In this document: piece by piece, positions 1 to 62,969 of the stretch
Layout of the letters: every line of letters begins with the position of its first letter
How positions within the stretch are numbered: position 1 is the stretch's first letter
NCBI GenBank assembly: GCA_024401275.1
Contig: JAKSLJ010000018.1
Location: 1 to 62,969 of the forward strand
Origin: Bacteroidaceae bacterium
GTDB lineage: Bacteria; Bacteroidota; Bacteroidia; Bacteroidales; Bacteroidaceae
Direction of reading: 5' to 3'
DNA: 62,969 nt
Translations under genes and position numbers: made by a program
Notes under the pieces: model-generated
What the model saw: the letters and a program-made list of their open reading frames with translations, nothing else
Databases searched by the model: none
Told to the model about the DNA's origin: nothing

Positions 1-2
1 GA

Positions 3-851
3 AAATGGTGTGATATCGTATTCGAAGGCAAAAACAAGGAATACGGTGCTTATCCTATCCGTAAGGCTACTGGTAAGCGTAATGTTATCGCCATCATCTC
101 TATTCTCGTACTTATCGCTCTCTGTATTGGTGGTATTCAGATATTGAATGTTTACCAGGAATATCAGAAGCGTCAGGAAGCTTTGAGAGCTGAAATGGAA
201 CTTTCTAGACTTCAGGAAAAGAAGACTGAAACTAAGAAAGAAGAAGTTGAAAAGGTTATCAAGCAACCTGAGCAGAAAGTCGTAGAGGTTAAGCAGAACA
301 CTATCAAGTTCACTGAGCCTGTCATCAAGAAGGACGACGAGGTTAAGGAAGAGAATACTCTTCTTAACATGGATGACCTTAACAAGGACAACCGTCGTAC
401 TGCTGATGAAAGCTACGATAAGGGTACTAACGAACGTCAGGAAGACTACGGTGCTCAGACAATCGCTGAGCCTGAGGTTGACAAGACTCCTCCTCCTCCA
501 CCACCAGCTCCAGACCCAGAGCCTGAGACTAAGGTTGAAGAGAACAAGGTTTATGACGTAGTAGAACAGCAGCCAGCATTCAATGGTAACATCAACCAGT
601 GGCTCGCTTCTAACCTTAAGTATCCTCCTGTAGCTGCAGAGAACGGTATTGAAGGTCGTGTAATCGTTCAGTTCGTCGTAGGTAAGGATGGTTCTATCCA
701 CAGCGCACAGGTTGTTCGTGGTGTTGACTCATCTCTCGACAAGGAAGCTCTCCGCGTTGTTAACTCAATGCCTAAGTGGGTTCCTGGTAAGCAGAACGGT
801 CAGGCTGTTAACTGTAAGTTCACACTCCCAGTTGTGTTCCGTCTCCAGTAA
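3..851 (+). CDS. tonB: TonB energy-transduction protein (5' end outside window)
   Basis: The reading frame is open from base 3, so the start codon lies left of the window. The visible N-terminal part carries the cytoplasmic stretch DIVFEGKNKEYGAYPIRK, typical of Bacteroidetes TonB proteins, then one hydrophobic membrane segment (about bases 90-145). A charged Lys/Glu-rich stretch and a proline-rich PPPPPPAPDPEPE spacer for crossing the periplasm follow. The last 90 residues form the TonB C-terminal domain (NQWLASNLKYPPVA, EGRVIVQFVV, VVRGVD, LDKEALRVV). It passes proton-motive energy from ExbB/ExbD to outer-membrane receptors; two such receptors lie later in the window. exbB/exbD would be expected just upstream, but that is inference. 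An internal ATG at 144 lies after the membrane segment and is not the start. Confidence 0.93.
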   Translation, partial: KWCDIVFEGKNKEYGAYPIRKATGKRNVIAIISILVLIALCIGGIQILNVYQEYQKRQEALRAEMELSRLQEKKTETKKEEVEKVIKQPEQKVVEVKQNTIKFTEPVIKKDDEVKEENTLLNMDDLNKDNRRTADESYDKGTNERQEDYGAQTIAEPEVDKTPPPPPPAPDPEPETKVEENKVYDVVEQQPAFNGNINQWLASNLKYPPVAAENGIEGRVIVQFVVGKDGSIHSAQVVRGVDSSLDKEALRVVNSMPKWVPGKQNGQAVNCKFTLPVVFRLQ

Positions 852-879
852 TACAGAAAACATTTTAATCACAATAAGT

Positions 880-906
880 AGGGGGCGGGCCTTGTGTCCG
901 CCCACT
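880..906 (+). other. GC-rich hairpin between tonB and the PstS-like gene
   Basis: GGGCGG at 883-888 pairs with CCGCCC at 898-903 around a short loop. No T run follows, so it is more likely an mRNA stability or attenuation hairpin than a true terminator. The downstream gene starts 30 bases later. Confidence 0.4.
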
Positions 907-933
907 ATGTAATTATCAAATTCACTCTCTTTA

Positions 934-1902
934 ATGAAAAACATCCTTTACATAGGATTATCACTTTTCGCGCTTGCTTTCATTTTCAGTTCTTGTGCTG
1001 AAACACAGAAAAGCAATCGTACAGATACAAAGACGACAGGCCGCATAGCATTTGCTGCGGATGAGAGTTTCAGTCCTGTCATTGACGAAGAGGTCCAGGT
1101 GTTTGAAGCAACACACCCTGGTGCGAAACTTGATGCTGTATATACAAACGAACTTGATGCTATCAACCGATTGATGAACGACAGCGATAGCATTTGGCTT
1201 GCATTTGCAGCTCGTGATTTTAAGGAGAAAGAAAGAGAATATCTAAAAAGCACAAATCGCATTCCAATTTCATTCCCTATTGCATACGACGGTCTTGCAC
1301 TTATCGTAAACAATAGCAACCCGGATTCGCTGATTTCCGTAAAGGACGTAAAGCGAATACTTTCAGGCGAGGCAACAAAATGGAATGAGATTTATCCAAA
1401 GTCAAAACTTGGAAATATCGAAGTCGTATTCGACAATCCAAAGTCGTCAACAGTACATTGGGTAGTAGATTCGCTTCTTGGCGGAAAGCCAATCAATAGT
1501 GAGAACATTCAAGCAGTAAAGACCAGCGCAGAAGTCATAAAGTGTGTGGAGAATACTCCAAATGCAATTGGCATCGTTGGTTCAAACTGGCTAAACGATA
1601 AAAGAGACACTACAAATATCACATACAAGAAGAATGTTACCGTAATGTCTGTCAGCAATGCAGACATGCCGGAATTCAACAGTTCTTACCAGCCATATCA
1701 GGCTTACATACAGATGGGACTTTACCCATTGTACCGTACCGTATGGGCTTTGCTCAATGACCCTAGACACGGTCTTCCTTGGGGATTTGCTCATTACGTA
1801 GTGTCACCAATTGGACAGAAAATCATTTTGAAGTCCGCTCTTCTCCCCTATCGTGGCGACATTCAGATCATTGACATGAACATCCACGATGAGAACGAAT
1901 AA
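934..1902 (+). CDS. PstS-like periplasmic substrate-binding lipoprotein
   Basis: A 322-residue protein with a lipoprotein signal peptide (MKNILYIGL...FIFSSC, lipobox Cys about residue 21). The rest matches the PBP-like fold of the PstS phosphate-binding family: an RIAFAADESFSPVI opening strand, a central SFPIAYDGLALIVNN segment, then GEATKWNEI and the C-terminal PIGQKIILKSALLP. In Bacteroidetes a PstS-like lipoprotein next to exbBD-tonB and a TPR gene is a recurring arrangement, and the family need not transport phosphate. No PstCAB transporter genes are here, so it may instead help the TonB complex or bind an unknown anion. It sits 82 bases after tonB and is probably co-transcribed. Confidence 0.8.
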   Translation: MKNILYIGLSLFALAFIFSSCAETQKSNRTDTKTTGRIAFAADESFSPVIDEEVQVFEATHPGAKLDAVYTNELDAINRLMNDSDSIWLAFAARDFKEKEREYLKSTNRIPISFPIAYDGLALIVNNSNPDSLISVKDVKRILSGEATKWNEIYPKSKLGNIEVVFDNPKSSTVHWVVDSLLGGKPINSENIQAVKTSAEVIKCVENTPNAIGIVGSNWLNDKRDTTNITYKKNVTVMSVSNADMPEFNSSYQPYQAYIQMGLYPLYRTVWALLNDPRHGLPWGFAHYVVSPIGQKIILKSALLPYRGDIQIIDMNIHDENE

Positions 1903-2086
1903 TATTAAGAATTATTAACAAACTCCGGATTTACTATTTTTAGTTTGTTGTATCATAAAGGTAAGCAAGCAAATAACAAATGTTTAACCTCTAACAACAA
2001 ATCACAACAAAACGAAAAAGAAAAATCCATTTCACTAGCAACGAGACTAAAAAATCAAAAAGAAACTAACAACTAACAACAAGATT

Positions 2087-3496
2087 ATGAAAGCACTTAA
2101 ATATTTCGCAGCTGGCGCAATGCTGGCAATGTGTTCTGTAGCCAATGCTCAGGACATCACTTCAGATCTCGCTACTCTTGAAAGCGTAGTAAAGGCAAAC
2201 AAGGACAATCCTGCAGCTTACAAGGCTAATCTAAAGACTCTTGACAAGCTCTACAAGAAGGATCCTGCAGCCCTCACAAAGATTTCTAAGCTCTTCTATC
2301 AGTATGACGACACTCTCAACTGCCGTGCATACGCAGAGAAGGCTATCACATTCATTGAGAAGAAGAAGGTAACACTTTGCGAACCTTACATCATCCTCGG
2401 TGACCTCCACTACATCGCTGGCGATCCAGGTACAGCAGCTGGTTGGTACGAGCGCGCTAAACTCAATGACCCAAAGAACGCAAAGGCTTACGAGAAGGTA
2501 GCTGGTGTTTACCGTAAGGCAAATCCAAAGGCTGCGGTAGATAACCTTAAGGAGCTTGAGACTATCGACCCTTCATATCCAGCTAACGCAGTAGCAGCAG
2601 GATTCTACTACGATGCTGCTATCGCTGGTCAGAAGACATGGGGCCGTACTCTTGAGTACTTCCAGAAGGAAGACATCAACAAGTTCCGCGAGGAAGACTA
2701 CCCACGCTACGTTTATGTTCTCTACCTCTACAACAAGTACGAAAAGGCTATTGAAGTAGCAGACCTCGGTCTTGCAAAGACTCCAGATGACGTAACTTGC
2801 TGGCGCTACAAGATGTACTCTCAGGTTATGAAGGCACAGACTGACAGCAAGTCAGATGTAGAGGCACTCTTCAATGGTGCTGTAGAGTCTTCTAAGAAGA
2901 TGTTCGCTGCAGAGAAGTATCAGGAGTATGCAGACGACTACAGAATGCTCGGCGAGGCTTATGTAGGTCTCAAGAACTATGCTGATGCAGAAACTGCCAT
3001 CAACAAGTCTCTCGCTCTTAACGCTGACCAGCCAGGTCTCTTGAAGTCTCTCGGTGACATCGAGTTCTCAAAGGGCAACTTCGAGAAGGGTGCTGAGCTC
3101 TACCAGAACTACTTTGACAAGTACGATAAGGTTGACCTCACTGACTACTATGCACTCACTCAGAAGTACGACGAGAAGATCAAGGCTACTGAGGACGAAG
3201 CTGCTAAGAAGCCACTCCAGAAGGCAGAAGATGCTGTATTCGCTACAATGAATGAGAAGTTCCCAGGCAAGCTCCTTGTTTACATCTACTACAAGCGTGC
3301 TCAGCTCAACGACGCTCTCGATGAGACAGGCGCATCTTCAGCTCCATTCTACGAGAAGCTCATCGAGGCTGCTCAGGCAGAAGACGCTGTTAAGCACCAG
3401 GGTACAATCGCATCAACTGCTAGAAAGTTGGCTGCATACTACAAGAAGGTAAACAACACTGAGAAGGCTGCTTACTACACTGAGTTGGGCAAGTAA
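2087..3496 (+). CDS. Periplasmic TPR-repeat protein of the TonB operon
   Basis: A 469-residue protein with a cleavable signal peptide (MKALKYFAAGAMLAMCSVANAQ). It is Lys/Ala/Tyr-rich and built of tetratricopeptide helices: clear repeats include YIILGDLHYIAGDPGTAAGWYERAK, the stretch around YRMLGEAYVGLKNYADAETAINKSL, and the repeat beginning KSLGDIEFSKGN. It should form a periplasmic superhelical scaffold. Strong use of CTC, AAG and TAC codons suggests high expression. It follows the PstS-like gene after 184 bases, which contain a weak hairpin (1916-1951) but no clear terminator, so it is likely the last gene of the tonB operon. Its exact partner is unknown. Confidence 0.8.
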   Translation: MKALKYFAAGAMLAMCSVANAQDITSDLATLESVVKANKDNPAAYKANLKTLDKLYKKDPAALTKISKLFYQYDDTLNCRAYAEKAITFIEKKKVTLCEPYIILGDLHYIAGDPGTAAGWYERAKLNDPKNAKAYEKVAGVYRKANPKAAVDNLKELETIDPSYPANAVAAGFYYDAAIAGQKTWGRTLEYFQKEDINKFREEDYPRYVYVLYLYNKYEKAIEVADLGLAKTPDDVTCWRYKMYSQVMKAQTDSKSDVEALFNGAVESSKKMFAAEKYQEYADDYRMLGEAYVGLKNYADAETAINKSLALNADQPGLLKSLGDIEFSKGNFEKGAELYQNYFDKYDKVDLTDYYALTQKYDEKIKATEDEAAKKPLQKAEDAVFATMNEKFPGKLLVYIYYKRAQLNDALDETGASSAPFYEKLIEAAQAEDAVKHQGTIASTARKLAAYYKKVNNTEKAAYYTELGK

Positions 3497-3538
3497 TCCC
3501 TTCCCCACTCCACTCCAAGAATACAAATTTCTAAAGAT

Positions 3539-3573
3539 TTAAGGTGGGAACTAATGGAACCCACCTTAATTTT
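3539..3573 (+). terminator. Intrinsic terminator 1 after the TPR gene
   Basis: TTAAGGTGGG (3539-3548) pairs with CCCACCTTAA (3560-3569) around an 11-base loop and is followed by a short T run. Confidence 0.55.
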
Positions 3574-3610
3574 AACGGAGACAACAAACAATCCCTTCAT
3601 AAAAATCCAT

Positions 3611-3645
3611 ATCCCCAAAAGAGCAATCTTTTGGGGATTTTTGTT
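3611..3645 (+). terminator. Intrinsic terminator 2 after the TPR gene
   Basis: ATCCCCAAAAG (3611-3621) pairs perfectly with CTTTTGGGGAT (3628-3638), loop of six bases, followed by TTTTGTTT. Together with the hairpin 70 bases earlier it forms a double stop for the tonB operon. The remaining intergenic stretch to 3998 is AT-rich and holds two promoter-like TAACTTT sequences but no gene. Confidence 0.75.
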
Positions 3646-3931
3646 TGGCGCTGTATATATTTAGATCATATGGGGCATAAACGCTATTATAGAAAAAATG
3701 TAAAAATTTAAGAAGAAACTCGGACAGTTACGTTATCCACATAAACATACTCAACTAACATAAAAAAGAAATAGATTAAAATATCCAATATATATTATAT
3801 ATGAAACTCTTTCGTTGTAAAAAGAAATAAAGAATGTGTTTTATGGAACAACTTCACTTGTTTTTCCTTAACTTTATTCACGAAACTAAAACAAAGACAA
3901 AGAAATAAACAAAAGTTCTGTTGTTTTTTCT

Positions 3932-3939
3932 TAACTTTG
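3932..3939 (+). promoter_or_regulatory. Bacteroidetes -7 element upstream of dcp
   Basis: TAACTTTG fits the TAnnTTTG -7 consensus of Bacteroidetes promoters. A similar TAACTTTA lies 60 bases upstream (near 3870). No good -33 box is visible. Confidence 0.45.
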
Positions 3940-3998
3940 CCAAATAAATTACTTAAGTTGTAGGCAAATACCCGCTAACCTAACAAACAAAAATCCAT

Positions 3999-6116
3999 AT
4001 GAACAAAAACATAATAATCGGTGCTGCCTTTGCCCTCGCTGCTTGCAGCCCAAAAGTTACGGAAGACATGGCACTAAAGAGTGACAATCCGCTCCTGCAG
4101 GAACCGACAAACAAATACGAGATTCCTCAGTTCTCTAACATTAAATATTCTGACTATCTGCCAGCCGTTCAGCTCGGCATCGCACAGCAGAAGAAAGAGG
4201 TTGAAGCAATAATTAACAACCCAGCAGAACCAAATTTCGAGAACACGATCCTTGCTATAGACAACTGCGGTCAGGATCTTGAGAAAGCAACTGCCGTATG
4301 GGGATTGCTGCAAGGTACGGACAATACAGACGAACTGGAGAAGGTGACGGAGGACATTCTGCCTATTCTCACAGCGGCAGAAGATGAGATTGCGATGAAC
4401 GACAAGCTCTTCCAGCGCATAAAGAAGGTCTATGACAAGCGCGAGGCTCTCGGCCTGAACACGGCACAGATGCGACTTCTCGAGAAGAAATACCGCAATT
4501 TCGTTCGCAGCGGTGCATTGCTTTCAGATGCCGACAAAGACAAGCTGAAGGCTATCAACCAGGAGATGTCTGACGCCATGAAGAGTTTCGGTCAGAACAT
4601 TCTGAAGGAGACCAATGCCATCGAGATCTACATCGACGACGAGAAGGATCTTTCCGGTCTTCCAGCAAACACAATTGCCACAGCTGCCGAAGAAGCAAAG
4701 AAGCGCGGACACGAGAAGGGATGGTCGTTTACGGTTCATGCTCCAGTACGCCTGACAGTACTCGCCGCTGCCGACTCTCGCAGCCTTCGCGAGAAGATGT
4801 ACAAGGCTTACAACTCGCTATGTTCAAACAAGAACGAATACAATAACGAAACGAACATCAACCGCATTCTCGACCTTCGCTACAGAAAGGCGCAACTTCT
4901 CGGTTTCAACACCTTCGCCGACTTCATGCTCGACAATGTGATGGCAAAGACCGTTGCCAATGCAGAGGAGCTGATGTACAAGCTCTGGGAACCTGCAAAG
5001 AAGAAGGTAGAAGAGGAAGTTCGCGACATGCAGGCACTCGCAGACCGCGAGAAAGCCGGCATAAAGATTGAACCTTGGGACTACGCTTACTATCAGGAAA
5101 AGGTGAAGAAGGAACGCTTCAACCTTACCGACGACGAGCTCCGCCCATACTTCGCCCTCGACAGCGTGGTTAAGGGTATGTTCTATGTAGCAAATCGCCT
5201 TCATGGCACTACCTTTGAAAAACTACCTGATGCTCCGAAGTATAATCCTGAAGTAACTGTCTATGACGTAAAGAATGCTCAGGGTAAGCATCTCGCAGTC
5301 TTCATGACCGACTATTTCCCACGTGAGACAAAGCGTGGCGGCGCATGGATGAGTGAGCTGAAGGGCGAATCGAACATCAACGGTGTAGAGGAGCGTCCTA
5401 TCATCTACAATGTTGGTAACATGACTAAGCCTACTAAAGACCAGCCTTCACTGCTCAGCCTCGACGAAGTGGAAACCGTTTTCCATGAGTTCGGCCACGG
5501 CATGCACGGAATGTTCACAACAGCAGAATACCGCGGACAGTCTGGTACAAACGTTGATCGCAACATGGTGGAGCTTCCTTCACAGATAAACGAGCACTGG
5601 GCTTTTGAGCCGGAAGTAATGAAGGTTTACGCAAAGCACTACATCACAGGCGAGGTTATCCCAGACTCACTTATCGCAAAGATGGATGCTGCTGCGAAGT
5701 TCAACCAGGGCTTCATGACCACTGAGCTTGTAGCAGCTTCCCTACTCGACCTCGAATGGCACAAGATGCCATATACTGGTCATGTAGATGTAGTAGAATT
5801 CGAAAAGAAAATCTCCGAAAAACTCGGCAAACCGGAGCTCGTAGAATACCGCTACCGCAGCCCTTACTTCCGCCATATCTTCGCCAGCAATGGTTATGCT
5901 TCAGGCTACTTCACTTACCTCTGGGCAGCTGTTCTCGACACTGATGGCTTTGAGCTCTTCAAGGAACGTGGCATTTTCGATCAGGAGACAGCAAAGTCTT
6001 ATCGCGAAAACATCCTTGAAAAGGGTGACAGCGAGGATGCCATGACGCTCTATGTGCGTTTCCGTGGACATAAGCCTTCACCAGATGCGCTGCTCCGTTC
6101 CAGAGGTTTGAAATAA
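3999..6116 (+). CDS. dcp: M3-family metallopeptidase, peptidyl-dipeptidase Dcp type
   Basis: A 705-residue zinc peptidase with a lipoprotein signal (MNKNIIIGAAFALAAC), so it acts in the periplasm attached to a membrane. The catalytic motif HEFGHGMHG lies near residues 495-503, inside the sequence ETVFHEFGHGMHGMF, with the downstream glutamate ligand in VDRNMVELPSQINEHW. The helical N-terminal half and the closing YVRFRGHKPSPDALLRSRGL are those of the Dcp/oligopeptidase A group at full family length. Dcp enzymes remove dipeptides from the C terminus of peptides. The gene stands alone with its own promoter. The exact specificity (dipeptidase or oligopeptidase) cannot be told from sequence. Confidence 0.92.
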   Translation: MNKNIIIGAAFALAACSPKVTEDMALKSDNPLLQEPTNKYEIPQFSNIKYSDYLPAVQLGIAQQKKEVEAIINNPAEPNFENTILAIDNCGQDLEKATAVWGLLQGTDNTDELEKVTEDILPILTAAEDEIAMNDKLFQRIKKVYDKREALGLNTAQMRLLEKKYRNFVRSGALLSDADKDKLKAINQEMSDAMKSFGQNILKETNAIEIYIDDEKDLSGLPANTIATAAEEAKKRGHEKGWSFTVHAPVRLTVLAAADSRSLREKMYKAYNSLCSNKNEYNNETNINRILDLRYRKAQLLGFNTFADFMLDNVMAKTVANAEELMYKLWEPAKKKVEEEVRDMQALADREKAGIKIEPWDYAYYQEKVKKERFNLTDDELRPYFALDSVVKGMFYVANRLHGTTFEKLPDAPKYNPEVTVYDVKNAQGKHLAVFMTDYFPRETKRGGAWMSELKGESNINGVEERPIIYNVGNMTKPTKDQPSLLSLDEVETVFHEFGHGMHGMFTTAEYRGQSGTNVDRNMVELPSQINEHWAFEPEVMKVYAKHYITGEVIPDSLIAKMDAAAKFNQGFMTTELVAASLLDLEWHKMPYTGHVDVVEFEKKISEKLGKPELVEYRYRSPYFRHIFASNGYASGYFTYLWAAVLDTDGFELFKERGIFDQETAKSYRENILEKGDSEDAMTLYVRFRGHKPSPDALLRSRGLK

Positions 6117-6175
6117 CATTCATCAAGAAATGAACCTCATTCCATAACATTTACACCCAACACACAAACATTGGA

Positions 6176-6217
6176 ATACCTTTTGTAAAAAGAAACTTGA
6201 AAATCAGAAAAAGGTAT
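6176..6217 (+). other. Possible leader hairpin before clpC
   Basis: ATACCTTTT (6176-6184) pairs with AAAAGGTAT (6209-6217). No T run follows, and the clpC start is 12 bases downstream, so this could be a translational or thermo-sensitive leader fold. No CIRCE element was seen. Confidence 0.3.
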
Positions 6218-6228
6218 AATAGAAAGAA

Positions 6229-8883
6229 ATGGCACAAAAATTCTCAGAAGAAACATCTAAGATGCTATCATATTCCCGCCAAGAGGCTCAACGACTCCAC
6301 TGCAACAGGGTGGAGCCAGAGCATCTTATGCTGGGATTCCTGCGTCTGAACTCAGACATAAACCTCAAGATATTCACAGACAACAACATTGACATCAACG
6401 AGATGAAAGGCGATATGGAAAAGAACATCATGGGTACTGATACAGCTACCGAAGATATTCTGAACATCGACCTTTCGGCTTCTGCAAACCATCTTATCCG
6501 CATGGCAGTAGTTGAATCCACTTTAGCCGGAAGCGGAAGCGTAGAGCCTATTCATGTTCTCATGGCAATGATGAGCAATCGCAGTAAGAATACTGTGAAA
6601 GATTATCTCGAGGAAAAACATTTGAACTATAATACTCTCCGCGATTTCATCAAGCCTATTTCCAAGAATCCGGAGAGCGACTTGACAAGTTCTCAGTCGC
6701 AGTCGAATACACAAAGCAACAATAACAACACAGCATCAAATAATAATATCCAACCAAAGAACAATAACTCCAACAAACAGAATCCATTCGGTCCGAATCC
6801 TTTCACAAACAGCCTCGATGACGATGACCAAGAGGAGTTTGAAAGTGAGATTATGGGCGACAATTCTGCGTCGGTAAAGAAGGGTAAGAAAGGTGAAAAT
6901 CAGTCAAAGACTCCAATCCTTGACAATTTCTCTACCGACCTCACTCTGGCTGCACGCCAAAACAAACTTGACCCGATGGTTGGACGCGAAAGAGAAATAG
7001 AACGCGTAGAGGAAATCCTTTGCCGCAGAAAGAAGAACAATCCGGTGCTCATCGGCGAGCCTGGTGTTGGTAAGAGTGCTATCGTGGAAGGTCTTGCACA
7101 GATGATTGCCGATAAGAAGACTTCGCCTGTTCTCTTTGACAAGCGCTTGCTCTCACTCGATTTAACTGCGGTTGTTGCCGGAACAAAATATCGCGGACAG
7201 TTTGAGGAGCGAATGAAGGGCATAATCCAGGAACTTGAAGAGAACCCAGACATCATCATCTTCCTTGACGAAATACATACGCTCATCGGCTCCGGCTCAG
7301 CAGCTGGTAGCATGGACGGTGCTAATATTCTTAAGCCAGCTTTGGCAAGAGGTACCGTACAGTGTATCGGCGCAACGACTCTCGATGAATATCGCAAATC
7401 CATTGAGAAGGACGGTGCTATGGAACGCCGTTTCCAGAAAGTCATCGTTGAACCGACATCAAAAGAGGAAACTCTTGAGATTCTCCATAACCTGAAAGAC
7501 CGCTACGAGAAGCACCACCGCGTATGCTACTCAGACGATGCCCTAAAGGCTTGCGTAGATCTGACAGAACGATATATTTCCGACCGCTACTTCCCTGACA
7601 AGGCTATTGACGCCATGGACGAAGTAGGCTCACGCATTCACTTGAAGAACTCTGCCGTTCCACAGCCTATTATTGACAAGGAGAACGAGATAAAGGAAAT
7701 CCGCAAGCAGAAGATGGAAGCCGTTGACAGCCAAGACTTTGAGGCTGCAGCTAATCTTCGCGACCAGCAGACGGTTCTTGAGAAGGAACTCCAGAAACTT
7801 AAAGACGACTTCGATAACACAAACCGCGAAAACTACTCTCCTGTAAACGAAGAGAACGTGGCTGACGTTGTTTCCATGATGAGTGGCGTTCCTGTAAACC
7901 GCGTCAAGGAAGCTGAAGGCAAGCGACTCAAGGAGATGGCAGATGTGCTGAAAGCAAAGGTCATTGCTCAGGACGATGCTATCACAAAGATGGTAAAGGC
8001 TATACAGCGTAACCGCATCGGTCTTCGCTCTAAGAACCATCCTATCGGTGCCTTTATGTTCCTCGGTCCTACTGGTGTCGGTAAGACTCACCTTGCGAAG
8101 AAACTGGCAGAGGAGATGTTCGGCTCGGCAGATGCTATCATCCGCGTAGATATGAGCGAATATTCTGAGAGCTTCAACACTTCACGACTCGTCGGTGCGC
8201 CTCCGGGATATGTTGGTTACGACGAAGGCGGTCAGCTTACAGAGCGTGTTCGCCGCAAACCATATTCTATCGTGCTCCTCGACGAGATTGAGAAGGCTCA
8301 CAGCAATGTCTTCAACATGCTGCTCCAGGTGCTCGACGAAGGCCGAATGACTGACGGCAACGGTCGTCTCATTGACTTCTCGAACACCATTATTATAATG
8401 ACAAGTAATGCTGGTACCCGCCAACTCAAGGACTTCGGACTTGGTATCGGTTTCGAGCGCATCCACTCACGCGACCTTCAGGACGAGAAGAACAAGGAGT
8501 ATGCTCGCAGCATTATCCAGAAGAGTCTTTCTAAGCAATTCGCACCAGAGTTCCTCAACCGTCTTGACGAGATCATCATGTTCGACCAGCTCTCGAAGGA
8601 TGCCATCAAGAAGATTATCGACCTTGAGCTTCGCGACCTTATCAGCCGCGTTGAAGAGCTCGGTTATCATATTGAAATAGAAGCCGACGCAAAGGATTTC
8701 GTTGCAGAAAAGGGCTATGACATTCAGTATGGCGCAAGACCTTTGAAGCGTGCAATCCAGACATACATCGAAGACAATGTCTGCGAACTCCTTCTCTCAG
8801 AAACACTCTCTGAAGGCGACACAATCCTCATCCGCAAGGAAGAGGAAAAGATCTTCGCAGTGAAGAAGGAAATTCAATCATAA
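6229..8883 (+). CDS. clpC: ClpC-type AAA+ unfoldase
   Basis: An 884-residue two-ring-domain ATPase. An N-terminal Clp_N repeat domain (to about residue 145) recognises substrates. An Asn/Gln/Ser-rich disordered linker follows (about 150-230). AAA domain 1 has Walker [10 protein letters not shown] near residue 276 and Walker [14 protein letters not shown]-type coiled segment ([18 protein letters not shown], about 487-520) marks the protein as ClpC rather than ClpA or ClpB. AAA domain 2 has Walker [15 protein letters not shown] near 613 and Walker [10 protein letters not shown]. The tripeptide IGF in FGLGIGFE lies where ClpP-docking loops sit, so it probably feeds ClpP. It is monocistronic, with a hairpin terminator behind it. 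The long polar linker is unusual compared with Gram-positive ClpC. Confidence 0.93.
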
Positions 8884-8923
8884 GGACAGCCACTGTGCCC
8901 TCGCATCATGCGAGGGTTTGTCC
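8884..8923 (+). terminator. Terminator after clpC
   Basis: CCCTCGCAT (8898-8906) pairs with ATGCGAGGG (8908-8916), extended by an outer GGACA/TGTCC pairing. The T tract is short and broken, so termination strength is uncertain. Confidence 0.5.
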
Positions 8924-8965
8924 GTTTAATCACCCAAAACTAAAAACCAAAAACCAAATATAACT

Positions 8966-9736
8966 ATGACTTTATCAGTAATCGGATGTGGAGCAATGGG
9001 CGGCTCAATGATAGAAGGCTGGCTCAACACTCCAGAACTCATTTCAGCTTCAGATATCACAGCAGCAGACCTCTACGAATCTTCTCTCCAGCGCTTTGCT
9101 GATGCCGGTGCAAACATCACAACTGACAACAATGCCGCAGCTGCTGGCAAGGATGTTGTCTGCGTAGTTGTAAAGCCTTGGCTCGTTGAGCAGGTTCTTG
9201 GCGGCATCAAGGATTCTCTCAATAAGAATCAGATTCTCATCGTTGTTGCAGCAGGCGTTTCGCTTGAGCAGGTTAAGGCTGTTGTAGGCAACGAGATCTC
9301 CGTTGTTCTCTGCATTCCCAACACAGCAATCGCTGTTAAGGCAAGCATGACATTCATCGTTCCTGACAGCAACGTGACTGCAGAGCAGCTTGCCATCGTA
9401 GAAAGCCTCTTCAACGCTACTGGCTCTTGCATGAAGGTAGAGGAAAAGCAGCTTTCTGCCGGCACAGTACTCGCTTCTTGTGGTATCGCTTACGCTATGC
9501 GATATGTTCGTGCAGCATCAGAAGGTGGAGTGCAGCTCGGTTTCAAGGCTGACATGGCAAAGGACATTGTTCTTCAGACAATGAAGGGCGCTGTAGAACT
9601 TCTCCAGGCAAGCGGCAATCATCCAGAGGCAGAAATCGATAAGGTAACAACTCCTGGCGGTCTCACTATCCGCGGTCTTAACACAATGGAGAAGAACGGC
9701 TTCACTAATGCCGTTATTCAAGGACTTTTGGCATAA
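8966..9736 (+). CDS. proC: Pyrroline-5-carboxylate reductase
   Basis: A 256-residue NAD(P)H-dependent enzyme for the last step of proline synthesis. The Rossmann motif VIGCGAMGGSMIEGW opens the protein, CVVVKPWLVEQVL is the ProC P-loop partner strand, and the C-terminal helical domain has the family signature PGGLTIRGLNTMEKNG. It is the first of three consecutive proline genes (proC, proB, proA). The start ATG follows a short AAAACC-type tandem repeat (8935-8955). The gap to proB holds a palindromic repeat (9747-9775), which may affect relative expression. Confidence 0.95.
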   Translation: MTLSVIGCGAMGGSMIEGWLNTPELISASDITAADLYESSLQRFADAGANITTDNNAAAAGKDVVCVVVKPWLVEQVLGGIKDSLNKNQILIVVAAGVSLEQVKAVVGNEISVVLCIPNTAIAVKASMTFIVPDSNVTAEQLAIVESLFNATGSCMKVEEKQLSAGTVLASCGIAYAMRYVRAASEGGVQLGFKADMAKDIVLQTMKGAVELLQASGNHPEAEIDKVTTPGGLTIRGLNTMEKNGFTNAVIQGLLA

Positions 9737-9746
9737 AAAGAACTGA

Positions 9747-9775
9747 GCCCCCGTGCCCGAAGCGTCAGCTTCGGG
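9747..9775. repeat. Dispersed palindrome, copy 1
   Basis: A 29-base unit ending in the perfect hairpin CCCGAAGC-GTCA-GCTTCGGG (9756-9775). It is identical to 62078-62106 and 26 of 29 bases match 61674-61702 inside pnuT. It lies between proC and proB. Confidence 0.85.
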
Positions 9776-9800
9776 AATAACGCTTAGAATAACAAGGAAC

Positions 9801-10568
9801 ATGAAACAAAGACTTGTAATCAAGGTCGGAAGCAACGTCTTGACACGCGCAGACGGCACATTAAATATCACTCGCATCTCTGCCATCGTTGACCAGATAG
9901 CAGAGCTTCGCAAGTTGCGTCACGAGATAATCCTCGTCTCTTCTGGTGCTGTTGCAAGCGGCAGAAGCGAGCTTCGCGTTGAATCTCATCTAGACAGCGT
10001 AGAGCAGCGTCAGCTATTCTCCGCCATAGGTCAGGTGCGACTCATAAACCACTACTACGACCTCTTCCGTGAGCACAACATCCACATCGGACAGGTGCTT
10101 ACCATGAAGGAGAACTTCCAGGCGGGCGAGCAATATCAGAACCAGAAAGCCTGCATGCAACTCATGCTCGACATGGGTGTTCTTCCTATCGTTAACGAGA
10201 ACGACACCGTAGCTCTCACAGAGCTTATGTTTACCGATAACGACGAACTTTCAGGACTTATCGCAAAGATGCTCAAGGCAGACAAACTCATCCTGCTTTC
10301 AAACATCGACGGCATCTACGACGGCGACCCAAAGAATCCAGAATCGAAAGTTATTGAGAAGGTAGCACAAGGCGCGGATCTCAGCGAGTATATCCATCGC
10401 GAAAAGAGCAGCTTCGGTCGTGGCGGCATGGAATCAAAGTACCACACCGCTTCTTCCGTTGCCAAGGAAGGCATCGACGTGATCATCGCAAACGGTACCC
10501 GCGACAATATCCTCGTTGACCTTATCACAGCTCCAGAAACAGTATTGCACACAGAATTCCAAGCATAA
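9801..10568 (+). CDS. proB: Glutamate 5-kinase, short form without PUA domain
   Basis: A 255-residue amino-acid kinase: VIKVGSNVL nucleotide loop, LVSSGAVASGR, NENDTVA substrate loop, LLSNIDGIYDGDP, and FGRGGMESKYHTA. It phosphorylates glutamate in the first step of proline synthesis. The start at 9801 (MKQRLVIKVGSNVL) is chosen because the protein family begins there; an in-frame TTG at 9753 would place part of the palindromic repeat in the protein and is unlikely. The RNA-binding-like PUA domain of the E. coli enzyme (367 residues) is absent, as in some other bacteria. It ends 10 bases before proA, so the two are surely co-transcribed. Confidence 0.94.
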   Translation: MKQRLVIKVGSNVLTRADGTLNITRISAIVDQIAELRKLRHEIILVSSGAVASGRSELRVESHLDSVEQRQLFSAIGQVRLINHYYDLFREHNIHIGQVLTMKENFQAGEQYQNQKACMQLMLDMGVLPIVNENDTVALTELMFTDNDELSGLIAKMLKADKLILLSNIDGIYDGDPKNPESKVIEKVAQGADLSEYIHREKSSFGRGGMESKYHTASSVAKEGIDVIIANGTRDNILVDLITAPETVLHTEFQA

Positions 10569-10578
10569 AAAGCCCCCT

Positions 10579-11763
10579 ATGAATCCAATTTTCAAAGCAG
10601 CAAAAGAAGCCGCTCGCTTCGTCGCCCTCCTTACTGACAAGCAGCGCAACCAGATACTCAATGCCGTAGCAGATGCTATCGTAGCAAACACAGACAAACT
10701 CCTCGCAGCAAATGCAGAAGACCTCGCAAAGATGGACAAAGCAAACCCGCTCTATGACCGTCTTCAGCTCACTCCAGAGCGTCTTGCAGGCATCGCATCT
10801 GACATGCGAAACGTCGCTACCCTCCCCTCTCCTCTTGGCATAACACTTGAAGACCGCACTCTTCCAAACGGTCTTCGTCTTCGCAAGAAGTCAGTGCCTT
10901 TCGGAGTTATCGGCGTAATCTACGAGGCTCGTCCTAACGTAACTTTCGATGTTTTCTCACTCTGCCTCAAGAGCGGAAATGCTTGTATTCTAAAGGGCGG
11001 TCGCGATGCTGACAGTTCAAACCGCGCTGCCATCGCCCTCATACATGAGGTTCTCAGCAATATTGGCACAGCTCCAGTTGACTGCGTTTCCCTTCTCGAA
11101 GCCACACACGAAGCAACGGCAGAACTTCTCAGCGCTGTCGGTTATGTTGACATTTGCATTCCTCGTGGTGGTCGTCGCCTCATCGACTTCGTTCGCGACA
11201 ATGCGAAAGTGCCAGTTATTGAGACAGGTGCTGGCGTTGTTCATGCTTATATTGACAAAGCAGCAAACATGCAGATGGCAGCAGACATCGTTCTCAATGC
11301 AAAGACTCGTCGCGTAAGTGTCTGCAACGCTCTCGACACACTCCTCGTTCACAAGGATAAGGTGGCAGAACTCACTGACATCATCGCAAAACTTCAGGCG
11401 AAGAATGTTGACATTCACGAAAGCGAGTGCGACTTCAGTAAGGAATTCATGGCATACGCAATGAACCTTCGTGTCGTTGACTCTCTCGATGATGCAATAA
11501 ATCACATCGCTCAGTTCGGCTCTGGTCACAGCGAAAGCATTATCACAGACGACGAAGCTGCTGCAGAGCGTTTCCAGAACGAGGTTGACGCTGCTTGCGT
11601 ATATGTCAATGCACCAACAAGCTTCACCGACGGAGCGCAGTTCGGACTTGGAGCAGAAATCGGAATCTCTACTCAGAAGCTCGGCCCTCGCGGTCCTATG
11701 GGCTTGATGGAGATGACTACATACAAGTGGCTTATCAACGGCAACGGACAGGTAAGAGCATAA
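10579..11763 (+). CDS. proA: Gamma-glutamyl phosphate reductase
   Basis: A 394-residue aldehyde-dehydrogenase-fold enzyme that reduces glutamyl-5-phosphate to the semialdehyde. Visible are the cofactor-domain segment KKSVPFGVIGVIYEARPNV, the LKGGRDADSSN loop, the PRGGRRLIDFV stretch, the catalytic cysteine in RRVSVCNALDTLL, and the C-terminal GPRGPMGLMEMTTYKW. The start at 10579 (MNPIFKAAKEAARF) fits the family; the longer open frame from 10516 overlaps proB. With proC and proB it makes the proline pathway complete in one cluster. Confidence 0.95.
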   Translation: MNPIFKAAKEAARFVALLTDKQRNQILNAVADAIVANTDKLLAANAEDLAKMDKANPLYDRLQLTPERLAGIASDMRNVATLPSPLGITLEDRTLPNGLRLRKKSVPFGVIGVIYEARPNVTFDVFSLCLKSGNACILKGGRDADSSNRAAIALIHEVLSNIGTAPVDCVSLLEATHEATAELLSAVGYVDICIPRGGRRLIDFVRDNAKVPVIETGAGVVHAYIDKAANMQMAADIVLNAKTRRVSVCNALDTLLVHKDKVAELTDIIAKLQAKNVDIHESECDFSKEFMAYAMNLRVVDSLDDAINHIAQFGSGHSESIITDDEAAAERFQNEVDAACVYVNAPTSFTDGAQFGLGAEIGISTQKLGPRGPMGLMEMTTYKWLINGNGQVRA

Positions 11764-11789
11764 TCATAATTGATAATTAATATTTTATT

Positions 11790-12527
11790 TTGCAAAACCA
11801 AGCTATAACAGACAGTTTCAACGACCCGATGGGTGCGGCGATAACAGACTTTCACAGGACAGGAAAGGCTGACAAGCTCCGTGTGTTTTCTTCCATGTTT
11901 GAAGAAGACGAAATACCGGTTGAGGTTCTTTTCCGTCAGTACGACGAAATGCCAGAACTGGAGCAAACCGCCTTGCAGCTTGCAAAGGGAAGAATCCTAG
12001 ATGTCGGTGCCGGTGCTGGCTGCCATAGCTTGGCTTTACAGAATATGCAGAAAGATGTTACGGCGATAGACATATCGCCGCTTTCTGTAAGCGTAATGAA
12101 AGAGCGCGGAGTAAAGAATGCCCAGCTTCAAGACTTCTTTGAAGATGGCTATAGCGAGAAATTCAACACAATAATCATGCTGATGAACGGAACCGGCATT
12201 GTCGGAAAACTCAAGAACATCAGCGCATTCTTTGACAAGGCAAAGCAGCTGCTTTCATCTGACGGTCAGATACTTATAGACTCCACTGACCTCGCATACA
12301 TCTTCGAAGACGAAGACGGTTTCTTCGATGCCACAGAGTTTGAAAACTACTACGGCGAAGTAGATTTCCAGATGCAATACAAAAACATAAAAGGCGAGCC
12401 TTTCGACTGGCTCTACCTTGATTTCGAAACCCTTTCCCAAGCAGCCGAAGCCCACGGTTTCCAAGCAGAGCTCCTAAAAGAAGGAGAAAACGACAATTAC
12501 CTCGCACGACTTACCGTCAAGCAGTAA
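11790..12527 (+). CDS. Class I SAM-dependent methyltransferase
   Basis: A 245-residue protein with methyltransferase motif I (GRILDVGAGAGCHSLAL), motif II acidic residue in DVTAIDISPLSV, and the later FNTIIMLMNGTGIVG strand. The frame begins with a TTG at 11790; the next in-frame ATG is 11829 (MGAAITDFH). The conserved-looking NDPMGAAI stretch before that ATG makes the upstream TTG more likely, but this is not certain. It follows proA by 26 bases and could be read with the proline operon. The methyl acceptor is unknown; small-molecule methyltransferases of the TehB-like type are the nearest general description. Confidence 0.8.
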   Translation: MQNQAITDSFNDPMGAAITDFHRTGKADKLRVFSSMFEEDEIPVEVLFRQYDEMPELEQTALQLAKGRILDVGAGAGCHSLALQNMQKDVTAIDISPLSVSVMKERGVKNAQLQDFFEDGYSEKFNTIIMLMNGTGIVGKLKNISAFFDKAKQLLSSDGQILIDSTDLAYIFEDEDGFFDATEFENYYGEVDFQMQYKNIKGEPFDWLYLDFETLSQAAEAHGFQAELLKEGENDNYLARLTVKQ

Positions 12528-12560
12528 TTGCACAAGTACCCTTATTTTTCCGGCATCCCT

Positions 12561-13013
12561 TTACTCCTTATTCTTCGTGTCCATGATGATGGTCACAGGA
12601 CCGTCGTTTATGAGTGCGACCTTCATGTCGGCGCCGAATTCTCCCGTTGGCACTGGTTTTCCCATTGCCTCGGACAGTTTCTTCACGAAAGCTTCGTAGA
12701 GCGGAACGGAATGTTCGTGCTTTGCTGCTCGGAACCATGACGGACGATTGCCTTTCTTTGTTGAAGCGAATAGAGTGAACTGACTTACTACGAGGGCTTC
12801 GCCGTCAACATCCATCACAGAACGGTTCATAACGCCAGCTTCGTCGTCGAAAATGCGCATGGCAACTATCTTCTTTACCAGCCATTCCATATCTTCCATT
12901 CCGTCAGCATCCTCCACGCCAAACAGAATGAGCAGTCCATTGCCTATCTGCCCATTTATCTTGCCTTCGATAGTTACCGAAGCCTCTCTAACTCGCTGAA
13001 TAACAACACGCAT
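12561..13013 (-). CDS. dtd: D-aminoacyl-tRNA deacylase
   Basis: A 150-residue protein of exactly the usual DTD length. It opens with MRVVIQRVREASVTI, has the active-site motif SQFTLFAST, and closes with the NDGPVTIIMD motif whose Gly-cisPro pair sets chirality specificity in the family. It removes D-amino acids (and glycine) wrongly attached to tRNA. Its start is a single base past the stop of the upstream TPR gene, so leuB, the TPR gene and dtd form one minus-strand transcript. It converges on the methyltransferase gene with 33 bases between; no strong terminator is visible there. Confidence 0.95.
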   Translation of the reverse strand: MRVVIQRVREASVTIEGKINGQIGNGLLILFGVEDADGMEDMEWLVKKIVAMRIFDDEAGVMNRSVMDVDGEALVVSQFTLFASTKKGNRPSWFRAAKHEHSVPLYEAFVKKLSEAMGKPVPTGEFGADMKVALINDGPVTIIMDTKNKE

Positions 13014-13014
13014 A

Positions 13015-13698
13015 TTACGGATTCCTTAGGTTTATTCTCTTGTAATAATGTATCAGCGACTGCTTTGGCACACCTGCTGAAACGAGTTTATCAAGATTTC
13101 GCTTGGCATCCTTCTTTTTCTTTTGTCGCAACTGAAGATCTACAGCCCTAAGCAGATGCTCATTGTTTGCAGGTTTAAGCTCGTATGCGCGCAAATAATC
13201 ATATTCCGCAAGAGAAAGAAGATTCTGTCTCTCTTCGATATCAGCTCTTACAACCCACGAGAGGACGCTGTCAGGATGCTGTTCCACAAGGAGATTTGCA
13301 TCATCGAGAGCATCGGTATGATGACTGTCTTTCTCGTTAAAAAGAGCTCTCGCTGTAAGCGCATGGAAGTTTGTCGGCTCAGCTTTCAATACGGCATCAT
13401 AATCGGCACGGGCAAGTCCAAAATGGAATAGTCGCTCATTGGCGTATGCACGATAGTAAAGTGCCGTTAGATTGTCCGGTTCCAAGGATAGCACGTTATC
13501 GTAAACATCCTTAGCCAACTGCCATTTATCCTGCTGCATATAGTCGGCAGCTTTTGACATGCGATCAGCTATGGTCATGCCTTTATACGGATCATCCTTT
13601 GACTGAAGCGGAACAGAACTGAAAACTCCTTCCTCCCTCTGCTGTGAATAAGCAGAAAGAGAAAGGAGCATTGATATTAACAAGAGAGTTTTTCTCAT
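13015..13698 (-). CDS. Exported TPR-repeat protein
   Basis: A 227-residue protein with a signal peptide (MRKTLLLISMLLSLSAYSQ) and at least four tetratricopeptide helices pairs: AADYMQQDKWQLAKDVYDNVL, ALYYRAYANERLFHFGLARADYDAVL, and the repeats following. It is probably periplasmic and works as a protein-interaction scaffold; nothing shows with what. It lies 26 bases after leuB and abuts dtd, so it is in the same operon although its function looks unrelated. Confidence 0.8.
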   Translation of the reverse strand: MRKTLLLISMLLSLSAYSQQREEGVFSSVPLQSKDDPYKGMTIADRMSKAADYMQQDKWQLAKDVYDNVLSLEPDNLTALYYRAYANERLFHFGLARADYDAVLKAEPTNFHALTARALFNEKDSHHTDALDDANLLVEQHPDSVLSWVVRADIEERQNLLSLAEYDYLRAYELKPANNEHLLRAVDLQLRQKKKKDAKRNLDKLVSAGVPKQSLIHYYKRINLRNP

Positions 13699-13724
13699 TT
13701 ATTTCAAATGAAGTGAAGAGTGAC

Positions 13725-14804
13725 TTACGCGTTCTTGATGTAGTTTACTACCCAAGCGCCGACTTCCTTAGTTCCGTACTTCTCACCACCTTCAACCTGA
13801 ATTTCTGGTGTGCGTACATTAGCATCAAGTGAAGCGTCAACGGCCTTGCGTACGAGTGCACCTTCATCCTTAAGGTCGAAGTACTCGAGAAGCATAGCTA
13901 CAGAGAGAATCTGAGCAAGTGGGTTTGCGATGTTCAAGCCCTTAGCCTGTGGCCATGAACCGTGGATTGGCTCGAACACAGGAGTAGAAGAACCTGTAGA
14001 TGCTGATGGAAGAAGACCCATAGAACCAGAGATTACAGAACCTTCGTCAGTAAGGATATCTCCGAATGTATTTTCAGTAACCATTACATCGAAGAATGTA
14101 GGCTCCTGAATCATGCGCATTGCTGCGTTGTCAACATACATGTAGTCAGTATTAACCTCTGGATACTGAGGTGCCATTTCCTGAGCAACCTTTCTCCAAA
14201 GACGTGAAGAAGCGAGCACGTTAGCCTTATCAACTACAGTAAGGTGCTTGTTGCGCTTCATTGCATACTCAAAACCAACCTTGAGGATGCGCTCTACCTC
14301 TGGACGAGTATAGTAGTTTGTATCAAGAGCCTCTTCTACGCCGTCAGCGTTGATTGTTGGCTCAACCTTCTTTCCGAAGTACATACCGCCAGTAAGCTCA
14401 CGGATGCAGATGAAGTCAGCGCCCTCTACGAGTTCCTTACGGAGTGGAGACTTGTGAACGAGGCACTTGAAAGTCTGTACTGGACGAATGTTTGCAAACA
14501 GACCGAGCTTCTTGCGCATAGCGAGAAGACCCTGCTCTGGACGAACCTTTGCAGATGGATTGTTATCAAACTTAGGGTCACCGACAGAAGCAAAGAGTAC
14601 TGCGTCAGCCTCTTCACAAACCTTGAAAGTTTCCTCTGGGAATGGATCGCCCACTTCGTCAATAGCATGTGCGCCACAAAGAGCTTCCTTATAGCTTACT
14701 TCATGACCAAACTTCTCAGCGATAGCGTTCATTACGGCTACGCCCTGTTCCATGATCTCTGGGCCGATACCGTCGCCCGCAAGAACTGCAATGTTAAGTT
14801 TCAT
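13725..14804 (-). CDS. leuB: 3-isopropylmalate dehydrogenase
   Basis: A 359-residue member of the isocitrate/isopropylmalate dehydrogenase family: start [18 protein letters not shown], substrate arginines in [21 protein letters not shown], catalytic lysine in [13 protein letters not shown], metal-binding aspartates in the [15 protein letters not shown] region, and NAD loop [22 protein letters not shown]. It oxidises and decarboxylates 3-isopropylmalate in leucine synthesis. leuA, leuC and leuD are not in the window, so the pathway is split. A TAATTTTG promoter element lies about 41 bases upstream. Confidence 0.95.
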
Positions 14805-14844
14805 ATCTAGATATATTCAGTTTTTGGTTTCTATAAAAACAGCG

Positions 14845-14852
14845 CAAAATTA
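14845..14852 (-). promoter_or_regulatory. -7 element for leuB operon
   Basis: CAAAATTA on the plus strand reads TAATTTTG on the minus strand, a TAnnTTTG match 41 bases before the leuB start. Confidence 0.45.
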
Positions 14853-14969
14853 CAACATTATTGTATATTAAAGTAAGAAAACTGGCTTATTCTTCCGTTT
14901 TTAGTCAATTATTTGACAAACGCAAAGCAGCATATTCAGATTAATCGCCATTATTTCAATGAAAAAATG

Positions 14970-14977
14970 TAAATTTG
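14970..14977 (+). promoter_or_regulatory. -7 element for birA
   Basis: TAAATTTG, 12 bases upstream of the ATG, implying a very short leader. Confidence 0.45.
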
Positions 14978-14988
14978 TACCCTGAATA

Positions 14989-15765
14989 ATGAGCTCTATC
15001 ACATATACATACCTGCCAGAAACGGCTTCGACCAACACTTTCGCAAAGGAGAACATCCATGATTTTCCTTATGGTTTCCGTGTGGTTTATACCCCAAACC
15101 AAACGGCAGGACGCGGAATGGACAGCAACTCATGGGAGGCAGAAGCGGGCAAGAATATATCCTTCTCCATCGTTTGCCACCCGAAGATGGTCAAGCCTTC
15201 CGAACAATTCGTGCTATCCATGGCTATTGCTGTTGATATTGTGAAGTCACTGAAGGATTTAATGCCAGAAGAGAAGGACAATTTCCGCATCAAATGGCCG
15301 AATGACATATATTGGAAAGACAAGAAGCTTGGCGGCATTCTTATTGAGAACAGCCTGAAAGGTTTCCGCATGGACACTTGCATCATCGGCATTGGAATAA
15401 ACATCAACCAGGAAAAATTCCTCTCTGATGCGCCTAATCCGGTTTCCTTGAAACAGATTTGCGGAAAGGACTGCGACGGCATCAAACTAATGGAGTCCAT
15501 CTGCGAGCGATACAAGAAAACACTCCAGATAATAAAACTCCTTGAAAACCAAGACAACCATGCGCTCAGCATAGCCTACGAAAGCATCCGCGCCAACTAC
15601 CATCGCCTGCTATATCGCTACGACAGCGAGTGGCATGCTTTCCAGGACTCAGAAATATTCCACGCCAAAATCGTAAAGGTCCAGGACGACGGTCGTCTGC
15701 TTCTCCATCGGGAAGACGGCACGGAAAAAGAATACTGGCTCAAGGAGGTAAAGTTTATCATCTAA
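14989..15765 (+). CDS. birA: Biotin--protein ligase
   Basis: A 258-residue single-function ligase. The biotin/ATP loop is present as TAGRGMDSNSWEAEAGKN and the catalytic core as RIKWPNDIYWKDKKLGGILIE, followed by IGIGININQ. There is no N-terminal winged helix, so unlike E. coli BirA it should not repress biotin genes. It attaches biotin to carboxylase carrier proteins through biotinyl-AMP. A short C-terminal SH3-like cap (DGRLLLHREDGTEKEYW) is visible. It heads a plus-strand run with the SlyD-like gene and aroC. Confidence 0.94.
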   Translation: MSSITYTYLPETASTNTFAKENIHDFPYGFRVVYTPNQTAGRGMDSNSWEAEAGKNISFSIVCHPKMVKPSEQFVLSMAIAVDIVKSLKDLMPEEKDNFRIKWPNDIYWKDKKLGGILIENSLKGFRMDTCIIGIGININQEKFLSDAPNPVSLKQICGKDCDGIKLMESICERYKKTLQIIKLLENQDNHALSIAYESIRANYHRLLYRYDSEWHAFQDSEIFHAKIVKVQDDGRLLLHREDGTEKEYWLKEVKFII

Positions 15766-15834
15766 AAGCCAATAGTTGCCGAGTTCGGCAACGCCCAAAT
15801 CATAAATCATACTTCAAAAATCATAAATGTAACT

Positions 15835-16431
15835 ATGGCAAACAAATTCATCGCAGCTTCATACAAGCTGTTCACAACAGACCCAAATACTCCCGTAGAA
15901 GAGGCTACTGAGCAGCAGCCTTTCGTATTCATCTCTGGTCTCAACATGGCTCTCGACGCTTTCGAGAAGAACATTGAGAACCTTGAAACAGGCAAGGCAT
16001 TCGACTTCGTCATCCCTTGCGACGAGGCTTACGGAGCACCAGATCAGGAGCGCATCATTGCTCTTCCTCGCGGCATTTTTGAGGTGAACGGTCAGTTTGA
16101 CGACGAGCACATCAAGATTGACGCTTTCATTCCTATGAACAATGCTGACGGTCAGCGTCTTCTTGGCAAGGTTATCGACATCACAGACGATAATGTCCTC
16201 ATGGACTTCAACCACCCATTCGCAGGAAGCGACCTCCATTTCCAGGGCTTTATCGTTGAGAACCGCGAAGCTTCTGCTGATGAGGTTGACAAGGCAATGA
16301 AGATTCTTCGCGGCGAATTCGGCGGCTGCGGAGGTTGCGGAGGCGGCTCTTGTGGCGGAAACTGCGGAGGTAATTGTGGTGACGGAGGCTGCGGATCATG
16401 CGGCGATGGTGGTTGCGGTTGCGAAAAGTAA
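15835..16431 (+). CDS. slyD: SlyD-like FKBP peptidyl-prolyl isomerase with Cys-rich tail
   Basis: A 198-residue protein. The FKBP half-domains (FVISGLNMALDAFEKNIENL; FDFVIPCDEAYGAPDQERII) flank an insert-in-flap domain, as in SlyD. The C terminus (about residues 162-198) is almost only Gly and Cys: nine cysteines in patterns such as GGCGGCGGGSC and GDGGCGSCGDGGCGC. E. coli SlyD has a His/Cys metal-binding tail at the same place, used for nickel delivery; here histidine is absent and cysteine dominates, suggesting binding of a softer metal. It folds proteins in the cytoplasm and may store or deliver metal. It lies between birA and aroC with no obvious link to either. Confidence 0.88.
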   Translation: MANKFIAASYKLFTTDPNTPVEEATEQQPFVFISGLNMALDAFEKNIENLETGKAFDFVIPCDEAYGAPDQERIIALPRGIFEVNGQFDDEHIKIDAFIPMNNADGQRLLGKVIDITDDNVLMDFNHPFAGSDLHFQGFIVENREASADEVDKAMKILRGEFGGCGGCGGGSCGGNCGGNCGDGGCGSCGDGGCGCEK

Positions 16432-16483
16432 TCTTTCTCGCCTTTCACTTTTAATTTTTCATTTTTAATTTTTCACTTTAACC

Positions 16484-17560
16484 GTGAACACTTTCGGAAA
16501 AATATTCACCCTCACGACTTTCGGGGAGAGCCATGGCGAGGCTGTCGGCGGAGTCATCGACGGCATGCCTGCTGGCATCATGATTGACGAGCAGTTTATC
16601 CAGGCAGAGCTCAACCGCCGTCGTCCGGGACAGAGCAAGATAACAACTTCGCGCAATGAACCAGACAAGGTGGAACTTCTCAGCGGCGTCTTTGAAGGCA
16701 AATCTACTGGTACGCCTATAGGTTTCATAGTTCGCAATACAAACCAACATTCGTCCGACTATGACAACATGCGCGAGCTCTTCCGTCCGTCTCATGCCGA
16801 TTACACTTATGCTATGAAGTATGGCGTAAGAGACCATCGTGGTGGCGGTCGCACATCTGCCAGAATCACTATCAGCCGCTGTGTTGGCGGTGCTTTGGCA
16901 AAGCTTGCGCTCAACCAGCTCGGCATAAACGTTCTGGCTTACACTTCACAGGTTGGCGACATCAAGGTTGAAAAACCTTACACAGAACTCGATCTCTCGC
17001 AGACAGAAACAAATGCTGTCCGCTGCCCTGATTTGGAAAAGGCACCGCTCATGGAACAGCTTATCTCAGAAGTAAAAGCAGACGGCGACACCATTGGCGG
17101 CATTATTACTTGTGTGATAAAAGGATGTCCTGTAGGCCTCGGAGAGCCGGAATTCGGCAAGCTCAACGCGCAGCTCGGCTCGGCAATGCTCGGCATAAAT
17201 GCTGTCAAGGGCATAGAGTTTGGCGATGGCTTTGACATTGTCAACAAGCGCGGTTCACAAGTGAACGACATCTTCGTTGAAAGCGAAGAACACCCTCTCA
17301 AAACCGCCTCAAACCACTCTGGCGGCATTCAGGGCGGGCTATCCAACGGCCAGGACATAACCATGCGCATAGCCTTCAAGCCTGTGGCAACGATACTCAT
17401 GGAACAGCCTACAGTTGACGCTTCTGGCAAAGCAACAGTTCTGAAAGCAAAGGGCAGACACGACCCTTGCGTACTTCCACGCGCTGTACCTATCGTAGAA
17501 GCAATGGCAGCCATGACGATTCTCGACTGCTACCTCACAAACAAATGCAGCAGACTATAG
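16484..17560 (+). CDS. aroC: Chorismate synthase
   Basis: A 358-residue enzyme for the last common step of aromatic amino acid synthesis (EPSP to chorismate, needing reduced FMN). Signatures include [46 protein letters not shown] and the [19 protein letters not shown] stretch. The start is GTG at 16484; no in-frame ATG is available because TAA stops lie just upstream, and the family begins at exactly this residue (NTFGK). Upstream sequence is a TTTTAATTTTTCA-type tandem spacer (16448-16478). Confidence 0.96.
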
Positions 17561-17590
17561 GATAGTAGATTTTGTACTTTATATAAATAT

Positions 17591-17659
17591 TTGTAGGGCG
17601 AGGATTTCCGAGCCGCCTCCATTAATCTTGGAAACGGCTCGGAAATCCTCGCCCTACAA
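17591..17659. repeat. Long perfect inverted repeat between aroC and SGNH gene
   Basis: A 25-base arm (17591-17615) is the exact reverse complement of 17635-17659, with a 19-base loop. One arm (23 bases of it) recurs at 56809-56831. It lies between convergent genes and may act as a two-way terminator, but it lacks a T tract and is better seen as a dispersed repeat. Confidence 0.85.
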
Positions 17660-17715
17660 TTTATTGCATTATAGAGTTTGCCTAACTCTTTCGTCAGCCT
17701 CATTAGTTAGCAATC

Positions 17716-19008
17716 TCACTCTGTCATCAGTCTTACACGACGTTCATAATTCTCCAAGCCATTTTTCAGAGCATCGAACATCGGCTTGGCAAGTGCTTTT
17801 CCGCCCTTGTGAGTAAGATGTGTATAGTCCTTCTCTGCCTCACCACGATTCGCCATACCGACTACACCACCGTTCTTCTGCATTACACTATACATATCCC
17901 AGAAAGCCAGCTTGTTGCTTTCAGCCATTTTGCGCTGCACTTGGGACAGTTCCTGCACACACTTCATTGACTTTGCTACGCCATTATCTTTCGTGGCTCT
18001 ATCGCTTACGCTAACGACAAGAATCGCAGCTTCAGGCCACGCTTTCTGATAACGCTTTATAACATCATTGAATGAGCGGACATAATATTTGTAGTTGTCC
18101 AGCTCTTTTGGCGACGCCACATTAAGACCGTATTGCAGAATTATTAAATCGTATGGACGGACGGCAGCAAACTCCTCAAGAGTGGACTGCGGAATTTTGT
18201 TCAGTTGGTTTCCTGACACGGCAACAAGACCAAAGTTATCCAAGACAATGCCGTTCTTTCCCTCGTTAGAAGCGAAGTAAAACACATTTCCACTTCCCTT
18301 TATACCCCACTCTACTGAGCTCGTCTCGCCTTCCACACATGCCGTCTGCAACTTATCGCTCTTTCCGGAATAAACCTCTTTTGTTTCGCCATTCATCGTG
18401 CATGTAACGGTTGCCGAAGCAATCGGACGGAAATACAGATACGTTTTTGTCCACTTTCCGACGAAAGAAGAATAATTGTTTTTTACTCCAGTGAGCTTGG
18501 CTGAAGCCGTTGCCTCTGATGTGGTGTAAATATTGTCTATGCCCTGAAGATCATTCTTAAAATCGCTCTTGACGGTTATGTTATGCGATGTCAGTCCCTT
18601 TGAGCTTTGCGAACAGGAAAGGCGCGAATATAGTGGAACAAGTTCTGCCGCGCCGCAACCGCTTCCTCCAAACTCCTTCTGCAGCAGTTCACGAAGATCT
18701 TGTGTCAATATGTCGCCACCGATAAACGAGTCGCCGTAATAAGCTATGCGCACAGGACGATTCATCTCTTTTGCGTGACTTAAAGCCTTGTAGAAGCGGT
18801 CCATCATGCGATTTGTATCTCCCGGCAGGAAGTCCACTATCGGCATAACGCCTTCAGGAACAGAGTCATTGGCAAGCAGCTCTTTTAGTTCAGCCTCAGT
18901 TCGCTCTGGTTGTTTCTTCTCGTCGCATGATGCGAACAGCATTACCCAAAGGCATGAAGCTATCAGTATGATTAGTGTATGTTTTGGTCGTAGCATATTC
19001 TTTTGCAT
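17716..19008 (-). CDS. SGNH/GDSL-family lipoprotein hydrolase
   Basis: A protein of about 430 residues. The start at 19008 (MQKNMLRPKHTLIILI) or 18996 gives a lipoprotein signal ending LWVMLFASC; the longer open frame back to 19095 begins before the predicted transcript start and is rejected. The SGNH motifs are the serine block RIAYYGDSFIGGDILTQDLR, a central YDLIILQYGLNVASP (block III Asn region), and C-terminal DYTHLTHKGGKALAKPM carrying the Asp and His. Such enzymes deacetylate glycans or peptidoglycan; a surface glycan esterase is the likely role in a Bacteroidales cell. Full length is long for the family because of a beta-rich insert (about residues 165-270). Confidence 0.83.
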   Translation of the reverse strand: MQKNMLRPKHTLIILIASCLWVMLFASCDEKKQPERTEAELKELLANDSVPEGVMPIVDFLPGDTNRMMDRFYKALSHAKEMNRPVRIAYYGDSFIGGDILTQDLRELLQKEFGGSGCGAAELVPLYSRLSCSQSSKGLTSHNITVKSDFKNDLQGIDNIYTTSEATASAKLTGVKNNYSSFVGKWTKTYLYFRPIASATVTCTMNGETKEVYSGKSDKLQTACVEGETSSVEWGIKGSGNVFYFASNEGKNGIVLDNFGLVAVSGNQLNKIPQSTLEEFAAVRPYDLIILQYGLNVASPKELDNYKYYVRSFNDVIKRYQKAWPEAAILVVSVSDRATKDNGVAKSMKCVQELSQVQRKMAESNKLAFWDMYSVMQKNGGVVGMANRGEAEKDYTHLTHKGGKALAKPMFDALKNGLENYERRVRLMTE

Positions 19009-19074
19009 AATTCGTTTTATTCGTAGTTGTGCTTTAGCGAAGGGACTTGTCCTTCTTTTCCGCAAAATTGGGCG

Positions 19075-19082
19075 CAAATTTA
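19075..19082 (-). promoter_or_regulatory. -7 element for the SGNH gene
   Basis: CAAATTTA on plus reads TAAATTTG on minus. It places the transcript start near 19068, which rules out the ATG at 19095. Confidence 0.5.
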
Positions 19083-19125
19083 GTAAAAAAATCACGATTA
19101 GACTGTGATTATCAATAAAAATTTA

Positions 19126-19133
19126 TATCTTTG
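19126..19133 (+). promoter_or_regulatory. -7 element for the aldo/keto reductase
   Basis: TATCTTTG, 64 bases before the ATG. The block TGTGATTATCAATAAAA just upstream (19104-19120) is also found at 28300-28316, upstream of infA on the other strand. Confidence 0.5.
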
Positions 19134-19197
19134 CAAAAATTATTAATCTAAATGTGGAAGCCCTGCAGGCTTTGACAAACTAAAAAACACTGTAAAA

Positions 19198-20151
19198 ATG
19201 AATCTGAAACCACAGTACATCGCCGACGAAAAACGCTACGACAAGCTTGAAACTGCGTACAACAAATGCGGCAACTCGGGCATTCTCCTGCCTAAAGTTT
19301 CGCTCGGTTTTTGGCATAATTTCGGTTATGAAGCACCTTATGATCGTAGTCGCGCCATTACCCACTATGCCTTCGACCACGGAGTAACACACTTTGACCT
19401 TGCCAACAACTATGGACCTCCTTATGGCTCTGCCGAGGAAACATTCGGAAAGCTCATGGCTGAAGACTTCCGTCCATATCGCGACGAGCTATTCATCGCA
19501 ACAAAAGCCGGCTATGACATGTGGCAGGGACCTTACGGCGACGGAGGCTCTCGCAAGTATCTCATGGCGAGCATAGACCAAAGCCTTAAGCGCATGAACC
19601 TTGACTATGTTGATCTTTTCTACAGTCATCGTTACGACCCAAATACTCCACTTGAAGAAACTCTTCAGGCCATGGTTGACATTGTCCACCAAGGCAAGGC
19701 TCTCTATCTCGGCATTTCAAACTGGCCTCTTGAAGCGTTGAAGTTCGGAAACGAGTTTCTCAAGAATCACGGCTGTCCGCTGCTCATCTATCAAGGAAAA
19801 CTGAACATGATAAACCGTGCCCCGATGGAACAGGGCATCTTGGACTATTGCCACGAAAACGGCATCGGTTTCATAGCTTTCTCTCCTCTTGCCCAGGGAC
19901 TTCTTACAGATCGTTACCTCAACGGCATTCCAGAAGACAGCCGCATGGCGAAGAATTTCTTCCTTAAGAAGGAGCACCTTACTCCGGAACTACTCGCCCA
20001 GCTCAATGAGTGGCAGGCAGAGGCCACGAAACAGGGCATCACGCTTGCCGAATATGCTCTCCGCTGGATTCTCGCTCAGCAAGGTGTTACCAGCGTCCTC
20101 GTCGGAGCAAGCAGCACAGCTCAGCTAGAAAAGAACCTACGAGTAATGTAA
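19198..20151 (+). CDS. Aldo/keto reductase, C-terminally shortened
   Basis: A 317-residue TIM-barrel oxidoreductase close to the YghZ/L-glyceraldehyde-3-phosphate reductase group. The catalytic tetrad is visible: Asp and Tyr in HFDLANNYGPPYGSAEE, Lys in FIATKAGYDMWQGPYG, His in DLFYSHRYDPNTP. The NADPH-binding end reads SVLVGASSTAQLEKNLRVM and then stops. Relatives continue about 30 residues further (a final helix region after QLEKN). The stop codon lies 6 bases before a 20-bp perfect hairpin, so the tail may have been lost when that repeat arose. It could still be active because the cofactor site is largely present. Confidence 0.88.
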   Translation: MNLKPQYIADEKRYDKLETAYNKCGNSGILLPKVSLGFWHNFGYEAPYDRSRAITHYAFDHGVTHFDLANNYGPPYGSAEETFGKLMAEDFRPYRDELFIATKAGYDMWQGPYGDGGSRKYLMASIDQSLKRMNLDYVDLFYSHRYDPNTPLEETLQAMVDIVHQGKALYLGISNWPLEALKFGNEFLKNHGCPLLIYQGKLNMINRAPMEQGILDYCHENGIGFIAFSPLAQGLLTDRYLNGIPEDSRMAKNFFLKKEHLTPELLAQLNEWQAEATKQGITLAEYALRWILAQQGVTSVLVGASSTAQLEKNLRVM

Positions 20152-20157
20152 ATCATT

Positions 20158-20202
20158 GCGGAATGTTGCGGAATGTCGCTATGACATTCCGCAACATTCC
20201 GC
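20158..20202. repeat. 20-bp perfect hairpin abutting the shortened reductase
   Basis: Arms 20158-20177 and 20183-20202 are exact reverse complements with a 5-base loop (GCTAT). Inside, the unit GCGGAATGTT is repeated, and further copies of ATTCCGC continue to 20215. Functionally it could terminate both convergent genes, though no T tract is present. Confidence 0.85.
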
Positions 20203-20317
20203 AAACATTCCGCACATATTCCAAAGACACACGACGCAAAATCTCTAGAATGGAGCTTAAAAATTTGTGGATAGTGATACAAAAGTTGACACTCTTTAAA
20301 ATCAATTCCTACAAGAA

Positions 20318-21622
20318 CTAAGGGCAGACAGCACGAACAACCAGACCATAACAACGGTCGCTGCTGCCATCGCTAACTCCATCAGGTTGGAAATAGAGGC
20401 CGTACGCGATGTCCGAGTAGTAGGTGAATATTTCAAATGTCAAAGATGACCAGTAGTTGCCATAGGTGCCGACACCGTTGAGCGAATCATTATTGCGATA
20501 ACCAGCAGCAGGGAGGAAAATGGAGTTACCATTAGAACCTGTTACCTTATAACCATTCACACCATTCAAAGAAGTCCACGTCCAAGTGCATTTCTCTCGC
20601 AATTCATCCTGTTCAGCCTTCGTTGGCATGCGCCAAGAACCGCCCAAAATTACACGAGCTGCGTCATCAGAAAATTCAAGGGGCGCAGTTGTAGGGGTAA
20701 AGTACTTAGTTATGTTATTATAATTACCATTGCACCATCTGTATGTACTCCAGTCGTAGATTGTCTTTGGGCTTGTCTCGCCCCACGCAAAATAGTAACC
20801 GGAATCTTCCGGCTTGCTAGCGCCAACATTACACGTCGCCCATTTAACGGATAAACCGAGATTAACATATTCGTGACCGTTTATGTAGCCATTTGTGCCA
20901 ATTGGACCATCATCACCGCCTGCTTCAAGAGCAGAAACTCTATTCCCAAGAGAACTGATAGCATCTTCAACAGTAGTAACCCTACCATTTAACGCTTCAA
21001 CATTGCCCTCAAGGTTTTCAATCTTTGAGGCAGATTTCTTCAAATCGGCATTATCCTTCTCAAGAATTGACACTTTTGACAGGAGACTAATATTATCTTT
21101 TTCAAGAGTTGACAATTTTGATTTGAGAGTACTGTTATCATTTTCAAGATTTTCCACCTTCGATAGGAGAGACTTATAATCAGAAAGTAGCGTCTTCAAG
21201 TTTTGAATTTCTTGCTGAGCCTCAACAAAGCCCGGAATGCTTTGGGCTACCATGGCATAAGGGACAGAGACAAAAGGGAAAACAGAGGTATGTGAGCCTG
21301 CAACAATTTTCACTCCCAAAGAACCTTTGCAAAAATCAACATCTTCAAAATTAACACTTCCCGTGCGACTGCCAGTACCTATCTTCAGTGTAAAAGCTCC
21401 GTTGGCATTTGTGTTCACAACATGCGACTCACTATAGACAGTAGGATGATCCGACTGAGTAAGGTTCGGGTCGGTAGCGATATTGATGATGGAAACGGAA
21501 ACCTTAACTTGAGAGTTCTTCTCGGCTACAACACCATGATAATTGAAACACTTTGGCACTTGTGCAAATGCTGCTGCCGTAGCAAAAAAGGCTAGGAAGA
21601 GAAGAAAAAGGAGTTTTTTCAT
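20318..21622 (-). CDS. Secreted fibre-like protein with coiled coil and FISUMP/C-type-lectin-like head
   Basis: A 434-residue exported protein (signal MKKLLFLLFLAFFATAAAFAQ). Residues about 22-125 form a beta domain found at the front of many Bacteroidetes surface proteins (NYHGVVAEKN ... LSVPYA-like FVSVPYAMVAQ). Residues about 135-235 are heptad coiled coil (LENDNSTLKSKLSTLEKDN and repeats), expected to trimerise. The C-terminal domain (about 245-434) has the FISUMP pattern: LGLSVKWATCNVGA, YFAWGETSPK, GGSWRMPTKAEQDEL, FLPAAGYRN, GNYWSSL, closing VVRAVCP. The fold is probably C-type-lectin-like, so it may bind a ligand or glycan. It is last in the GH9 operon. Confidence 0.75.
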   Translation of the reverse strand: MKKLLFLLFLAFFATAAAFAQVPKCFNYHGVVAEKNSQVKVSVSIINIATDPNLTQSDHPTVYSESHVVNTNANGAFTLKIGTGSRTGSVNFEDVDFCKGSLGVKIVAGSHTSVFPFVSVPYAMVAQSIPGFVEAQQEIQNLKTLLSDYKSLLSKVENLENDNSTLKSKLSTLEKDNISLLSKVSILEKDNADLKKSASKIENLEGNVEALNGRVTTVEDAISSLGNRVSALEAGGDDGPIGTNGYINGHEYVNLGLSVKWATCNVGASKPEDSGYYFAWGETSPKTIYDWSTYRWCNGNYNNITKYFTPTTAPLEFSDDAARVILGGSWRMPTKAEQDELREKCTWTWTSLNGVNGYKVTGSNGNSIFLPAAGYRNNDSLNGVGTYGNYWSSLTFEIFTYYSDIAYGLYFQPDGVSDGSSDRCYGLVVRAVCP

Positions 21623-21645
21623 AATATTCTGAAAAGTATTTTATA

Positions 21646-22089
21646 TTAACGGGAAATCTTTATAACCTTTGCGCCTTTGCCCTTAACATCCACTTTGACA
21701 ATGATAATCCCTGAGGATGGAAGCGAAATAACAACTTCGGGGACGATCAGCGACTGACTTTCAAGCAGCTTGCCGTCTGGAGATGCAATGGTAATAACTG
21801 TGCCACTGGCAACATCCTCTGCCGAAATCTTTATGAGCAGTTTGTCGTCAGGAGTCCTTTTCAGCATGACATCTCCAACAACTGCGCCTTTAACAGCAGT
21901 AATCTGCCCATACTCATTCTCGTATTCATAGAAAAGAGTTGAAGATAGCACATCGTCGGAAAGGCCGCATAAAACAGACGAAAATCCATCTTCAGCCGCG
22001 CCACCAGAATCAAGTCCGCCGACAAGTTCCTGAGCATTAACGACAGAAATGCCCATCAACAGGAATAGGGATAAGAATATTAGCTTCAT
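21646..22089 (-). CDS. Small secreted protein with sorting-domain-like C terminus
   Basis: A 147-residue protein with signal peptide MKLIFLSLFLLMGISVVNAQ. The last 80 residues (VITIASPDGKLL, VVISLPSSGIIIVKVDVKG, KVIKISR) resemble the type A sorting domains of the Bacteroidetes type IX secretion system, a beta-sandwich ending in a Lys/Arg tail. The rest (Gly/Asp-rich, about 21-65) is not recognised. It lies 23 bases before the coiled-coil protein and 34 after the lipoprotein. Confidence 0.65.
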   Translation of the reverse strand: MKLIFLSLFLLMGISVVNAQELVGGLDSGGAAEDGFSSVLCGLSDDVLSSTLFYEYENEYGQITAVKGAVVGDVMLKRTPDDKLLIKISAEDVASGTVITIASPDGKLLESQSLIVPEVVISLPSSGIIIVKVDVKGKGAKVIKISR

Positions 22090-22123
22090 AGTTACTTCGA
22101 TTCTTTCGCAAAGGTAAGCAACC

Positions 22124-22771
22124 TTACTCCTTCACATAGACCTTTGTGTCGTTCTCAATTGTTAGAGTCTTGCCATCCGAAATTGAGGCTTTAACTTCTT
22201 CACCACCATTCTTTGCAACAACGAGAGTTATCTCGCCAGCTTCATCGTTGAAGAGTTTCCATTCCTTAACAGGGAAGTTAGGATTATTGATGGAAGAAGC
22301 AATGCCTTTTGTCCTAAGTTCCAAACCGATCTTCTTGCCAGGATGCTCAGGGTCATCGGTAGTCCATTTACCGATAGCATCAGCGTATGTCTTCGGTGTT
22401 TCAATGTATGTAACGCGTGGCTTCTCATCTATGCGACCAGTAAAGTCCACCTGGCAGAGACTTCCCTCTATGATGCCATGGCAGTTTGACTTATCAACAT
22501 CATCTTCATTGATGATGAATGTTACTGTGTCATTCTCCTCGCCATAGCAATAGAGAACAAGATTATGCATGGACGAACCGTCGCCGATAATGCCGACAAA
22601 AGTTGAATCACCTATGAGTCCAGGTGCGCCCTCATCGCCAGCAACAATAAGATCTTCCTCAGAAAGGATAGTATCAGAGTCAACATCGCTTGAGTTGCCT
22701 CCCACCATACCGCCACAAGCTGACATTCCCATCACAGCCATTGCAGTAAGTAAATAAGCAAGTTTCTTCAT
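22124..22771 (-). CDS. Lipocalin-like lipoprotein
   Basis: A 215-residue protein with lipobox MGMSAC (Cys about residue 19) followed by a Ser/Asp-rich tether. The folded part (about 65-215) is beta-rich and ends in a pattern seen in Bacteroidetes lipocalin-like domains (AIGKWTT..., WKLFNDEAGEITLVV, KTLTIENDTKVYVKE). It probably sits in the outer membrane and binds a small ligand. Its place between a GH9 enzyme and two secreted proteins suggests a surface role. Confidence 0.65.
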   Translation of the reverse strand: MKKLAYLLTAMAVMGMSACGGMVGGNSSDVDSDTILSEEDLIVAGDEGAPGLIGDSTFVGIIGDGSSMHNLVLYCYGEENDTVTFIINEDDVDKSNCHGIIEGSLCQVDFTGRIDEKPRVTYIETPKTYADAIGKWTTDDPEHPGKKIGLELRTKGIASSINNPNFPVKEWKLFNDEAGEITLVVAKNGGEEVKASISDGKTLTIENDTKVYVKE

Positions 22772-22827
22772 ATATTATAATGAAAAGATTATTATTTGTT
22801 TATCTCTAAAAGGTACTAGAGATGTGT

Positions 22828-24567
22828 TTAGTTATCTTGAAGTGTCTGCAATGCAGCTGTTAAAGCCACGAGAGCGGCGTTCCAGTTGATTGCGATTTCG
22901 TTTGTAGTAAACGAACCTTGATTGTCTGCATAGCGCTTGTCAGGCTGCTCTGATTCATAGTACTTACCTTCATTAGCCGTTGCATTTGGTCCACCTACAA
23001 GGAGTCCAGGTATAGGTTCCTTTATTCCGTCAGCTGAAGAAATACGGTGATGAGGATTCATAGGGCTCTTCTTTCCAAAGCCTGTAACGAAACACATGCC
23101 GAGCGGATTGCGGCCAAGCATATAGTCGGCATTGCGACGAGCATTAATGAGATAGCGCTTATCCTTAGTTACCTTGTATGCCTGCAAGAGAAGAATAGCC
23201 TCTGTAGCAGCACCTTCAGCCATACTTGCCCAGTGGAAATCTGACTTCTTGTTACCGAAAGGTGCAAGATACATTGACTTTCCAGAATTCTCAATATAGT
23301 TATTTGCCCATTCAACAAGCTTGTTCTTTGCAAACTCCTCCATTGGAATAACCTCAGGTGTACGAAGTTTTGTGCTGCAGTTCCAGTTCATCAACCATGA
23401 AGTAAGACCGAGTGCACCAACATTTCCCCAAACCGGAACGATGATATTCTTTGGCTTGTTTGCTTCAATCTCCTGCATATACACATCATTTCCAGTAGCT
23501 AGATAGAGTTCAACAGATGCCCAGAAGAGTTCATCCTTGGCATTTTCATCATCGTAAGTACCAGTATATATCTGCGGAGTATATTTCTTGTTAAGCTCAT
23601 TCTGACGATAATACACTTCAGGATTCTTCAAAGCCCAGATATAAGCCTTCTTGGCTGCATCAAGAGCCTTCTGGCTAAAACCTGGGAACTGTCTTTCATA
23701 AGGTGCATAGAAACGAGATGCCATTGCCATGCAAGCAGCGAAATCAAGAGAAGCACATGTTGTCTTCTGAACAACATAGCGAGTCTGATGGCAATCCTTC
23801 GGCATGACAAAAGGATCGAAACTCGGATCTGTCAACTTATGATAGAGACCTCCGTCCTCATCCTGCATGGTAAGCATCCACTCAAGATTATAATAAAGTT
23901 CATTCAAGAAGTCTGGCACATAATTGCCCGACTCTGGAATATTAACTTCAAGATTGCGGAGATATTCTTCTGTAAGCGGATAGATATTGAGCATCTGACC
24001 GATGGCAAAAGCTGAGTTCACGATATATTTGTTGTAATCACCCGCATCATACCATCCCTTTGGAGAAGAAATCTTGGTACCTGCTGGACGAATACTTGTT
24101 GCAGCAGAAGGGTGAACAAGTACCTCCGTATCCATGTGTGCAGCAGGTCTGCTCCACTGTCCTGCATACTTAGCCTCTATCGGCATTCCTGAACGCTGAT
24201 AGTAGAACGCCTTAATTCCAGCGCGACAAAGATCGTCAAGAGCATCTTTCTTTACAACGAAAGTAGCCTTGGTCTTGTTTATCTCCAATGTATATGTACC
24301 AGGCTTAGTGATAGACGACATGTCTATGCGATAGCTCTTCTCAGAAGAGAAACTAGAATAAGCGGAACCTGAAGGAAATCCTTTTAGCACTTTCTTTCCG
24401 TTCTCGTCAGTAACAGAAAACCTCTTGAGTGGCTTAACACACTCAATAATTGCCACTTTTTCCTGATGAGGATAATAACCAACTTGGTTGAGTCGGATTT
24501 CTGTTTCCTGTGCCGAAGCACTAATTGCAGCTGCCGCAAAAGCCAACGAAAATATTGTTTTTTTCAT
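22828..24567 (-). CDS. GH9 endoglucanase with N-terminal Ig-like domain
   Basis: A 579-residue secreted enzyme (signal MKKTIFSLAFAAAAISASAQ). Residues about 22-105 are the CelD_N-type Ig-like domain (IRLNQVGYYPHQEKVAII ... GTYTLEI). The (alpha/alpha)6 barrel has the catalytic base pair in GWYDAGDYNKY (Asp174/Asp177) and the catalytic acid in TNEIAINWNAAL (Glu557), with the NPHHR signature before it. It cleaves beta-1,4-glucans such as cellulose, lichenan or xyloglucan. No SusC/SusD pair is adjacent, so this is not a classical polysaccharide utilisation locus. It heads a four-gene minus-strand run. Confidence 0.93.
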   Translation of the reverse strand: MKKTIFSLAFAAAAISASAQETEIRLNQVGYYPHQEKVAIIECVKPLKRFSVTDENGKKVLKGFPSGSAYSSFSSEKSYRIDMSSITKPGTYTLEINKTKATFVVKKDALDDLCRAGIKAFYYQRSGMPIEAKYAGQWSRPAAHMDTEVLVHPSAATSIRPAGTKISSPKGWYDAGDYNKYIVNSAFAIGQMLNIYPLTEEYLRNLEVNIPESGNYVPDFLNELYYNLEWMLTMQDEDGGLYHKLTDPSFDPFVMPKDCHQTRYVVQKTTCASLDFAACMAMASRFYAPYERQFPGFSQKALDAAKKAYIWALKNPEVYYRQNELNKKYTPQIYTGTYDDENAKDELFWASVELYLATGNDVYMQEIEANKPKNIIVPVWGNVGALGLTSWLMNWNCSTKLRTPEVIPMEEFAKNKLVEWANNYIENSGKSMYLAPFGNKKSDFHWASMAEGAATEAILLLQAYKVTKDKRYLINARRNADYMLGRNPLGMCFVTGFGKKSPMNPHHRISSADGIKEPIPGLLVGGPNATANEGKYYESEQPDKRYADNQGSFTTNEIAINWNAALVALTAALQTLQDN

Positions 24568-24601
24568 AGTTAGAGCAATATATTATCTTCCTAAATTGCA
24601 G

Positions 24602-24609
24602 CAAAGTTA
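24602..24609 (-). promoter_or_regulatory. -7 element for the GH9 operon
   Basis: CAAAGTTA on plus reads TAACTTTG on minus, 35 bases upstream of the GH9 start. Confidence 0.5.
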
Positions 24610-24641
24610 CAAATAATCGTGAGATTTCAAAAGAAATAAAC

Positions 24642-24680
24642 AAAAAAAACTCCATTTCAGTGAAGAAATGGAGTCTTTTT
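24642..24680. terminator. Bidirectional-looking terminator after rplQ
   Basis: ACTCCATTTC (24649-24658) pairs with GAAATGGAGT (24665-24674). Reading along the minus strand the stem is followed by eight T residues, so it ends the ribosomal operon before the GH9 promoter. Confidence 0.75.
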
Positions 24681-24730
24681 GTATAGAATGATTAAAAATC
24701 AAGCTATGTAATACCACTTTAAGCCTCAGC

Positions 24731-25255
24731 TTATGCCTCTGCTGGTGCCTCAGTAGCCTCTGCAACAACTTCAGCAACCTCTGCCTTCTTACCGCCGCGA
24801 CCACGACGAGTCTTCTTAGCAGCTGCCTTAGGAGTCTTAGCCATGTTCTCGTCGAAGTCAACGAGTTCAATGAAGCAGATATCAGCAGCATCACCCTTAC
24901 GGAAACCGAGCTTGATGATACGAGTGTAACCACCTGGGCGGTTACCTACCTTCTGTGCGATACCGTCAACCAAGATTGTGTTTCCAGCCTCGTCCTGAGC
25001 CTTCTTACCGAAGAGTTCTGTAACAGCAGCCTTGTTCTGGAGATAACGGAAAACTACACGACGGTTTGTTGTAGTATCATTCTTAGCACGAGTGATGAGT
25101 GGCTCGATGAACTTCTTGAGTTCCTTAGCCTTAGCTACAGTCGTAGTGATTCTTTTGTGCTCGCTCAAGATCAGAGAGATCGCCATGTTAGAGAGCATAG
25201 CGCTTCTGTGAGAAGCAGTACGACTGAGGTGGTTGAATTTCTTATTATGTCTCAT
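24731..25255 (-). CDS. rplQ: 50S ribosomal protein L17
   Basis: A 174-residue protein. The L17 core ([21 protein letters not shown] ... LIRAKN-like [16 protein letters not shown] ... [20 protein letters not shown]) takes up about 135 residues. The Ala/Glu/Lys-rich tail ([21 protein letters not shown] and on) is typical of Bacteroidetes and lengthens it compared with the 127-residue E. coli protein. It is the last gene of the alpha operon and is followed by a clear terminator. Confidence 0.97.
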
Positions 25256-25270
25256 TTTTATTTTTTGTTT

Positions 25271-26254
25271 TTACAGTTTGTAAACTGAAATGTCAGTTCC
25301 AAAAGAAAGATTCAGACTCTCGAGCAAATCATCAAGCTCAGAAAGCGATTTCTTACCAAAGTTGCGGAACTTAAGGAGATCAGCCTTGTTGTACTGAACG
25401 AGGTCTCCGAGAGTGTCAACATCAGCAGCCTTGAGGCAGTTGAGTGCACGAACAGAGAGGTTCATATCTACGAGGCGAGTCTTAAGCAGCTGACGCATGT
25501 GAAGGATTTCCTCGTCGAACTCCTGATTGATATCAGTGTCAATGTTCTCAAGAGTAATCTTTTCATCAGAGAAGAGCATGAAGTGATAGATAAGAATCTT
25601 AGCAGCTTCTTTGATAGCGTCCTTTGGACTAATGGAACCGTCCGTTGTTACTTCAAGGTTGAGCTTGTCGTAGTCAGTCTTCTGCTCTACGCGGTAAGGC
25701 TCAACGCTATATTTAACGTTACGGATTGGGGTGTAAATAGAATCGATAGGAAGTACATTTACATCTGTACAGTATTCACGGTTTTCATCAGCAGGAACAT
25801 AACCGCGTCCCTTGTTGATCGTGAGGTCAATCTGCAGCGATGCCTTTGAATCTAAATGACAAATCACCAATTCAGGGTTTAACACTTCAAATCCAGTCAG
25901 GTACTTGTTGATGTCGCCAGCCTTGAACTCAGTAGTGTTCTCGACAGTCACACTAACTTTCTCGTTCTCGAATTCTTCTACGATTTGCTTGAATCTCACT
26001 TGCTTGAGGTTCAAGATAATGTTGGTGACATCTTCACGCACACCTACTACAGAGGCAAACTCGTGCTCAACACCTTCAATCTTTACAGTGTTGATAGCGA
26101 AGCCCTCAAGAGATGAGAGAAGAATGCGTCGCAATGCATTACCTACGGTAACACCAAAGCCAGGCTCGAGAGGACGGAACTCAAACTTTCCGACCTTGTC
26201 GTTAGCCTCCAACATTACGACTTTGTCAGGTTTTTGAAATGCTAATATCGCCAT
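25271..26254 (-). CDS. rpoA: RNA polymerase alpha subunit
   Basis: A 327-residue protein. The N-terminal dimerisation domain has [21 protein letters not shown] and [26 protein letters not shown]; the C-terminal DNA- and activator-contact domain reads [21 protein letters not shown] ... [19 protein letters not shown]. It seeds RNA polymerase assembly. It lies 15 bases before rplQ and 11 bases after rpsD. Confidence 0.98.
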
Positions 26255-26265
26255 TAGTTCAATGA

Positions 26266-26871
26266 TTATTTAGAGTACAATTCTACGATTAACTGTTCCT
26301 TGATGTTCTCGTTGATGTCAGAACGCTCAGGACGGTGAAGGAACTTACCGCTCTTTGTCTGTTCATCCCACTCAAGCCATGGAGTGTTTGCGTGAGCCTT
26401 GCCAGCGAGTGAAGCTTCGATGATTTCGAGGCTCTTAGACTTCTCACGAACACCTACGACCTGACCAGCCTTTAAAGAATATGAAGGAATGTTAACAACC
26501 TGTCCGTCAACTACGATGTGCTTGTGGTTTACAAGCTGACGAGCTGCACGACGAGTAGGAGCGATACCGAGACGGTAAACAACGTTGTCAAGGCGTGACT
26601 CAAGGAGCTGAAGAAGCACCTCACCTGTGATACCATCACTCTTAGCTGCCTTCTCGAAGAGGTTACGGAACTGGCGCTCGAGTACACCGTAAGTGTACTT
26701 GGCTTTCTGCTTCTCTGCCAACATGACACCGTACTCAGACATCTTGCGACGACGGTTGTTGCCATGCTGTCCAGGCGCGAAGTTACGCTTAGACAAAACT
26801 TTTTCAGAACCGAGGATAGCCTCACCGAAGCGGCGGTCGATTCTTGATTTTGGACCTGTATATCTAGCCAT
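26266..26871 (-). CDS. rpsD: 30S ribosomal protein S4
   Basis: A 201-residue protein with [19 protein letters not shown], the S4 RNA-binding domain [31 protein letters not shown], and the C-terminal [21 protein letters not shown]4 begins 30S assembly and in several bacteria represses its own operon. A 100-base gap, unusual in this otherwise tight operon, lies before its start and contains competing helices (see 26880-26943). Confidence 0.98.
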
Positions 26872-26879
26872 AAATGATT

Positions 26880-26943
26880 CCCCTACTAACTCCTTAGCTC
26901 ACGAAAAGGGGAAGGAGTACCGCATGCGGGGTTACATGCGGTA
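26880..26943 (-). promoter_or_regulatory. Structured leader immediately upstream of rpsD
   Basis: Three helices can be drawn: TACCGCAT (26918-26925) with ATGCGGTA (26936-26943); ACTCCTT (26889-26895) with AAGGAGT (26912-26918); and CCCCT (26880-26884) with AGGGG (26907-26911). The last two cross, so they are either a tight pseudoknot or two exclusive folds. The block ends 8 bases before the rpsD ATG. By analogy with S4 autoregulation in other bacteria this is a candidate S4-responsive element; the analogy is inference. Confidence 0.45.
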
Positions 26944-26971
26944 TATAAAAAATAATAATGAATGTAAATTC

Positions 26972-27358
26972 TTAGACCTTACGACGCTTTGGAGGGCGGC
27001 ATCCGTTGTGTGGAAGTGGAGTAACGTCAACGATTTCCATTACTTCGATACCACAGCTGTGGCATGCACGGATTGCAGACTCACGTCCGTTACCTGGACC
27101 CTTTACATAAGCCTTTACCTTGCGAAGACCGAGGTCAAATGCTACCTTAGCACAATCCTCTGCTGCCATCTGAGCTGCATAAGGAGTGTTCTTCTTTGAG
27201 CCACGGAATCCCATCTTACCTGCAGAAGACCAAGAAATTACCTGACCCTCGCTGTTTGCCAAAGTTACAATTACATTGTTGAAAGAGCTGTGAACATGAA
27301 GCTGTCCGATAGCGTCAACTTTGACATTTCTTTTCTTTGTAGTAGTTTTCTTTGCCAT
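26972..27358 (-). CDS. rpsK: 30S ribosomal protein S11
   Basis: A 128-residue protein with the S11 signatures [42 protein letters not shown], and the closing [17 protein letters not shown]. It lies in the platform of the 30S subunit and contacts mRNA near the E site. Ten bases separate it from rpsM. Confidence 0.98.
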
Positions 27359-27368
27359 GACTCAATTA

Positions 27369-27749
27369 TTATTTAGTAGCCTTCTTCTTATTAGCAACTG
27401 TCTTCTTTCTACCCTTGCGAGTACGAGCATTGTTCTTAGTGCTCTGACCGCGAACAGGAAGACCGTTACGATGACGAACTCCACGATAGCAACCAATATC
27501 CATCAGTCGCTTAATATTCATTTGGATCTCTGAACGGAGATCACCTTCAACCTTGAATTCAGCGCCGATAATTTCACGGATCTTGGCAGCCTGGTCGTCA
27601 TTCCACTCGTTGACCTTGAGGTCGCGGCTAACACCGGCTTTATCCAATATCTTTGCTGAACTACTTCGACCAATACCATAGATATAGGTCAATGCGATTT
27701 CGCCACGCTTATTCTGGGGCAAATCTACTCCAACAATTCTTATTGCCAT
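27369..27749 (-). CDS. rpsM: 30S ribosomal protein S13
   Basis: A 126-residue protein: [55 protein letters not shown], and the basic tail [22 protein letters not shown]. It contacts the P-site tRNA and bridges to the large subunit. Confidence 0.98.
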
Positions 27750-27799
27750 GTTGTTAGTTAATAATTAAATAAAGATTAAAAAAATAAAGTTTGTTAAGA

Positions 27800-27916
27800 T
27801 TAACCCTGACGTTGCTTGTACTTAGGGTTCTTCTTGTTGATTACGTACAGACGACCTCCGCGGCGAACCAACTTGCAGTCTGGAGTACGTGGTTTAACAG
27901 ATGCTCTTGTTTTCAT
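27800..27916 (-). CDS. rpmJ: 50S ribosomal protein L36
   Basis: A 38-residue gene read directly from the minus strand: [20 protein letters not shown] followed by [18 protein letters not shown]. The usual zinc-ribbon form has four metal ligands (three Cys and one His); here only one Cys remains (PDCKLV), so this is the zinc-free (C-minus) form. It sits between infA and rpsM as expected for the operon. Confidence 0.96.
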
Positions 27917-27940
27917 AAGAGATTTTATAATTGGTTTGAA

Positions 27941-28159
27941 TTATTTGTATCTGAAACTTATTCTTCCCTGTGTCAAATCGTATGGAGACATCTCTACTTT
28001 TACCTTATCTCCCGGAAGAATTCTGATGTAATGCATACGCATCTTGCCTGAGATTGTCGCTGTTATCGGACAACCATTCTCAAGCTCCACCTTGAACTTC
28101 GCGTTTGACAACGCTTCTACAACTGTACCATCGATCTCGATCGCAGATTGTTTTGCCAT
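27941..28159 (-). CDS. infA: Translation initiation factor IF-1
   Basis: A 72-residue S1-fold protein: [71 protein letters not shown]. It blocks the A site during initiation. It is the first gene of the transcript; in most Bacteroidales secY and map come before it, but here a promoter region and purH do. Confidence 0.98.
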
Positions 28160-28271
28160 AGAAAATGCTATAATAATTAATGTGTACTCTATTGAGTTTG
28201 TTTATACGATGTTTATGTGTATCGACACAAATATGGTGCACAGTCTTCTCGACCATGCGCAAATTTCGGTG

Positions 28272-28279
28272 CAAAATTA
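28272..28279 (-). promoter_or_regulatory. Possible -7 element for the infA-rplQ operon
   Basis: CAAAATTA on plus reads TAATTTTG on minus, about 113 bases before infA. The block with TTGATAATCACA just upstream is shared with the SGNH promoter region at 19100-19120. Confidence 0.4.
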
Positions 28280-28320
28280 GATAATTTTACCAAAAGAGTG
28301 TGATTATCAATAAAATAAAT

Positions 28321-28373
28321 ACTCCCTTACACTCAATTTCTTAATAAAGATTAAGGCAAAGAGTGCAAGGAGT
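28321..28373 (-). terminator. Terminator after the AICAR formyltransferase
   Basis: ACTCCCTTACACTC (28321-28334) pairs imperfectly with GAGTGCAAGGAGT (28361-28373), with an inner CTTAAT/ATTAAG helix. On the minus strand it is followed by ATTTATTTTATT. It separates purH from the ribosomal transcript. Confidence 0.5.
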
Positions 28374-28401
28374 TATCAAAAAAGCTTATTATTCTGTAAT
28401 T

Positions 28402-29583
28402 TTAATGATGGAAAAGACGCACACCAGTGAACGCCATAGCGATACCGTACTTGTCGCAAGTCTCAATAACATTATCATCACGAACAGAGCCACCAGCCTG
28501 CGCAATAACTGTCACGCCACTCTTGTGAGCACGCTCAATATTGTCGCCAAATGGGAAGAATGCGTCAGAACCGAGAGCTACATCAGTATTCTTCGCAATC
28601 CATTCCTTCTTCTCCTCACGAGTAAGAGGTTCAGGCTTCTCTGTAAAGAACATCTGCCATGTGCCTTCTGCGAGAACATCCTCGTAATCGTCAGAGATGT
28701 AGATGTCAATAGTGTTATCGCGGTCAGCACGGCGAATCTTCTCTACCCAAGGAAGGTTCATCACCTTTGGATGCTGACGAAGCCACCATATGTCAGCCTT
28801 GTTACCGGCAAGACGAGTACAGTGAATACGGCTCTGTTGACCAGCACCGATACCGATAGCCTGACCATCCTTCACATAGCATACAGAGTTTGACTGAGTA
28901 TATTTCAATGTGATGAGGGCAATCATGAGGTCGCGCTTTGCTTCCTCTGAGAAAGCCTTGTTCTGTGTTGGCATATTCTCAAAGAGAGCTGGATCAGAAA
29001 GATCTATCTCGTTGCGGCCCTGTTCAAAAGTGATGCCGTAACACTGCTTTGTCTCTACTGGAGCAGGCTTATAAGTTGGATCTATCTTGATGACATTATA
29101 AGTTCCCTTACGCTTCTCACGGAGAATCTGAAGAGCCTCTTCTGTATAGTCAGGTGCAATAACACCATCAGAAACCTCGCGCTTGATGAGGAGAGCCGTT
29201 GCCTTGTCGCAAGTGTCAGAGAGAGCTATGAAGTCGCCATAGCTTGACATACGGTCAGCACCACGAGCGCGAGCGTAAGCACAAGCAATAGGAGAGTCGT
29301 CAATATCGATACCGTCAACGAAGTAAATCTGCTTCAATGTATCAGAGAGTGGAAGACCGACAGCAGCACCTGCAGGAGATACATGCTTAAAACTTGCTGC
29401 AGAAGGCATACCTGTAGCTGCTTTGAGTTCCTTTACAAGCTGCCATGAATTGAAGGCATCGAGGAAGTTAATGTAGCCAGGACGACCGTTTAGCACCTCG
29501 ATTGGGAGTTCTCCTTCCTGCATGAAAATGCGTGAAGGTTTCTGGTTCGGATTGCATCCGTACTTGAGTTCAAGTTCTTTCAT
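28402..29583 (-). CDS. purH: Stand-alone AICAR formyltransferase
   Basis: A 393-residue protein that matches only the C-terminal (formyltransferase) half of PurH. It starts MKELELKYGCNPNQKPSRIFM, has the catalytic Lys-His in ASFKHVSPAGAAVGLPL, the RMSSYGDFIALS segment, QSNSVCYVKDGQAIGIGAGQQ, and SDAFFPFGDNIERAHKSGV near the end. The N-terminal IMP cyclohydrolase (MGS-like) domain is absent. It should transfer a formyl group from 10-formyl-THF to AICAR; ring closure to IMP would need another protein. It has its own promoter and terminator and is divergent from map. Confidence 0.92.
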   Translation of the reverse strand: MKELELKYGCNPNQKPSRIFMQEGELPIEVLNGRPGYINFLDAFNSWQLVKELKAATGMPSAASFKHVSPAGAAVGLPLSDTLKQIYFVDGIDIDDSPIACAYARARGADRMSSYGDFIALSDTCDKATALLIKREVSDGVIAPDYTEEALQILREKRKGTYNVIKIDPTYKPAPVETKQCYGITFEQGRNEIDLSDPALFENMPTQNKAFSEEAKRDLMIALITLKYTQSNSVCYVKDGQAIGIGAGQQSRIHCTRLAGNKADIWWLRQHPKVMNLPWVEKIRRADRDNTIDIYISDDYEDVLAEGTWQMFFTEKPEPLTREEKKEWIAKNTDVALGSDAFFPFGDNIERAHKSGVTVIAQAGGSVRDDNVIETCDKYGIAMAFTGVRLFHH

Positions 29584-29632
29584 TATATATATTAATGTGT
29601 GGTTTTACGAGCTATAATGAGTAAAAACGGTG

Positions 29633-29665
29633 CAAATATACGACTATTTCTTCTAAATCTACAAA
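29633..29665 (-). promoter_or_regulatory. Promoter for purH
   Basis: On the minus strand TTTG (29665-29662) and TATATTTG (29640-29633) are spaced by 21 bases, a good Bacteroidetes -33/-7 pair. Confidence 0.6.
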
Positions 29666-29678
29666 CTTTTCCCGCTTA

Positions 29679-29712
29679 TTTGATTGTAAGTTGACAAAAA
29701 GTTGTACCTTTG
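29679..29712 (+). promoter_or_regulatory. Promoter for map
   Basis: TTTG (29679-29682) and TACCTTTG (29705-29712) with a 22-base spacer. The purH and map promoters lie back to back about 65 bases apart. Confidence 0.55.
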
Positions 29713-29786
29713 CCGCTGTTTGGAGCAAAATCTGCGAGAAAAACAAACAGAAGCAGCCATACAACACACTATTCATCCTACCCGAA

Positions 29787-30563
29787 ATGGAAATCTTTCT
29801 CAAGACCGAAGACGAAATAGAACTGATGCGTCATGCAAACCGACTTGTCGGCATGACGCTAACGGAACTTGGCCGTTGGATTCGGCCAGGAATAAGCACT
29901 TTGCAGCTTGACAAGATAGCCGACGAGTTCATTCGTGACCACGGAGCCATACCGACTTTCAAGGGTTTTCCAAATCCATACGGATCGCCTTTCCCTGGCA
30001 GCATCTGCACTTCCGTAAATGACTGCGTAGTTCATGGCGTACCTTCAGCAAACAAGATTCTTCAGGAAGGCGACATCATATCCATTGACTGCGGAACAAC
30101 GCTCAACGGATTCTGCGGAGATTCGGCTTACACTTACTGCGTAGGTGAGGTTTCCGAAGAGGTAAAGGCCTTGTTGAAAACCACGGAAGAAGCTCTGTAT
30201 GAAGCAATTAACATCGCGGTTGTTGGCACACGCTTAGGCGACATTGGTCATTGCATACAACGCCACTGCGAGAAGCAAGGCTACGGAGTGGTCCGAGAAC
30301 TAACAGGCCATGGCATAGGAAAAAAAATGCACGAAGCGCCTCAAGTTGACAATTACGGGAAGCGCCATTTCGGCATAATGTTACAAGAAGGTATGTGTCT
30401 TGCTATAGAACCAATGATCACAATGGGCAATCGCCAGATTTTTCTCAACGCAAAAGACCGCTGGGCAATACACACCAAAGACCGGCAGCCGGCAGCCCAC
30501 TTTGAGCACACAGTCGTAGTAAGGCGAGGAAAGGCAGAGATTCTGTCGGCTCGCAACACATAG
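29787..30563 (+). CDS. map: Type I methionine aminopeptidase
   Basis: A 258-residue enzyme that removes the initiator methionine. All five metal ligands are visible: the two Asp in IDCGTTLNGFCGDSAYTY, His in LTGHGIGKKMHEAP, and the Glu residues in CLAIEPMITMG and FEHTVVVRRG. The start at 29787 (MEIFLKTEDEIELM) lies 75 bases beyond the promoter; the open frame starting at 29691 covers the promoter and is rejected. In other Bacteroidales map usually lies between secY and infA; here it is on the opposite strand to infA and leads a flippase and an M48 peptidase. Confidence 0.95.
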   Translation: MEIFLKTEDEIELMRHANRLVGMTLTELGRWIRPGISTLQLDKIADEFIRDHGAIPTFKGFPNPYGSPFPGSICTSVNDCVVHGVPSANKILQEGDIISIDCGTTLNGFCGDSAYTYCVGEVSEEVKALLKTTEEALYEAINIAVVGTRLGDIGHCIQRHCEKQGYGVVRELTGHGIGKKMHEAPQVDNYGKRHFGIMLQEGMCLAIEPMITMGNRQIFLNAKDRWAIHTKDRQPAAHFEHTVVVRRGKAEILSARNT

Positions 30564-30618
30564 CAATGCGGCACAAAAACCGCCTAACCAACAAATCCTC
30601 AAATCTTCAAATAGAAAG

Positions 30619-32037
30619 ATGGCATCACTTAAATCACTTGTCAAAGATACCGCAATTTACGGTTTGAGCAGCATAGTCGGCCGTTTTCTCAACTATCTGC
30701 TCGTCATAGTCCATACAGCAGCCATGCCACGCGATGGCGGCGAGTATGGCATTATAACAAACATCTACTCCTACACAGCATTGCTGTTCGTCATACTCAC
30801 ATACGGCATGGAGACAACCTTCTTCCGCTACATAAACAAAGAAGGCCAGAATGCGCAGAATGTCTACAAGACAGTCATGACAATGGTGGGCGCGACGAGC
30901 ATCCTGTTCGTGCTGCTCGTACTCCTTTTCCTGACACCGATAAGCACCATGATGGGCTATGCCGATTGTCCGTCGTACGTTGGCTTAATGGCAATCGTCA
31001 TTGCCCAAGACGCCTTCCAGGCAATCCTTTTCGCCTATCTTCGTTATCAGAAGAAGGCGGTGAAGTTTGCGACGCTGAAACTGCTGTTCATTGCCATAAG
31101 CATCATCCTCAACTTGCTCTTCTATAAGGTAATGGAGGAAACGACTGCCGGCTATGCATTCTTGGCAAATATCATATGTACCACAACCATCACCTTCACC
31201 CTCTGGAAAGAATTCCGCGACGGACTCAAGGGCAAATTCGACAAGACTTTGGTAAAGAGCATGCTGAGCTACGCATGGCCGATACTCGTTCTTGGAGTTG
31301 CGGGCATCCTCAATCAGGCAGCCGACAAGATGTTCTTCCTCAACATCTACCCGGGCAGCGACGCAAAAGTGCAGCTCGGCGTCTATGGCGCTTGCGTGAA
31401 GATTGCAATGATCATGGCGATGATAACCCAAGCTTTCCGTTATGCCTACGAGCCTTTTGTGTTTGCCGGAACCAAGGACAAAGACCAGAAGGTGATGTAT
31501 TCCGAAGCCATGAAATACTTCATCCTCTTCACCCTTCTCGCCTTCCTCATGGTTATGGGCTATATGGATCTACTGAAAGAGTTCCTTATCAAAGACGAAG
31601 GCTATTGGGAAGGCTTGAAGGTGGTGCCGATAGTAATGGTAGCAGAGATAATGATGGGCATTTCGTTCAATCTTTCCATCTGGTATAAACTGACTGACAA
31701 GACCATCTGGGGAGCCGTCATCTCCATCATCGGCTGTGTAGTACTTCTTGCCGTAAACATCATCTTCGTCCCTAAATACAGCTATATGGCGTGTGCTTGG
31801 GGCGCAGTCGTCGGCTATGGCATTTGCATGGTACTGTCCTACTTCCTCGGTCAGAAATATTTCCCTATCAATTACCAGCTGAAGACCATATTCCTTTATG
31901 TCCTTCTCACCGTGGCAGGCTATTACGCGATAACCTACTTCAACGAGAACCTCCCTCTCCTACTCCGCCTCTTCCTCAACACACTAGTCATTGCCGCCTT
32001 CGGAGGTGCCTGTGTGTTGCAAATAAAGAGAAAATAA
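30619..32037 (+). CDS. MOP-superfamily flippase (polysaccharide biosynthesis protein)
   Basis: A 472-residue membrane protein with about twelve to fourteen hydrophobic segments spread over its length. It begins LKSLVKDTAIYGLSSIVGRFLNYLL and has the family features GEYGIITNIYSYTALL and FFRYINKEGQNAQNVYKT, then ILNQAADKMFFLNI mid-protein. Such proteins (Wzx/RfbX/MATE-like) flip lipid-linked glycans across the inner membrane. No glycosyltransferases are adjacent, so the substrate cannot be named. It lies 55 bases after map and 24 before the M48 gene. Confidence 0.85.
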   Translation: MASLKSLVKDTAIYGLSSIVGRFLNYLLVIVHTAAMPRDGGEYGIITNIYSYTALLFVILTYGMETTFFRYINKEGQNAQNVYKTVMTMVGATSILFVLLVLLFLTPISTMMGYADCPSYVGLMAIVIAQDAFQAILFAYLRYQKKAVKFATLKLLFIAISIILNLLFYKVMEETTAGYAFLANIICTTTITFTLWKEFRDGLKGKFDKTLVKSMLSYAWPILVLGVAGILNQAADKMFFLNIYPGSDAKVQLGVYGACVKIAMIMAMITQAFRYAYEPFVFAGTKDKDQKVMYSEAMKYFILFTLLAFLMVMGYMDLLKEFLIKDEGYWEGLKVVPIVMVAEIMMGISFNLSIWYKLTDKTIWGAVISIIGCVVLLAVNIIFVPKYSYMACAWGAVVGYGICMVLSYFLGQKYFPINYQLKTIFLYVLLTVAGYYAITYFNENLPLLLRLFLNTLVIAAFGGACVLQIKRK

Positions 32038-32061
32038 CAAAACTGCCACGCTCTGCAAACC

Positions 32062-33051
32062 ATGAAAAGAACTCTGCTTAAGACTAAGGCTCTCAGTATT
32101 CTTATCCTACTGCTCACCGGCATACAGCCTATATATTCCCAGAGCATGTGGGAGAACATAAAATCAAAAACGAAGAAAGCGTGGAACTCCGACACGCGCA
32201 AAAGAGCATGGGAAAAGACAAAAAGCAAGACTAAGGAGATTTATCAAAAAGGAAAAGACAGCGAGCTCGGACAGAAAACGCAAGATCTCTATGACGAGCA
32301 TAGCTACGTCGTACCAATAACAAACCGCAAGTTCCTCAATATTGTACCTGACAGCTACATACTGAGCCTTAGCAAAGACCAATACAGCACCTACCTCAGA
32401 CAAAGCAAACGCTCTAACAACCAGAAACACATTTCACAGGTAAAGCGAGTTGCACAGCGTATGTCTCAAGCAGTAAGAAGACTGTACAGAGACAACGACA
32501 TGAGCAGCGAACTTTCAAATTTCAACTGGGAATTCAATGTTGTCCAAAACAAGGATGCAAATGCTTTCTGCATGCCAGGCGGCAAAATCATAGTCTATGA
32601 CGGTATCCTTCCTATAGCAAGCAGCGACGACGCACTGGCAGTTGTCATGGGACATGAAATAGCTCATGCCATTGCAAAGCACAGTGCAGAACAAATGACA
32701 AAGCGCGTTATAGAAATAGGAGGCATAACCATTGCCTACTCCATAATATCAAACAGCGACATGAGCAACCGCAAGAAGGTGCTTGCCAACATACTTGCAA
32801 GCGCAGGAGTCACGCTCATGGACCTAAAGTTCTCAAGAAACAACGAAACTGAGGCTGACCGTATCGGATTGATACTTACGGCAATGGCAGGCTACAACCC
32901 AGAAGCAGCAATCGGTTTCTGGCAGAGAATGGGCGAGAAATCAGGCAATCAGAGTACACGCGACTGGTACTCAACTCACCCTTCCAATTCAAACCGCATA
33001 AGCAACATAAAGGGCATGCTCCCCGAAGCAAAGAAATACTATAAGCGATAG
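32062..33051 (+). CDS. Exported M48-family metallopeptidase
   Basis: A 329-residue protein with an N-terminal signal or anchor segment (KALSILILLLTGIQPIYSQ). A Lys-rich helical stretch (about 30-75) follows. The catalytic motif HEIAHAIAKH lies near residue 197 and the third zinc ligand in NNETEADRIGLILTAMAGY. The C-terminal WYSTHPSNSNRISNIKGML is the usual end of BepA/LoiP-like periplasmic M48 proteins, which degrade misfolded outer-membrane proteins. TPR repeats of BepA are absent. Confidence 0.88.
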   Translation: MKRTLLKTKALSILILLLTGIQPIYSQSMWENIKSKTKKAWNSDTRKRAWEKTKSKTKEIYQKGKDSELGQKTQDLYDEHSYVVPITNRKFLNIVPDSYILSLSKDQYSTYLRQSKRSNNQKHISQVKRVAQRMSQAVRRLYRDNDMSSELSNFNWEFNVVQNKDANAFCMPGGKIIVYDGILPIASSDDALAVVMGHEIAHAIAKHSAEQMTKRVIEIGGITIAYSIISNSDMSNRKKVLANILASAGVTLMDLKFSRNNETEADRIGLILTAMAGYNPEAAIGFWQRMGEKSGNQSTRDWYSTHPSNSNRISNIKGMLPEAKKYYKR

Positions 33052-33139
33052 AAATTGTCGCATAAAGCTGACATTCGTCATAAAACATAAAATATTTGTC
33101 AAGAAATCGAACTATTCCACCGAGCGATTGTCTTAAATC

Positions 33140-33171
33140 TTTGCCACATATTAATAATATTCGTATATTTG
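33140..33171 (+). promoter_or_regulatory. Promoter for cobalamin riboswitch 1
   Basis: TTTG (33140-33143) and TATATTTG (33164-33171) are separated by 20 bases, the best -33/-7 match in the window. Riboswitch RNA starts about ten bases later. Confidence 0.65.
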
Positions 33172-33180
33172 CACGCGTTT

Positions 33181-33440
33181 TTATAGTATCTCTCGCCACA
33201 TGGTATGGAAAGTAAACACTGCCTTGGCGCTGAGGTTCAAAAGGGAATCAGGTGAGAAACCTGGACAGTACCCGCTGCTGTGAGTCCTGAAAGTGGAGTT
33301 GCTTCCGCTTGAAAATCCGCAGTCAATACCACTGACCGAAAAGGTCGGGAAGGTGCTACGGAGAATGGGATAAGTCAGAAGACCTGCTATAAGAAAGAAG
33401 ATTTATCGCTTGCGGGACTACAAGCGCAGTAAGTTGACGA
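33181..33440 (+). ncRNA. Cobalamin (AdoCbl) riboswitch 1
   Basis: The conserved core GGGAATCAGGTGAGAAACC is followed by TACCCGCTGCTGTGAG and, further on, the B12 box AAGTCAGAAGACCTGCTAT (33373-33391). A GCTTGCGGG segment after the aptamer (33409-33417) can pair with the left arm of the terminator at 33480, giving a plausible anti-terminator. It controls the BtuB-like receptor gene and probably the two genes behind it. Ligand binding would shut transcription off. Confidence 0.93.
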
Positions 33441-33479
33441 TTAATGCCGACATTTATTTAACAACTTCTGATAATTGAA

Positions 33480-33517
33480 AATCCCGTTTGCGACCCGTTT
33501 CTCGCAAGCGGGATTAT
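33480..33517 (+). terminator. Riboswitch 1 expression-platform terminator
   Basis: Left arm 33480-33493 and right arm 33502-33515 pair over 14 positions with one G-T wobble (AATCCCG with CGGGATT, TTGCGA with TCGCAA). The T tract is weak (ATTTC). The BtuB-like start codon is 31 bases later. Confidence 0.7.
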
Positions 33518-33546
33518 TTCGTTAATGAAAAAATGAAGAAGTAAAA

Positions 33547-35514
33547 ATGAAAAGTGCTAAGCTTTGCATTCTGCTTATTGCAATAATTCTCCCTGCATTT
33601 GCATTTGCACAAGACGACGACCTGCACGATTCAATAGCATTGAAAGAGGTGCAAGTTCTCGCAAAAAGGCCACTTGCAACGGTGCAATCGCTCAAAGGCG
33701 AAGAGCTACAGGCACTTTCCTCTACCAGCGTTGCAGATGCACTGAAGTATTTTGCAGGCGTGCAGATAAAGGACTACGGCGGATTAGGAGGTCTGAAAAC
33801 CATTAACGTCCGCTCGCTCGGAGCACAGCATGTAGGCATATATATTGATGGCATTCGCGTTACAAACGCACAGAATGGAACGGTCGATCTGGGAAAATTC
33901 TCGCTTACCACTATGGAAAGCGTAGAGCTTTTCAATGCAAACAAACTCGATTATTGCCAATCGGCAAGCGAATACGCTTCGGGAGCAACAGTCTATCTGC
34001 GCACCCGTCGCCCTACAAGCGATTCCCTCTCTGTCCAAGTTCGCAATGCGTCCTTTGGCACTTATATGGCAAAGGTCAATGCACAGTTGGAACATAAAGG
34101 ATGGTCAGGTTTCGTTGATGCGGAATGGCTTACAACAAAAGGCGACTATCCTTTCCGTTATAAGTCGCAGTACGAGGACACTATAGGTCATCGCAAAAAC
34201 TCAGACATAGACTATTACCGCATTGAAGGAGCACTTTTCAAGGGCGGTTTCGCCTCACACATTTACTATTACGACTCCGAGCGAGGCTGCCCAGGAGGAA
34301 TTGTCCGTAGATTGTCCGACAAATACACGAATGTTGGACGCGAATGGGATCGCGATTTCTTCTACCAGATGTCATATCAATGGGAGTGGGGAAAGCATCG
34401 TTTCAAGGCTAACGGCAAGTACACAAGCGAGAATCTTCGTTACTGTACAGACTATCCTGAAAACCAGAATACGGCGAAAGTTGACAACCACTACCGCCAA
34501 AAAGACGGCTACGGTGCATTCTGCTATGCATGGACGCCATTGAAATGGCTGTCACTGAACACAAGTTACGACGTGCGTTACTCTCTCCTTCATGCTGACT
34601 TGAAATATTTTGACGCAGTCCATCGTCTTGACCAGAAGGAAGTAGTGTCTGCGCAATTAAACTGGAACGACATACAGCTTGCAGCATCAATGCTCCATCA
34701 GCACTATCATGATTTCACAAAAGTGCATACAGGAGCTGCCGATCCGCTCGACCGCTGGACACCGTCAATTACCCTCGGTTATACGCTCTACGGAGTTACA
34801 CTCAGGGCTTGGTACAAGAAAATATTCCGCGCACCAACACTCAATGACCTCTATTACACGCAGGTAGGCAACCGCAACCTTAAGCCGGAATACACCAAGC
34901 AGTTGAATATCGGAGTGGAGTGGAATCCTTCACTCAACTTAAGTGGTGGAAATCTCAATTTTCATTTCCAGGCAGATGTTTATCAAAACAAGGTTGAAGA
35001 CCGCATAGTCTGCTTGCCGCTGAAAGGCACCTACACATGGTCGATGATGAACTACGGTTACACCTTCTGCCAAGGTCTCAACGCAACGGGAAACATTCGC
35101 TATAAGATAAACAATTGGAATTTCTCGCTCCTAACATCACTCACATGGCAGCGCGACCTAAATCGCACAGATCCAGAGAACGAAGACACCTACAACAAGC
35201 CAATCTGCTACTCGCCTACCCTATCCTACGGCATAACAGGAATTGTCGGTTGGAAAGGCGTATCACTCACAGTTTCCGACCTTCATGTCAGCGAAAGAAT
35301 GTGGAGCTATGCAGACCCGGAAGACATTCTCAAGCCATACAATAACATTGACTTGAAGTTGACTGCACCGATTCCAGTGAAAATACTAGGTTCAAGAAAC
35401 AGACTCGGACTCTCTCTTGAAGTGAATGACCTTCTTGACGAACAGTACGAACACATTCCTCGCTACCCAATGCCTGGACGCAACTATAGACTGACTGCAA
35501 CATTCACTTTATAA
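33547..35514 (+). CDS. btuB: BtuB-like TonB-dependent cobalamin receptor
   Basis: A 655-residue outer-membrane receptor. Signal peptide MKSAKLCILLIAIILPAFAFAQ; TonB box region LKEVQVLAKRP; plug domain with ALKYFAGVQIKDYGG, LKTINVRSLGAQHVGIYIDG and VELFNANK; then a beta barrel ending in the aromatic NYRLTATFTL. The short length and plug match BtuB more than SusC-type receptors. The upstream cobalamin riboswitch and adjoining BtuG-like gene strongly support vitamin B12 or other corrinoid import. Energy would come from TonB. Confidence 0.92.
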   Translation: MKSAKLCILLIAIILPAFAFAQDDDLHDSIALKEVQVLAKRPLATVQSLKGEELQALSSTSVADALKYFAGVQIKDYGGLGGLKTINVRSLGAQHVGIYIDGIRVTNAQNGTVDLGKFSLTTMESVELFNANKLDYCQSASEYASGATVYLRTRRPTSDSLSVQVRNASFGTYMAKVNAQLEHKGWSGFVDAEWLTTKGDYPFRYKSQYEDTIGHRKNSDIDYYRIEGALFKGGFASHIYYYDSERGCPGGIVRRLSDKYTNVGREWDRDFFYQMSYQWEWGKHRFKANGKYTSENLRYCTDYPENQNTAKVDNHYRQKDGYGAFCYAWTPLKWLSLNTSYDVRYSLLHADLKYFDAVHRLDQKEVVSAQLNWNDIQLAASMLHQHYHDFTKVHTGAADPLDRWTPSITLGYTLYGVTLRAWYKKIFRAPTLNDLYYTQVGNRNLKPEYTKQLNIGVEWNPSLNLSGGNLNFHFQADVYQNKVEDRIVCLPLKGTYTWSMMNYGYTFCQGLNATGNIRYKINNWNFSLLTSLTWQRDLNRTDPENEDTYNKPICYSPTLSYGITGIVGWKGVSLTVSDLHVSERMWSYADPEDILKPYNNIDLKLTAPIPVKILGSRNRLGLSLEVNDLLDEQYEHIPRYPMPGRNYRLTATFTL

Positions 35515-35530
35515 TAAAACTCACGAATAA

Positions 35531-36781
35531 ATGAAAAAGATACTCATATCCATCATTGCTTTGACACTTGGTTGTCTTACCGCAGTATGCCAAGAGAAGA
35601 TTATTCTTCTCAATGAAGGCAACTGGCAGGCTGACAATGCAAAGATTACCTACTTTGAGAACGGTAAAATTGTAAGCAATCAGTGGTTCAGAGACAAGAA
35701 CGGCTACAAGATTGGCGATACACCTAATGACATCATTCAGATTAACGACAATCTCATAGCCATTGCCGTAAACTGGTCAAACATCATCCAGTTCATCACT
35801 CCGGAAGGCAAGGCTGTTGCTGCCACGGAAGATGTACCAAACAACCGCAGGCTCGCCTCTGACGGAGATTTCGTCTATGTTACCAGCTATGGTCATGAGT
35901 GTGGCATAAACGGCAGTTACAAGGAGTTCGAGAAAGGTTTTGTCGCAAAGATTGACTGCAAGACATTCAAGGTTGTTGATGCCGTTGAAGTTGGCTACGA
36001 ACCTGAAGGCATTGCACTTTACAAAGGCCATCTCTTCGTGGCAAACAGCGGTGGCTATGCTTTTCAGGAAGACCATGAATACGAAAGCACAGTGAATATC
36101 ATCGACTGCAAGACCATGAAAATAGTCAAGACCATTGACACTGGCTGCGTAAATCTCTATGGCGGCATGGCACAAAGCGGCAAATATCTGCTAATCAATT
36201 CTGCTGGCGATTACTACAATCAGGCAGGTTGCTCTGTGCTCATGGATTGCGAGAAAGCACTTAATGGTGAGAATTGTTTCAAGGTCCTTGATGTCGTTGC
36301 CACTCAAAGCACGACGAATCGCGAAGGACAGTTCCTCGTTGTAGGCTCTGATTATTCGTTCTTGATTGGTGGTTACGAACTCAGCTATTGCACAATCAAT
36401 CCAGAGGAAGCATACGCGAATGGCAGTGTGCAACAGTCATTTCCTGGCACAATTGCCGCAGACATCGAGAACATGAAATCACCTTATTCAATCTATGTAA
36501 ACCCTTACACAGGCTACATCTACGCCACAGATGCAAGCTCTTACGCTGACGGAGGCAAACTCTATCAGTGGTCGCCAGAAGGCGAACTCCTTGGCACTCA
36601 CAAGGTTTACATCAATCCGGGACATTTCCTTGCACTCCCACCTGACGGCCATTACACTGGCATTTCTACAATTCAGAATGCAGAATGCAGAATGCAGAAT
36701 TACAACATTGCCGGTCAGCGAGTTGGAAACGGTTACAAAGGAATCATTATCCAAGGCAACAAGAAGATTTTCAAGAAATAA
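35531..36781 (+). CDS. btuG: BtuG-like beta-propeller surface cobalamin-binding protein
   Basis: A 416-residue secreted protein, 16 bases after the receptor. After the signal peptide, NEGNWQADNAKITYF, GDTPNDIIQINDNLIAIAVN and YTGYIYATDASSYADGGKLY fit the DUF5074/YncE-like seven-bladed propeller. In Bacteroides the family member BtuG2 binds B12 very tightly and covers BtuB. There it is a lipoprotein; here no convincing lipobox is visible (only LTAVC) and the protein ends in YNIAGQRVGNGYKGIIIQG with a Lys-rich tail, a sorting-domain-like end. Just before that tail, GCAGAAT heptads are translated as NAECRMQN. It is therefore probably a surface protein exported by another route. Confidence 0.85.
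   Translation: MKKILISIIALTLGCLTAVCQEKIILLNEGNWQADNAKITYFENGKIVSNQWFRDKNGYKIGDTPNDIIQINDNLIAIAVNWSNIIQFITPEGKAVAATEDVPNNRRLASDGDFVYVTSYGHECGINGSYKEFEKGFVAKIDCKTFKVVDAVEVGYEPEGIALYKGHLFVANSGGYAFQEDHEYESTVNIIDCKTMKIVKTIDTGCVNLYGGMAQSGKYLLINSAGDYYNQAGCSVLMDCEKALNGENCFKVLDVVATQSTTNREGQFLVVGSDYSFLIGGYELSYCTINPEEAYANGSVQQSFPGTIAADIENMKSPYSIYVNPYTGYIYATDASSYADGGKLYQWSPEGELLGTHKVYINPGHFLALPPDGHYTGISTIQNAECRMQNYNIAGQRVGNGYKGIIIQGNKKIFKK
36674..36700. repeat. GCAGAAT heptad repeat inside the btuG-like gene
   Basis: About four tandem CAGAATG units in frame, encoding NAECRMQN between the propeller and the C-terminal tail. Confidence 0.85.
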
Positions 36782-36821
36782 CTCCCACTAAAAATAATCA
36801 ATAAAAATAACCCATAAAACA

Positions 36822-39800
36822 ATGAAAAGAATCAACACGCTAATGCTCATGATGCTCTTGTGCATCAGTAGCATGTTTGCAGCTCAGGTTACCGTGAAGA
36901 TGAACGCCACTTCACGCACCATGACGCTTGAGGACAAGGCTACAGGAGCTACGGTTTCCGTAGGCGACCCGACAAGTTATGCCTACACTTTCACAACAGA
37001 CGCTGGCACTTACCTTCTTACCAGCTATGCTAGCGACGGAACTACCGTCAACGGAACAATTGAAATAACAGTCACTGACGAAGCTGAGCAGACTTTCACT
37101 GTCCAGACTTGTACAGCCTTCGCCACAAACAAGAATGCCGACAATGCGGCATGGGAGTATGGCACTGACTACACGATTGATCTCGCTGTCTCAGGCAAAG
37201 ACGGAAGTTCTCGCGTCATTACTCTTGGCAATAGCACTACTGCTGGTCGCAAGACTTTCAATGTTCTCAATGGCGACAGCTACATTGCCTCTTTCGTCCC
37301 ATCTGCAGATCATGCCGCAGAAGGCTATCTACCTCTCGAAAAGACAGGTACCGTTACTGCAAACCCTACTATCAGCGGCGCTATTCCTATGGGCGCTGAC
37401 CTTGTAGTAACAGCACCTTCTGACGCTCAGTTCGTCTTGGCTACCAAGTCAACTCACTTTGTTGACTACAAGACCGTTGAGCCAAAGAGCGTTGCCGATG
37501 AAGGCGCAAACAAGGTTTACACTTACTACCTTGCCGACGCTCAGCAGTACAACTACCGCACTTGGAAAGAAGGTGGCGTAACAAATGCTGGTGTTATCAA
37601 AATGTATGCAGACGAGGCAAAGCGTCCTTCGCTAAACTTCACTTCTGATGATTACGCAACTATCAGTCCTTCATATATTGATCGCGATGTTACAAGCAAC
37701 AGCAAATACAATGTTGCAGACATCTTCGTGAACATCAACGAGCGCGGTCATCTCAAGCTCAATCAGGGCGACACTTTCGATGCCATGGCTTACCGTTCAT
37801 GGGAAGTCGTTGACGGCATCACATCAAACTATTTCGTTGAGCCTGACTATCATTACACCGTTCTCAACCTCAACGGCGAGAAGGACAACAGCGTCATCAC
37901 TGTAGAGCAAGGTCAGGCAGGCTCACACTGGGCTACACTCAACGCTGTTGGCAACGGTACTGCCATCGTGCTCGTAACCTATGACGCTCTCGTGGCAAAC
38001 CAGTACACAGATGCAACAAAGAAGGATATGACTGGCGGTCAAAACTGGAGTGCAATTTGGCCAGAGAACACAGCTGCTTACGTCGTAACCGTTGGTCAGC
38101 CTTCAACTGCAATCAAACCTAACATGACTGTCAATGCCGACAAGAACCCAACAAACCTCAAGCTTGCTGGCGACAATGTAGATGCCGAGTGCGACGTTTT
38201 CTATTACCTCAAGGGTGAGGCTGGCTATGAGTACACATTCACTCCTGAAGGCGTTGAAAAGGTTGAGGTAGCCTACCCTACTATCGGCGCTCAGATGGCA
38301 ACTTACAATGGCTTTGCCGCTGATGGCGTTACAAAGAATGAAGACGGCAGCTACACCGTTCTTCTTAAGCAGGGTCGTCAGATTGTAAAGCTTACTGACG
38401 CAAGCGGAAACAGCGAGTATCAGGTGCTGACAGCAAAGGAAGTTGAATACACAATCTCAAACCTCACAAACACTGAGAGCGAAACATTCGCTGCTGGCGA
38501 TAAGGTTGCCGTTTTGTTCAACACTCTCTATCACCCTGCAAACAAGCTTGCCGGTATCCATAATTTCAATGCAATCATTGAATACGGTAACCTTCCTGAA
38601 GGCGTCAAGGCTGTCAAAGGAAAAGCAAATCAGTATCAGTTTGCAGGCACCGAAACAGCTCAAACTTACACAATCACACTCCCAGCAGAGTGGGACGGCG
38701 AGAATCCTCTCACTATCAGTGGCGGTGCTCTTCGTCTTGGTGGTTTTGGAGACCCTATCGGCAACCATCGCGGAACTTCTCGCGCTAATGGTCGCAACGC
38801 AAACTTCACAGCCGTACAGAACACTTCTCTCCTTTGCGTTCTTCCTGAGATTGTCATCGAGAACGTACCAGCAACTCCAGCCGTAGCCGACTTCGAGGAC
38901 ATAGAAGTTGACGCTACAGGTATCTATCAGCCAGAAGACGAGGAAGACGAGACTTGCTACTGGAACTCTGGCGACTACACATTCTCTACTTACACTGACG
39001 ATTGGGGCACTAAGTACTACTACGACTTCACGGTTACAAACTCTACATCCGCTACATATTCAGGACTTGCCGACCAATACAACTCTGCTGCCGGTGACGC
39101 AAAGAGTGGTAGCAACTACGCTGTTTGGTATGACAACTTCTATGGCGGTGAGGGCATCTATATGCCTGATGCAATGAAGCCAACAGGTTTCTATGTTACA
39201 AACACAGCTTGGGTTGTTGATGCTATCCTCAAGGGCGACAAAATGTCTGTTGAGGAAGACGGAACAAAGGGTAAGCCTTTCGGCTACAACGGCAAGGAAG
39301 ACAAGCTCACACTCGTTGTAACAGGCTATGACGAAGAGATGGAAGAAACCGGTAAGGTGGAATATACTCTTGCTGAGGTTAAGGATGGCAAGCTTTACTA
39401 TGTCAAGGATTGGCGTTGGGTTGACCTCACTGCTCTTGGCGACAACGTTATCAATGTACAGTTCGCAATCAACTCAACAAAGGTTGGCGGTTACGGCGTA
39501 ACCACACCGACATACTTCTGTATGGACGACTTCGGTGGTGTAGCTCCTGAAACTGATGCGGAGATGGAGATGGTAGAACTCATCCCTGCTGCTCCAGTAG
39601 TAGCCGACTTCGAGGACATAGAAGTTGACGCAACAGGTATCTATCAGCCAGAAGACGAGGAAGACGAGACTTGCTACTGGAACTCTGGCGACTACACATT
39701 CTCTACTTACACTGACGATTGGGGCACTAAGTACTACTACGACTTCACGGTTACAAACTCTACATCCGCTACATATTCAGGACTTGCCGACCAATACAAC

Positions 39801-40445
39801 TCTGCTGCCGGTGACGCAAAGAGTGGTAGCAACTACGCTGTTTGGTATGACAACTTCTATGGCGGTGAGGGCATCTATATGCCTGATGCAATGAAGCCAA
39901 CAGGTTTCTATGTTACAAACACAGCTTGGGTTGTTGATGCTATCCTCAAGGGCGACAAAATGTCTGTTGAGGAAGACGGAACAAAGGGTAAGCCTTTCGG
40001 CTACAACGGCAAGGAAGACAAGCTCACACTCGTTGTAACAGGCTATGACGAAGAGATGGAAGAAACCGGTAAGGTGGAATATACTCTTGCTGAGGTTAAG
40101 GATGGCAAGCTTTACTATGTCAAGGATTGGCGTTGGGTTGACCTCACTGCTCTTGGCGACAACGTTATCAATGTACAGTTCGCAATCAACTCAACAAAGG
40201 TTGGCGGTTACGGCGTAACCACACCGACATACTTCTGTATGGACGACTTCGGTGGTGTAGCTCCTGAAACTGATGCGGAGATGGAGGTAGTTGAGATTAC
40301 CGACGATGATGATCCAGCCACAGCCATCAGATCTTTGGACAATGCAGAACGAATGCAAAGAATTTACAACCTCAACGGAGTTCGTGTAAACAAGAACTTC
40401 AAGGGTATCGTTATCAAGAACGGTAAGAAACTCATTAAGAAGTAA
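36822..40445 (+). CDS. Secreted protein with two near-identical DUF4465-like domains, probable corrinoid-binding (BtuH-type)
   Basis: A 1207-residue exported protein (signal MKRINTLMLMMLLCISSMFA). Residues about 22-680 hold beta-sandwich-like segments that I do not recognise. Residues 688-916 and 927-1155 are two copies of one domain: VADFEDIEVDATGIY, YWNSGDYTFS, GLADQYNSAAGD, GSNYAVWYDNFYGG, PTGFYVTNTAWVVDAI, KDWRWVDLTALGDNVINVQF, TPTYFCMDDFGG. This pattern fits the DUF4465 family, which as far as I recall includes the BtuH B12-binding proteins; I cannot verify this here. The tail YNLNGVRVNKNFKGIVIKNG and KKLIKK looks like a secretion sorting signal. It is the third gene of the riboswitch 1 transcript. 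A strong terminator follows. Confidence 0.85.
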   Translation: MKRINTLMLMMLLCISSMFAAQVTVKMNATSRTMTLEDKATGATVSVGDPTSYAYTFTTDAGTYLLTSYASDGTTVNGTIEITVTDEAEQTFTVQTCTAFATNKNADNAAWEYGTDYTIDLAVSGKDGSSRVITLGNSTTAGRKTFNVLNGDSYIASFVPSADHAAEGYLPLEKTGTVTANPTISGAIPMGADLVVTAPSDAQFVLATKSTHFVDYKTVEPKSVADEGANKVYTYYLADAQQYNYRTWKEGGVTNAGVIKMYADEAKRPSLNFTSDDYATISPSYIDRDVTSNSKYNVADIFVNINERGHLKLNQGDTFDAMAYRSWEVVDGITSNYFVEPDYHYTVLNLNGEKDNSVITVEQGQAGSHWATLNAVGNGTAIVLVTYDALVANQYTDATKKDMTGGQNWSAIWPENTAAYVVTVGQPSTAIKPNMTVNADKNPTNLKLAGDNVDAECDVFYYLKGEAGYEYTFTPEGVEKVEVAYPTIGAQMATYNGFAADGVTKNEDGSYTVLLKQGRQIVKLTDASGNSEYQVLTAKEVEYTISNLTNTESETFAAGDKVAVLFNTLYHPANKLAGIHNFNAIIEYGNLPEGVKAVKGKANQYQFAGTETAQTYTITLPAEWDGENPLTISGGALRLGGFGDPIGNHRGTSRANGRNANFTAVQNTSLLCVLPEIVIENVPATPAVADFEDIEVDATGIYQPEDEEDETCYWNSGDYTFSTYTDDWGTKYYYDFTVTNSTSATYSGLADQYNSAAGDAKSGSNYAVWYDNFYGGEGIYMPDAMKPTGFYVTNTAWVVDAILKGDKMSVEEDGTKGKPFGYNGKEDKLTLVVTGYDEEMEETGKVEYTLAEVKDGKLYYVKDWRWVDLTALGDNVINVQFAINSTKVGGYGVTTPTYFCMDDFGGVAPETDAEMEMVELIPAAPVVADFEDIEVDATGIYQPEDEEDETCYWNSGDYTFSTYTDDWGTKYYYDFTVTNSTSATYSGLADQYNSAAGDAKSGSNYAVWYDNFYGGEGIYMPDAMKPTGFYVTNTAWVVDAILKGDKMSVEEDGTKGKPFGYNGKEDKLTLVVTGYDEEMEETGKVEYTLAEVKDGKLYYVKDWRWVDLTALGDNVINVQFAINSTKVGGYGVTTPTYFCMDDFGGVAPETDAEMEVVEITDDDDPATAIRSLDNAERMQRIYNLNGVRVNKNFKGIVIKNGKKLIKK
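38883..39569 (+). repeat. Tandem domain repeat, copy 1 (687 bp)
   Basis: Matches 39600-40286 with an offset of 717 bases. By eye the only difference is one synonymous base (GCT versus GCA in the ATG codon triplet Asp-Ala-Thr-Gly), so both copies encode the same 229 residues. Confidence 0.93.
39600..40286 (+). repeat. Tandem domain repeat, copy 2 (687 bp)
   Basis: Second copy of the DUF4465-like domain DNA, joined to the first by a 30-base linker encoding MVELIPAAPV. Synonymous positions have not drifted, which implies recent duplication or ongoing gene conversion. Confidence 0.93.
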
Positions 40446-40487
40446 TAGGATATTAGTATATAAGTCTATCTTCCTTTTCTATTTAGA

Positions 40488-40523
40488 GGACATCCTGGAT
40501 TTTGGTTCAGGATGTCCTTTTTT
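40488..40523 (+). terminator. Terminator closing the riboswitch 1 operon
   Basis: GGACATCCTG (40488-40497) pairs with CAGGATGTCC (40508-40517), followed by six T residues. Confidence 0.8.
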
Positions 40524-40561
40524 GCAGTCAATTTTCTTATAAGAAAACGATATGAAACCCT

Positions 40562-40627
40562 AAGGATTACGATGTGTTTTCCTAAGGATTACGAGGCGTT
40601 TTCCAAAGGATTACGAGGCAGAACGCC
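40562..40627. repeat. 22-bp tandem repeat, three copies
   Basis: AAGGATTACGA starts at 40562, 40584 and 40606, an exact 22-base period; units continue GGCGTTTTCC or variants. The piece GAGGCGTTTTCC (40593-40604) also appears in the hairpin at 62770-62819. Confidence 0.8.
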
Positions 40628-40700
40628 AAGACTTTTTGAATCATTTCTTCTTCGTGATGACGCTACCAAGGCGTCGTTTCCGTTTGCAAGGAATTGAGCA

Positions 40701-40889
40701 ACAACTCTTCACCCTTCACCTTTTCCTTCTATCAAACTGACTATCAAACAGTTAGTATGGTGAAGAGTTGTCGGCAACCCTTCACCTACTCTTCACCTTA
40801 ATTAATATGAAGACACTCTTCACCCACCCTTCACCCCATAACACACTTATTATCAACATTATACAGCAAAAAAGTGAAGGGTGAAGAGT
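40701..40889. repeat. CTCTTCACC inverted/direct repeat cluster
   Basis: ACAACTCTTCACC (40701-40713) pairs with 40759-40771, and ACTCTTCACCCTTCAC (40704-40719) pairs with 40874-40889. Further direct copies of CTTCACC lie at about 40779-40835. Several alternative hairpins are possible. No gene is visible from 40446 to 41082; a short open frame at 40512 is made of repeats. Confidence 0.8.
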
Positions 40890-41064
40890 ATTTTTAATTC
40901 TATTGCGTTCTGCAAAAAAAAAAGGCGTGTAAGTCAGAAAATGACGAAGAATCTGTTTTATGTTTTACCACTATATTGGAGAAAAATCCTTGCATAAAGT
41001 CAAGAATACATACGATTAATCAAGAAAAATAGCATAATAGAATCCATATCAAAGAGAAAAATGG

Positions 41065-41072
41065 TAACTTTG
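41065..41072 (+). promoter_or_regulatory. -7 element for cobalamin riboswitch 2
   Basis: TAACTTTG, ten bases before the shared TTTTATAGTATCTCTCGC opening of the riboswitch. Confidence 0.6.
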
Positions 41073-41082
41073 CACACGCTTT

Positions 41083-41320
41083 TTATAGTATCTCTCGCTC
41101 CACTTGCGCTGAGATTTAAAAGGGAATCAGGTGAGAAACCTGGACAGTACCCGCTGCTGTGAATCCTGAAGGTGGAAGTAATAATCCACTGGAAATTCCG
41201 TAGTTTACGTCACTGGCTGAAAGGCTGGGAAGGCACGACGGAAGATAGGATAAGTCAGAAGACCTGCTATGGAAAGAAGATTTATCGCTTGCGGGACTAC
41301 AAGCAGAATAAGTTAAGGTT
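41083..41320 (+). ncRNA. Cobalamin riboswitch 2
   Basis: Near-parallel to riboswitch 1: same opening TTATAGTATCTCTCGC, GGGAATCAGGTGAGAAACC, TACCCGCTGCTGTGAA and B12 box AAGTCAGAAGACCTGCTAT. The peripheral stems differ (for example 41173-41230), so it is not a very recent copy. The segment GCTTGCGGG again can pair with the terminator's left arm. A further hairpin, TGTTCAAGGCAC with GTGCCTGAACA (41327-41352), lies between aptamer and terminator and is missing from copy 1. Confidence 0.93.
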
Positions 41321-41394
41321 TACTGTTCAAGGCACATCGTGCCTGAACATGCTTACATTATACTATCTGTAAACTTTATACATTATTTATATAT

Positions 41395-41432
41395 ATCCCG
41401 TTTGCGATGAATACTCGCAAACGGGATTTTTC
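41395..41432 (+). terminator. Riboswitch 2 expression-platform terminator
   Basis: ATCCCGTTTGCGA (41395-41407) and TCGCAAACGGGAT (41415-41427) pair perfectly, followed by TTTTTC. The start codon is at 41457. Confidence 0.8.
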
Positions 41433-41456
41433 ATTAAAAAAACATAATTAATAGTA

Positions 41457-44400
41457 ATGCGTTTACAGAACTTTTTTCTAACAAGACTTCTACTCCTGTT
41501 GCTCGCAGCAATACCTATTACTGCATTGGCAGACAGAGAGGTGAAGCAACCAGTCTTCGGAAAACAAGTCATAACAGTTGCCGATGACGAGGTAATCACG
41601 TTCGTCGATCCAAAGGGCGACACGGATTACACAGGACAGACTTCCGAGAACTGCCAGGGCATGACAGTCTTCAAACCTGCAGTTGAAGGCAAGTCCGTAC
41701 AGATTTCCTTCGAGTACATGAACATGGGCGGTAGCGGAAGCTATTATTCCGTAGCCAATGTTTACAACGGCAACCCTGATGCTGACAACTCATTCACATG
41801 GGCTACAAGCACATCTACCGTTCCTACAAGCTACAGCGCTTCAGTATTGCCTTCGGGCGACATTCTCCGCGCTTACCCTAACGAAAGAAACAAGACCTAC
41901 GAGAACGAGACCTACTTCTCTACAAGCAACGACGGCGTGCTCTCCGTAGGTTTCGCCTATCGCTATGCTTACTCATGCAAAGGTTGGAAAGCAACCGTGA
42001 AACTTGTCTCGCTTGACAACATGCAGACAAAGGGTGCTGCTGCAGACTACAGCACTGTTCCTACATCTGTAAAATCGAAGCAGAACGTAACCTTTGCTGG
42101 TGCTACCGTAACTACTGAGGGTGTGATGAACGCAGATGTGCTTAACGGCATCCGCATTCACATCAACAAGAATCAGGGAATGATTGACCCTGCTTCACTC
42201 GTGGTTTATGATGGTGGCAACAATGCTCTTGAAACCATCCCTAACGAAGAGGATGGAGACTATGTCCTCTATGTTGAGAAGACACTTGTAGAGGGTACTA
42301 ACACCTTTACCGTTCGTGGCGACATCCTTGGATCGGCAGAGATAGGTGCCGAGGTTGAGGTTGCCGTGACTGGCGTTATCACAACGGCATTCCCAGAGGG
42401 CGTCACTCCGTTCACTACAGGCGAGGCGAAGACCATCTCTAATCCTGCTCTCGTGCTGATGTCTTCTACTCCTCAGACTGTTACAGTAGGCGACACACCT
42501 CTCGCATTCTTCGACGAAGGTGGTGCTGACGGCAAAATCAAGCAGAACGTAAACGGAACAATCACTTTCGTTCCTGCCACTCCAGGCAAGAAGGTGATGA
42601 TTGACGTGACAAAGATGAACATCTGGCTCGGCTCATACTATGTTCAGGAATTCCGTGTTTACAACGGTACTGAGGTAAAGGCTGACAAGCTCATCAAGAC
42701 TCTCAACGACGGCGAGACAGGCATTATCCGTTCTACAAGCGAAGATGGTGCTCTCACCGTGAATCTTTTCAGCGACACATCTTCTACATATTACGAGAAC
42801 GACGGTTGGGAGGCAACAGTTTCGCAGTTCACTCCACAGGCTATGACCGTAGAGGAACTTGCCGTTGAAGCTGCTTCTGCTGCCACTTGCTCTGCTGGCG
42901 ACGATGCAGAAATGCTCAAGGTTACAATCCTGACAGAGAACACAGAACCTGCACTCGTGCCAAGTTCATTCTCTGTTGACTGCGGCGAGAACTACGCTCT
43001 CGTGTCAAAGGTAGCAATCTACAGCACTGGCACTTCAGGCACATACGCTGCAACAAAGAAGATTGGCGAGGCTGACGTTACTGCACAGAATGTAACAGTG
43101 AATGTCACTAATCCAGTTTCTCTCGTTGAGGACAACAACTACTTCTGGGTAACCTACACCCTCTCTACAACAGCAAAGAGCGGAAAGAAGGTTAGCGCGA
43201 AGCTTGCCAACGTGAAATTCACAAACGACGAAACAATCACTTACGACATTGCCACTGCCATTGAGCGTGAAATCAAGAACATTGCAATCGCAACAGAAGG
43301 CACAAAGACCATTATGGTTGACGGCACTTTCGGACTCCAGAGCGAGCAATATCCTACTAATGCAAACTACACAGCTCCAGGTACTACAGACCGCATCGTG
43401 GTCTTCAAGCCTGCTAACGAAGGAAATGTATGCGAGATTGAGTTCTCTAAGTTCGAAATCTATTATGCTTCTTCAAGCTATGGCACAAAGGCCAAGTTCC
43501 AGATCTATAGCGGCGAAGGCACAAAGGGTGAGAAACTCTTTGAAGTAACAGCTCCTACATCCGGTTCATACGACAAGGTTGGTCCTGGCGAGAAACTCCG
43601 TTCTACAAGTGCTGACGGCGCAATCACCGTGGTCTATAACCCTAACACATCTTCCTACTACTACTGTGGCGAAGGCTTCACTGCCAATGTTTCTGAATAC
43701 AAGACAAAGGCAATGGAGTATGAAGAGGCAACTGTTGCGCAGACTTCAAGCGATGTTGTAGCCGTTGGTGCAAAGAACCAGGCATTGCTCACGCTTAAAG
43801 TGAAGACTTCTGGCACAAACAATCCTCTCACTCTCTCAAAGGTAAACATTGATCTCAAGGATCTTCAGCAGAACATTGCAGCCATTAAGCTTTACGCTGT
43901 AGGCAAGACGGACGCTGATCCAGCTGCTGACGCTCCTCCAGTTGCAACAGCTACAGTTGGCGAGAATTCCGCTCTCACTCTTACTCTCGCAGAGCCTCTT
44001 GAGCTCAAGGAAGGCGACAACTACCTTCGTCTCACTGCCGACGTGGCAGAAGGTGCTGTTGCTGACGCAAAGGTTGACGCAAAGGTTCTTTCTCTCACAA
44101 TTGGTGGCGAAGAGAAGACTATCGAAGCTGGCGACCCTGACGGCGAGCGCACTGTGAAGTACATGTATCTTCTCCAGTCAGGCGACAATGGTGAGGTAAC
44201 TATCGGCGACAACACGATAATGTTCTATGACGATGGTGGTGCCGAGAAGGATGCTTCACGCAACTTCACTGGTCAGGTAACATTCGTGCCAAACGCTGCT
44301 GACAAGGCTATCAAGTTCGTCTTCAAGTCTTCTTCTTTCGGCAACTACTCTGACCACCTTTATATATATAATGGTGCAGAAGCAAAGACATCGGCAGATG

Positions 44401-47400
44401 TTGAGGTCGGCATGTACGATGCAGCACCAGAAATGTTCATCTCTGAGAGCGCAGACGGCAAACTGACTGTTAAGTTCACTACCGCTTCTTCTACTACATC
44501 TATCACCAACTTCGCCATCGAGGTTTCTGCTTACCAGAAGCAGTCTCTCGCAGTGGCAAGCATCACAACGGAAGACATCTCTGACGCAGAGACTCTCAAG
44601 GGTGCTCAGGATGTGAAGATGCAGAAGATTGCCATCGAGGCTGCTGGCGACATGAACGACATCAAGCTTTCTGCAGTAAATGTAAATGCTACCAACGCAG
44701 AAGCCATCAACAAGGTTAAGGTATATGCTACCGATACTTATAGCACATTCTCTACAACAAACCTCATTGGCGAGGCTGACGCTGCAGGAAACATTGCTGT
44801 TGACTACACTATCAGCAAGCGTGGCACTTACTATCTTTGGGTAACTTGCGACATTGCTTCTACAGCAACCGTAGGCAACAAGCCTTCTGCTTCCGTTACT
44901 GCAATCACAGCAAACGGCACAGACTTTACTGTTGCTGAGCCAAAGACTTCTACCATTGAGGTTGTCAGTGGCAAGAGCGGAACTATCGAGGTTGGTCCTG
45001 GTACTACATATCCTACTATCCAGAGCGCAATCAACTCTCTCGCCATCGGCGTAGAAGGCCCTGTAGTCCTCTCCGTTAAGAAGGGCAAGTACAACGAGCG
45101 TCTCATGATTCCTGCCATCAAGGGTGTTTCGGCCACAAATACCGTTACCATCCAGAGCGAGACAGGTCTTCGTGGCGACGTGGAAATCTATCATGATTCT
45201 TACACTTCTCCTGCATACGGTGAGACCGGTTATGGTGTAGTAACATTCGACAATGCGAACTACATCACTCTCAAGGATGTTACCGTAAAGACAGAGGATC
45301 CAAGTTATAAGGGCGTTGTCTATGTGCGCAATGCAAGCCGCCATATCACTATCGATGGATGTTATCTCACTGCTCCTATGACTACCCAGTACTCAGAGGG
45401 CGACATCAACATCATCGGTCATTATGTTGACAACTCAAAGGATGCTGACGGCAATTACCTCTGCAACAATAACAACGACTACCTCACCATCAAGAACAAC
45501 ATCATCGAAGGTGGCTACATCGGCATTAGCATGGGTGGTACAAGCTATGTTGCTCTGCCTAAGGAAGTCGGTGGTGTAATCGAAAACAACATCATCCGCG
45601 GCTGGGGTTCAAAGGGTATCTATGTAATGGAAGAACTTGGTGCCAAGGTTAACGGCAACAAGGTCTATAACGTGGAATACACAGCAAGCTCAGCTCTCGG
45701 TCTTGACATGCAGATTGGCGAGGACAACACTCTCCCTGTAGAGGTTAACCACAACACATTCTACATCGCAGCAAGCAACTCTGCAAGCGCAATGTCATTC
45801 CGCAAGCTCATTGGTACTGCCGAGAATCCTGTCAGTGTTGCTTACAATGAGATTCGCGTGGTATCAAAGTACTCTGCAAACTTCGGCGTGAAGTTCTCTA
45901 ATGCAAATGTGAAGAACGTGAACTTCGACCACAACTCTATCCGCGTAACAAACGCACAATCTCCTGTAAGCGATGGAGCTACTGGCCTCTGGTTCTCATC
46001 AACTCTCACTGACGGCGCTGCTGCCAATGTGAATGTTACAAACAACATCGTTGCAAACGAGGCTACAGGCTTCGCCGTAAACATCTACAACGATGGCAAT
46101 CTTGACGCTATCAAGTTCGCAAACAACACTCTCTACACTGCTGGCGCAACATTCGCTCGTGCTTCTTCTGGCACAACAATGGACTACGCAGCATGGACAA
46201 CAAAGACTGGCGAGACTGGTGGCGAGAACACTCTCGTAGCATTCAAGGACGAGTTCCGTCTCTTCCCTGCTGCTGAGGTTGGCGACCGCGGTTGCTTCCC
46301 TTACGATGCTACTCAGGCTGCAGCCACTCATGCTGAAGGCGATCCTGCATTCGACGAAGAAATGGGCGGTGGCGACATCACAGAGCCAACAAATCCAGAG
46401 CTCCTTGTAGATGCAGAATACGAACTCCCTCTCGGTGAAGAAGCATTGCTCTACGCAGTTCTCACGGAAGGTACCGCTCCTTACACTGTAACATGGAAGA
46501 ACGGCAAGAACACAGTCATCAAGACAGAAACTCTTGAAGCTCTCCCTGAAGACTTCGTGACTTGCACAATCACTCCACAGGAAAACATGGACTACACTGT
46601 AAGCGTTGTCGATGCTAACCTCAAGGAAGTTTCTGCAACTATCCGCGTCATCACGACAGGTGCTCTTGTCGTTGCAACATTCGAGAATCTATATCTCGGC
46701 AACGAGAGTGAATTCTCTGGCATTTACGAACTTGAGGACGAAGATGATTACTTCCGCGAAACAACATTCGTCAATGGTTCATACTCATTCTATCAAGGAA
46801 CATGGCCTGATTATGACTCTTGGTGGGGCATCGGTTATTCTAACCATACTTCTACCGACTACTCAAGCCTCGACGATCAGTTCAACAGCATTGTTGGTAC
46901 TGGCGTAAACGGTTCAGAGAAGTATGCTGTAGCTTACTACATGGAATACATGGGACCTGACTACGCGCCATCTGTAACCATTACAAACAAACCACAAGGC
47001 GACGTTGTTCCTGGTATGTATGTTACAAATACAGCTTACGCAGTAAACTCAATGGAGAATGGTGATGATGTGGCAAGCAAGTTCGGCTATGGCGACTGGT
47101 TCAAGCTCACTGCTACTGGTTATGATGCCAACGACGAGGAGACAAATTCTGTTGACTTCTACCTTGCAGACTTCCGCAGCGACAACGCTTCTGAGCGTTA
47201 CATCGTGAAGGATTGGCGCTATATGGATCTCTCTGTTCTCGGCACTGTGAAGAAGATCGTCTTCACAATGAGCAGTTCGGACAACAGCTCTTGGGGCATG
47301 AACACTCCAGCTTACTTCGCATTCGACAACTTCGGAGCACAGGCACCTGTTGACGTGAAGATTGGCAAGGGTGGTTACTCTACATTCGCTTCTGCATACA

Positions 47401-47900
47401 ACATGACTATTCCAGAAGGCGTTACAGCTTACTACGCTACTGCAGCAAACGACGTTTCTGTTCATCTTGAGAAGATTGAAGACGGCGTTATCCCTGCTGG
47501 CGAAGGTGTTGTGCTCAAGGGTACTGAAGGCGAGACTTACACATTCGTTCCGACTTCAGAAGAAGGTTCTGACCTGACAGGCAACCTCATGGTTGGTGTT
47601 CTTGATGCTGACAGCTATACTAACAACGGTCATCAGTATGTCATTGCAACAAAGAACAATGAAACTGCATTCTACCATTACACTGCAGATACATTCCCTG
47701 TTGGCAAGGCTTATCTCAATATGCCGACAACAAATGGCGCTAAGGTAAGCATCATCGTAAATGACGACGCTACAGGCATCAAGGGAATGCAGAATGCAGA
47801 AAGCGGAATGCAGAACATTTACAACCTCAACGGCGTTCGCGTAAACGAGAACTTCAAGGGAATCGTTATCAAGAACGGCAAGAAACTCATTAAGAAGTAA
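41457..47900 (+). CDS. Giant secreted mosaic protein under B12 control, with CUB-like, beta-helix and DUF4465-like domains
   Basis: A 2147-residue exported protein (signal about 1-25, ending ITALAD). Residues about 28-1165 alternate CUB-like modules (VTVGDTPLAFFDEGGADGKI; VTIGDNTIMFYDDGGAEKD) with beta modules that end in LVEDNNYFWVTYTLST-like lines; four rounds are visible. Residues about 1176-1615 look like a right-handed beta helix of the pectate-lyase type (GTTYPTIQSAINSLA, NYITLKDVTVKT, NNIIEGGYIGISMGG). An Ig-like stretch follows. Residues about 1739-1965 are a DUF4465-like domain (GMYVTNTAYAVNSM, VKDWRYMDLSVLGTV, MNTPAYFAFDNFGA). The tail IYNLNGVRVNENFKGIVIKN resembles the 1207-residue protein. 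Corrinoid capture is inferred from the riboswitch and domain. Confidence 0.85.
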   Translation: MRLQNFFLTRLLLLLLAAIPITALADREVKQPVFGKQVITVADDEVITFVDPKGDTDYTGQTSENCQGMTVFKPAVEGKSVQISFEYMNMGGSGSYYSVANVYNGNPDADNSFTWATSTSTVPTSYSASVLPSGDILRAYPNERNKTYENETYFSTSNDGVLSVGFAYRYAYSCKGWKATVKLVSLDNMQTKGAAADYSTVPTSVKSKQNVTFAGATVTTEGVMNADVLNGIRIHINKNQGMIDPASLVVYDGGNNALETIPNEEDGDYVLYVEKTLVEGTNTFTVRGDILGSAEIGAEVEVAVTGVITTAFPEGVTPFTTGEAKTISNPALVLMSSTPQTVTVGDTPLAFFDEGGADGKIKQNVNGTITFVPATPGKKVMIDVTKMNIWLGSYYVQEFRVYNGTEVKADKLIKTLNDGETGIIRSTSEDGALTVNLFSDTSSTYYENDGWEATVSQFTPQAMTVEELAVEAASAATCSAGDDAEMLKVTILTENTEPALVPSSFSVDCGENYALVSKVAIYSTGTSGTYAATKKIGEADVTAQNVTVNVTNPVSLVEDNNYFWVTYTLSTTAKSGKKVSAKLANVKFTNDETITYDIATAIEREIKNIAIATEGTKTIMVDGTFGLQSEQYPTNANYTAPGTTDRIVVFKPANEGNVCEIEFSKFEIYYASSSYGTKAKFQIYSGEGTKGEKLFEVTAPTSGSYDKVGPGEKLRSTSADGAITVVYNPNTSSYYYCGEGFTANVSEYKTKAMEYEEATVAQTSSDVVAVGAKNQALLTLKVKTSGTNNPLTLSKVNIDLKDLQQNIAAIKLYAVGKTDADPAADAPPVATATVGENSALTLTLAEPLELKEGDNYLRLTADVAEGAVADAKVDAKVLSLTIGGEEKTIEAGDPDGERTVKYMYLLQSGDNGEVTIGDNTIMFYDDGGAEKDASRNFTGQVTFVPNAADKAIKFVFKSSSFGNYSDHLYIYNGAEAKTSADVEVGMYDAAPEMFISESADGKLTVKFTTASSTTSITNFAIEVSAYQKQSLAVASITTEDISDAETLKGAQDVKMQKIAIEAAGDMNDIKLSAVNVNATNAEAINKVKVYATDTYSTFSTTNLIGEADAAGNIAVDYTISKRGTYYLWVTCDIASTATVGNKPSASVTAITANGTDFTVAEPKTSTIEVVSGKSGTIEVGPGTTYPTIQSAINSLAIGVEGPVVLSVKKGKYNERLMIPAIKGVSATNTVTIQSETGLRGDVEIYHDSYTSPAYGETGYGVVTFDNANYITLKDVTVKTEDPSYKGVVYVRNASRHITIDGCYLTAPMTTQYSEGDINIIGHYVDNSKDADGNYLCNNNNDYLTIKNNIIEGGYIGISMGGTSYVALPKEVGGVIENNIIRGWGSKGIYVMEELGAKVNGNKVYNVEYTASSALGLDMQIGEDNTLPVEVNHNTFYIAASNSASAMSFRKLIGTAENPVSVAYNEIRVVSKYSANFGVKFSNANVKNVNFDHNSIRVTNAQSPVSDGATGLWFSSTLTDGAAANVNVTNNIVANEATGFAVNIYNDGNLDAIKFANNTLYTAGATFARASSGTTMDYAAWTTKTGETGGENTLVAFKDEFRLFPAAEVGDRGCFPYDATQAAATHAEGDPAFDEEMGGGDITEPTNPELLVDAEYELPLGEEALLYAVLTEGTAPYTVTWKNGKNTVIKTETLEALPEDFVTCTITPQENMDYTVSVVDANLKEVSATIRVITTGALVVATFENLYLGNESEFSGIYELEDEDDYFRETTFVNGSYSFYQGTWPDYDSWWGIGYSNHTSTDYSSLDDQFNSIVGTGVNGSEKYAVAYYMEYMGPDYAPSVTITNKPQGDVVPGMYVTNTAYAVNSMENGDDVASKFGYGDWFKLTATGYDANDEETNSVDFYLADFRSDNASERYIVKDWRYMDLSVLGTVKKIVFTMSSSDNSSWGMNTPAYFAFDNFGAQAPVDVKIGKGGYSTFASAYNMTIPEGVTAYYATAANDVSVHLEKIEDGVIPAGEGVVLKGTEGETYTFVPTSEEGSDLTGNLMVGVLDADSYTNNGHQYVIATKNNETAFYHYTADTFPVGKAYLNMPTTNGAKVSIIVNDDATGIKGMQNAESGMQNIYNLNGVRVNENFKGIVIKNGKKLIKK
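47785..47815. repeat. GCAGAAT heptads inside the giant gene
   Basis: In-frame GAATGCAGAATGCAGAAAGC and a further GAATGCAGAA encode the MQNAESGMQN linker just before the sorting-like tail. Confidence 0.75.
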
Positions 47901-47914
47901 AGACCCTACCCAAA

Positions 47915-47935
47915 CCCTCCCCACATGGGGGAGGG
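47915..47935. repeat. CCCTCCCC/GGGGAGGG palindrome
   Basis: CCCTCCCC-ACATG-GGGGAGGG hairpin 14 bases after the giant gene. A degenerate relative (CCCTCCTCTACAAGGGAAGG) lies before the phospholipase gene at about 55454-55473. Confidence 0.6.
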
Positions 47936-47954
47936 CTTCAAAAACAAAAATAAA

Positions 47955-48119
47955 ATGAAAAGAACATACATAAAACCAGAATCGGCTCTGATTGATCTGA
48001 CAGACGAACCTATTCTTATAGGAGAGTCAATGGATGTAGAAGATGGAGACATAAACGATCCAATCGAGGTTCAGAGCAAGCAAGTTGGCTTCATCTTTGA
48101 AGATGATGACGCTGACTAA
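47955..48119 (+). CDS. 54-residue acidic peptide
   Basis: The ATG at 47955 opens MKRTYIKPESALIDLTDEPI and the protein ends in FIFEDDDAD. The start MK(R/K)TYI.P is shared by many tiny Bacteroidetes proteins of unknown role found next to surface-protein genes. It has no signal peptide or membrane segment and is strongly acidic (many Asp and Glu). An upstream ATG at 47925 would overlap the palindrome and is less likely. It sits 54 bases after the giant gene and before a terminator, so it is likely transcribed with it under riboswitch 2. Function unknown. Confidence 0.6.
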   Translation: MKRTYIKPESALIDLTDEPILIGESMDVEDGDINDPIEVQSKQVGFIFEDDDAD

Positions 48120-48193
48120 ATACAAAAAGAAAAAAGTTGTTGTTAAATATTTCAAACATTCTCTTGCAAACAAAAAAGAGTATTTTGATTTCC

Positions 48194-48231
48194 AAAGCCA
48201 CAGTCGATGTGAATCGGTTGTGGCTTTTTTA
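48194..48231 (+). terminator. Terminator closing the riboswitch 2 operon
   Basis: AAAGCCACA (48194-48202) pairs with TGTGGCTTT (48219-48227), inner CGAT/ATCG, followed by a six-T run. Confidence 0.8.
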
Positions 48232-48307
48232 TAATGAAAATATCAATAAATCGCAACTATTCAGAAACTATTACTACGGACTATTTGCGGCAAAGCATTA
48301 TTTTTCA

Positions 48308-48315
48308 TACTTTTG
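48308..48315 (+). promoter_or_regulatory. -7 element for the symporter
   Basis: TACTTTTG fits TAnnTTTG. The chosen ATG is only 8 bases past it, so the transcript could be nearly leaderless. Confidence 0.4.
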
Positions 48316-48323
48316 TCGCAAAT

Positions 48324-49718
48324 ATGGTTCTACTTCTCATCTTATATTTCCTGCTGCTCTTTGCCGTATCAAAATTCACGACCAAGACGGACAGCAATTC
48401 TGCCTTCTTCCGTGGCGAGAGGAAATCGTCGTGGCTGATGGTTGCCTACGGAATGATTGGTGCTTCGGTCAGCGGCGTTAGTTTTGTCAGTGTGCCAGGC
48501 ATGGTAATAAGTCAGGACATGACCTACCTGCAGACTTGCCTTGGCTTCATCCTCGGCTACTTCGTAGTAGCATTCGTGCTGCTGCCGATGTATTACAAAA
48601 TGAATACGACGAGCATATACGAAACGATTGGCAACCAGCGCATAGCCGCCCTACTCTACTTCGTATCAGACATTCTCGGCAGCGCAGTGAAGTTCTTCCT
48701 TGTATGCTCCATGCTACAGATGTTCATCTTCGACGAGCTGGGCGTTCCCTTCGTTGTAACCGTTCCTCTGCTCGTTGCCGGCATCTGGCTCTACACAAAG
48801 GCTGGCGGCGTAAGGACCTTGGTCTTCACGGATGTGCTACAGACCACTTGCATGCTTGCCGCGCTTATCGGACTTCTCTGGAGCCTGAACGAACATTACA
48901 GTCCGCTCATTGGCAATAGCGAACATCTGCGCGTGTTTGAGTTCAGCGACTTCAAGAGTACGCAGAACTTCTGGAAGCAGTTCTTCTCGGGAGCTTTCAT
49001 CGTCGTTGTGATGACCGGTCTAAACCAGAACATGATGCAGAAGAACCTGACTTGCCGAACTCTGAAAGAGGCGCAGAAGAACATGTCGCTTTGCGGTTTC
49101 TTCTTCGTGCCTGTGAACTTCCTTTTCCTCATTCTCGGCATTATGCTGACTCTTTGGGTTGGTCATGCAGGAGAACTGGTTGAAATGCCAGCGAAAGGCG
49201 ACGACCTTCTGCCGCTATACATTGAGACAAGCAATCTGCTGTGGGTGAAGATTCTCTTCGTATTAGGCATCATTTCCGCAGCATTCTCTTCTGCCGACTC
49301 ATCGCTTACGGCACTGACAACAAGTTTCTGCGTTGATATTCTGCGCAAGCCGAACGAAGAAAAGCTGCGCAAATACATACACCTTTTCATTGCAATAGCG
49401 TTTATTGGCGTTGTCTTCATGATCAAAGCTATCGGCTCTGGCAGTCTATTGGATTTGGTCTATGTACTGGTCAGCTACACTTATGGTCCGCTTCTTGGTC
49501 TCTTCATCTTCAATATGACAGCGAAGAACAAGCATCTGCCAAGCGTTCCGACACTGATCATCTGCATTGCAGCACCAATTATATGCTACGCGCTCAACCA
49601 GTATTCTCTGTCAGAATACAACTACAAATTTGGCTACGAACTGCTGCTTATAAACGGTTTTTTGAGCTTCGCTAGCTTAAAAACTCTTAATATCTTTGCA
49701 AAAAACGAAAAAAAATAG
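48324..49718 (+). CDS. Sodium:solute symporter (SSS family)
   Basis: A 464-residue membrane protein with about twelve to thirteen helices. MVLLLILYFLLLFAVSKF opens helix 1; AYGMIGASVSGVSFVSVPGMV is the unwound substrate-site helix; GGVRTLVFTDVLQT and FSSADSSLTALTTSFCVDI (Na2-site serines) are SSS signatures. It imports a solute with sodium. An in-frame ATG at 48234 touches the previous terminator and adds 30 residues not typical of the family, so 48324 is preferred. Substrate cannot be deduced; it stands between the B12 operon and a HAD gene with its own signals. Confidence 0.9.
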   Translation: MVLLLILYFLLLFAVSKFTTKTDSNSAFFRGERKSSWLMVAYGMIGASVSGVSFVSVPGMVISQDMTYLQTCLGFILGYFVVAFVLLPMYYKMNTTSIYETIGNQRIAALLYFVSDILGSAVKFFLVCSMLQMFIFDELGVPFVVTVPLLVAGIWLYTKAGGVRTLVFTDVLQTTCMLAALIGLLWSLNEHYSPLIGNSEHLRVFEFSDFKSTQNFWKQFFSGAFIVVVMTGLNQNMMQKNLTCRTLKEAQKNMSLCGFFFVPVNFLFLILGIMLTLWVGHAGELVEMPAKGDDLLPLYIETSNLLWVKILFVLGIISAAFSSADSSLTALTTSFCVDILRKPNEEKLRKYIHLFIAIAFIGVVFMIKAIGSGSLLDLVYVLVSYTYGPLLGLFIFNMTAKNKHLPSVPTLIICIAAPIICYALNQYSLSEYNYKFGYELLLINGFLSFASLKTLNIFAKNEKK

Positions 49719-49725
49719 ACTAAAG

Positions 49726-49756
49726 TTGTCAGTTTTTCGTTTTTTTCTTACCTTTG
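49726..49756 (+). promoter_or_regulatory. Promoter for the HAD phosphatase
   Basis: TTG (49726-49728), 20-base spacer, TACCTTTG (49749-49756). Confidence 0.6.
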
Positions 49757-49771
49757 CATAAAATATCGGAT

Positions 49772-50422
49772 ATGAATAATAACACTAGAATAGTAATCTT
49801 TGATTTCGACGGAACTCTTGGTGACACCAAGAAAGTTATCCTCAACACTATGCAGGCTACAATCAAGGAGCTTGGACTTCCTGAACGCACAGACGCGGAA
49901 TGTCAAGCTATGATTGGTCTGCCGCTGAACGCCGTACCTGAAGCTCTTTTCCCAGAAGTAGGCATCACTGGAGAGAAATACGCGAACACCTACCGCAGAA
50001 TCTTCCAGAGCTACAATGAAGAAGGAGCTGTCAAATTGTTCCCTCATGTGATGGAAACACTTGAGGAGCTTCGAGGCCGCCGTATCATGATGACAATAGC
50101 AAGCAGCCGCTCACACCAGACTCTTGCCGAATACATAGAAAACCTCGGTCTTCGCGACACTATCAGCTATGTGCTTGGTGCAGAAAACGTAAAGCACCCA
50201 AAGCCTGCTTCTGATCCTGTTGACAAGACTCTCATGATTTTCTCACTTCGCCCTGAGACTTGTATCGTAGTAGGCGACACGGTATATGACATTCAGATGG
50301 GAAAGAATGCCGGCTGCTGTACAATCGGCGTCTCTTACGGCAACAACACTCGCGAGCAGCTTGAGGAAGCTGGTGCCGACTATGTCATTGACGACTTCCA
50401 GGACTTGCTGAAATACATTTAA
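49772..50422 (+). CDS. HAD-superfamily phosphatase, phosphoglycolate-phosphatase-like
   Basis: A 216-residue protein. Motif I is FDFDGTLGDT (nucleophile Asp), motif II TIASSRS, motif III lysine in KHPKPASDPV and motif IV VVGDTVYDIQMGKNAG. The helical cap between residues about 20 and 85 puts it in the Gph/beta-phosphoglucomutase-like subfamily. The start at 49772 (MNNNTRIVIFDFDGTL) follows the promoter; the upstream TTG at 49754 lies within the -7 box. The substrate is not defined by sequence. Confidence 0.88.
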   Translation: MNNNTRIVIFDFDGTLGDTKKVILNTMQATIKELGLPERTDAECQAMIGLPLNAVPEALFPEVGITGEKYANTYRRIFQSYNEEGAVKLFPHVMETLEELRGRRIMMTIASSRSHQTLAEYIENLGLRDTISYVLGAENVKHPKPASDPVDKTLMIFSLRPETCIVVGDTVYDIQMGKNAGCCTIGVSYGNNTREQLEEAGADYVIDDFQDLLKYI

Positions 50423-50425
50423 TAT

Positions 50426-50506
50426 AATGCAGAATGCTGAATGCAGAATGCTGAATGCAGATTGCTGAATGCAGATTGCTGAATGCAGAATGCTGAATGC
50501 AGAATT
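50426..50506. repeat. Intergenic GCAGAAT/GCTGAAT heptad array
   Basis: Eleven tandem 7-base units, mainly alternating AATGCAG and AATGCTG, so a 14-base higher-order period is visible. It starts 4 bases after the HAD stop codon. Confidence 0.9.
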
Positions 50507-50520
50507 GGGCTGCGCTCTTA

Positions 50521-50610
50521 TGGAAACGATGCCCCATGGCATCGTTAAACCGCCGCAACAGAACCGTGCAACAAATCCCACATTAACGACGCCATGGGGC
50601 GTCGTTTCCA
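50521..50610. repeat. 28-bp inverted repeat with self-complementary arms
   Basis: Arm 50521-50548 and arm 50583-50610 are reverse complements with two mismatches. Each arm itself is nearly palindromic around CCATGG (AACGATGCC ... GGCATCGTT). The two mismatches (T and C exchanges) are symmetrical within the arms, so each arm keeps its own pairing. Confidence 0.85.
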
Positions 50611-50641
50611 AATCGCAGCAAAACTAATAAATAATTATATT

Positions 50642-52318
50642 GTGTTTTCAAAACTGAAGGAATTATTGGCCAAAAGAGAAAAAACGCAGACGGTGGAGAA
50701 ACCATCGTCAACTGACGCTATGGCTAATGCCCTTACGCTGCTGAACTGCACCTACAACATTGAGGATAGCAATGATCAGAAAGACAGGGTTATATACTTC
50801 AAGTATCAGGGATTGAATTTCCGCGCATTCACCTTTGGGAATGAAAACAACAATGACTGCAACCTTGATTTCCATGCCGGAGTATACAACTTCGGAGACT
50901 TGGAGATTCTGAGACAAGTAACAAACAGCGTAAACAGCTCTGTATCGCCAATACACTATTATTTCATCTCTGACACGAAGGAAAGCGTATTCAATCTATA
51001 TGCTTCGGCTACTCTGTCCAATGTTTCAGAGATCGGGAATCTGAAGGATTGCCTCAGCGCAACACTTGAGCAATTCTTCTACTCACAGCGAAACTTTGAG
51101 AATGCTATAAAAAAGAGGAAAGAGGACAGTTCACCAGCAGAAGACATCATCTTCATGAATTCTCATGAGGTCTGGATGGCACGCGAGATGGAAATGAACC
51201 TCATGCCAAAGAGTTCGTTCTTGAAAACCGCTGACGCCAAGGAGCTATTGCTTACAGATTTTCTGGAAGATGTTTACGGCATACAAAGCATTGAGATAGA
51301 GTCTATTGATGTCAGCAATCAAGATGTATGCAAGCGCATAACAGACACAGAGCGCATTCATTCCTACAAGCTCATAGAACCTGTTGTCACTATAAAGAAA
51401 GAGACAGGGGAAGTGGTTGATGGATATGATGCGGCATCGATTTCCGTCGTATATCTTTTGCCTACAGGCGAAAGTAAGGTTGTCATGCTCACTCTCAAGA
51501 TTGAAGACAAGCTGGACAATGCTGTTTATGTTAGAGTAACCTCTCTTCGCGAAGGCGACTGCATATCAATGGACAATCTTTGGGGCAGCAATCGCAATAT
51601 GCCGAAAGCTGAATCCTTCATGTTTGCAGTAGATAGAACTACCGATGCAAAGAAGAAGGCTGAGCTGAAATATATGTGGGAAGAGGCTTGCAAAAAGAAG
51701 GAAAACGGAGAAAAGCTTACCAACGAAGAACTTTACCTCGTAAGCATTGCCTCCATGCCGCAGCTTGGCGACAGCGCATATTGGGGAAGAAAACACTTCA
51801 ACCAACAGAGATTTGCCGAAGCCCTAAAGTATTTTGAGAATGTAAACGAATATCTGGAAAACAATTTCTTTGAGGATTTCTGGGACGACAACTTGCGCGA
51901 ATATTTCTCTCGCAATTGTTGGTATATGTCATACTGCCACTCTGAGCTGGGCAACGCCACACTCGCTGTTTATTATGCAGAGAAAGCTTGCATGGTATAT
52001 CCTTGCCCACTACACCAAATGACATTCGTAAAAGCATTGTACAGGGCAAACGATTTCCGCATTTTCCACGAACTGAATACGCGCATCAATGAGCTTGACG
52101 AATTGCTGGAAAAGACGGAAGACATGGAACAGCTGACTGAGGCTCAAGCCGAGATGTATGAGTTTCTGCATAAGGCTACTGCCCTTGCTCTCATCAGATT
52201 CAGAAAATACGATGACGCAAAGATTAAGCTGCAATATCTTATAGACAATGCATCTGAAGAAACAAAAGAATGGGCGAAGAAGAAACTTGAGGAATTAAAG
52301 AATAATAGGAAAACTTGA
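50642..52318 (+). CDS. Cytoplasmic TPR-containing protein of unknown function
   Basis: About 558 residues if started at the GTG at 50642 (FSKLKELLAKREKTQ follows). An ATG at 50594 exists but lies inside the inverted repeat. No signal peptide or membrane segment. The first 250 residues (around YFKYQGLNFRAFTFG and VNSSVSPIHYYFISDTKESV) resemble no family I can name; the next part (about 200-330) is alpha/beta; the last 190 residues are TPR-like helices (YWGRKHFNQQRFAEALKYF, YMSYCHSELGNATLAVYYAEKA, LIRFRKYDDAKIKLQYL). It precedes a surface lipoprotein by 15 bases. The codon use is of ordinary local style. Confidence 0.7.
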   Translation: MFSKLKELLAKREKTQTVEKPSSTDAMANALTLLNCTYNIEDSNDQKDRVIYFKYQGLNFRAFTFGNENNNDCNLDFHAGVYNFGDLEILRQVTNSVNSSVSPIHYYFISDTKESVFNLYASATLSNVSEIGNLKDCLSATLEQFFYSQRNFENAIKKRKEDSSPAEDIIFMNSHEVWMAREMEMNLMPKSSFLKTADAKELLLTDFLEDVYGIQSIEIESIDVSNQDVCKRITDTERIHSYKLIEPVVTIKKETGEVVDGYDAASISVVYLLPTGESKVVMLTLKIEDKLDNAVYVRVTSLREGDCISMDNLWGSNRNMPKAESFMFAVDRTTDAKKKAELKYMWEEACKKKENGEKLTNEELYLVSIASMPQLGDSAYWGRKHFNQQRFAEALKYFENVNEYLENNFFEDFWDDNLREYFSRNCWYMSYCHSELGNATLAVYYAEKACMVYPCPLHQMTFVKALYRANDFRIFHELNTRINELDELLEKTEDMEQLTEAQAEMYEFLHKATALALIRFRKYDDAKIKLQYLIDNASEETKEWAKKKLEELKNNRKT

Positions 52319-52333
52319 CGACATGACATTTTG

Positions 52334-53929
52334 ATGATTAGACGATTTTCATTTCTGCAACAAACATTCTGCATTCTGCTTTCTGCATTCTGCATTTTGG
52401 TTATGGGGGCTTCCTGTACTGACGACGAATCGTTCAGCACTTCAAGGACAGATCTGCTTACCTTCACTATAGACACGGTGAAGATGGATACGGTATTCTC
52501 AAGAGTTCCGGCAGCAACAAAATCGTTTTGGATACACAACAACTCCACTAATGGTATTCGATGTGCGAAAGTTGCACTCGAAAAAGGCAACCAAACTGGC
52601 TTCCGCGTAAATGTTGACGGAGAATACTTGTCGTCAGAGAGAGGCTATCAATTAAACGACATTGAAGTGAGAAAAGGAGATTCCATTCGCGTTTTTGTAG
52701 AACTCACATCTCCAGAACAAGGAAAGATAGAGCCAAGTCTTATTGAAGACAACCTGGTTTTCCAATTAGAAAGCGGCGCTCAACAGCGTGTCAACCTCAA
52801 TGCATGGTCATGGGATGCGATAAAGCTTTCTAACCATGTAGTGAAGGGGACTCAAGAATTTTCAGGCGAAAGACCTATTGTAGTTTACGGCGGGATTAAG
52901 GTGGATTCTACTGCCACACTCATTATCAACGAAGGAACAACACTTTATTTCCACAACGGAGCAGGCATTGATGTTTATGGTAGCCTGCTTTGCAACGGAA
53001 CCGCAGAGAAGAATGTCATTCTACGGGGTGACAGGCTAGACCGTATGTTCGATTATCTGCCATACGATCTTGTCAGCGGACAATGGAAAGGACTCCATTT
53101 CCACAGTTCTTCATTCGATAACTCACTGACATACACGGACATACATTCGGCTTTTGACGGTGTTGTCTGCGACTCTTCATCAACAAAATCATTAAAACTT
53201 CTTGTTGAAAACTCTACAATCCACAATTGCCAAGGCTACGGATTGAAAGCCGAAAACTCGGTAATAGGCATTCAGGCATCACAGATTTCAAACACTCTTC
53301 ACGATTGTGTTAGTCTGAATAGCGGCTTCACGGAAATTCGCAACTGTACTCTTGCGCAGTTTTATCCATTTGATTCTAACCGTGGAATGGCATTGCATTT
53401 CATTGACGAAAAGAATGATGTGAAGAATGTTTCTTATGTAGGCACAAACGGACTTTCTTGTTTCAATTCCATCGTTACTGGCTTTGCTGATGATGTCGTT
53501 CTCGGACAGATGAACGACACAACCGGCACATACAGCTACTTTTTCGCAAACAATGTTTTACGAACTCCGCAAATAAAGGATGACAGCATCCGATTTGTCA
53601 ACAACATTTGGGAAAAAGAGTTGGAAGACAGCCTCAGCAAAGTGGCTGATGAATGGAAAAAATCACACCCAACGGCTCAATCAGATACTCTAAAACTGCC
53701 TACTACAGGCGAAAACATGTTCGTTCTCGTTTCGCACGACACGCAACATTACGATTTTCACCTAGACTCTCTTGCATGTGCCATTGGCAAAGCAAATGCA
53801 GAGTATCTGCCATCATGCGATCGAGACGGAAAACGATATAATCCACAAAAACCGGATACAGGATGCTACTCACTATCAACATCACAGAAAAACTATACGA
53901 AGAGCTATCTCCGGAGGAGAAGGTTCTGA
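52334..53929 (+). CDS. Right-handed beta-helix lipoprotein
   Basis: A 531-residue lipoprotein: MIRRFSFLQQTFCILLSAFC then ILVMGASC with the lipobox Cys about residue 28. The signal core FCILLSAFCIL is encoded by ATTCTGC heptads, the reverse complement of the GCAGAAT repeat. Residues about 35-160 form a beta domain with SFWIHNNSTNGIRC; about 175-450 is a parallel beta helix (IVVYGGIKVDSTATLIINEGT, LLVENSTIHNCQGYGLKAENS). It resembles right-handed beta-helix surface proteins that bind or cleave polysaccharide, but no catalytic residues can be assigned. Its last 67 bases overlap cdd. Confidence 0.75.
   Translation: MIRRFSFLQQTFCILLSAFCILVMGASCTDDESFSTSRTDLLTFTIDTVKMDTVFSRVPAATKSFWIHNNSTNGIRCAKVALEKGNQTGFRVNVDGEYLSSERGYQLNDIEVRKGDSIRVFVELTSPEQGKIEPSLIEDNLVFQLESGAQQRVNLNAWSWDAIKLSNHVVKGTQEFSGERPIVVYGGIKVDSTATLIINEGTTLYFHNGAGIDVYGSLLCNGTAEKNVILRGDRLDRMFDYLPYDLVSGQWKGLHFHSSSFDNSLTYTDIHSAFDGVVCDSSSTKSLKLLVENSTIHNCQGYGLKAENSVIGIQASQISNTLHDCVSLNSGFTEIRNCTLAQFYPFDSNRGMALHFIDEKNDVKNVSYVGTNGLSCFNSIVTGFADDVVLGQMNDTTGTYSYFFANNVLRTPQIKDDSIRFVNNIWEKELEDSLSKVADEWKKSHPTAQSDTLKLPTTGENMFVLVSHDTQHYDFHLDSLACAIGKANAEYLPSCDRDGKRYNPQKPDTGCYSLSTSQKNYTKSYLRRRRF
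52366..52393. repeat. ATTCTGC heptads forming a signal peptide
   Basis: Four tandem units (three exact, one with one change), the reverse complement of GCAGAAT, encoding the hydrophobic core of the lipoprotein signal. Confidence 0.85.
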
Positions 53930-54324
53930 TTGATGCCGCGAAAGAAGCCACCTACAGTTCTTATGCTCCATACTCAAACTTCAATGTAGGTGCTGCACTT
54001 TTGCTGAAAGACGGCACAATCGTAAAAGGAGCAAACCAGGAAAATGCTGCGTTCGGCGCTGGCACATGTGCTGAGCGCTCGGCTATTTTCGGCGCTCAGT
54101 CCAATTATCCGCAACTTGCTGTTGATGCCATTGCCATTGCAGCAAGAAATGCTGAAGGTTTTCTGAAAAAGCCAATTTCGCCATGCGGTATCTGCCGACA
54201 AGCTATCGTAGAACTTGAACAACGCTACAAACAGAAGGTTCGAGCCATGATGTATGGCGAGGAAATCATTTACATTGTTGACTCCGTAAAAGACTTACTG
54301 CCACTCTGTTTTGAGGAATTCTAA
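53863..54324 (+). CDS. cdd: Cytidine deaminase
   Basis: A 153-residue enzyme for pyrimidine salvage. The zinc site is complete: CAERSAIFG (Cys plus catalytic Glu) and PCGICRQAIVEL (two Cys). YSSYAPYSNFNVGAALLLKDG is the family's substrate loop. The size is that of the homotetrameric class. The start at 53863 lies inside the end of the beta-helix gene, a 67-base overlap, so translation may be coupled. Confidence 0.93.
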   Translation: MLLTINITEKLYEELSPEEKVLIDAAKEATYSSYAPYSNFNVGAALLLKDGTIVKGANQENAAFGAGTCAERSAIFGAQSNYPQLAVDAIAIAARNAEGFLKKPISPCGICRQAIVELEQRYKQKVRAMMYGEEIIYIVDSVKDLLPLCFEEF

Positions 54325-54399
54325 GGGGTCTTGGTTGCTTTTACGCAAGCAAGTGTGATAATTATTATTATTACACATTAATTATATATAGATTTTTTG

Positions 54400-54407
54400 T
54401 AACTTTG
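54400..54407 (+). promoter_or_regulatory. -7 element for tsaD
   Basis: TAACTTTG, 8 bases before the tsaD ATG, preceded by an AT-rich tract (54355-54395). It would give a very short leader. Confidence 0.5.
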
Positions 54408-54415
54408 CAGCCATT

Positions 54416-55444
54416 ATGACAAACGATAATTGCTGCATACTTGCTATTGAATCCTCTTGCGATGACACTTCGGCCGCTGTTATGCGCGACGGAGTGCTGC
54501 TCTCTAATGTGACTGCTTCGCAAAAAGTTCACGAAAACTACGGCGGTGTTGTGCCGGAACTTGCATCTCGTGCCCACCAGCAGAACGTAGTGCCGGTAAT
54601 ACATGAAGCTCTCAAACAAGCCGGTGTTGACAAGAGTGAGCTCTCTGCTATTGCATTCACTCGCGGACCTGGTCTTATGGGTTCGCTGCTCGTTGGTGTG
54701 AGCATGGCAAAAGGAATGGCAAGAAGTCTTAATATTCCGCTCATTGACGTAAACCACCTACAAGGTCATGTCATGGCGCATTTTATCCGTTCAAAGGAAG
54801 ACGGAGATGAAGCCGTTTTCCCTCCTTTCCCTTTTCTTTGTCTTCTCGTAAGCGGCGGCAACTCGCAGATTATCAAGGTTAGCGCATACGATAAGATGGA
54901 AATTCTCGGTCAGACAATCGACGATGCTGCCGGCGAAGCTATTGACAAATGTTCCAAGGTAATGGGCTTGGGCTATCCTGGCGGACCAATCATCGACCGA
55001 CTTGCACGTCAGGGAAATCCAAAAGCGTTTGCGTTTGCAAAGCCAAACATCAAAGATCTCAACTACAGTTTCAGTGGACTAAAGACAAGTTTTCTTTATA
55101 GCCTGAACAAATGGCTTGAGGAAGATCCTGACTTTGTGGAGCATCACAAAGAAGATCTCGCAGCTAGCCTGGAATATACTATCGTAGAGATTCTGATGAA
55201 GAAGCTTCGTCTTGCCGTAAAGCAGACAGGCATAAAGCATGTTGCTGTTGCTGGCGGTGTTAGTGCAAACAACGGACTTCGCAACGCTTTCCATGACCAT
55301 GCAAAGCGCTACGGATGGAAGATTTATATTCCGAAATTCTCTTACACCACAGACAATGCAGCAATGATTGCTTCTGCCGCAACATTCAAATACAAAAACA
55401 AGGAGTTCTGCCCTATTGACGCACCTGCTTATTCCAAGGTATAA
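54416..55444 (+). CDS. tsaD: tRNA N6-threonylcarbamoyladenosine transferase
   Basis: A 342-residue ASKHA-fold protein. It shows the opening ILAIESSCDDTSAAVMRDG, SRAHQQ-like ELASRAHQQNVVPVI, FTRGPGLMGSLLVG, the iron-binding HLQGH motif in VNHLQGHVMAHF, LVSGGNSQI, and VAGGVSANNGLR. It completes t6A modification at position 37 of ANN-decoding tRNAs with TsaB, TsaC and TsaE, which are elsewhere. It probably starts a transcript with the phospholipase-like gene. Confidence 0.96.
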   Translation: MTNDNCCILAIESSCDDTSAAVMRDGVLLSNVTASQKVHENYGGVVPELASRAHQQNVVPVIHEALKQAGVDKSELSAIAFTRGPGLMGSLLVGVSMAKGMARSLNIPLIDVNHLQGHVMAHFIRSKEDGDEAVFPPFPFLCLLVSGGNSQIIKVSAYDKMEILGQTIDDAAGEAIDKCSKVMGLGYPGGPIIDRLARQGNPKAFAFAKPNIKDLNYSFSGLKTSFLYSLNKWLEEDPDFVEHHKEDLAASLEYTIVEILMKKLRLAVKQTGIKHVAVAGGVSANNGLRNAFHDHAKRYGWKIYIPKFSYTTDNAAMIASAATFKYKNKEFCPIDAPAYSKV

Positions 55445-55483
55445 AGCCATTCCCACCCTCCTCTACAAGGGAAGGATACAATA

Positions 55484-56776
55484 ATGACCAATATAGCAAA
55501 ATACATATTATCAATCATCTGCCTGGCATTCTCGCTCTATGCTTCTGCACAAAAAATGTCTGACAATGAGAGTACCGACTCCATTGTCAAGCATATTCTT
55601 GAGCAGTCAGGTGTCAGCTTCTCTGACAACAACAGCATCACGCTTCTTGAGAACGGACAGGAAAAGTTTGACGATATGTTTGCAGCGATAAGAAATGCCA
55701 AGGAATCTGTCCATCTGGAATACTTCAATTTCCGCAACGACTCTATCGCAAACTTGCTTTTCGACCTTCTTGCAGAAAAAGTGAAACAAGGTGTTGAAGT
55801 ACGTGCGCTATACGATTCATTCGGCAATTCTTCCAACAATCGTCCTCTGAAAAACAGGCACTTGCGTAGCATTCGTGAACGCGGCATAGAGATATATGAG
55901 TTTGATCCCATAGCATTTCCTTGGGTAAACCATGTGTTTAGTCGTGACCATCGCAAGATTGTTATCATAGACGGCAGAATCGCCTACACTGGCGGCATGA
56001 ATGTTGCCGACTATTACATCAAAGGAACAAAGGTTGTTGGCGAATGGTGCGATATGCATTGTCGACTTCAAGGCAATGAGGTAAACACGCTGCAAAGCAT
56101 ATTTCTCCGTATTTGGAACAAAACAAGCGGACAGAATGTCGGCGGCGAGAAGTATTACCACTGCCTTGCCAATGCTGATTACATCACGCACAACTTGAAA
56201 CAGGACAAAACCTCTACGGCAGGAAAGAAGTTGGTTGGCATCGTAAACCGCGAGCCAGGTCGCACACCGGAAGCCATACGCCAGTTCTACCTCGCTGCAA
56301 TAAACAACGCAAAAGACAGCATAAGGATTATCAATCCGTACTTTACGCTTATCAGTTCGGTAAAGAAAGCTCTGAATCGCGCCATCAAACGAGGCGTTAA
56401 AGTTGAAATCCTGATTAGCAAAAACAGCGATGTTCCTCTCACTCCCGATGCGGGATTCTACAATGCTCACAAGCTTATGCGCCGCGGAGCAACAGTCTGG
56501 ATTTTTGAAGGCGGCTTCCACCACACAAAGATTCTGATGGTTGACGGAAAGGTCTGTACGGTAGGAAGTGCCAATCTTGATGCTCGCGCACTTCGTTTCG
56601 ACTACGAAGAGATTGCGGTTATACTTGACAAAGAGACAACCAATCAATTGAACTGCATCTTTGACAGGAACAAAAAGCGCAGTTTTCTGCTGACACAAGA
56701 GTCATGGAACAAATGGCAGACACGCTGGACAAAGACACGCGGTTGGTTCGGGCATCTGCTTGCGCCTTGGCTGTAA
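55484..56776 (+). CDS. Secreted phospholipase D / cardiolipin synthase-like protein
   Basis: A 430-residue protein with both HKD motifs: HRKIVIIDG in the sequence FSRDHRKIVIIDGRIAYTGG (about residue 155) and HTKILMVDG (about residue 346, followed by KVCTVGSANLD). Cardiolipin synthases normally have two N-terminal membrane helices; here there is a single cleavable-looking signal (MTNIAKYILSIICLAFSLYASAQ), so the enzyme may be periplasmic. It could join two phospholipids, transfer phosphatidyl groups, or hydrolyse lipid. It lies 39 bases after tsaD. Confidence 0.87.
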   Translation: MTNIAKYILSIICLAFSLYASAQKMSDNESTDSIVKHILEQSGVSFSDNNSITLLENGQEKFDDMFAAIRNAKESVHLEYFNFRNDSIANLLFDLLAEKVKQGVEVRALYDSFGNSSNNRPLKNRHLRSIRERGIEIYEFDPIAFPWVNHVFSRDHRKIVIIDGRIAYTGGMNVADYYIKGTKVVGEWCDMHCRLQGNEVNTLQSIFLRIWNKTSGQNVGGEKYYHCLANADYITHNLKQDKTSTAGKKLVGIVNREPGRTPEAIRQFYLAAINNAKDSIRIINPYFTLISSVKKALNRAIKRGVKVEILISKNSDVPLTPDAGFYNAHKLMRRGATVWIFEGGFHHTKILMVDGKVCTVGSANLDARALRFDYEEIAVILDKETTNQLNCIFDRNKKRSFLLTQESWNKWQTRWTKTRGWFGHLLAPWL

Positions 56777-56808
56777 ATATCATCACATAAACATTGTTTC
56801 CAAAATTG

Positions 56809-56831
56809 TGTAGGGCGAGGATTTCCGAGCC
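56809..56831. repeat. Half copy of the 17591 inverted repeat
   Basis: Twenty-three bases identical to the left arm at 17593-17615, in the same orientation, without the second arm. Confidence 0.85.
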
Positions 56832-56855
56832 TTCATAATATATAAATAAAAAAAC

Positions 56856-58091
56856 ATGAACGAATACGAGATAATGGCCCCAGTGGGCTCACGAGAAAGT
56901 TTGGCAGCAGCTATCCAAGCTGGTGCTGACTCCATATATTTCGGCATTGAGCACCTCAACATGCGTTCTCACTCGGCTTCCGTTTTCACAATAGACGACC
57001 TCAGAGATATCGCAGCGCAATGTAATGAGAAAGGAATAAAGACCTACCTTACCGTAAACACAATCATCTACGGCGAGGACATTCCGCTCATGCACAAAAT
57101 TGTTGATGCGGCAAAGGAAGCACAGATTTCAGCCATCATCGCAAGTGATGTTGCCGTGATGAGCTATTGCAACAAGATTGGCCAGGAAGTTCATCTCTCT
57201 ACCCAGCTCAACATCTCCAATATTGAGGCTCTACGCTTTTATGCTCAGTTTGCGGATGTAGTCGTTCTTGCACGTGAACTGAATATGGACCAAGTGGCAG
57301 AAATCTACAAGCAAGCAAAAGAAGAAAACATCTGCGGACCTTCAGGTCAGCCTATCCGCATAGAAATGTTCTGCCACGGAGCCCTTTGCATGGCTATCAG
57401 CGGCAAATGCTATCTCTCGCTCCAAAACACAGGCAAGAGTGCCAACCGTGGTGCTTGTATGCAAATTTGTCGTCGTCGCTACATCGTAACAGACGCAGAG
57501 ACTGGCAATGAACTTGAAGTGGACAACAAGTACATCATGAGTCCTAAAGACTTAAAGACTATCCGCTTCATCGACCGCATGATGGAAAGTGGCGTTCGCG
57601 TTTTCAAGATTGAAGGTCGTGCTCGTTCTGCAGAGTATGTTTATACTGTTGTACAATGCTACAAAGAAGCCATAAAGAGCGTGCTTGACGGCACATTCAC
57701 AGACGAAAAGAAAGACGAATGGGACAAGCGCCTCGCAACAGTCTTCAACCGCGGTTTCTGGGACGGCTACTATCAAGGTCAGACCATGGGCGAATGGAAT
57801 CAGAACTACGGTTCTGCGGCTACAGAGAAGAAAGTCTATGTCGGAAAAGGCATGAAGTATTTCAGCAAGATTGGCGTAGCAGAATTCCTTATCGAAGCAG
57901 CAGAACTTGACAAAGGCGACAAGATTCTCATCACCGGTCCGACAACTGGCGTCATTTATCTCAATGCCGACGAAATCCGCTATGATCTAAAGCCTGTTGA
58001 CAAAGCTACAAAAGGTCAGCGCATTTCAATCGCCGTTCCAGACAAAGTTCGTCCAAGCGATAAACTCTATAAGTTAGTAGCGACAAAATAA
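56856..58091 (+). CDS. Peptidase U32 family protein
   Basis: A 411-residue protein. It begins YEIMAPVGSRESLAAAIQAGADSIYFG (TIM-barrel start) and carries the U32 signature EMFCHGALCMAISGKCYLS at about residues 170-188, then GACMQICRRRY with further cysteines. U32 members include RlhA and TrhP/TrhO-like proteins that hydroxylate 23S rRNA or tRNA, and some called collagenase-like. The cysteine set suggests an iron-sulfur cluster. The truth of any peptidase activity is unclear. Confidence 0.9.
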   Translation: MNEYEIMAPVGSRESLAAAIQAGADSIYFGIEHLNMRSHSASVFTIDDLRDIAAQCNEKGIKTYLTVNTIIYGEDIPLMHKIVDAAKEAQISAIIASDVAVMSYCNKIGQEVHLSTQLNISNIEALRFYAQFADVVVLARELNMDQVAEIYKQAKEENICGPSGQPIRIEMFCHGALCMAISGKCYLSLQNTGKSANRGACMQICRRRYIVTDAETGNELEVDNKYIMSPKDLKTIRFIDRMMESGVRVFKIEGRARSAEYVYTVVQCYKEAIKSVLDGTFTDEKKDEWDKRLATVFNRGFWDGYYQGQTMGEWNQNYGSAATEKKVYVGKGMKYFSKIGVAEFLIEAAELDKGDKILITGPTTGVIYLNADEIRYDLKPVDKATKGQRISIAVPDKVRPSDKLYKLVATK

Positions 58092-58162
58092 GATTTCGGA
58101 AATTGTAAATCCGTTAATGGTAAATCTGTAAATTGTAAATCCGTAAATTGTGAATTAATAAG

Positions 58163-58585
58163 ATGACAATCCAAGAACTCCAAAACGAAGTAATAGAAGA
58201 ATTCCAGGACTTTGACGACTGGATGGACAAATACCAACTCCTCATTGACCTCGGCTCAGACCAAGCTCCACTTGACGAAAAGTATAAGACTCCTGAAAAC
58301 CTCATCGATGGTTGCCAAAGCCGCGTGTGGCTTCAGGCAGACTACGACAAAGAGGAAGACAAGATTACCTTCCAGGCAGAGAGCGACGCACTTATCGTAA
58401 AAGGCATCGTTGCCCTTCTCATTCGTGTCCTCAATGGTCATTCACCACAAGAAATCATCGATGCTGATATGAATTTCCTTGACGAGATAGGACTGAAAGA
58501 CCACCTCTCTCCTACTCGCTCTAACGGACTTCTCGCAATGGTCAAGAAGATGAAGGCATACGCAATCGCCTTCTCTTTGAAATAA
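58163..58585 (+). CDS. sufE: SufE-like cysteine desulfurase activator
   Basis: A 140-residue protein: IEEFQDFDDWMDKYQLLIDL, then NLIDGCQSRVWLQADYD with the sulfur-accepting Cys, and IVALLIRVLNGHSPQEI. It takes sulfane sulfur from SufS and passes it to the SufBCD scaffold. It stands apart from any suf operon in the window. The gap before it (58092-58162) is made of GTAAATC/GTAAATT tandem units. Confidence 0.93.
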   Translation: MTIQELQNEVIEEFQDFDDWMDKYQLLIDLGSDQAPLDEKYKTPENLIDGCQSRVWLQADYDKEEDKITFQAESDALIVKGIVALLIRVLNGHSPQEIIDADMNFLDEIGLKDHLSPTRSNGLLAMVKKMKAYAIAFSLK

Positions 58586-58591
58586 GCACAC

Positions 58592-58624
58592 AACGGACTG
58601 GCAACTAAACCAGTCCGTTTTTTC
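58592..58624 (+). terminator. Terminator after sufE
   Basis: AACGGACTGG (58592-58601) pairs with CCAGTCCGTT (58610-58619), followed by TTTTT. Confidence 0.8.
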
Positions 58625-58700
58625 ATACCAAATAAAACAAGTATTCTGCAAAGAAGAGTAGAAAAAGGAATAGTTATTCGCATAAGTTCCGAAAACATCG

Positions 58701-58708
58701 TACCTTTG
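58701..58708 (+). promoter_or_regulatory. -7 element for the thiamine operon
   Basis: TACCTTTG, 24 bases upstream of the TPP aptamer. Confidence 0.6.
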
Positions 58709-58731
58709 CACCGACAAACAAACAGTTTGTT

Positions 58732-58818
<87 letters not shown>

Positions 58819-58894
58819 TTCGTGTAACTATTTGCAGTGCCTTTATATATATTAATGTATAAGAACGGCGCTGTAGGTCTTTATTATTTCATTA

Positions 58895-61240
58895 ATGAAG
58901 AAATTCTTTATTCTAATGTCTCTTGCCTTGGCAGGAACACAGGTCGTGTGCGCTGACGAAGAGACAGATTCACTGAAAGCTGCACAGCTTCAGGAAATTG
59001 TAGTAAAAGGTGTTCGTGCAAACGCAAATGCACCTTTTGCAGTAACAAACATCAATCGCTCTCAGCTCAACGACTTCTCCAAGACAGGTCAGGAGCTTCC
59101 ATTCCTTTTTGCTCAGACACCAGGTGTTCTTGCATGGGGCGAGAACGGTCTCGGCACAGGTACTGCCTACATGCGTATTCGTGGTGCAGGCGATTCTCGT
59201 ATCAACGTTACTCTCGACGGTGTGCCTTTGAATTCGCCAGAAGACCAGTGCGTATTCTGGGCTAACATGAACAGCTACGCTTCTCTTCTCGGTTCTGTTC
59301 AGATTCAGCGCGGTGTCGGTACATCTACCAATGGTGACGGTGCTTTCGGCGGTACAGTTTCTCTTTCTAGCAAGACTCCAGCAACATCTCCAATGGCAGA
59401 GGTAACAGGTAGCTACGGTTCGTACAACACATGGCGTGCTGGTGCTACTTTCTCTACTGGTCTTATCGGCAATCACTTCATCTTCGACGGTGCTTACCAC
59501 GAGACAAATACTGACGGATACATACACGGTACTGCTGGTCGCTCAGGTTCTTACTACGGCGGTCTTACTTGGCTTGCAGACAACTTCACTATCCGCTACA
59601 AAAACATCGGAAACTTCGAAAAGACAGGTCAGGCATGGAATGGTGTTATAGCTGGTGACTATGACGGCAATGTTCTTTGGGACGACAACGGCGTACCTGC
59701 TGTTGCAAGCGCAAACTACTCTACTCTCTACAAGCTTGGCTACGGTAAGTTCAATTCCCTCGTAGAGAACATTGAGTACGACTATGCAGGAAATCTCACA
59801 GCTACTCCTTACAAACTCAACGACGGCAGCACTTGGAAGAAGACAACAGACAACTTCTGGCAGAACCACAACATCCTTTCTGCTGCTTGGAACATCTCAG
59901 ACGCTCTCTCTACTACAGCTTCTCTCCACTACACTCACGGCTACGGCTACTACCGCGAGTTCAAGTTCAACAACAAGTTCTCAAAGTACGGTCTTGAAAA
60001 CTTCACAAAGTCTGACGGCTCAACTCTCAAGAAGACTGACTTCATCCGCGAGAAGGGGCTGAAGCAGGATTCTTACGGTGCTGTGTGGAACATCAACTAT
60101 CAGTCGGAAGATATTGACATCATCGGCGGTCTTAACTACCAGCACTTCGGCGGAAACCACTTCGGTTACCTCACTTACATGGGCGACAAAGAGGCTGCGG
60201 CTCATTATCTTGCGAATGGCGACTTGAAGTACTACGATTCTGACGCTACTAAAAATGATTTCTCTGCTTTTGCTAAGGCTACATTCCACATCAACTCTAT
60301 GTGGGACGCATTCGCTGATCTTCAGTATCGTATGGTAACTTACAAGACTGACGGCTATAACGACAAGTACTACGGAGCTAACGAAAAGCACTTCCTTGAC
60401 ATTGACAAGAAGTACAACTTCTTCAATCCTAAAGCTGGTTTCATGTTCCATGACAACGGTCATAAGGCTTATGCTTCTGTAGCAATGAGCAACCGCGAGC
60501 CAGAGCGTAACAACTTCACAGACAACGGAAAGTACGATGCTCCAGAGGCTGAGCAGCTCTTTGATGTTGAAGCTGGCTACGAGTATAAGGCTAACAATTG
60601 GAATGTTGGCTTCAACCTCTACTACATGGACTACAAAAACCAGTTTGTCCAGACAGGCGAACTCTCTGACATCGGTGAGGCTCTCACTACAAACATTGAC
60701 AAGTCTTACCGCATGGGTATTGAACTCACAGCTGGCGTTGATCTCTGCTCTTGGTTGAACGCTTCTGCAAACCTCGCTCTCTCACAGAACAAGGTTAAGG
60801 ATTTCACAGAAAAGGTTGAAGGATATGACGCAGAGTGGAACGACAAGGTTTACGAAAACCACTACGACAACACCACCCTCGCATACTCTCCAAGCGCAAT
60901 CGGAAACTTCTTCCTCACAGCTCACTACAAGGGCTTCCGCGCAACATGGCACACAGGTGGTGTTAGCGACATGTACTTCGACAACTCTGAGAGCAACGAT
61001 CGCAAGCTTCCTGGCTACAGCGTATCAAATGTCGCTCTCAGTCAGACATTCAATATCGGCAAGGCTATCAAGCAGATTGTTCTCGGTGTAAATGCAAACA
61101 ACATCTTCAACCGTCACTACGCTGCTAACGGTTTCGTATGGTATCAGTACTACAACACAGAGGGCAAGCGTCTCTCACACTGTAGCTACATTCCATCAGC
61201 TGGAACAACAGTCATGGCGAACATCACACTTCGATTCTAA
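58895..61240 (+). CDS. TonB-dependent thiamine receptor
   Basis: A 781-residue outer-membrane receptor. Signal MKKFFILMSLALAGTQVVCA; TonB box LQEIVVKG; plug with FLFAQTPGVLAWGENGLGTG, YMRIRGAGDSRINVTLDGVPLN and SVQIQRGVGTS; barrel closes with ...GTTVMANITLRF. The TPP riboswitch and the two downstream thiamine genes identify the likely substrate as thiamine or a phosphate ester. Such an OMR-PnuT-TPK arrangement is known in Bacteroidetes. High use of GCT, CTC and AAG codons suggests it can be strongly expressed. Confidence 0.93.
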   Translation: MKKFFILMSLALAGTQVVCADEETDSLKAAQLQEIVVKGVRANANAPFAVTNINRSQLNDFSKTGQELPFLFAQTPGVLAWGENGLGTGTAYMRIRGAGDSRINVTLDGVPLNSPEDQCVFWANMNSYASLLGSVQIQRGVGTSTNGDGAFGGTVSLSSKTPATSPMAEVTGSYGSYNTWRAGATFSTGLIGNHFIFDGAYHETNTDGYIHGTAGRSGSYYGGLTWLADNFTIRYKNIGNFEKTGQAWNGVIAGDYDGNVLWDDNGVPAVASANYSTLYKLGYGKFNSLVENIEYDYAGNLTATPYKLNDGSTWKKTTDNFWQNHNILSAAWNISDALSTTASLHYTHGYGYYREFKFNNKFSKYGLENFTKSDGSTLKKTDFIREKGLKQDSYGAVWNINYQSEDIDIIGGLNYQHFGGNHFGYLTYMGDKEAAAHYLANGDLKYYDSDATKNDFSAFAKATFHINSMWDAFADLQYRMVTYKTDGYNDKYYGANEKHFLDIDKKYNFFNPKAGFMFHDNGHKAYASVAMSNREPERNNFTDNGKYDAPEAEQLFDVEAGYEYKANNWNVGFNLYYMDYKNQFVQTGELSDIGEALTTNIDKSYRMGIELTAGVDLCSWLNASANLALSQNKVKDFTEKVEGYDAEWNDKVYENHYDNTTLAYSPSAIGNFFLTAHYKGFRATWHTGGVSDMYFDNSESNDRKLPGYSVSNVALSQTFNIGKAIKQIVLGVNANNIFNRHYAANGFVWYQYYNTEGKRLSHCSYIPSAGTTVMANITLRF

Positions 61241-61254
61241 CTAAAGGAGTTTAA

Positions 61255-61375
61255 GGGGAGGTAATGAGGAGGTAAAGGGAAGGTAAAGGGACAATACCTT
61301 AATTTTAAGGCTTCAAGTCAAATGTCTCTTTATCTCCTCCTTATCTTCTCTTTACCTCCTCTTTATCTCCCCGAG
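61255..61375. repeat. GGAGGTAAAG inverted repeat between receptor and pnuT
   Basis: A purine-rich arm (61255-61290, repeats of GGAGGTAAAGG) faces a pyrimidine-rich arm (61324-61373, repeats of CTTTACCTCC and TTATCTCC) around a CCTTAATTTTAAGG palindrome. The arms pair imperfectly over 40 or so bases. It may terminate or modulate read-through into pnuT. Confidence 0.75.
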
Positions 61376-61385
61376 CTTTGAATAT

Positions 61386-62045
61386 ATGCTTGAATTTATA
61401 ACGGCCCATGGGCTCGACATATTCACAACCATACTCGGCTTGATTTATATTCTCCTTGAGTATAAAGCAAGTATTTGGCTGTGGCTAGTAGGCATCATCA
61501 TGCCAGCCCTCGACATCATTCTTTACTGGCAGTATGGACTTTACGGTGATTCTGCCATGGCTGTCTATTACATGCTCGCCGCCATCTACGGCTGGATTGC
61601 ATGGCGTTTCTTCAAGAGCAAGACAAACGGCAAAGAAGCCACCGTTCACGCCGCTTCTCCGGCAGGCAAAGAAGCCCCTGTGTCCGAAGCGTCAGCTTCG
61701 GATTCAACCGCCGGCATCTCCCGCATGCCGCTCCGCACCTACTTCCCTGCCTTCGCCTTCTTCGCCTTCGCTTGGGCTATAACCTACTACGTCCTTGCCA
61801 ACTACACCAACAGCACCGTCCCTGTCCTCGACGCCTTCACCAACGCACTTAGCTTCGTAGGCCTTTGGGCATTGGCAAAGAAATACATCGAGCAATGGTT
61901 CTTCTGGATCATCGTTGACGCCATCTGCTGTTATCTTTACATCATCAAAGGCATTCCGTTCAAGGCTTTCCTCTATGGTCTTTATGTAGTCATCGCCGTT
62001 GCCGGCTACTTCAAATGGAAGAAGCTTGCAGCACAAAAATCATAA
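61386..62045 (+). CDS. pnuT: PnuT-type thiamine transporter with inserted repeat
   Basis: A 219-residue PnuC-family membrane protein with about seven helices. The N-terminal half has AHGLDIFTTILGLIYILLEYK and DIILYWQYGLYGDSAMAVYYM; the C-terminal half has KYIEQWFFWIIVDAICCYLYI (the substrate-site aromatic/Asp pattern). Riboswitch context makes thiamine the likely cargo, as in known Bacteroidetes PnuT. Between halves (about residues 80-115) lies a hydrophilic stretch HAASPAGKEAPVSEASASDS whose DNA is the dispersed palindrome, in frame. It may make a longer cytoplasmic or periplasmic loop without breaking the protein. Confidence 0.9.
   Translation: MLEFITAHGLDIFTTILGLIYILLEYKASIWLWLVGIIMPALDIILYWQYGLYGDSAMAVYYMLAAIYGWIAWRFFKSKTNGKEATVHAASPAGKEAPVSEASASDSTAGISRMPLRTYFPAFAFFAFAWAITYYVLANYTNSTVPVLDAFTNALSFVGLWALAKKYIEQWFFWIIVDAICCYLYIIKGIPFKAFLYGLYVVIAVAGYFKWKKLAAQKS
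61674..61702. repeat. Dispersed palindrome inside pnuT, copy 2
   Basis: Twenty-six of 29 bases match the copies at 9747 and 62078; two C-to-T changes and the final base differ. The hairpin arms CCGAAGC/GCTTCGG are kept. It is translated as APVSEASASD. Confidence 0.85.
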
Positions 62046-62077
62046 ATCATAAATCATTTAGCCCCAAAACAGTATTA

Positions 62078-62106
62078 GCCCCCGTGCCCGAAGCGTCAGC
62101 TTCGGG
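62078..62106. repeat. Dispersed palindrome, copy 3
   Basis: Identical to 9747-9775 over 29 bases. Both intergenic copies are followed by AATAA or ATAAATCAT-type spacers. Lies between pnuT and the kinase gene. Confidence 0.88.
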
Positions 62107-62127
62107 TCCATAAATCATACATCATAA

Positions 62128-62766
62128 ATGCAAAATGTAATTGTTCTTGCCGACGGCGATTTCCCCACCTCCCCTACTCCATTGAAGCTGCTTTCCGAAG
62201 CCGCTTTCGTCTGTTGCTGCGACGGTGCGGCGGAGAAACTCATCGCTCACGGTCGCATTCCGGATGCCATTGTAGGCGATGGCGACTCGCTTTCTGCCGC
62301 CTTCAAGCAAAGATACAAGCACATCATCCACGCGGAATCCGAGCAGGAATACAACGACCTCACCAAAGCCACACGCTACTGCATCTCACAAGGAGCCACA
62401 AGCATCATCTACCTCGGAGCCACCGGCAAGCGCGAAGACCATACCCTCGGCAACATCTCCCTGCTCTCTTTCTACAAGGAGACCTTCAGCATTGATGTTT
62501 CCATGTACACCGACTACGGCTTTTTCCTGGCATGCAACAGCGGCACTACAACCTTTTCTTCATTTCCACGCCAACAGGTCAGCATCTTCAACCTCAACTG
62601 CACTGCTATCTCCGCTGACAATCTCCGTTGGCAGCCATACGCATACAAACAACTCTGGCAAGGCACACTCAACGAAGCCACCGGCACTTCCTTCACAATA
62701 ACCGCCGACGGCAACTACATCACCTACCAAACCTACGCCCCAAAGTCGCTGAGTTTTACACCGTAA
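62128..62766 (+). CDS. thiN: Thiamine pyrophosphokinase
   Basis: A 212-residue kinase that makes TPP from thiamine and ATP. The motifs are CCDGAAEKLIAHGRIPDAIVG with GDGDSL, the SEQEYNDLTKA aspartate site, and GATGKREDHTLGNISLL. The C-terminal half is a small beta-sandwich domain (SIFNLNCTAISADNLRW). It completes the salvage route: TonB receptor, PnuT, then trapping by pyrophosphorylation. A long hairpin terminator follows. Confidence 0.93.
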   Translation: MQNVIVLADGDFPTSPTPLKLLSEAAFVCCCDGAAEKLIAHGRIPDAIVGDGDSLSAAFKQRYKHIIHAESEQEYNDLTKATRYCISQGATSIIYLGATGKREDHTLGNISLLSFYKETFSIDVSMYTDYGFFLACNSGTTTFSSFPRQQVSIFNLNCTAISADNLRWQPYAYKQLWQGTLNEATGTSFTITADGNYITYQTYAPKSLSFTP

Positions 62767-62769
62767 TCC

Positions 62770-62819
62770 AAAGGAAAACGCCTCAAAAAACAAAATGATT
62801 TTTTGAGGCGTTTTCCTTT
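62770..62819. terminator. 21-bp perfect hairpin, bidirectional terminator
   Basis: Arms 62770-62790 and 62799-62819 pair perfectly. The inner end of each arm supplies an A or T run, so both strands get a terminator-like shape. It separates the kinase from the converging barrel gene. The piece GAGGCGTTTTCC recurs in the 40562 repeat. Confidence 0.75.
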
Positions 62820-62838
62820 GAGTTTTAGTAAGCGTTTT

Positions 62839-62969
62839 TTAGAACTTCACGCCAGCCGAGAGGCAGATACCATTCTGAAGCACCCTCGTTGTTTCTGGAT
62901 AGGAATGTTTTCTGTGTATGTTGTAGTCATAGATATAGTCCAGATCACAAATCAAGGAGAACTTCTTCA
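62839..62969 (-). CDS. C-terminal end of a probable outer-membrane beta-barrel protein
   Basis: A minus-strand frame open to the window edge, read as 43 residues ending NGICLSAGVKF, with DYIYDYNIHRKHSYPETTRV before it. Alternation of polar and aromatic residues and the final Phe fit the last strands of an outer-membrane barrel. The start is outside the window. No family can be named from this piece. Confidence 0.6.
   Translation of the reverse strand, partial: KKFSLICDLDYIYDYNIHRKHSYPETTRVLQNGICLSAGVKF

Follow-up and report, generated by a model that had tools for sequence, protein, structure and literature searches.

The locus at positions 33193-48227 of the window (the whole 62,969-nucleotide stretch of DNA analysed here; all features are on the forward strand) is very probably a cobamide-capture system whose surface binders are cargo of the type IX secretion system (T9SS) and not lipoproteins. 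All the evidence is computational: gene order, riboswitches, domain matches, C-terminal tails that exclude lipoboxes, T9SS genes and conservation of the locus are observed, and many relatives of this Prevotella-related gut-type bacterium seem, by their sequences, to have the same arrangement.

Two cobalamin riboswitches match the full RF00174 covariance model above its gathering score of 31.5, one upstream of btuB (33193-33405, 82.8 bits) and one further along (41069-41285, 100.4 bits). Between each aptamer and its gene stands a hairpin, and the two stems are near-identical: hairpin 1 (33480-33515, between riboswitch 1 and btuB) has 14 pairs and folds at -22.9 kcal/mol (z -6.0), and hairpin 2 (41395-41427) has 13 pairs and folds at -21.1 kcal/mol (z -6.3). 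Both are likely terminators. The earlier note had described two riboswitches with terminators, which stands for the riboswitches and for the strength of the hairpins; the T-run that follows hairpin 2 is, however, poor after hairpin 1. Terminator-like sites are not enriched as a class in the region (17 observed against 14.1 expected). A terminator-like hairpin at 48194-48227 ends the second transcription unit, in which the small acidic peptide listed by the earlier note is confirmed, from the sequence, as a K.Y..P type at 47925-48119.

The capture genes begin with a BtuB-like TonB-dependent receptor (33547-35514, 655 aa), whose best match among solved structures is BtuB1 of 8blw (8blw_A; residues 15-651 aligned, E 9.5e-73), in agreement with the assignment made earlier; the NCBIfam equivalog TIGR01779 scores 91.1 bits on it against a cut-off of 599.7 bits. 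Adjoining btuB under a cobalamin riboswitch is the gene for the claimed BtuG-like propeller (35531-36781, 416 aa), an identification supported by sequence kinship with BtuG and by 12 PDB matches, which are YncE/'surface layer' chains and include chains of BtuB-BtuG entries (best E 3.8e-18). Leader types were judged by pattern and by comparison with relatives, and this protein has an SPI-type leader. It lacks the N-terminal lipidated Cys and linker by which BtuG surface lipoproteins are recognised, and it is therefore classed in a non-lipidated sister clade. Among 47 BtuG proteins, 38 are lipoproteins without a C-terminal sorting domain (CTD) and nine are non-lipidated proteins with one; the nine form one clade, and every one of them has seven residues ahead of the NEG motif, compared with 20-38 in 24 of the 25 lipoproteins measured.

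It is extremely improbable that Cys15 (TLGC) still makes a lipoprotein of the BtuG-like protein, its tail and those of the other binders being functionless remnants. A loose lipobox pattern does fit at this cysteine, but the hydrophobic stretch of the leader extends beyond it, the N-terminal linker is gone, and both DUF4465 proteins here are classed as SPI and not as lipobox proteins. Nor do the leaders of relatives back the match: a lipobox-like Cys is absent from 67 of 81 even by the loose pattern (14 have one, a single one of them, in L191, being strict), all 81 proteins have a QE[KR]II-like start after the leader, and the endings are mostly ..A/QE[KR]II. The earlier statement that the three binders have no clear lipobox thus holds for their SPI-type leaders, with the loose match at Cys15 being discounted from relatives. 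The non-lipidated clade sits in a conserved riboswitch-BtuB-BtuG-arm locus: in 80 related loci, CTD-type BtuG is accompanied by BtuB in 77, and the genomes of the first 50 encode PorU in 48 cases above cut-off and in 49 at E<=0.001. One relative with this locus (L173), Palleniella intestinalis, exists as an isolate.

The two very large DUF4465 proteins of the earlier note were recovered by profile search, with PF14717 above cut-off twice in a 1207-aa arm protein (36822-40445) and once in a 2147-aa giant protein (41457-47900); these three domains are the only ones in the 91%-complete genome. From its predicted folds, the arm seems to be a string of Ig-like domains bearing DUF4465 heads. Its uncharacterised 682-aa module, P3N (36876-38921), has predicted beta-sandwich/Ig-like domains and no Pfam match in this copy, and it is followed by two DUF4465 repeats (38916-39569 and 39633-40286) that are identical over 654 bp and by a CTD. 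The giant protein consists of BNR_assoc_N repeats, an unassigned 500-aa middle, one DUF4465 domain (46809-47333, with a GMNTPAYF loop) and a CTD. The likening of the DUF4465 binder to BtuH has to be given up: in the accessible portions of two studies (PMC13398666, PMC12751083), the DUF4465 proteins of B. thetaiotaomicron are BtuJ and BtuH is a separate family, and the DUF4465-bearing binders here are BtuJ-like, not BtuH-like. BtuJ1 and BtuJ2 of B. thetaiotaomicron are lipoproteins, a property that the arm and giant proteins do not share; members elsewhere need not be lipoproteins, signal peptides being mentioned in the available text of PMC13398666. All three domains retain the HI-loop tyrosine of TPAYF-like loops (TTPTYF twice and NTPAYF). 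In alignments that leave the position of Y146 unassigned, the tyrosine-rich DE helix of BtuJ1 (TTYDY) corresponds to TAWVV in the arm and TAYAV in the giant, so that part of the predicted B12 site may differ.

The large proteins could instead be T9SS adhesins of a general kind, in which the presence of DUF4465 is accidental and unconnected with B12. P3N matches no B12 protein: at E<=1 an antibody chain (E 0.51) is its sole match to PDB sequences, and structural comparison brings up Ig-like arrays of a common sort, with solved BtuH absent among the fold matches listed. DUF4465 is missing from 26 of the 63 P3N proteins that are complete. We nevertheless regard this as a distinctly unlikely account. 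P3N, which carries from 0 to 4 DUF4465 heads, adjoins BtuG in 70 of the 80 related loci, a riboswitch lies ahead of BtuB in 70 of the 72 with enough upstream DNA, the giant gene is under its own cobalamin riboswitch, and the accessible part of PMC13398666 reports B12 binding by the DUF4465 domains of eight members.

What sets the three binders apart is the combination of an SPI-type leader with a C-terminal tail of 40, 40 and 41 residues in the BtuG-like, arm and giant proteins, respectively. The short CTD of Prevotella intermedia, as the accessible text of PMC11969387 describes it, has motifs B, D and E, is cleaved at PT/GI and is 40-51 residues long; the tails at 36659-36778 (after ..YT/GI), 40323-40442 (after ..AT/AI) and 47775-47897 (after ..AT/GI) match it in motifs, length and cleavage position. 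The linker of the first of them contains a CAGAATG heptamer array in its DNA (36674-36700). The CTD pattern also matches 90 of 724 arbitrary ORF ends, and it is therefore the length of a tail taken together with its position that carries the argument. A tail profile has 52 matches in the genome, the three binders of the window among them, and by a loose pattern a T/GI-type site lies 40-44 residues from the end in 22 of 27 own-genome tails, again including these three; the site is less regular in the BtuG tails of relatives (45/81, against 268/1000 arbitrary ends). The Por-tail models of NCBIfam and Pfam give no match to the three proteins at E<=0.1. The sorting-like tails ascribed to the capture proteins are upheld by their fit to the short CTD and by their place among the profile matches.

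The machinery for such tails is present in the same genome, where PorU adjoins PorV on contig C15 and SprA is found on contig C2. Across 101 genomes of the family, the tail occurs in 59 of 69 with PorU and in 3 of 32 without it (Fisher p 1.2e-13, uncorrected for kinship). Ten PorU-positive genomes have no match to the tail model, and the three PorU-negative genomes with a match include the 99%-complete G074, for which incompleteness is no excuse. Lipobox and CTD are mutually exclusive in the BtuG and DUF4465 proteins fetched: of the 47 DUF4465 proteins that were usable, 34 have only the lipobox and 13 only the CTD. These 13 and all nine CTD-type BtuG proteins come from PorU-positive genomes, the latter coincidence (p 0.04) representing few independent events since the nine are one clade. 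In the related loci, no lipobox was found by pattern in 53 DUF4465 frames and a CTD was seen by eye in 45 of the 48 whose end is complete; three complete DUF4465 proteins (L192, L227 and L245) end in a dockerin-like repeat and have no CTD. Tails, SprA, PorV and PorU, co-occurrence with PorU and the exclusion of lipobox by CTD together support the suggestion, made earlier, of a type IX-exported B12 machine with very large arms.

We propose that B12 scarcity would allow the two riboswitches to permit transcription of two units, and that BtuB would insert in the outer membrane. All three binders, the propeller as well as the two-headed arm and the giant protein, would use their SPI leaders to cross the inner membrane via Sec, and their short CTDs would direct them out through SprA, where PorV would collect them. 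PorU would then cut just before the G/A-I of the T/GI or T/AI site and the new C-terminus would be linked to polysaccharide on the cell surface. Ig-like arms would hold the DUF4465 heads out from the cell, where these would catch B12, which the BtuG-like protein would finally pass to BtuB; the genome encodes MetH. Export, cleavage, anchoring, B12 binding and the order of hand-over are predictions of this scheme. The cargo might instead be released, the binders acting as soluble B12 scavengers or riding on vesicles like BtuJ of B. thetaiotaomicron. The accessible portions of the relevant studies report BtuJ proteins enriched in B. thetaiotaomicron vesicles (PMC12751083) and cargo enriched in outer membrane vesicles of T9SS bacteria (PMC11969387), but a shed lid might lose its B12 to neighbours, and we consider release unlikely compared with anchoring.

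The locus shares riboswitch control, BtuB, a BtuG propeller and a DUF4465 (BtuJ) binder with the B. thetaiotaomicron system of a BtuB-BtuG lid and BtuH, BtuJ and BtuK lipoproteins. It differs in that BtuG and the DUF4465 proteins are without a lipobox and have a T9SS CTD at the C-terminus, that DUF4465 sits on proteins of 1207 and 2147 aa, and that BtuG has no N-terminal linker. In Bacteroides this linker runs along BtuB2 and has been proposed as a possible hinge (PMC10404256). It is quite possible, if tentative, that the hinge of the lid has shifted in Prevotella-type bacteria: a BtuG-like lid without N-terminal lipid or linker would be tied covalently to LPS by PorU at its C-terminus, and long Ig-like arms with 0-4 DUF4465 heads would make up a multivalent layer outside the membrane that fishes for B12 and feeds BtuG and BtuB.

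We know of no transporter partner for 00502 and 00509, trypsin-recruiting surface proteins of Paraprevotella clara, likewise a gut T9SS commensal. As far as the available text of PMC9477747 goes, CTD-bearing surface proteins of this species need PorU for trypsin recruitment, their function being lost without it, and 00502 has Ig-like domains and a CTD; the ligand there is a protein, whereas here it would be a vitamin. The cargo of P. intermedia, in the accessible part of PMC11969387, shares the SPI leader, motifs B, D and E and a T/GI-type site 40-41 residues from the end, whereas here the cargo would be B12 proteins under cobalamin riboswitches, with cleavage predicted.

The BtuB-BtuG lid serves as a model of how gut Bacteroidota take up nutrients. 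The clade described here occurs in nature with receptor and lid retained, the linker missing and a sorting signal at the opposite terminus, which makes the importance of the lipid hinge directly testable. The analysis also draws attention to P3N, a module that has no annotation and is strongly conserved beside BtuG, and to short CTDs that escaped the models of Pfam and NCBIfam. The locus further suggests that gut and rumen bacteria use type IX secretion to capture micronutrients.

The stretch from 33193 to 48227 appears to be organised as two transcription units. The first, on the forward strand, comprises a cobalamin riboswitch (33193-33405), a hairpin, a btuB-like gene (33547-35514), a btuG-like gene (35531-36781) and the gene of the 1207-residue arm protein (36822-40445); the second, on the same strand, holds a cobalamin riboswitch (41069-41285), a hairpin, the gene of the 2147-residue giant protein (41457-47900), a small acidic peptide and a terminator-like hairpin. 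Two cobalamin riboswitches with terminators had been claimed in the earlier note. Both aptamers score far over the gathering score. The hairpins 3' of them, whose stem is largely common to both, have folding z-scores of -6.0 and -6.3 and are likely terminators; the T-run is good after the second hairpin only. The claim holds except for this poor T-run of the first hairpin. A third cobalamin riboswitch in this genome (G000:C47:12758-13009) lies upstream of a frame that by eye resembles a TonB receptor and is truncated by the contig end. The window also carries a TPP riboswitch on the forward strand at 58723-58818.

The expected BtuB-like receptor and BtuG-like propeller were both recovered: the former matches BtuB1 of 8blw with an E-value of 9.5e-73, and the matches of the latter are BtuG/YncE-type chains. 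The two very large proteins likewise proved to contain the DUF4465 domains ascribed to them, two in the arm protein and one in the giant protein, and none was found in the genome beyond these two proteins. The two DUF4465 copies of the arm protein share 654 identical bp, and this pair probably reflects a very recent duplication or conversion, or conceivably an assembly effect. Two studies report on this family: its members in B. theta are BtuJ1/J2, with BtuH a separate protein (PMC12751083), and eight members bind B12, the HI and DE loops carrying conserved tyrosines (PMC13398666). In the window's three domains the HI loop sequences are TTPTYF, TTPTYF and NTPAYF; the DE helix is less conserved (TAWVV and TAYAV versus TTYDY in BtuJ1). 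These heads would bind B12.

All three capture proteins end in sorting-like tails, as had been proposed, with 40, 40 and 41 residues past YT/GI, AT/AI and AT/GI in the BtuG-like, arm and giant proteins, respectively. For P. intermedia, one study (PMC11969387) gives 48 predicted short C-terminal domains (CTDs) of the type IX secretion system, with cleavage sites measured for five, a PT/GI consensus, 40-51 residues, Tyr and Gly in motif B, and further motifs D and E that close in a basic residue. An NCBIfam and Pfam search of the window's proteins returned no CTD match; a profile built from 25 tails of the same genome gave 52 matches in it. A comparable site lies 40-44 residues from the C-terminus in 22 of its 27 tails (loose pattern), and a similar test on the BtuG tails of relatives gave 45 of 81 versus 268 of 1000 arbitrary ends. 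Repeat-like peptides (QTSNFKPQTSN, QLTIDNSQLTI) are frequent just upstream of motif B in loci L175, L188, L203, L214 and L221, as if this stretch were a tolerant insertion site.

From 168 relatives that a named-genome scan returned, 80 loci were retained. Most belong to MAGs whose titles give Prevotella, Prevotellaceae, Bacteroidaceae, Muribaculaceae or Bacteroidales, and named records, Palleniella intestinalis among them, also occur; no fewer than three loci (L220, L221, L232) match family-set contigs in length and probably duplicate those records. BtuB is present in 77 of the 80, with a riboswitch directly upstream in 70 of the 72 loci that have enough upstream DNA. All 81 BtuG-like frames show a conserved QE[KR]II-like start after the leader; the leader of 14 includes a Cys that fits a loose lipobox pattern, and in one of these also the strict pattern, and 77 end in a CTD by pattern and three more by eye. 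No lipobox was found by pattern in the 53 DUF4465 frames, the 48 complete ones ending in a CTD (45, by eye) or a dockerin-like repeat (three). These NGD...V.D endings, which we take to be dockerin-like, replace the CTD in the BtuG of L222, the arm proteins of L192 and L227 and the giant protein of L245. A search of 50 of these genomes for PorU, a component of the secretion machine, gave a match over the cut-off in 48 and one at E<=0.001 in 49.

The window's own genome encodes PorU (C15:10624-13701) with PorV adjoining it, and SprA; a second PorV-family gene (G000:C47:62-940) shares its contig with the third cobalamin riboswitch. Across 101 family genomes, in raw counts that ignore kinship, tail and PorU occur together in 59, PorU only in 10, the tail only in three and neither in 29. 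Two tail-only genomes (G066, G100) are incomplete and other members of their genus have PorU; the third, G074, has a single orphan tail protein. In that PorU-less genome, L153 (G074:C12:72164-72241) marks a protein of about 450 residues that has both an SPI-like leader and a CTD and may be a cargo left without its machine.

In the same genomes, the analysis covered the surroundings of every one of the 52 DUF4465 matches and of some of the BtuG matches. Among 47 DUF4465 frames (49 obtained, less one cut duplicate and one cut at the start), 34 have a lipobox, no CTD and an end 3-11 residues past the domain, and 13 lack a lipobox and close in a CTD, which the pattern recognised in 12 and inspection by eye in one. 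The 47 BtuG frames, from 43 genomes, divide into 38 lipoproteins without a CTD (32 by pattern, six by eye) and nine counted as non-lipidated with a CTD; seven of the nine pass the pattern directly, and two, including the window's, also fit a loose lipobox pattern and were at first taken for lipoproteins. Genomes lacking PorU hold 14 BtuG and 16 DUF4465 lipoproteins and no CTD form of either. In a quick tree built from 47 family-set rows and 27 from the 80 further loci (74 in all), CTD-bearing BtuG falls into one clade supported at 100. The DUF4465 tree of 87 rows needs 10 anchor changes, at least five by starred branches, with all domains of the 80 loci labelled CTD unchecked and some rows mislabelled (the L245 giant, dockerin-like) or cut (the L181 giant, L209, L233); on these sequences, the anchor swap seems to have recurred in DUF4465.

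BtuG2 forms a lid on BtuB2, tied through lipidated Cys32 and a linker along the BtuB2 loops that could serve as a hinge, according to PMC10404256. In contrast to this N-terminal lipid and linker, the nine CTD-bearing BtuG proteins have only 7 residues between the mature N-terminus and the conserved NEG motif, compared with 20-38, and one value of 10, in 25 lipoproteins (13 others, failing the NEG or Cys pattern, were left out). Either the C-terminus has taken over as the tether or the lid is untethered altogether.

The arm's N-terminal module (P3N) is present in 70 of the 80 loci, in 71 frames that all lack a lipobox by pattern. Residues 19-700 of the window's arm gave no Pfam match, PF21461 matches weakly in 11 of 51 members, and the window's module is 40-61% identical to the 50 other alignment rows. 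AlphaFold2 models it as almost entirely beta (pLDDT 89.9), with modestly scoring structural matches, mostly to Ig-like arrays from unrelated proteins. The last domain of the module (pLDDT 81.9), with 24 invariant columns across 49 rows, gave no clear match in a structure search. The 63 complete P3N proteins carry no DUF4465 head (26), one (17), two (15), three (four) or four (one). The arm would feed BtuG. In L174, from a horse-faeces MAG, the giant is 92-98% identical to the window's (41457-47900) in six of nine segments and 57%, 87% and 73% in the rest, its BtuG being 61% identical to the window's; from these alignments the giant gene may be mosaic or transferred.

CAGAATG heptamers, together with their inverse, make up a dispersed element that forms imperfect palindromes in metH, at 36674-36700 of the window and elsewhere in the genome, and is reminiscent of the coding palindromic elements of Rickettsia. 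The 1379-residue metH frame (G000:C7:3352-7404, L251) contains five arrays, in frame; a second, partial metH match with one stop (G000:C1:103998-104894, positions 3-323) also lies on a contig with arrays, and by eye such peptides occur in the linker of about a dozen of the 27 tails. A 20-base array has 46 matches at 27 places in this genome and none in 60 other family genomes. Small acidic peptides that start with K.Y..P also lie 3' of T9SS cargo genes, at 47925-48119 of the window, downstream of L010, L021 and L024, and at L216, L217 and L244; by pattern they accompany three of the 27 cargo genes, with the window's one missed.

A B12-capture locus whose binders are exported by type IX secretion is the parsimonious account of these observations, and the binders would be anchored at the surface. 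The genome encodes MetH, which offers a use for B12.
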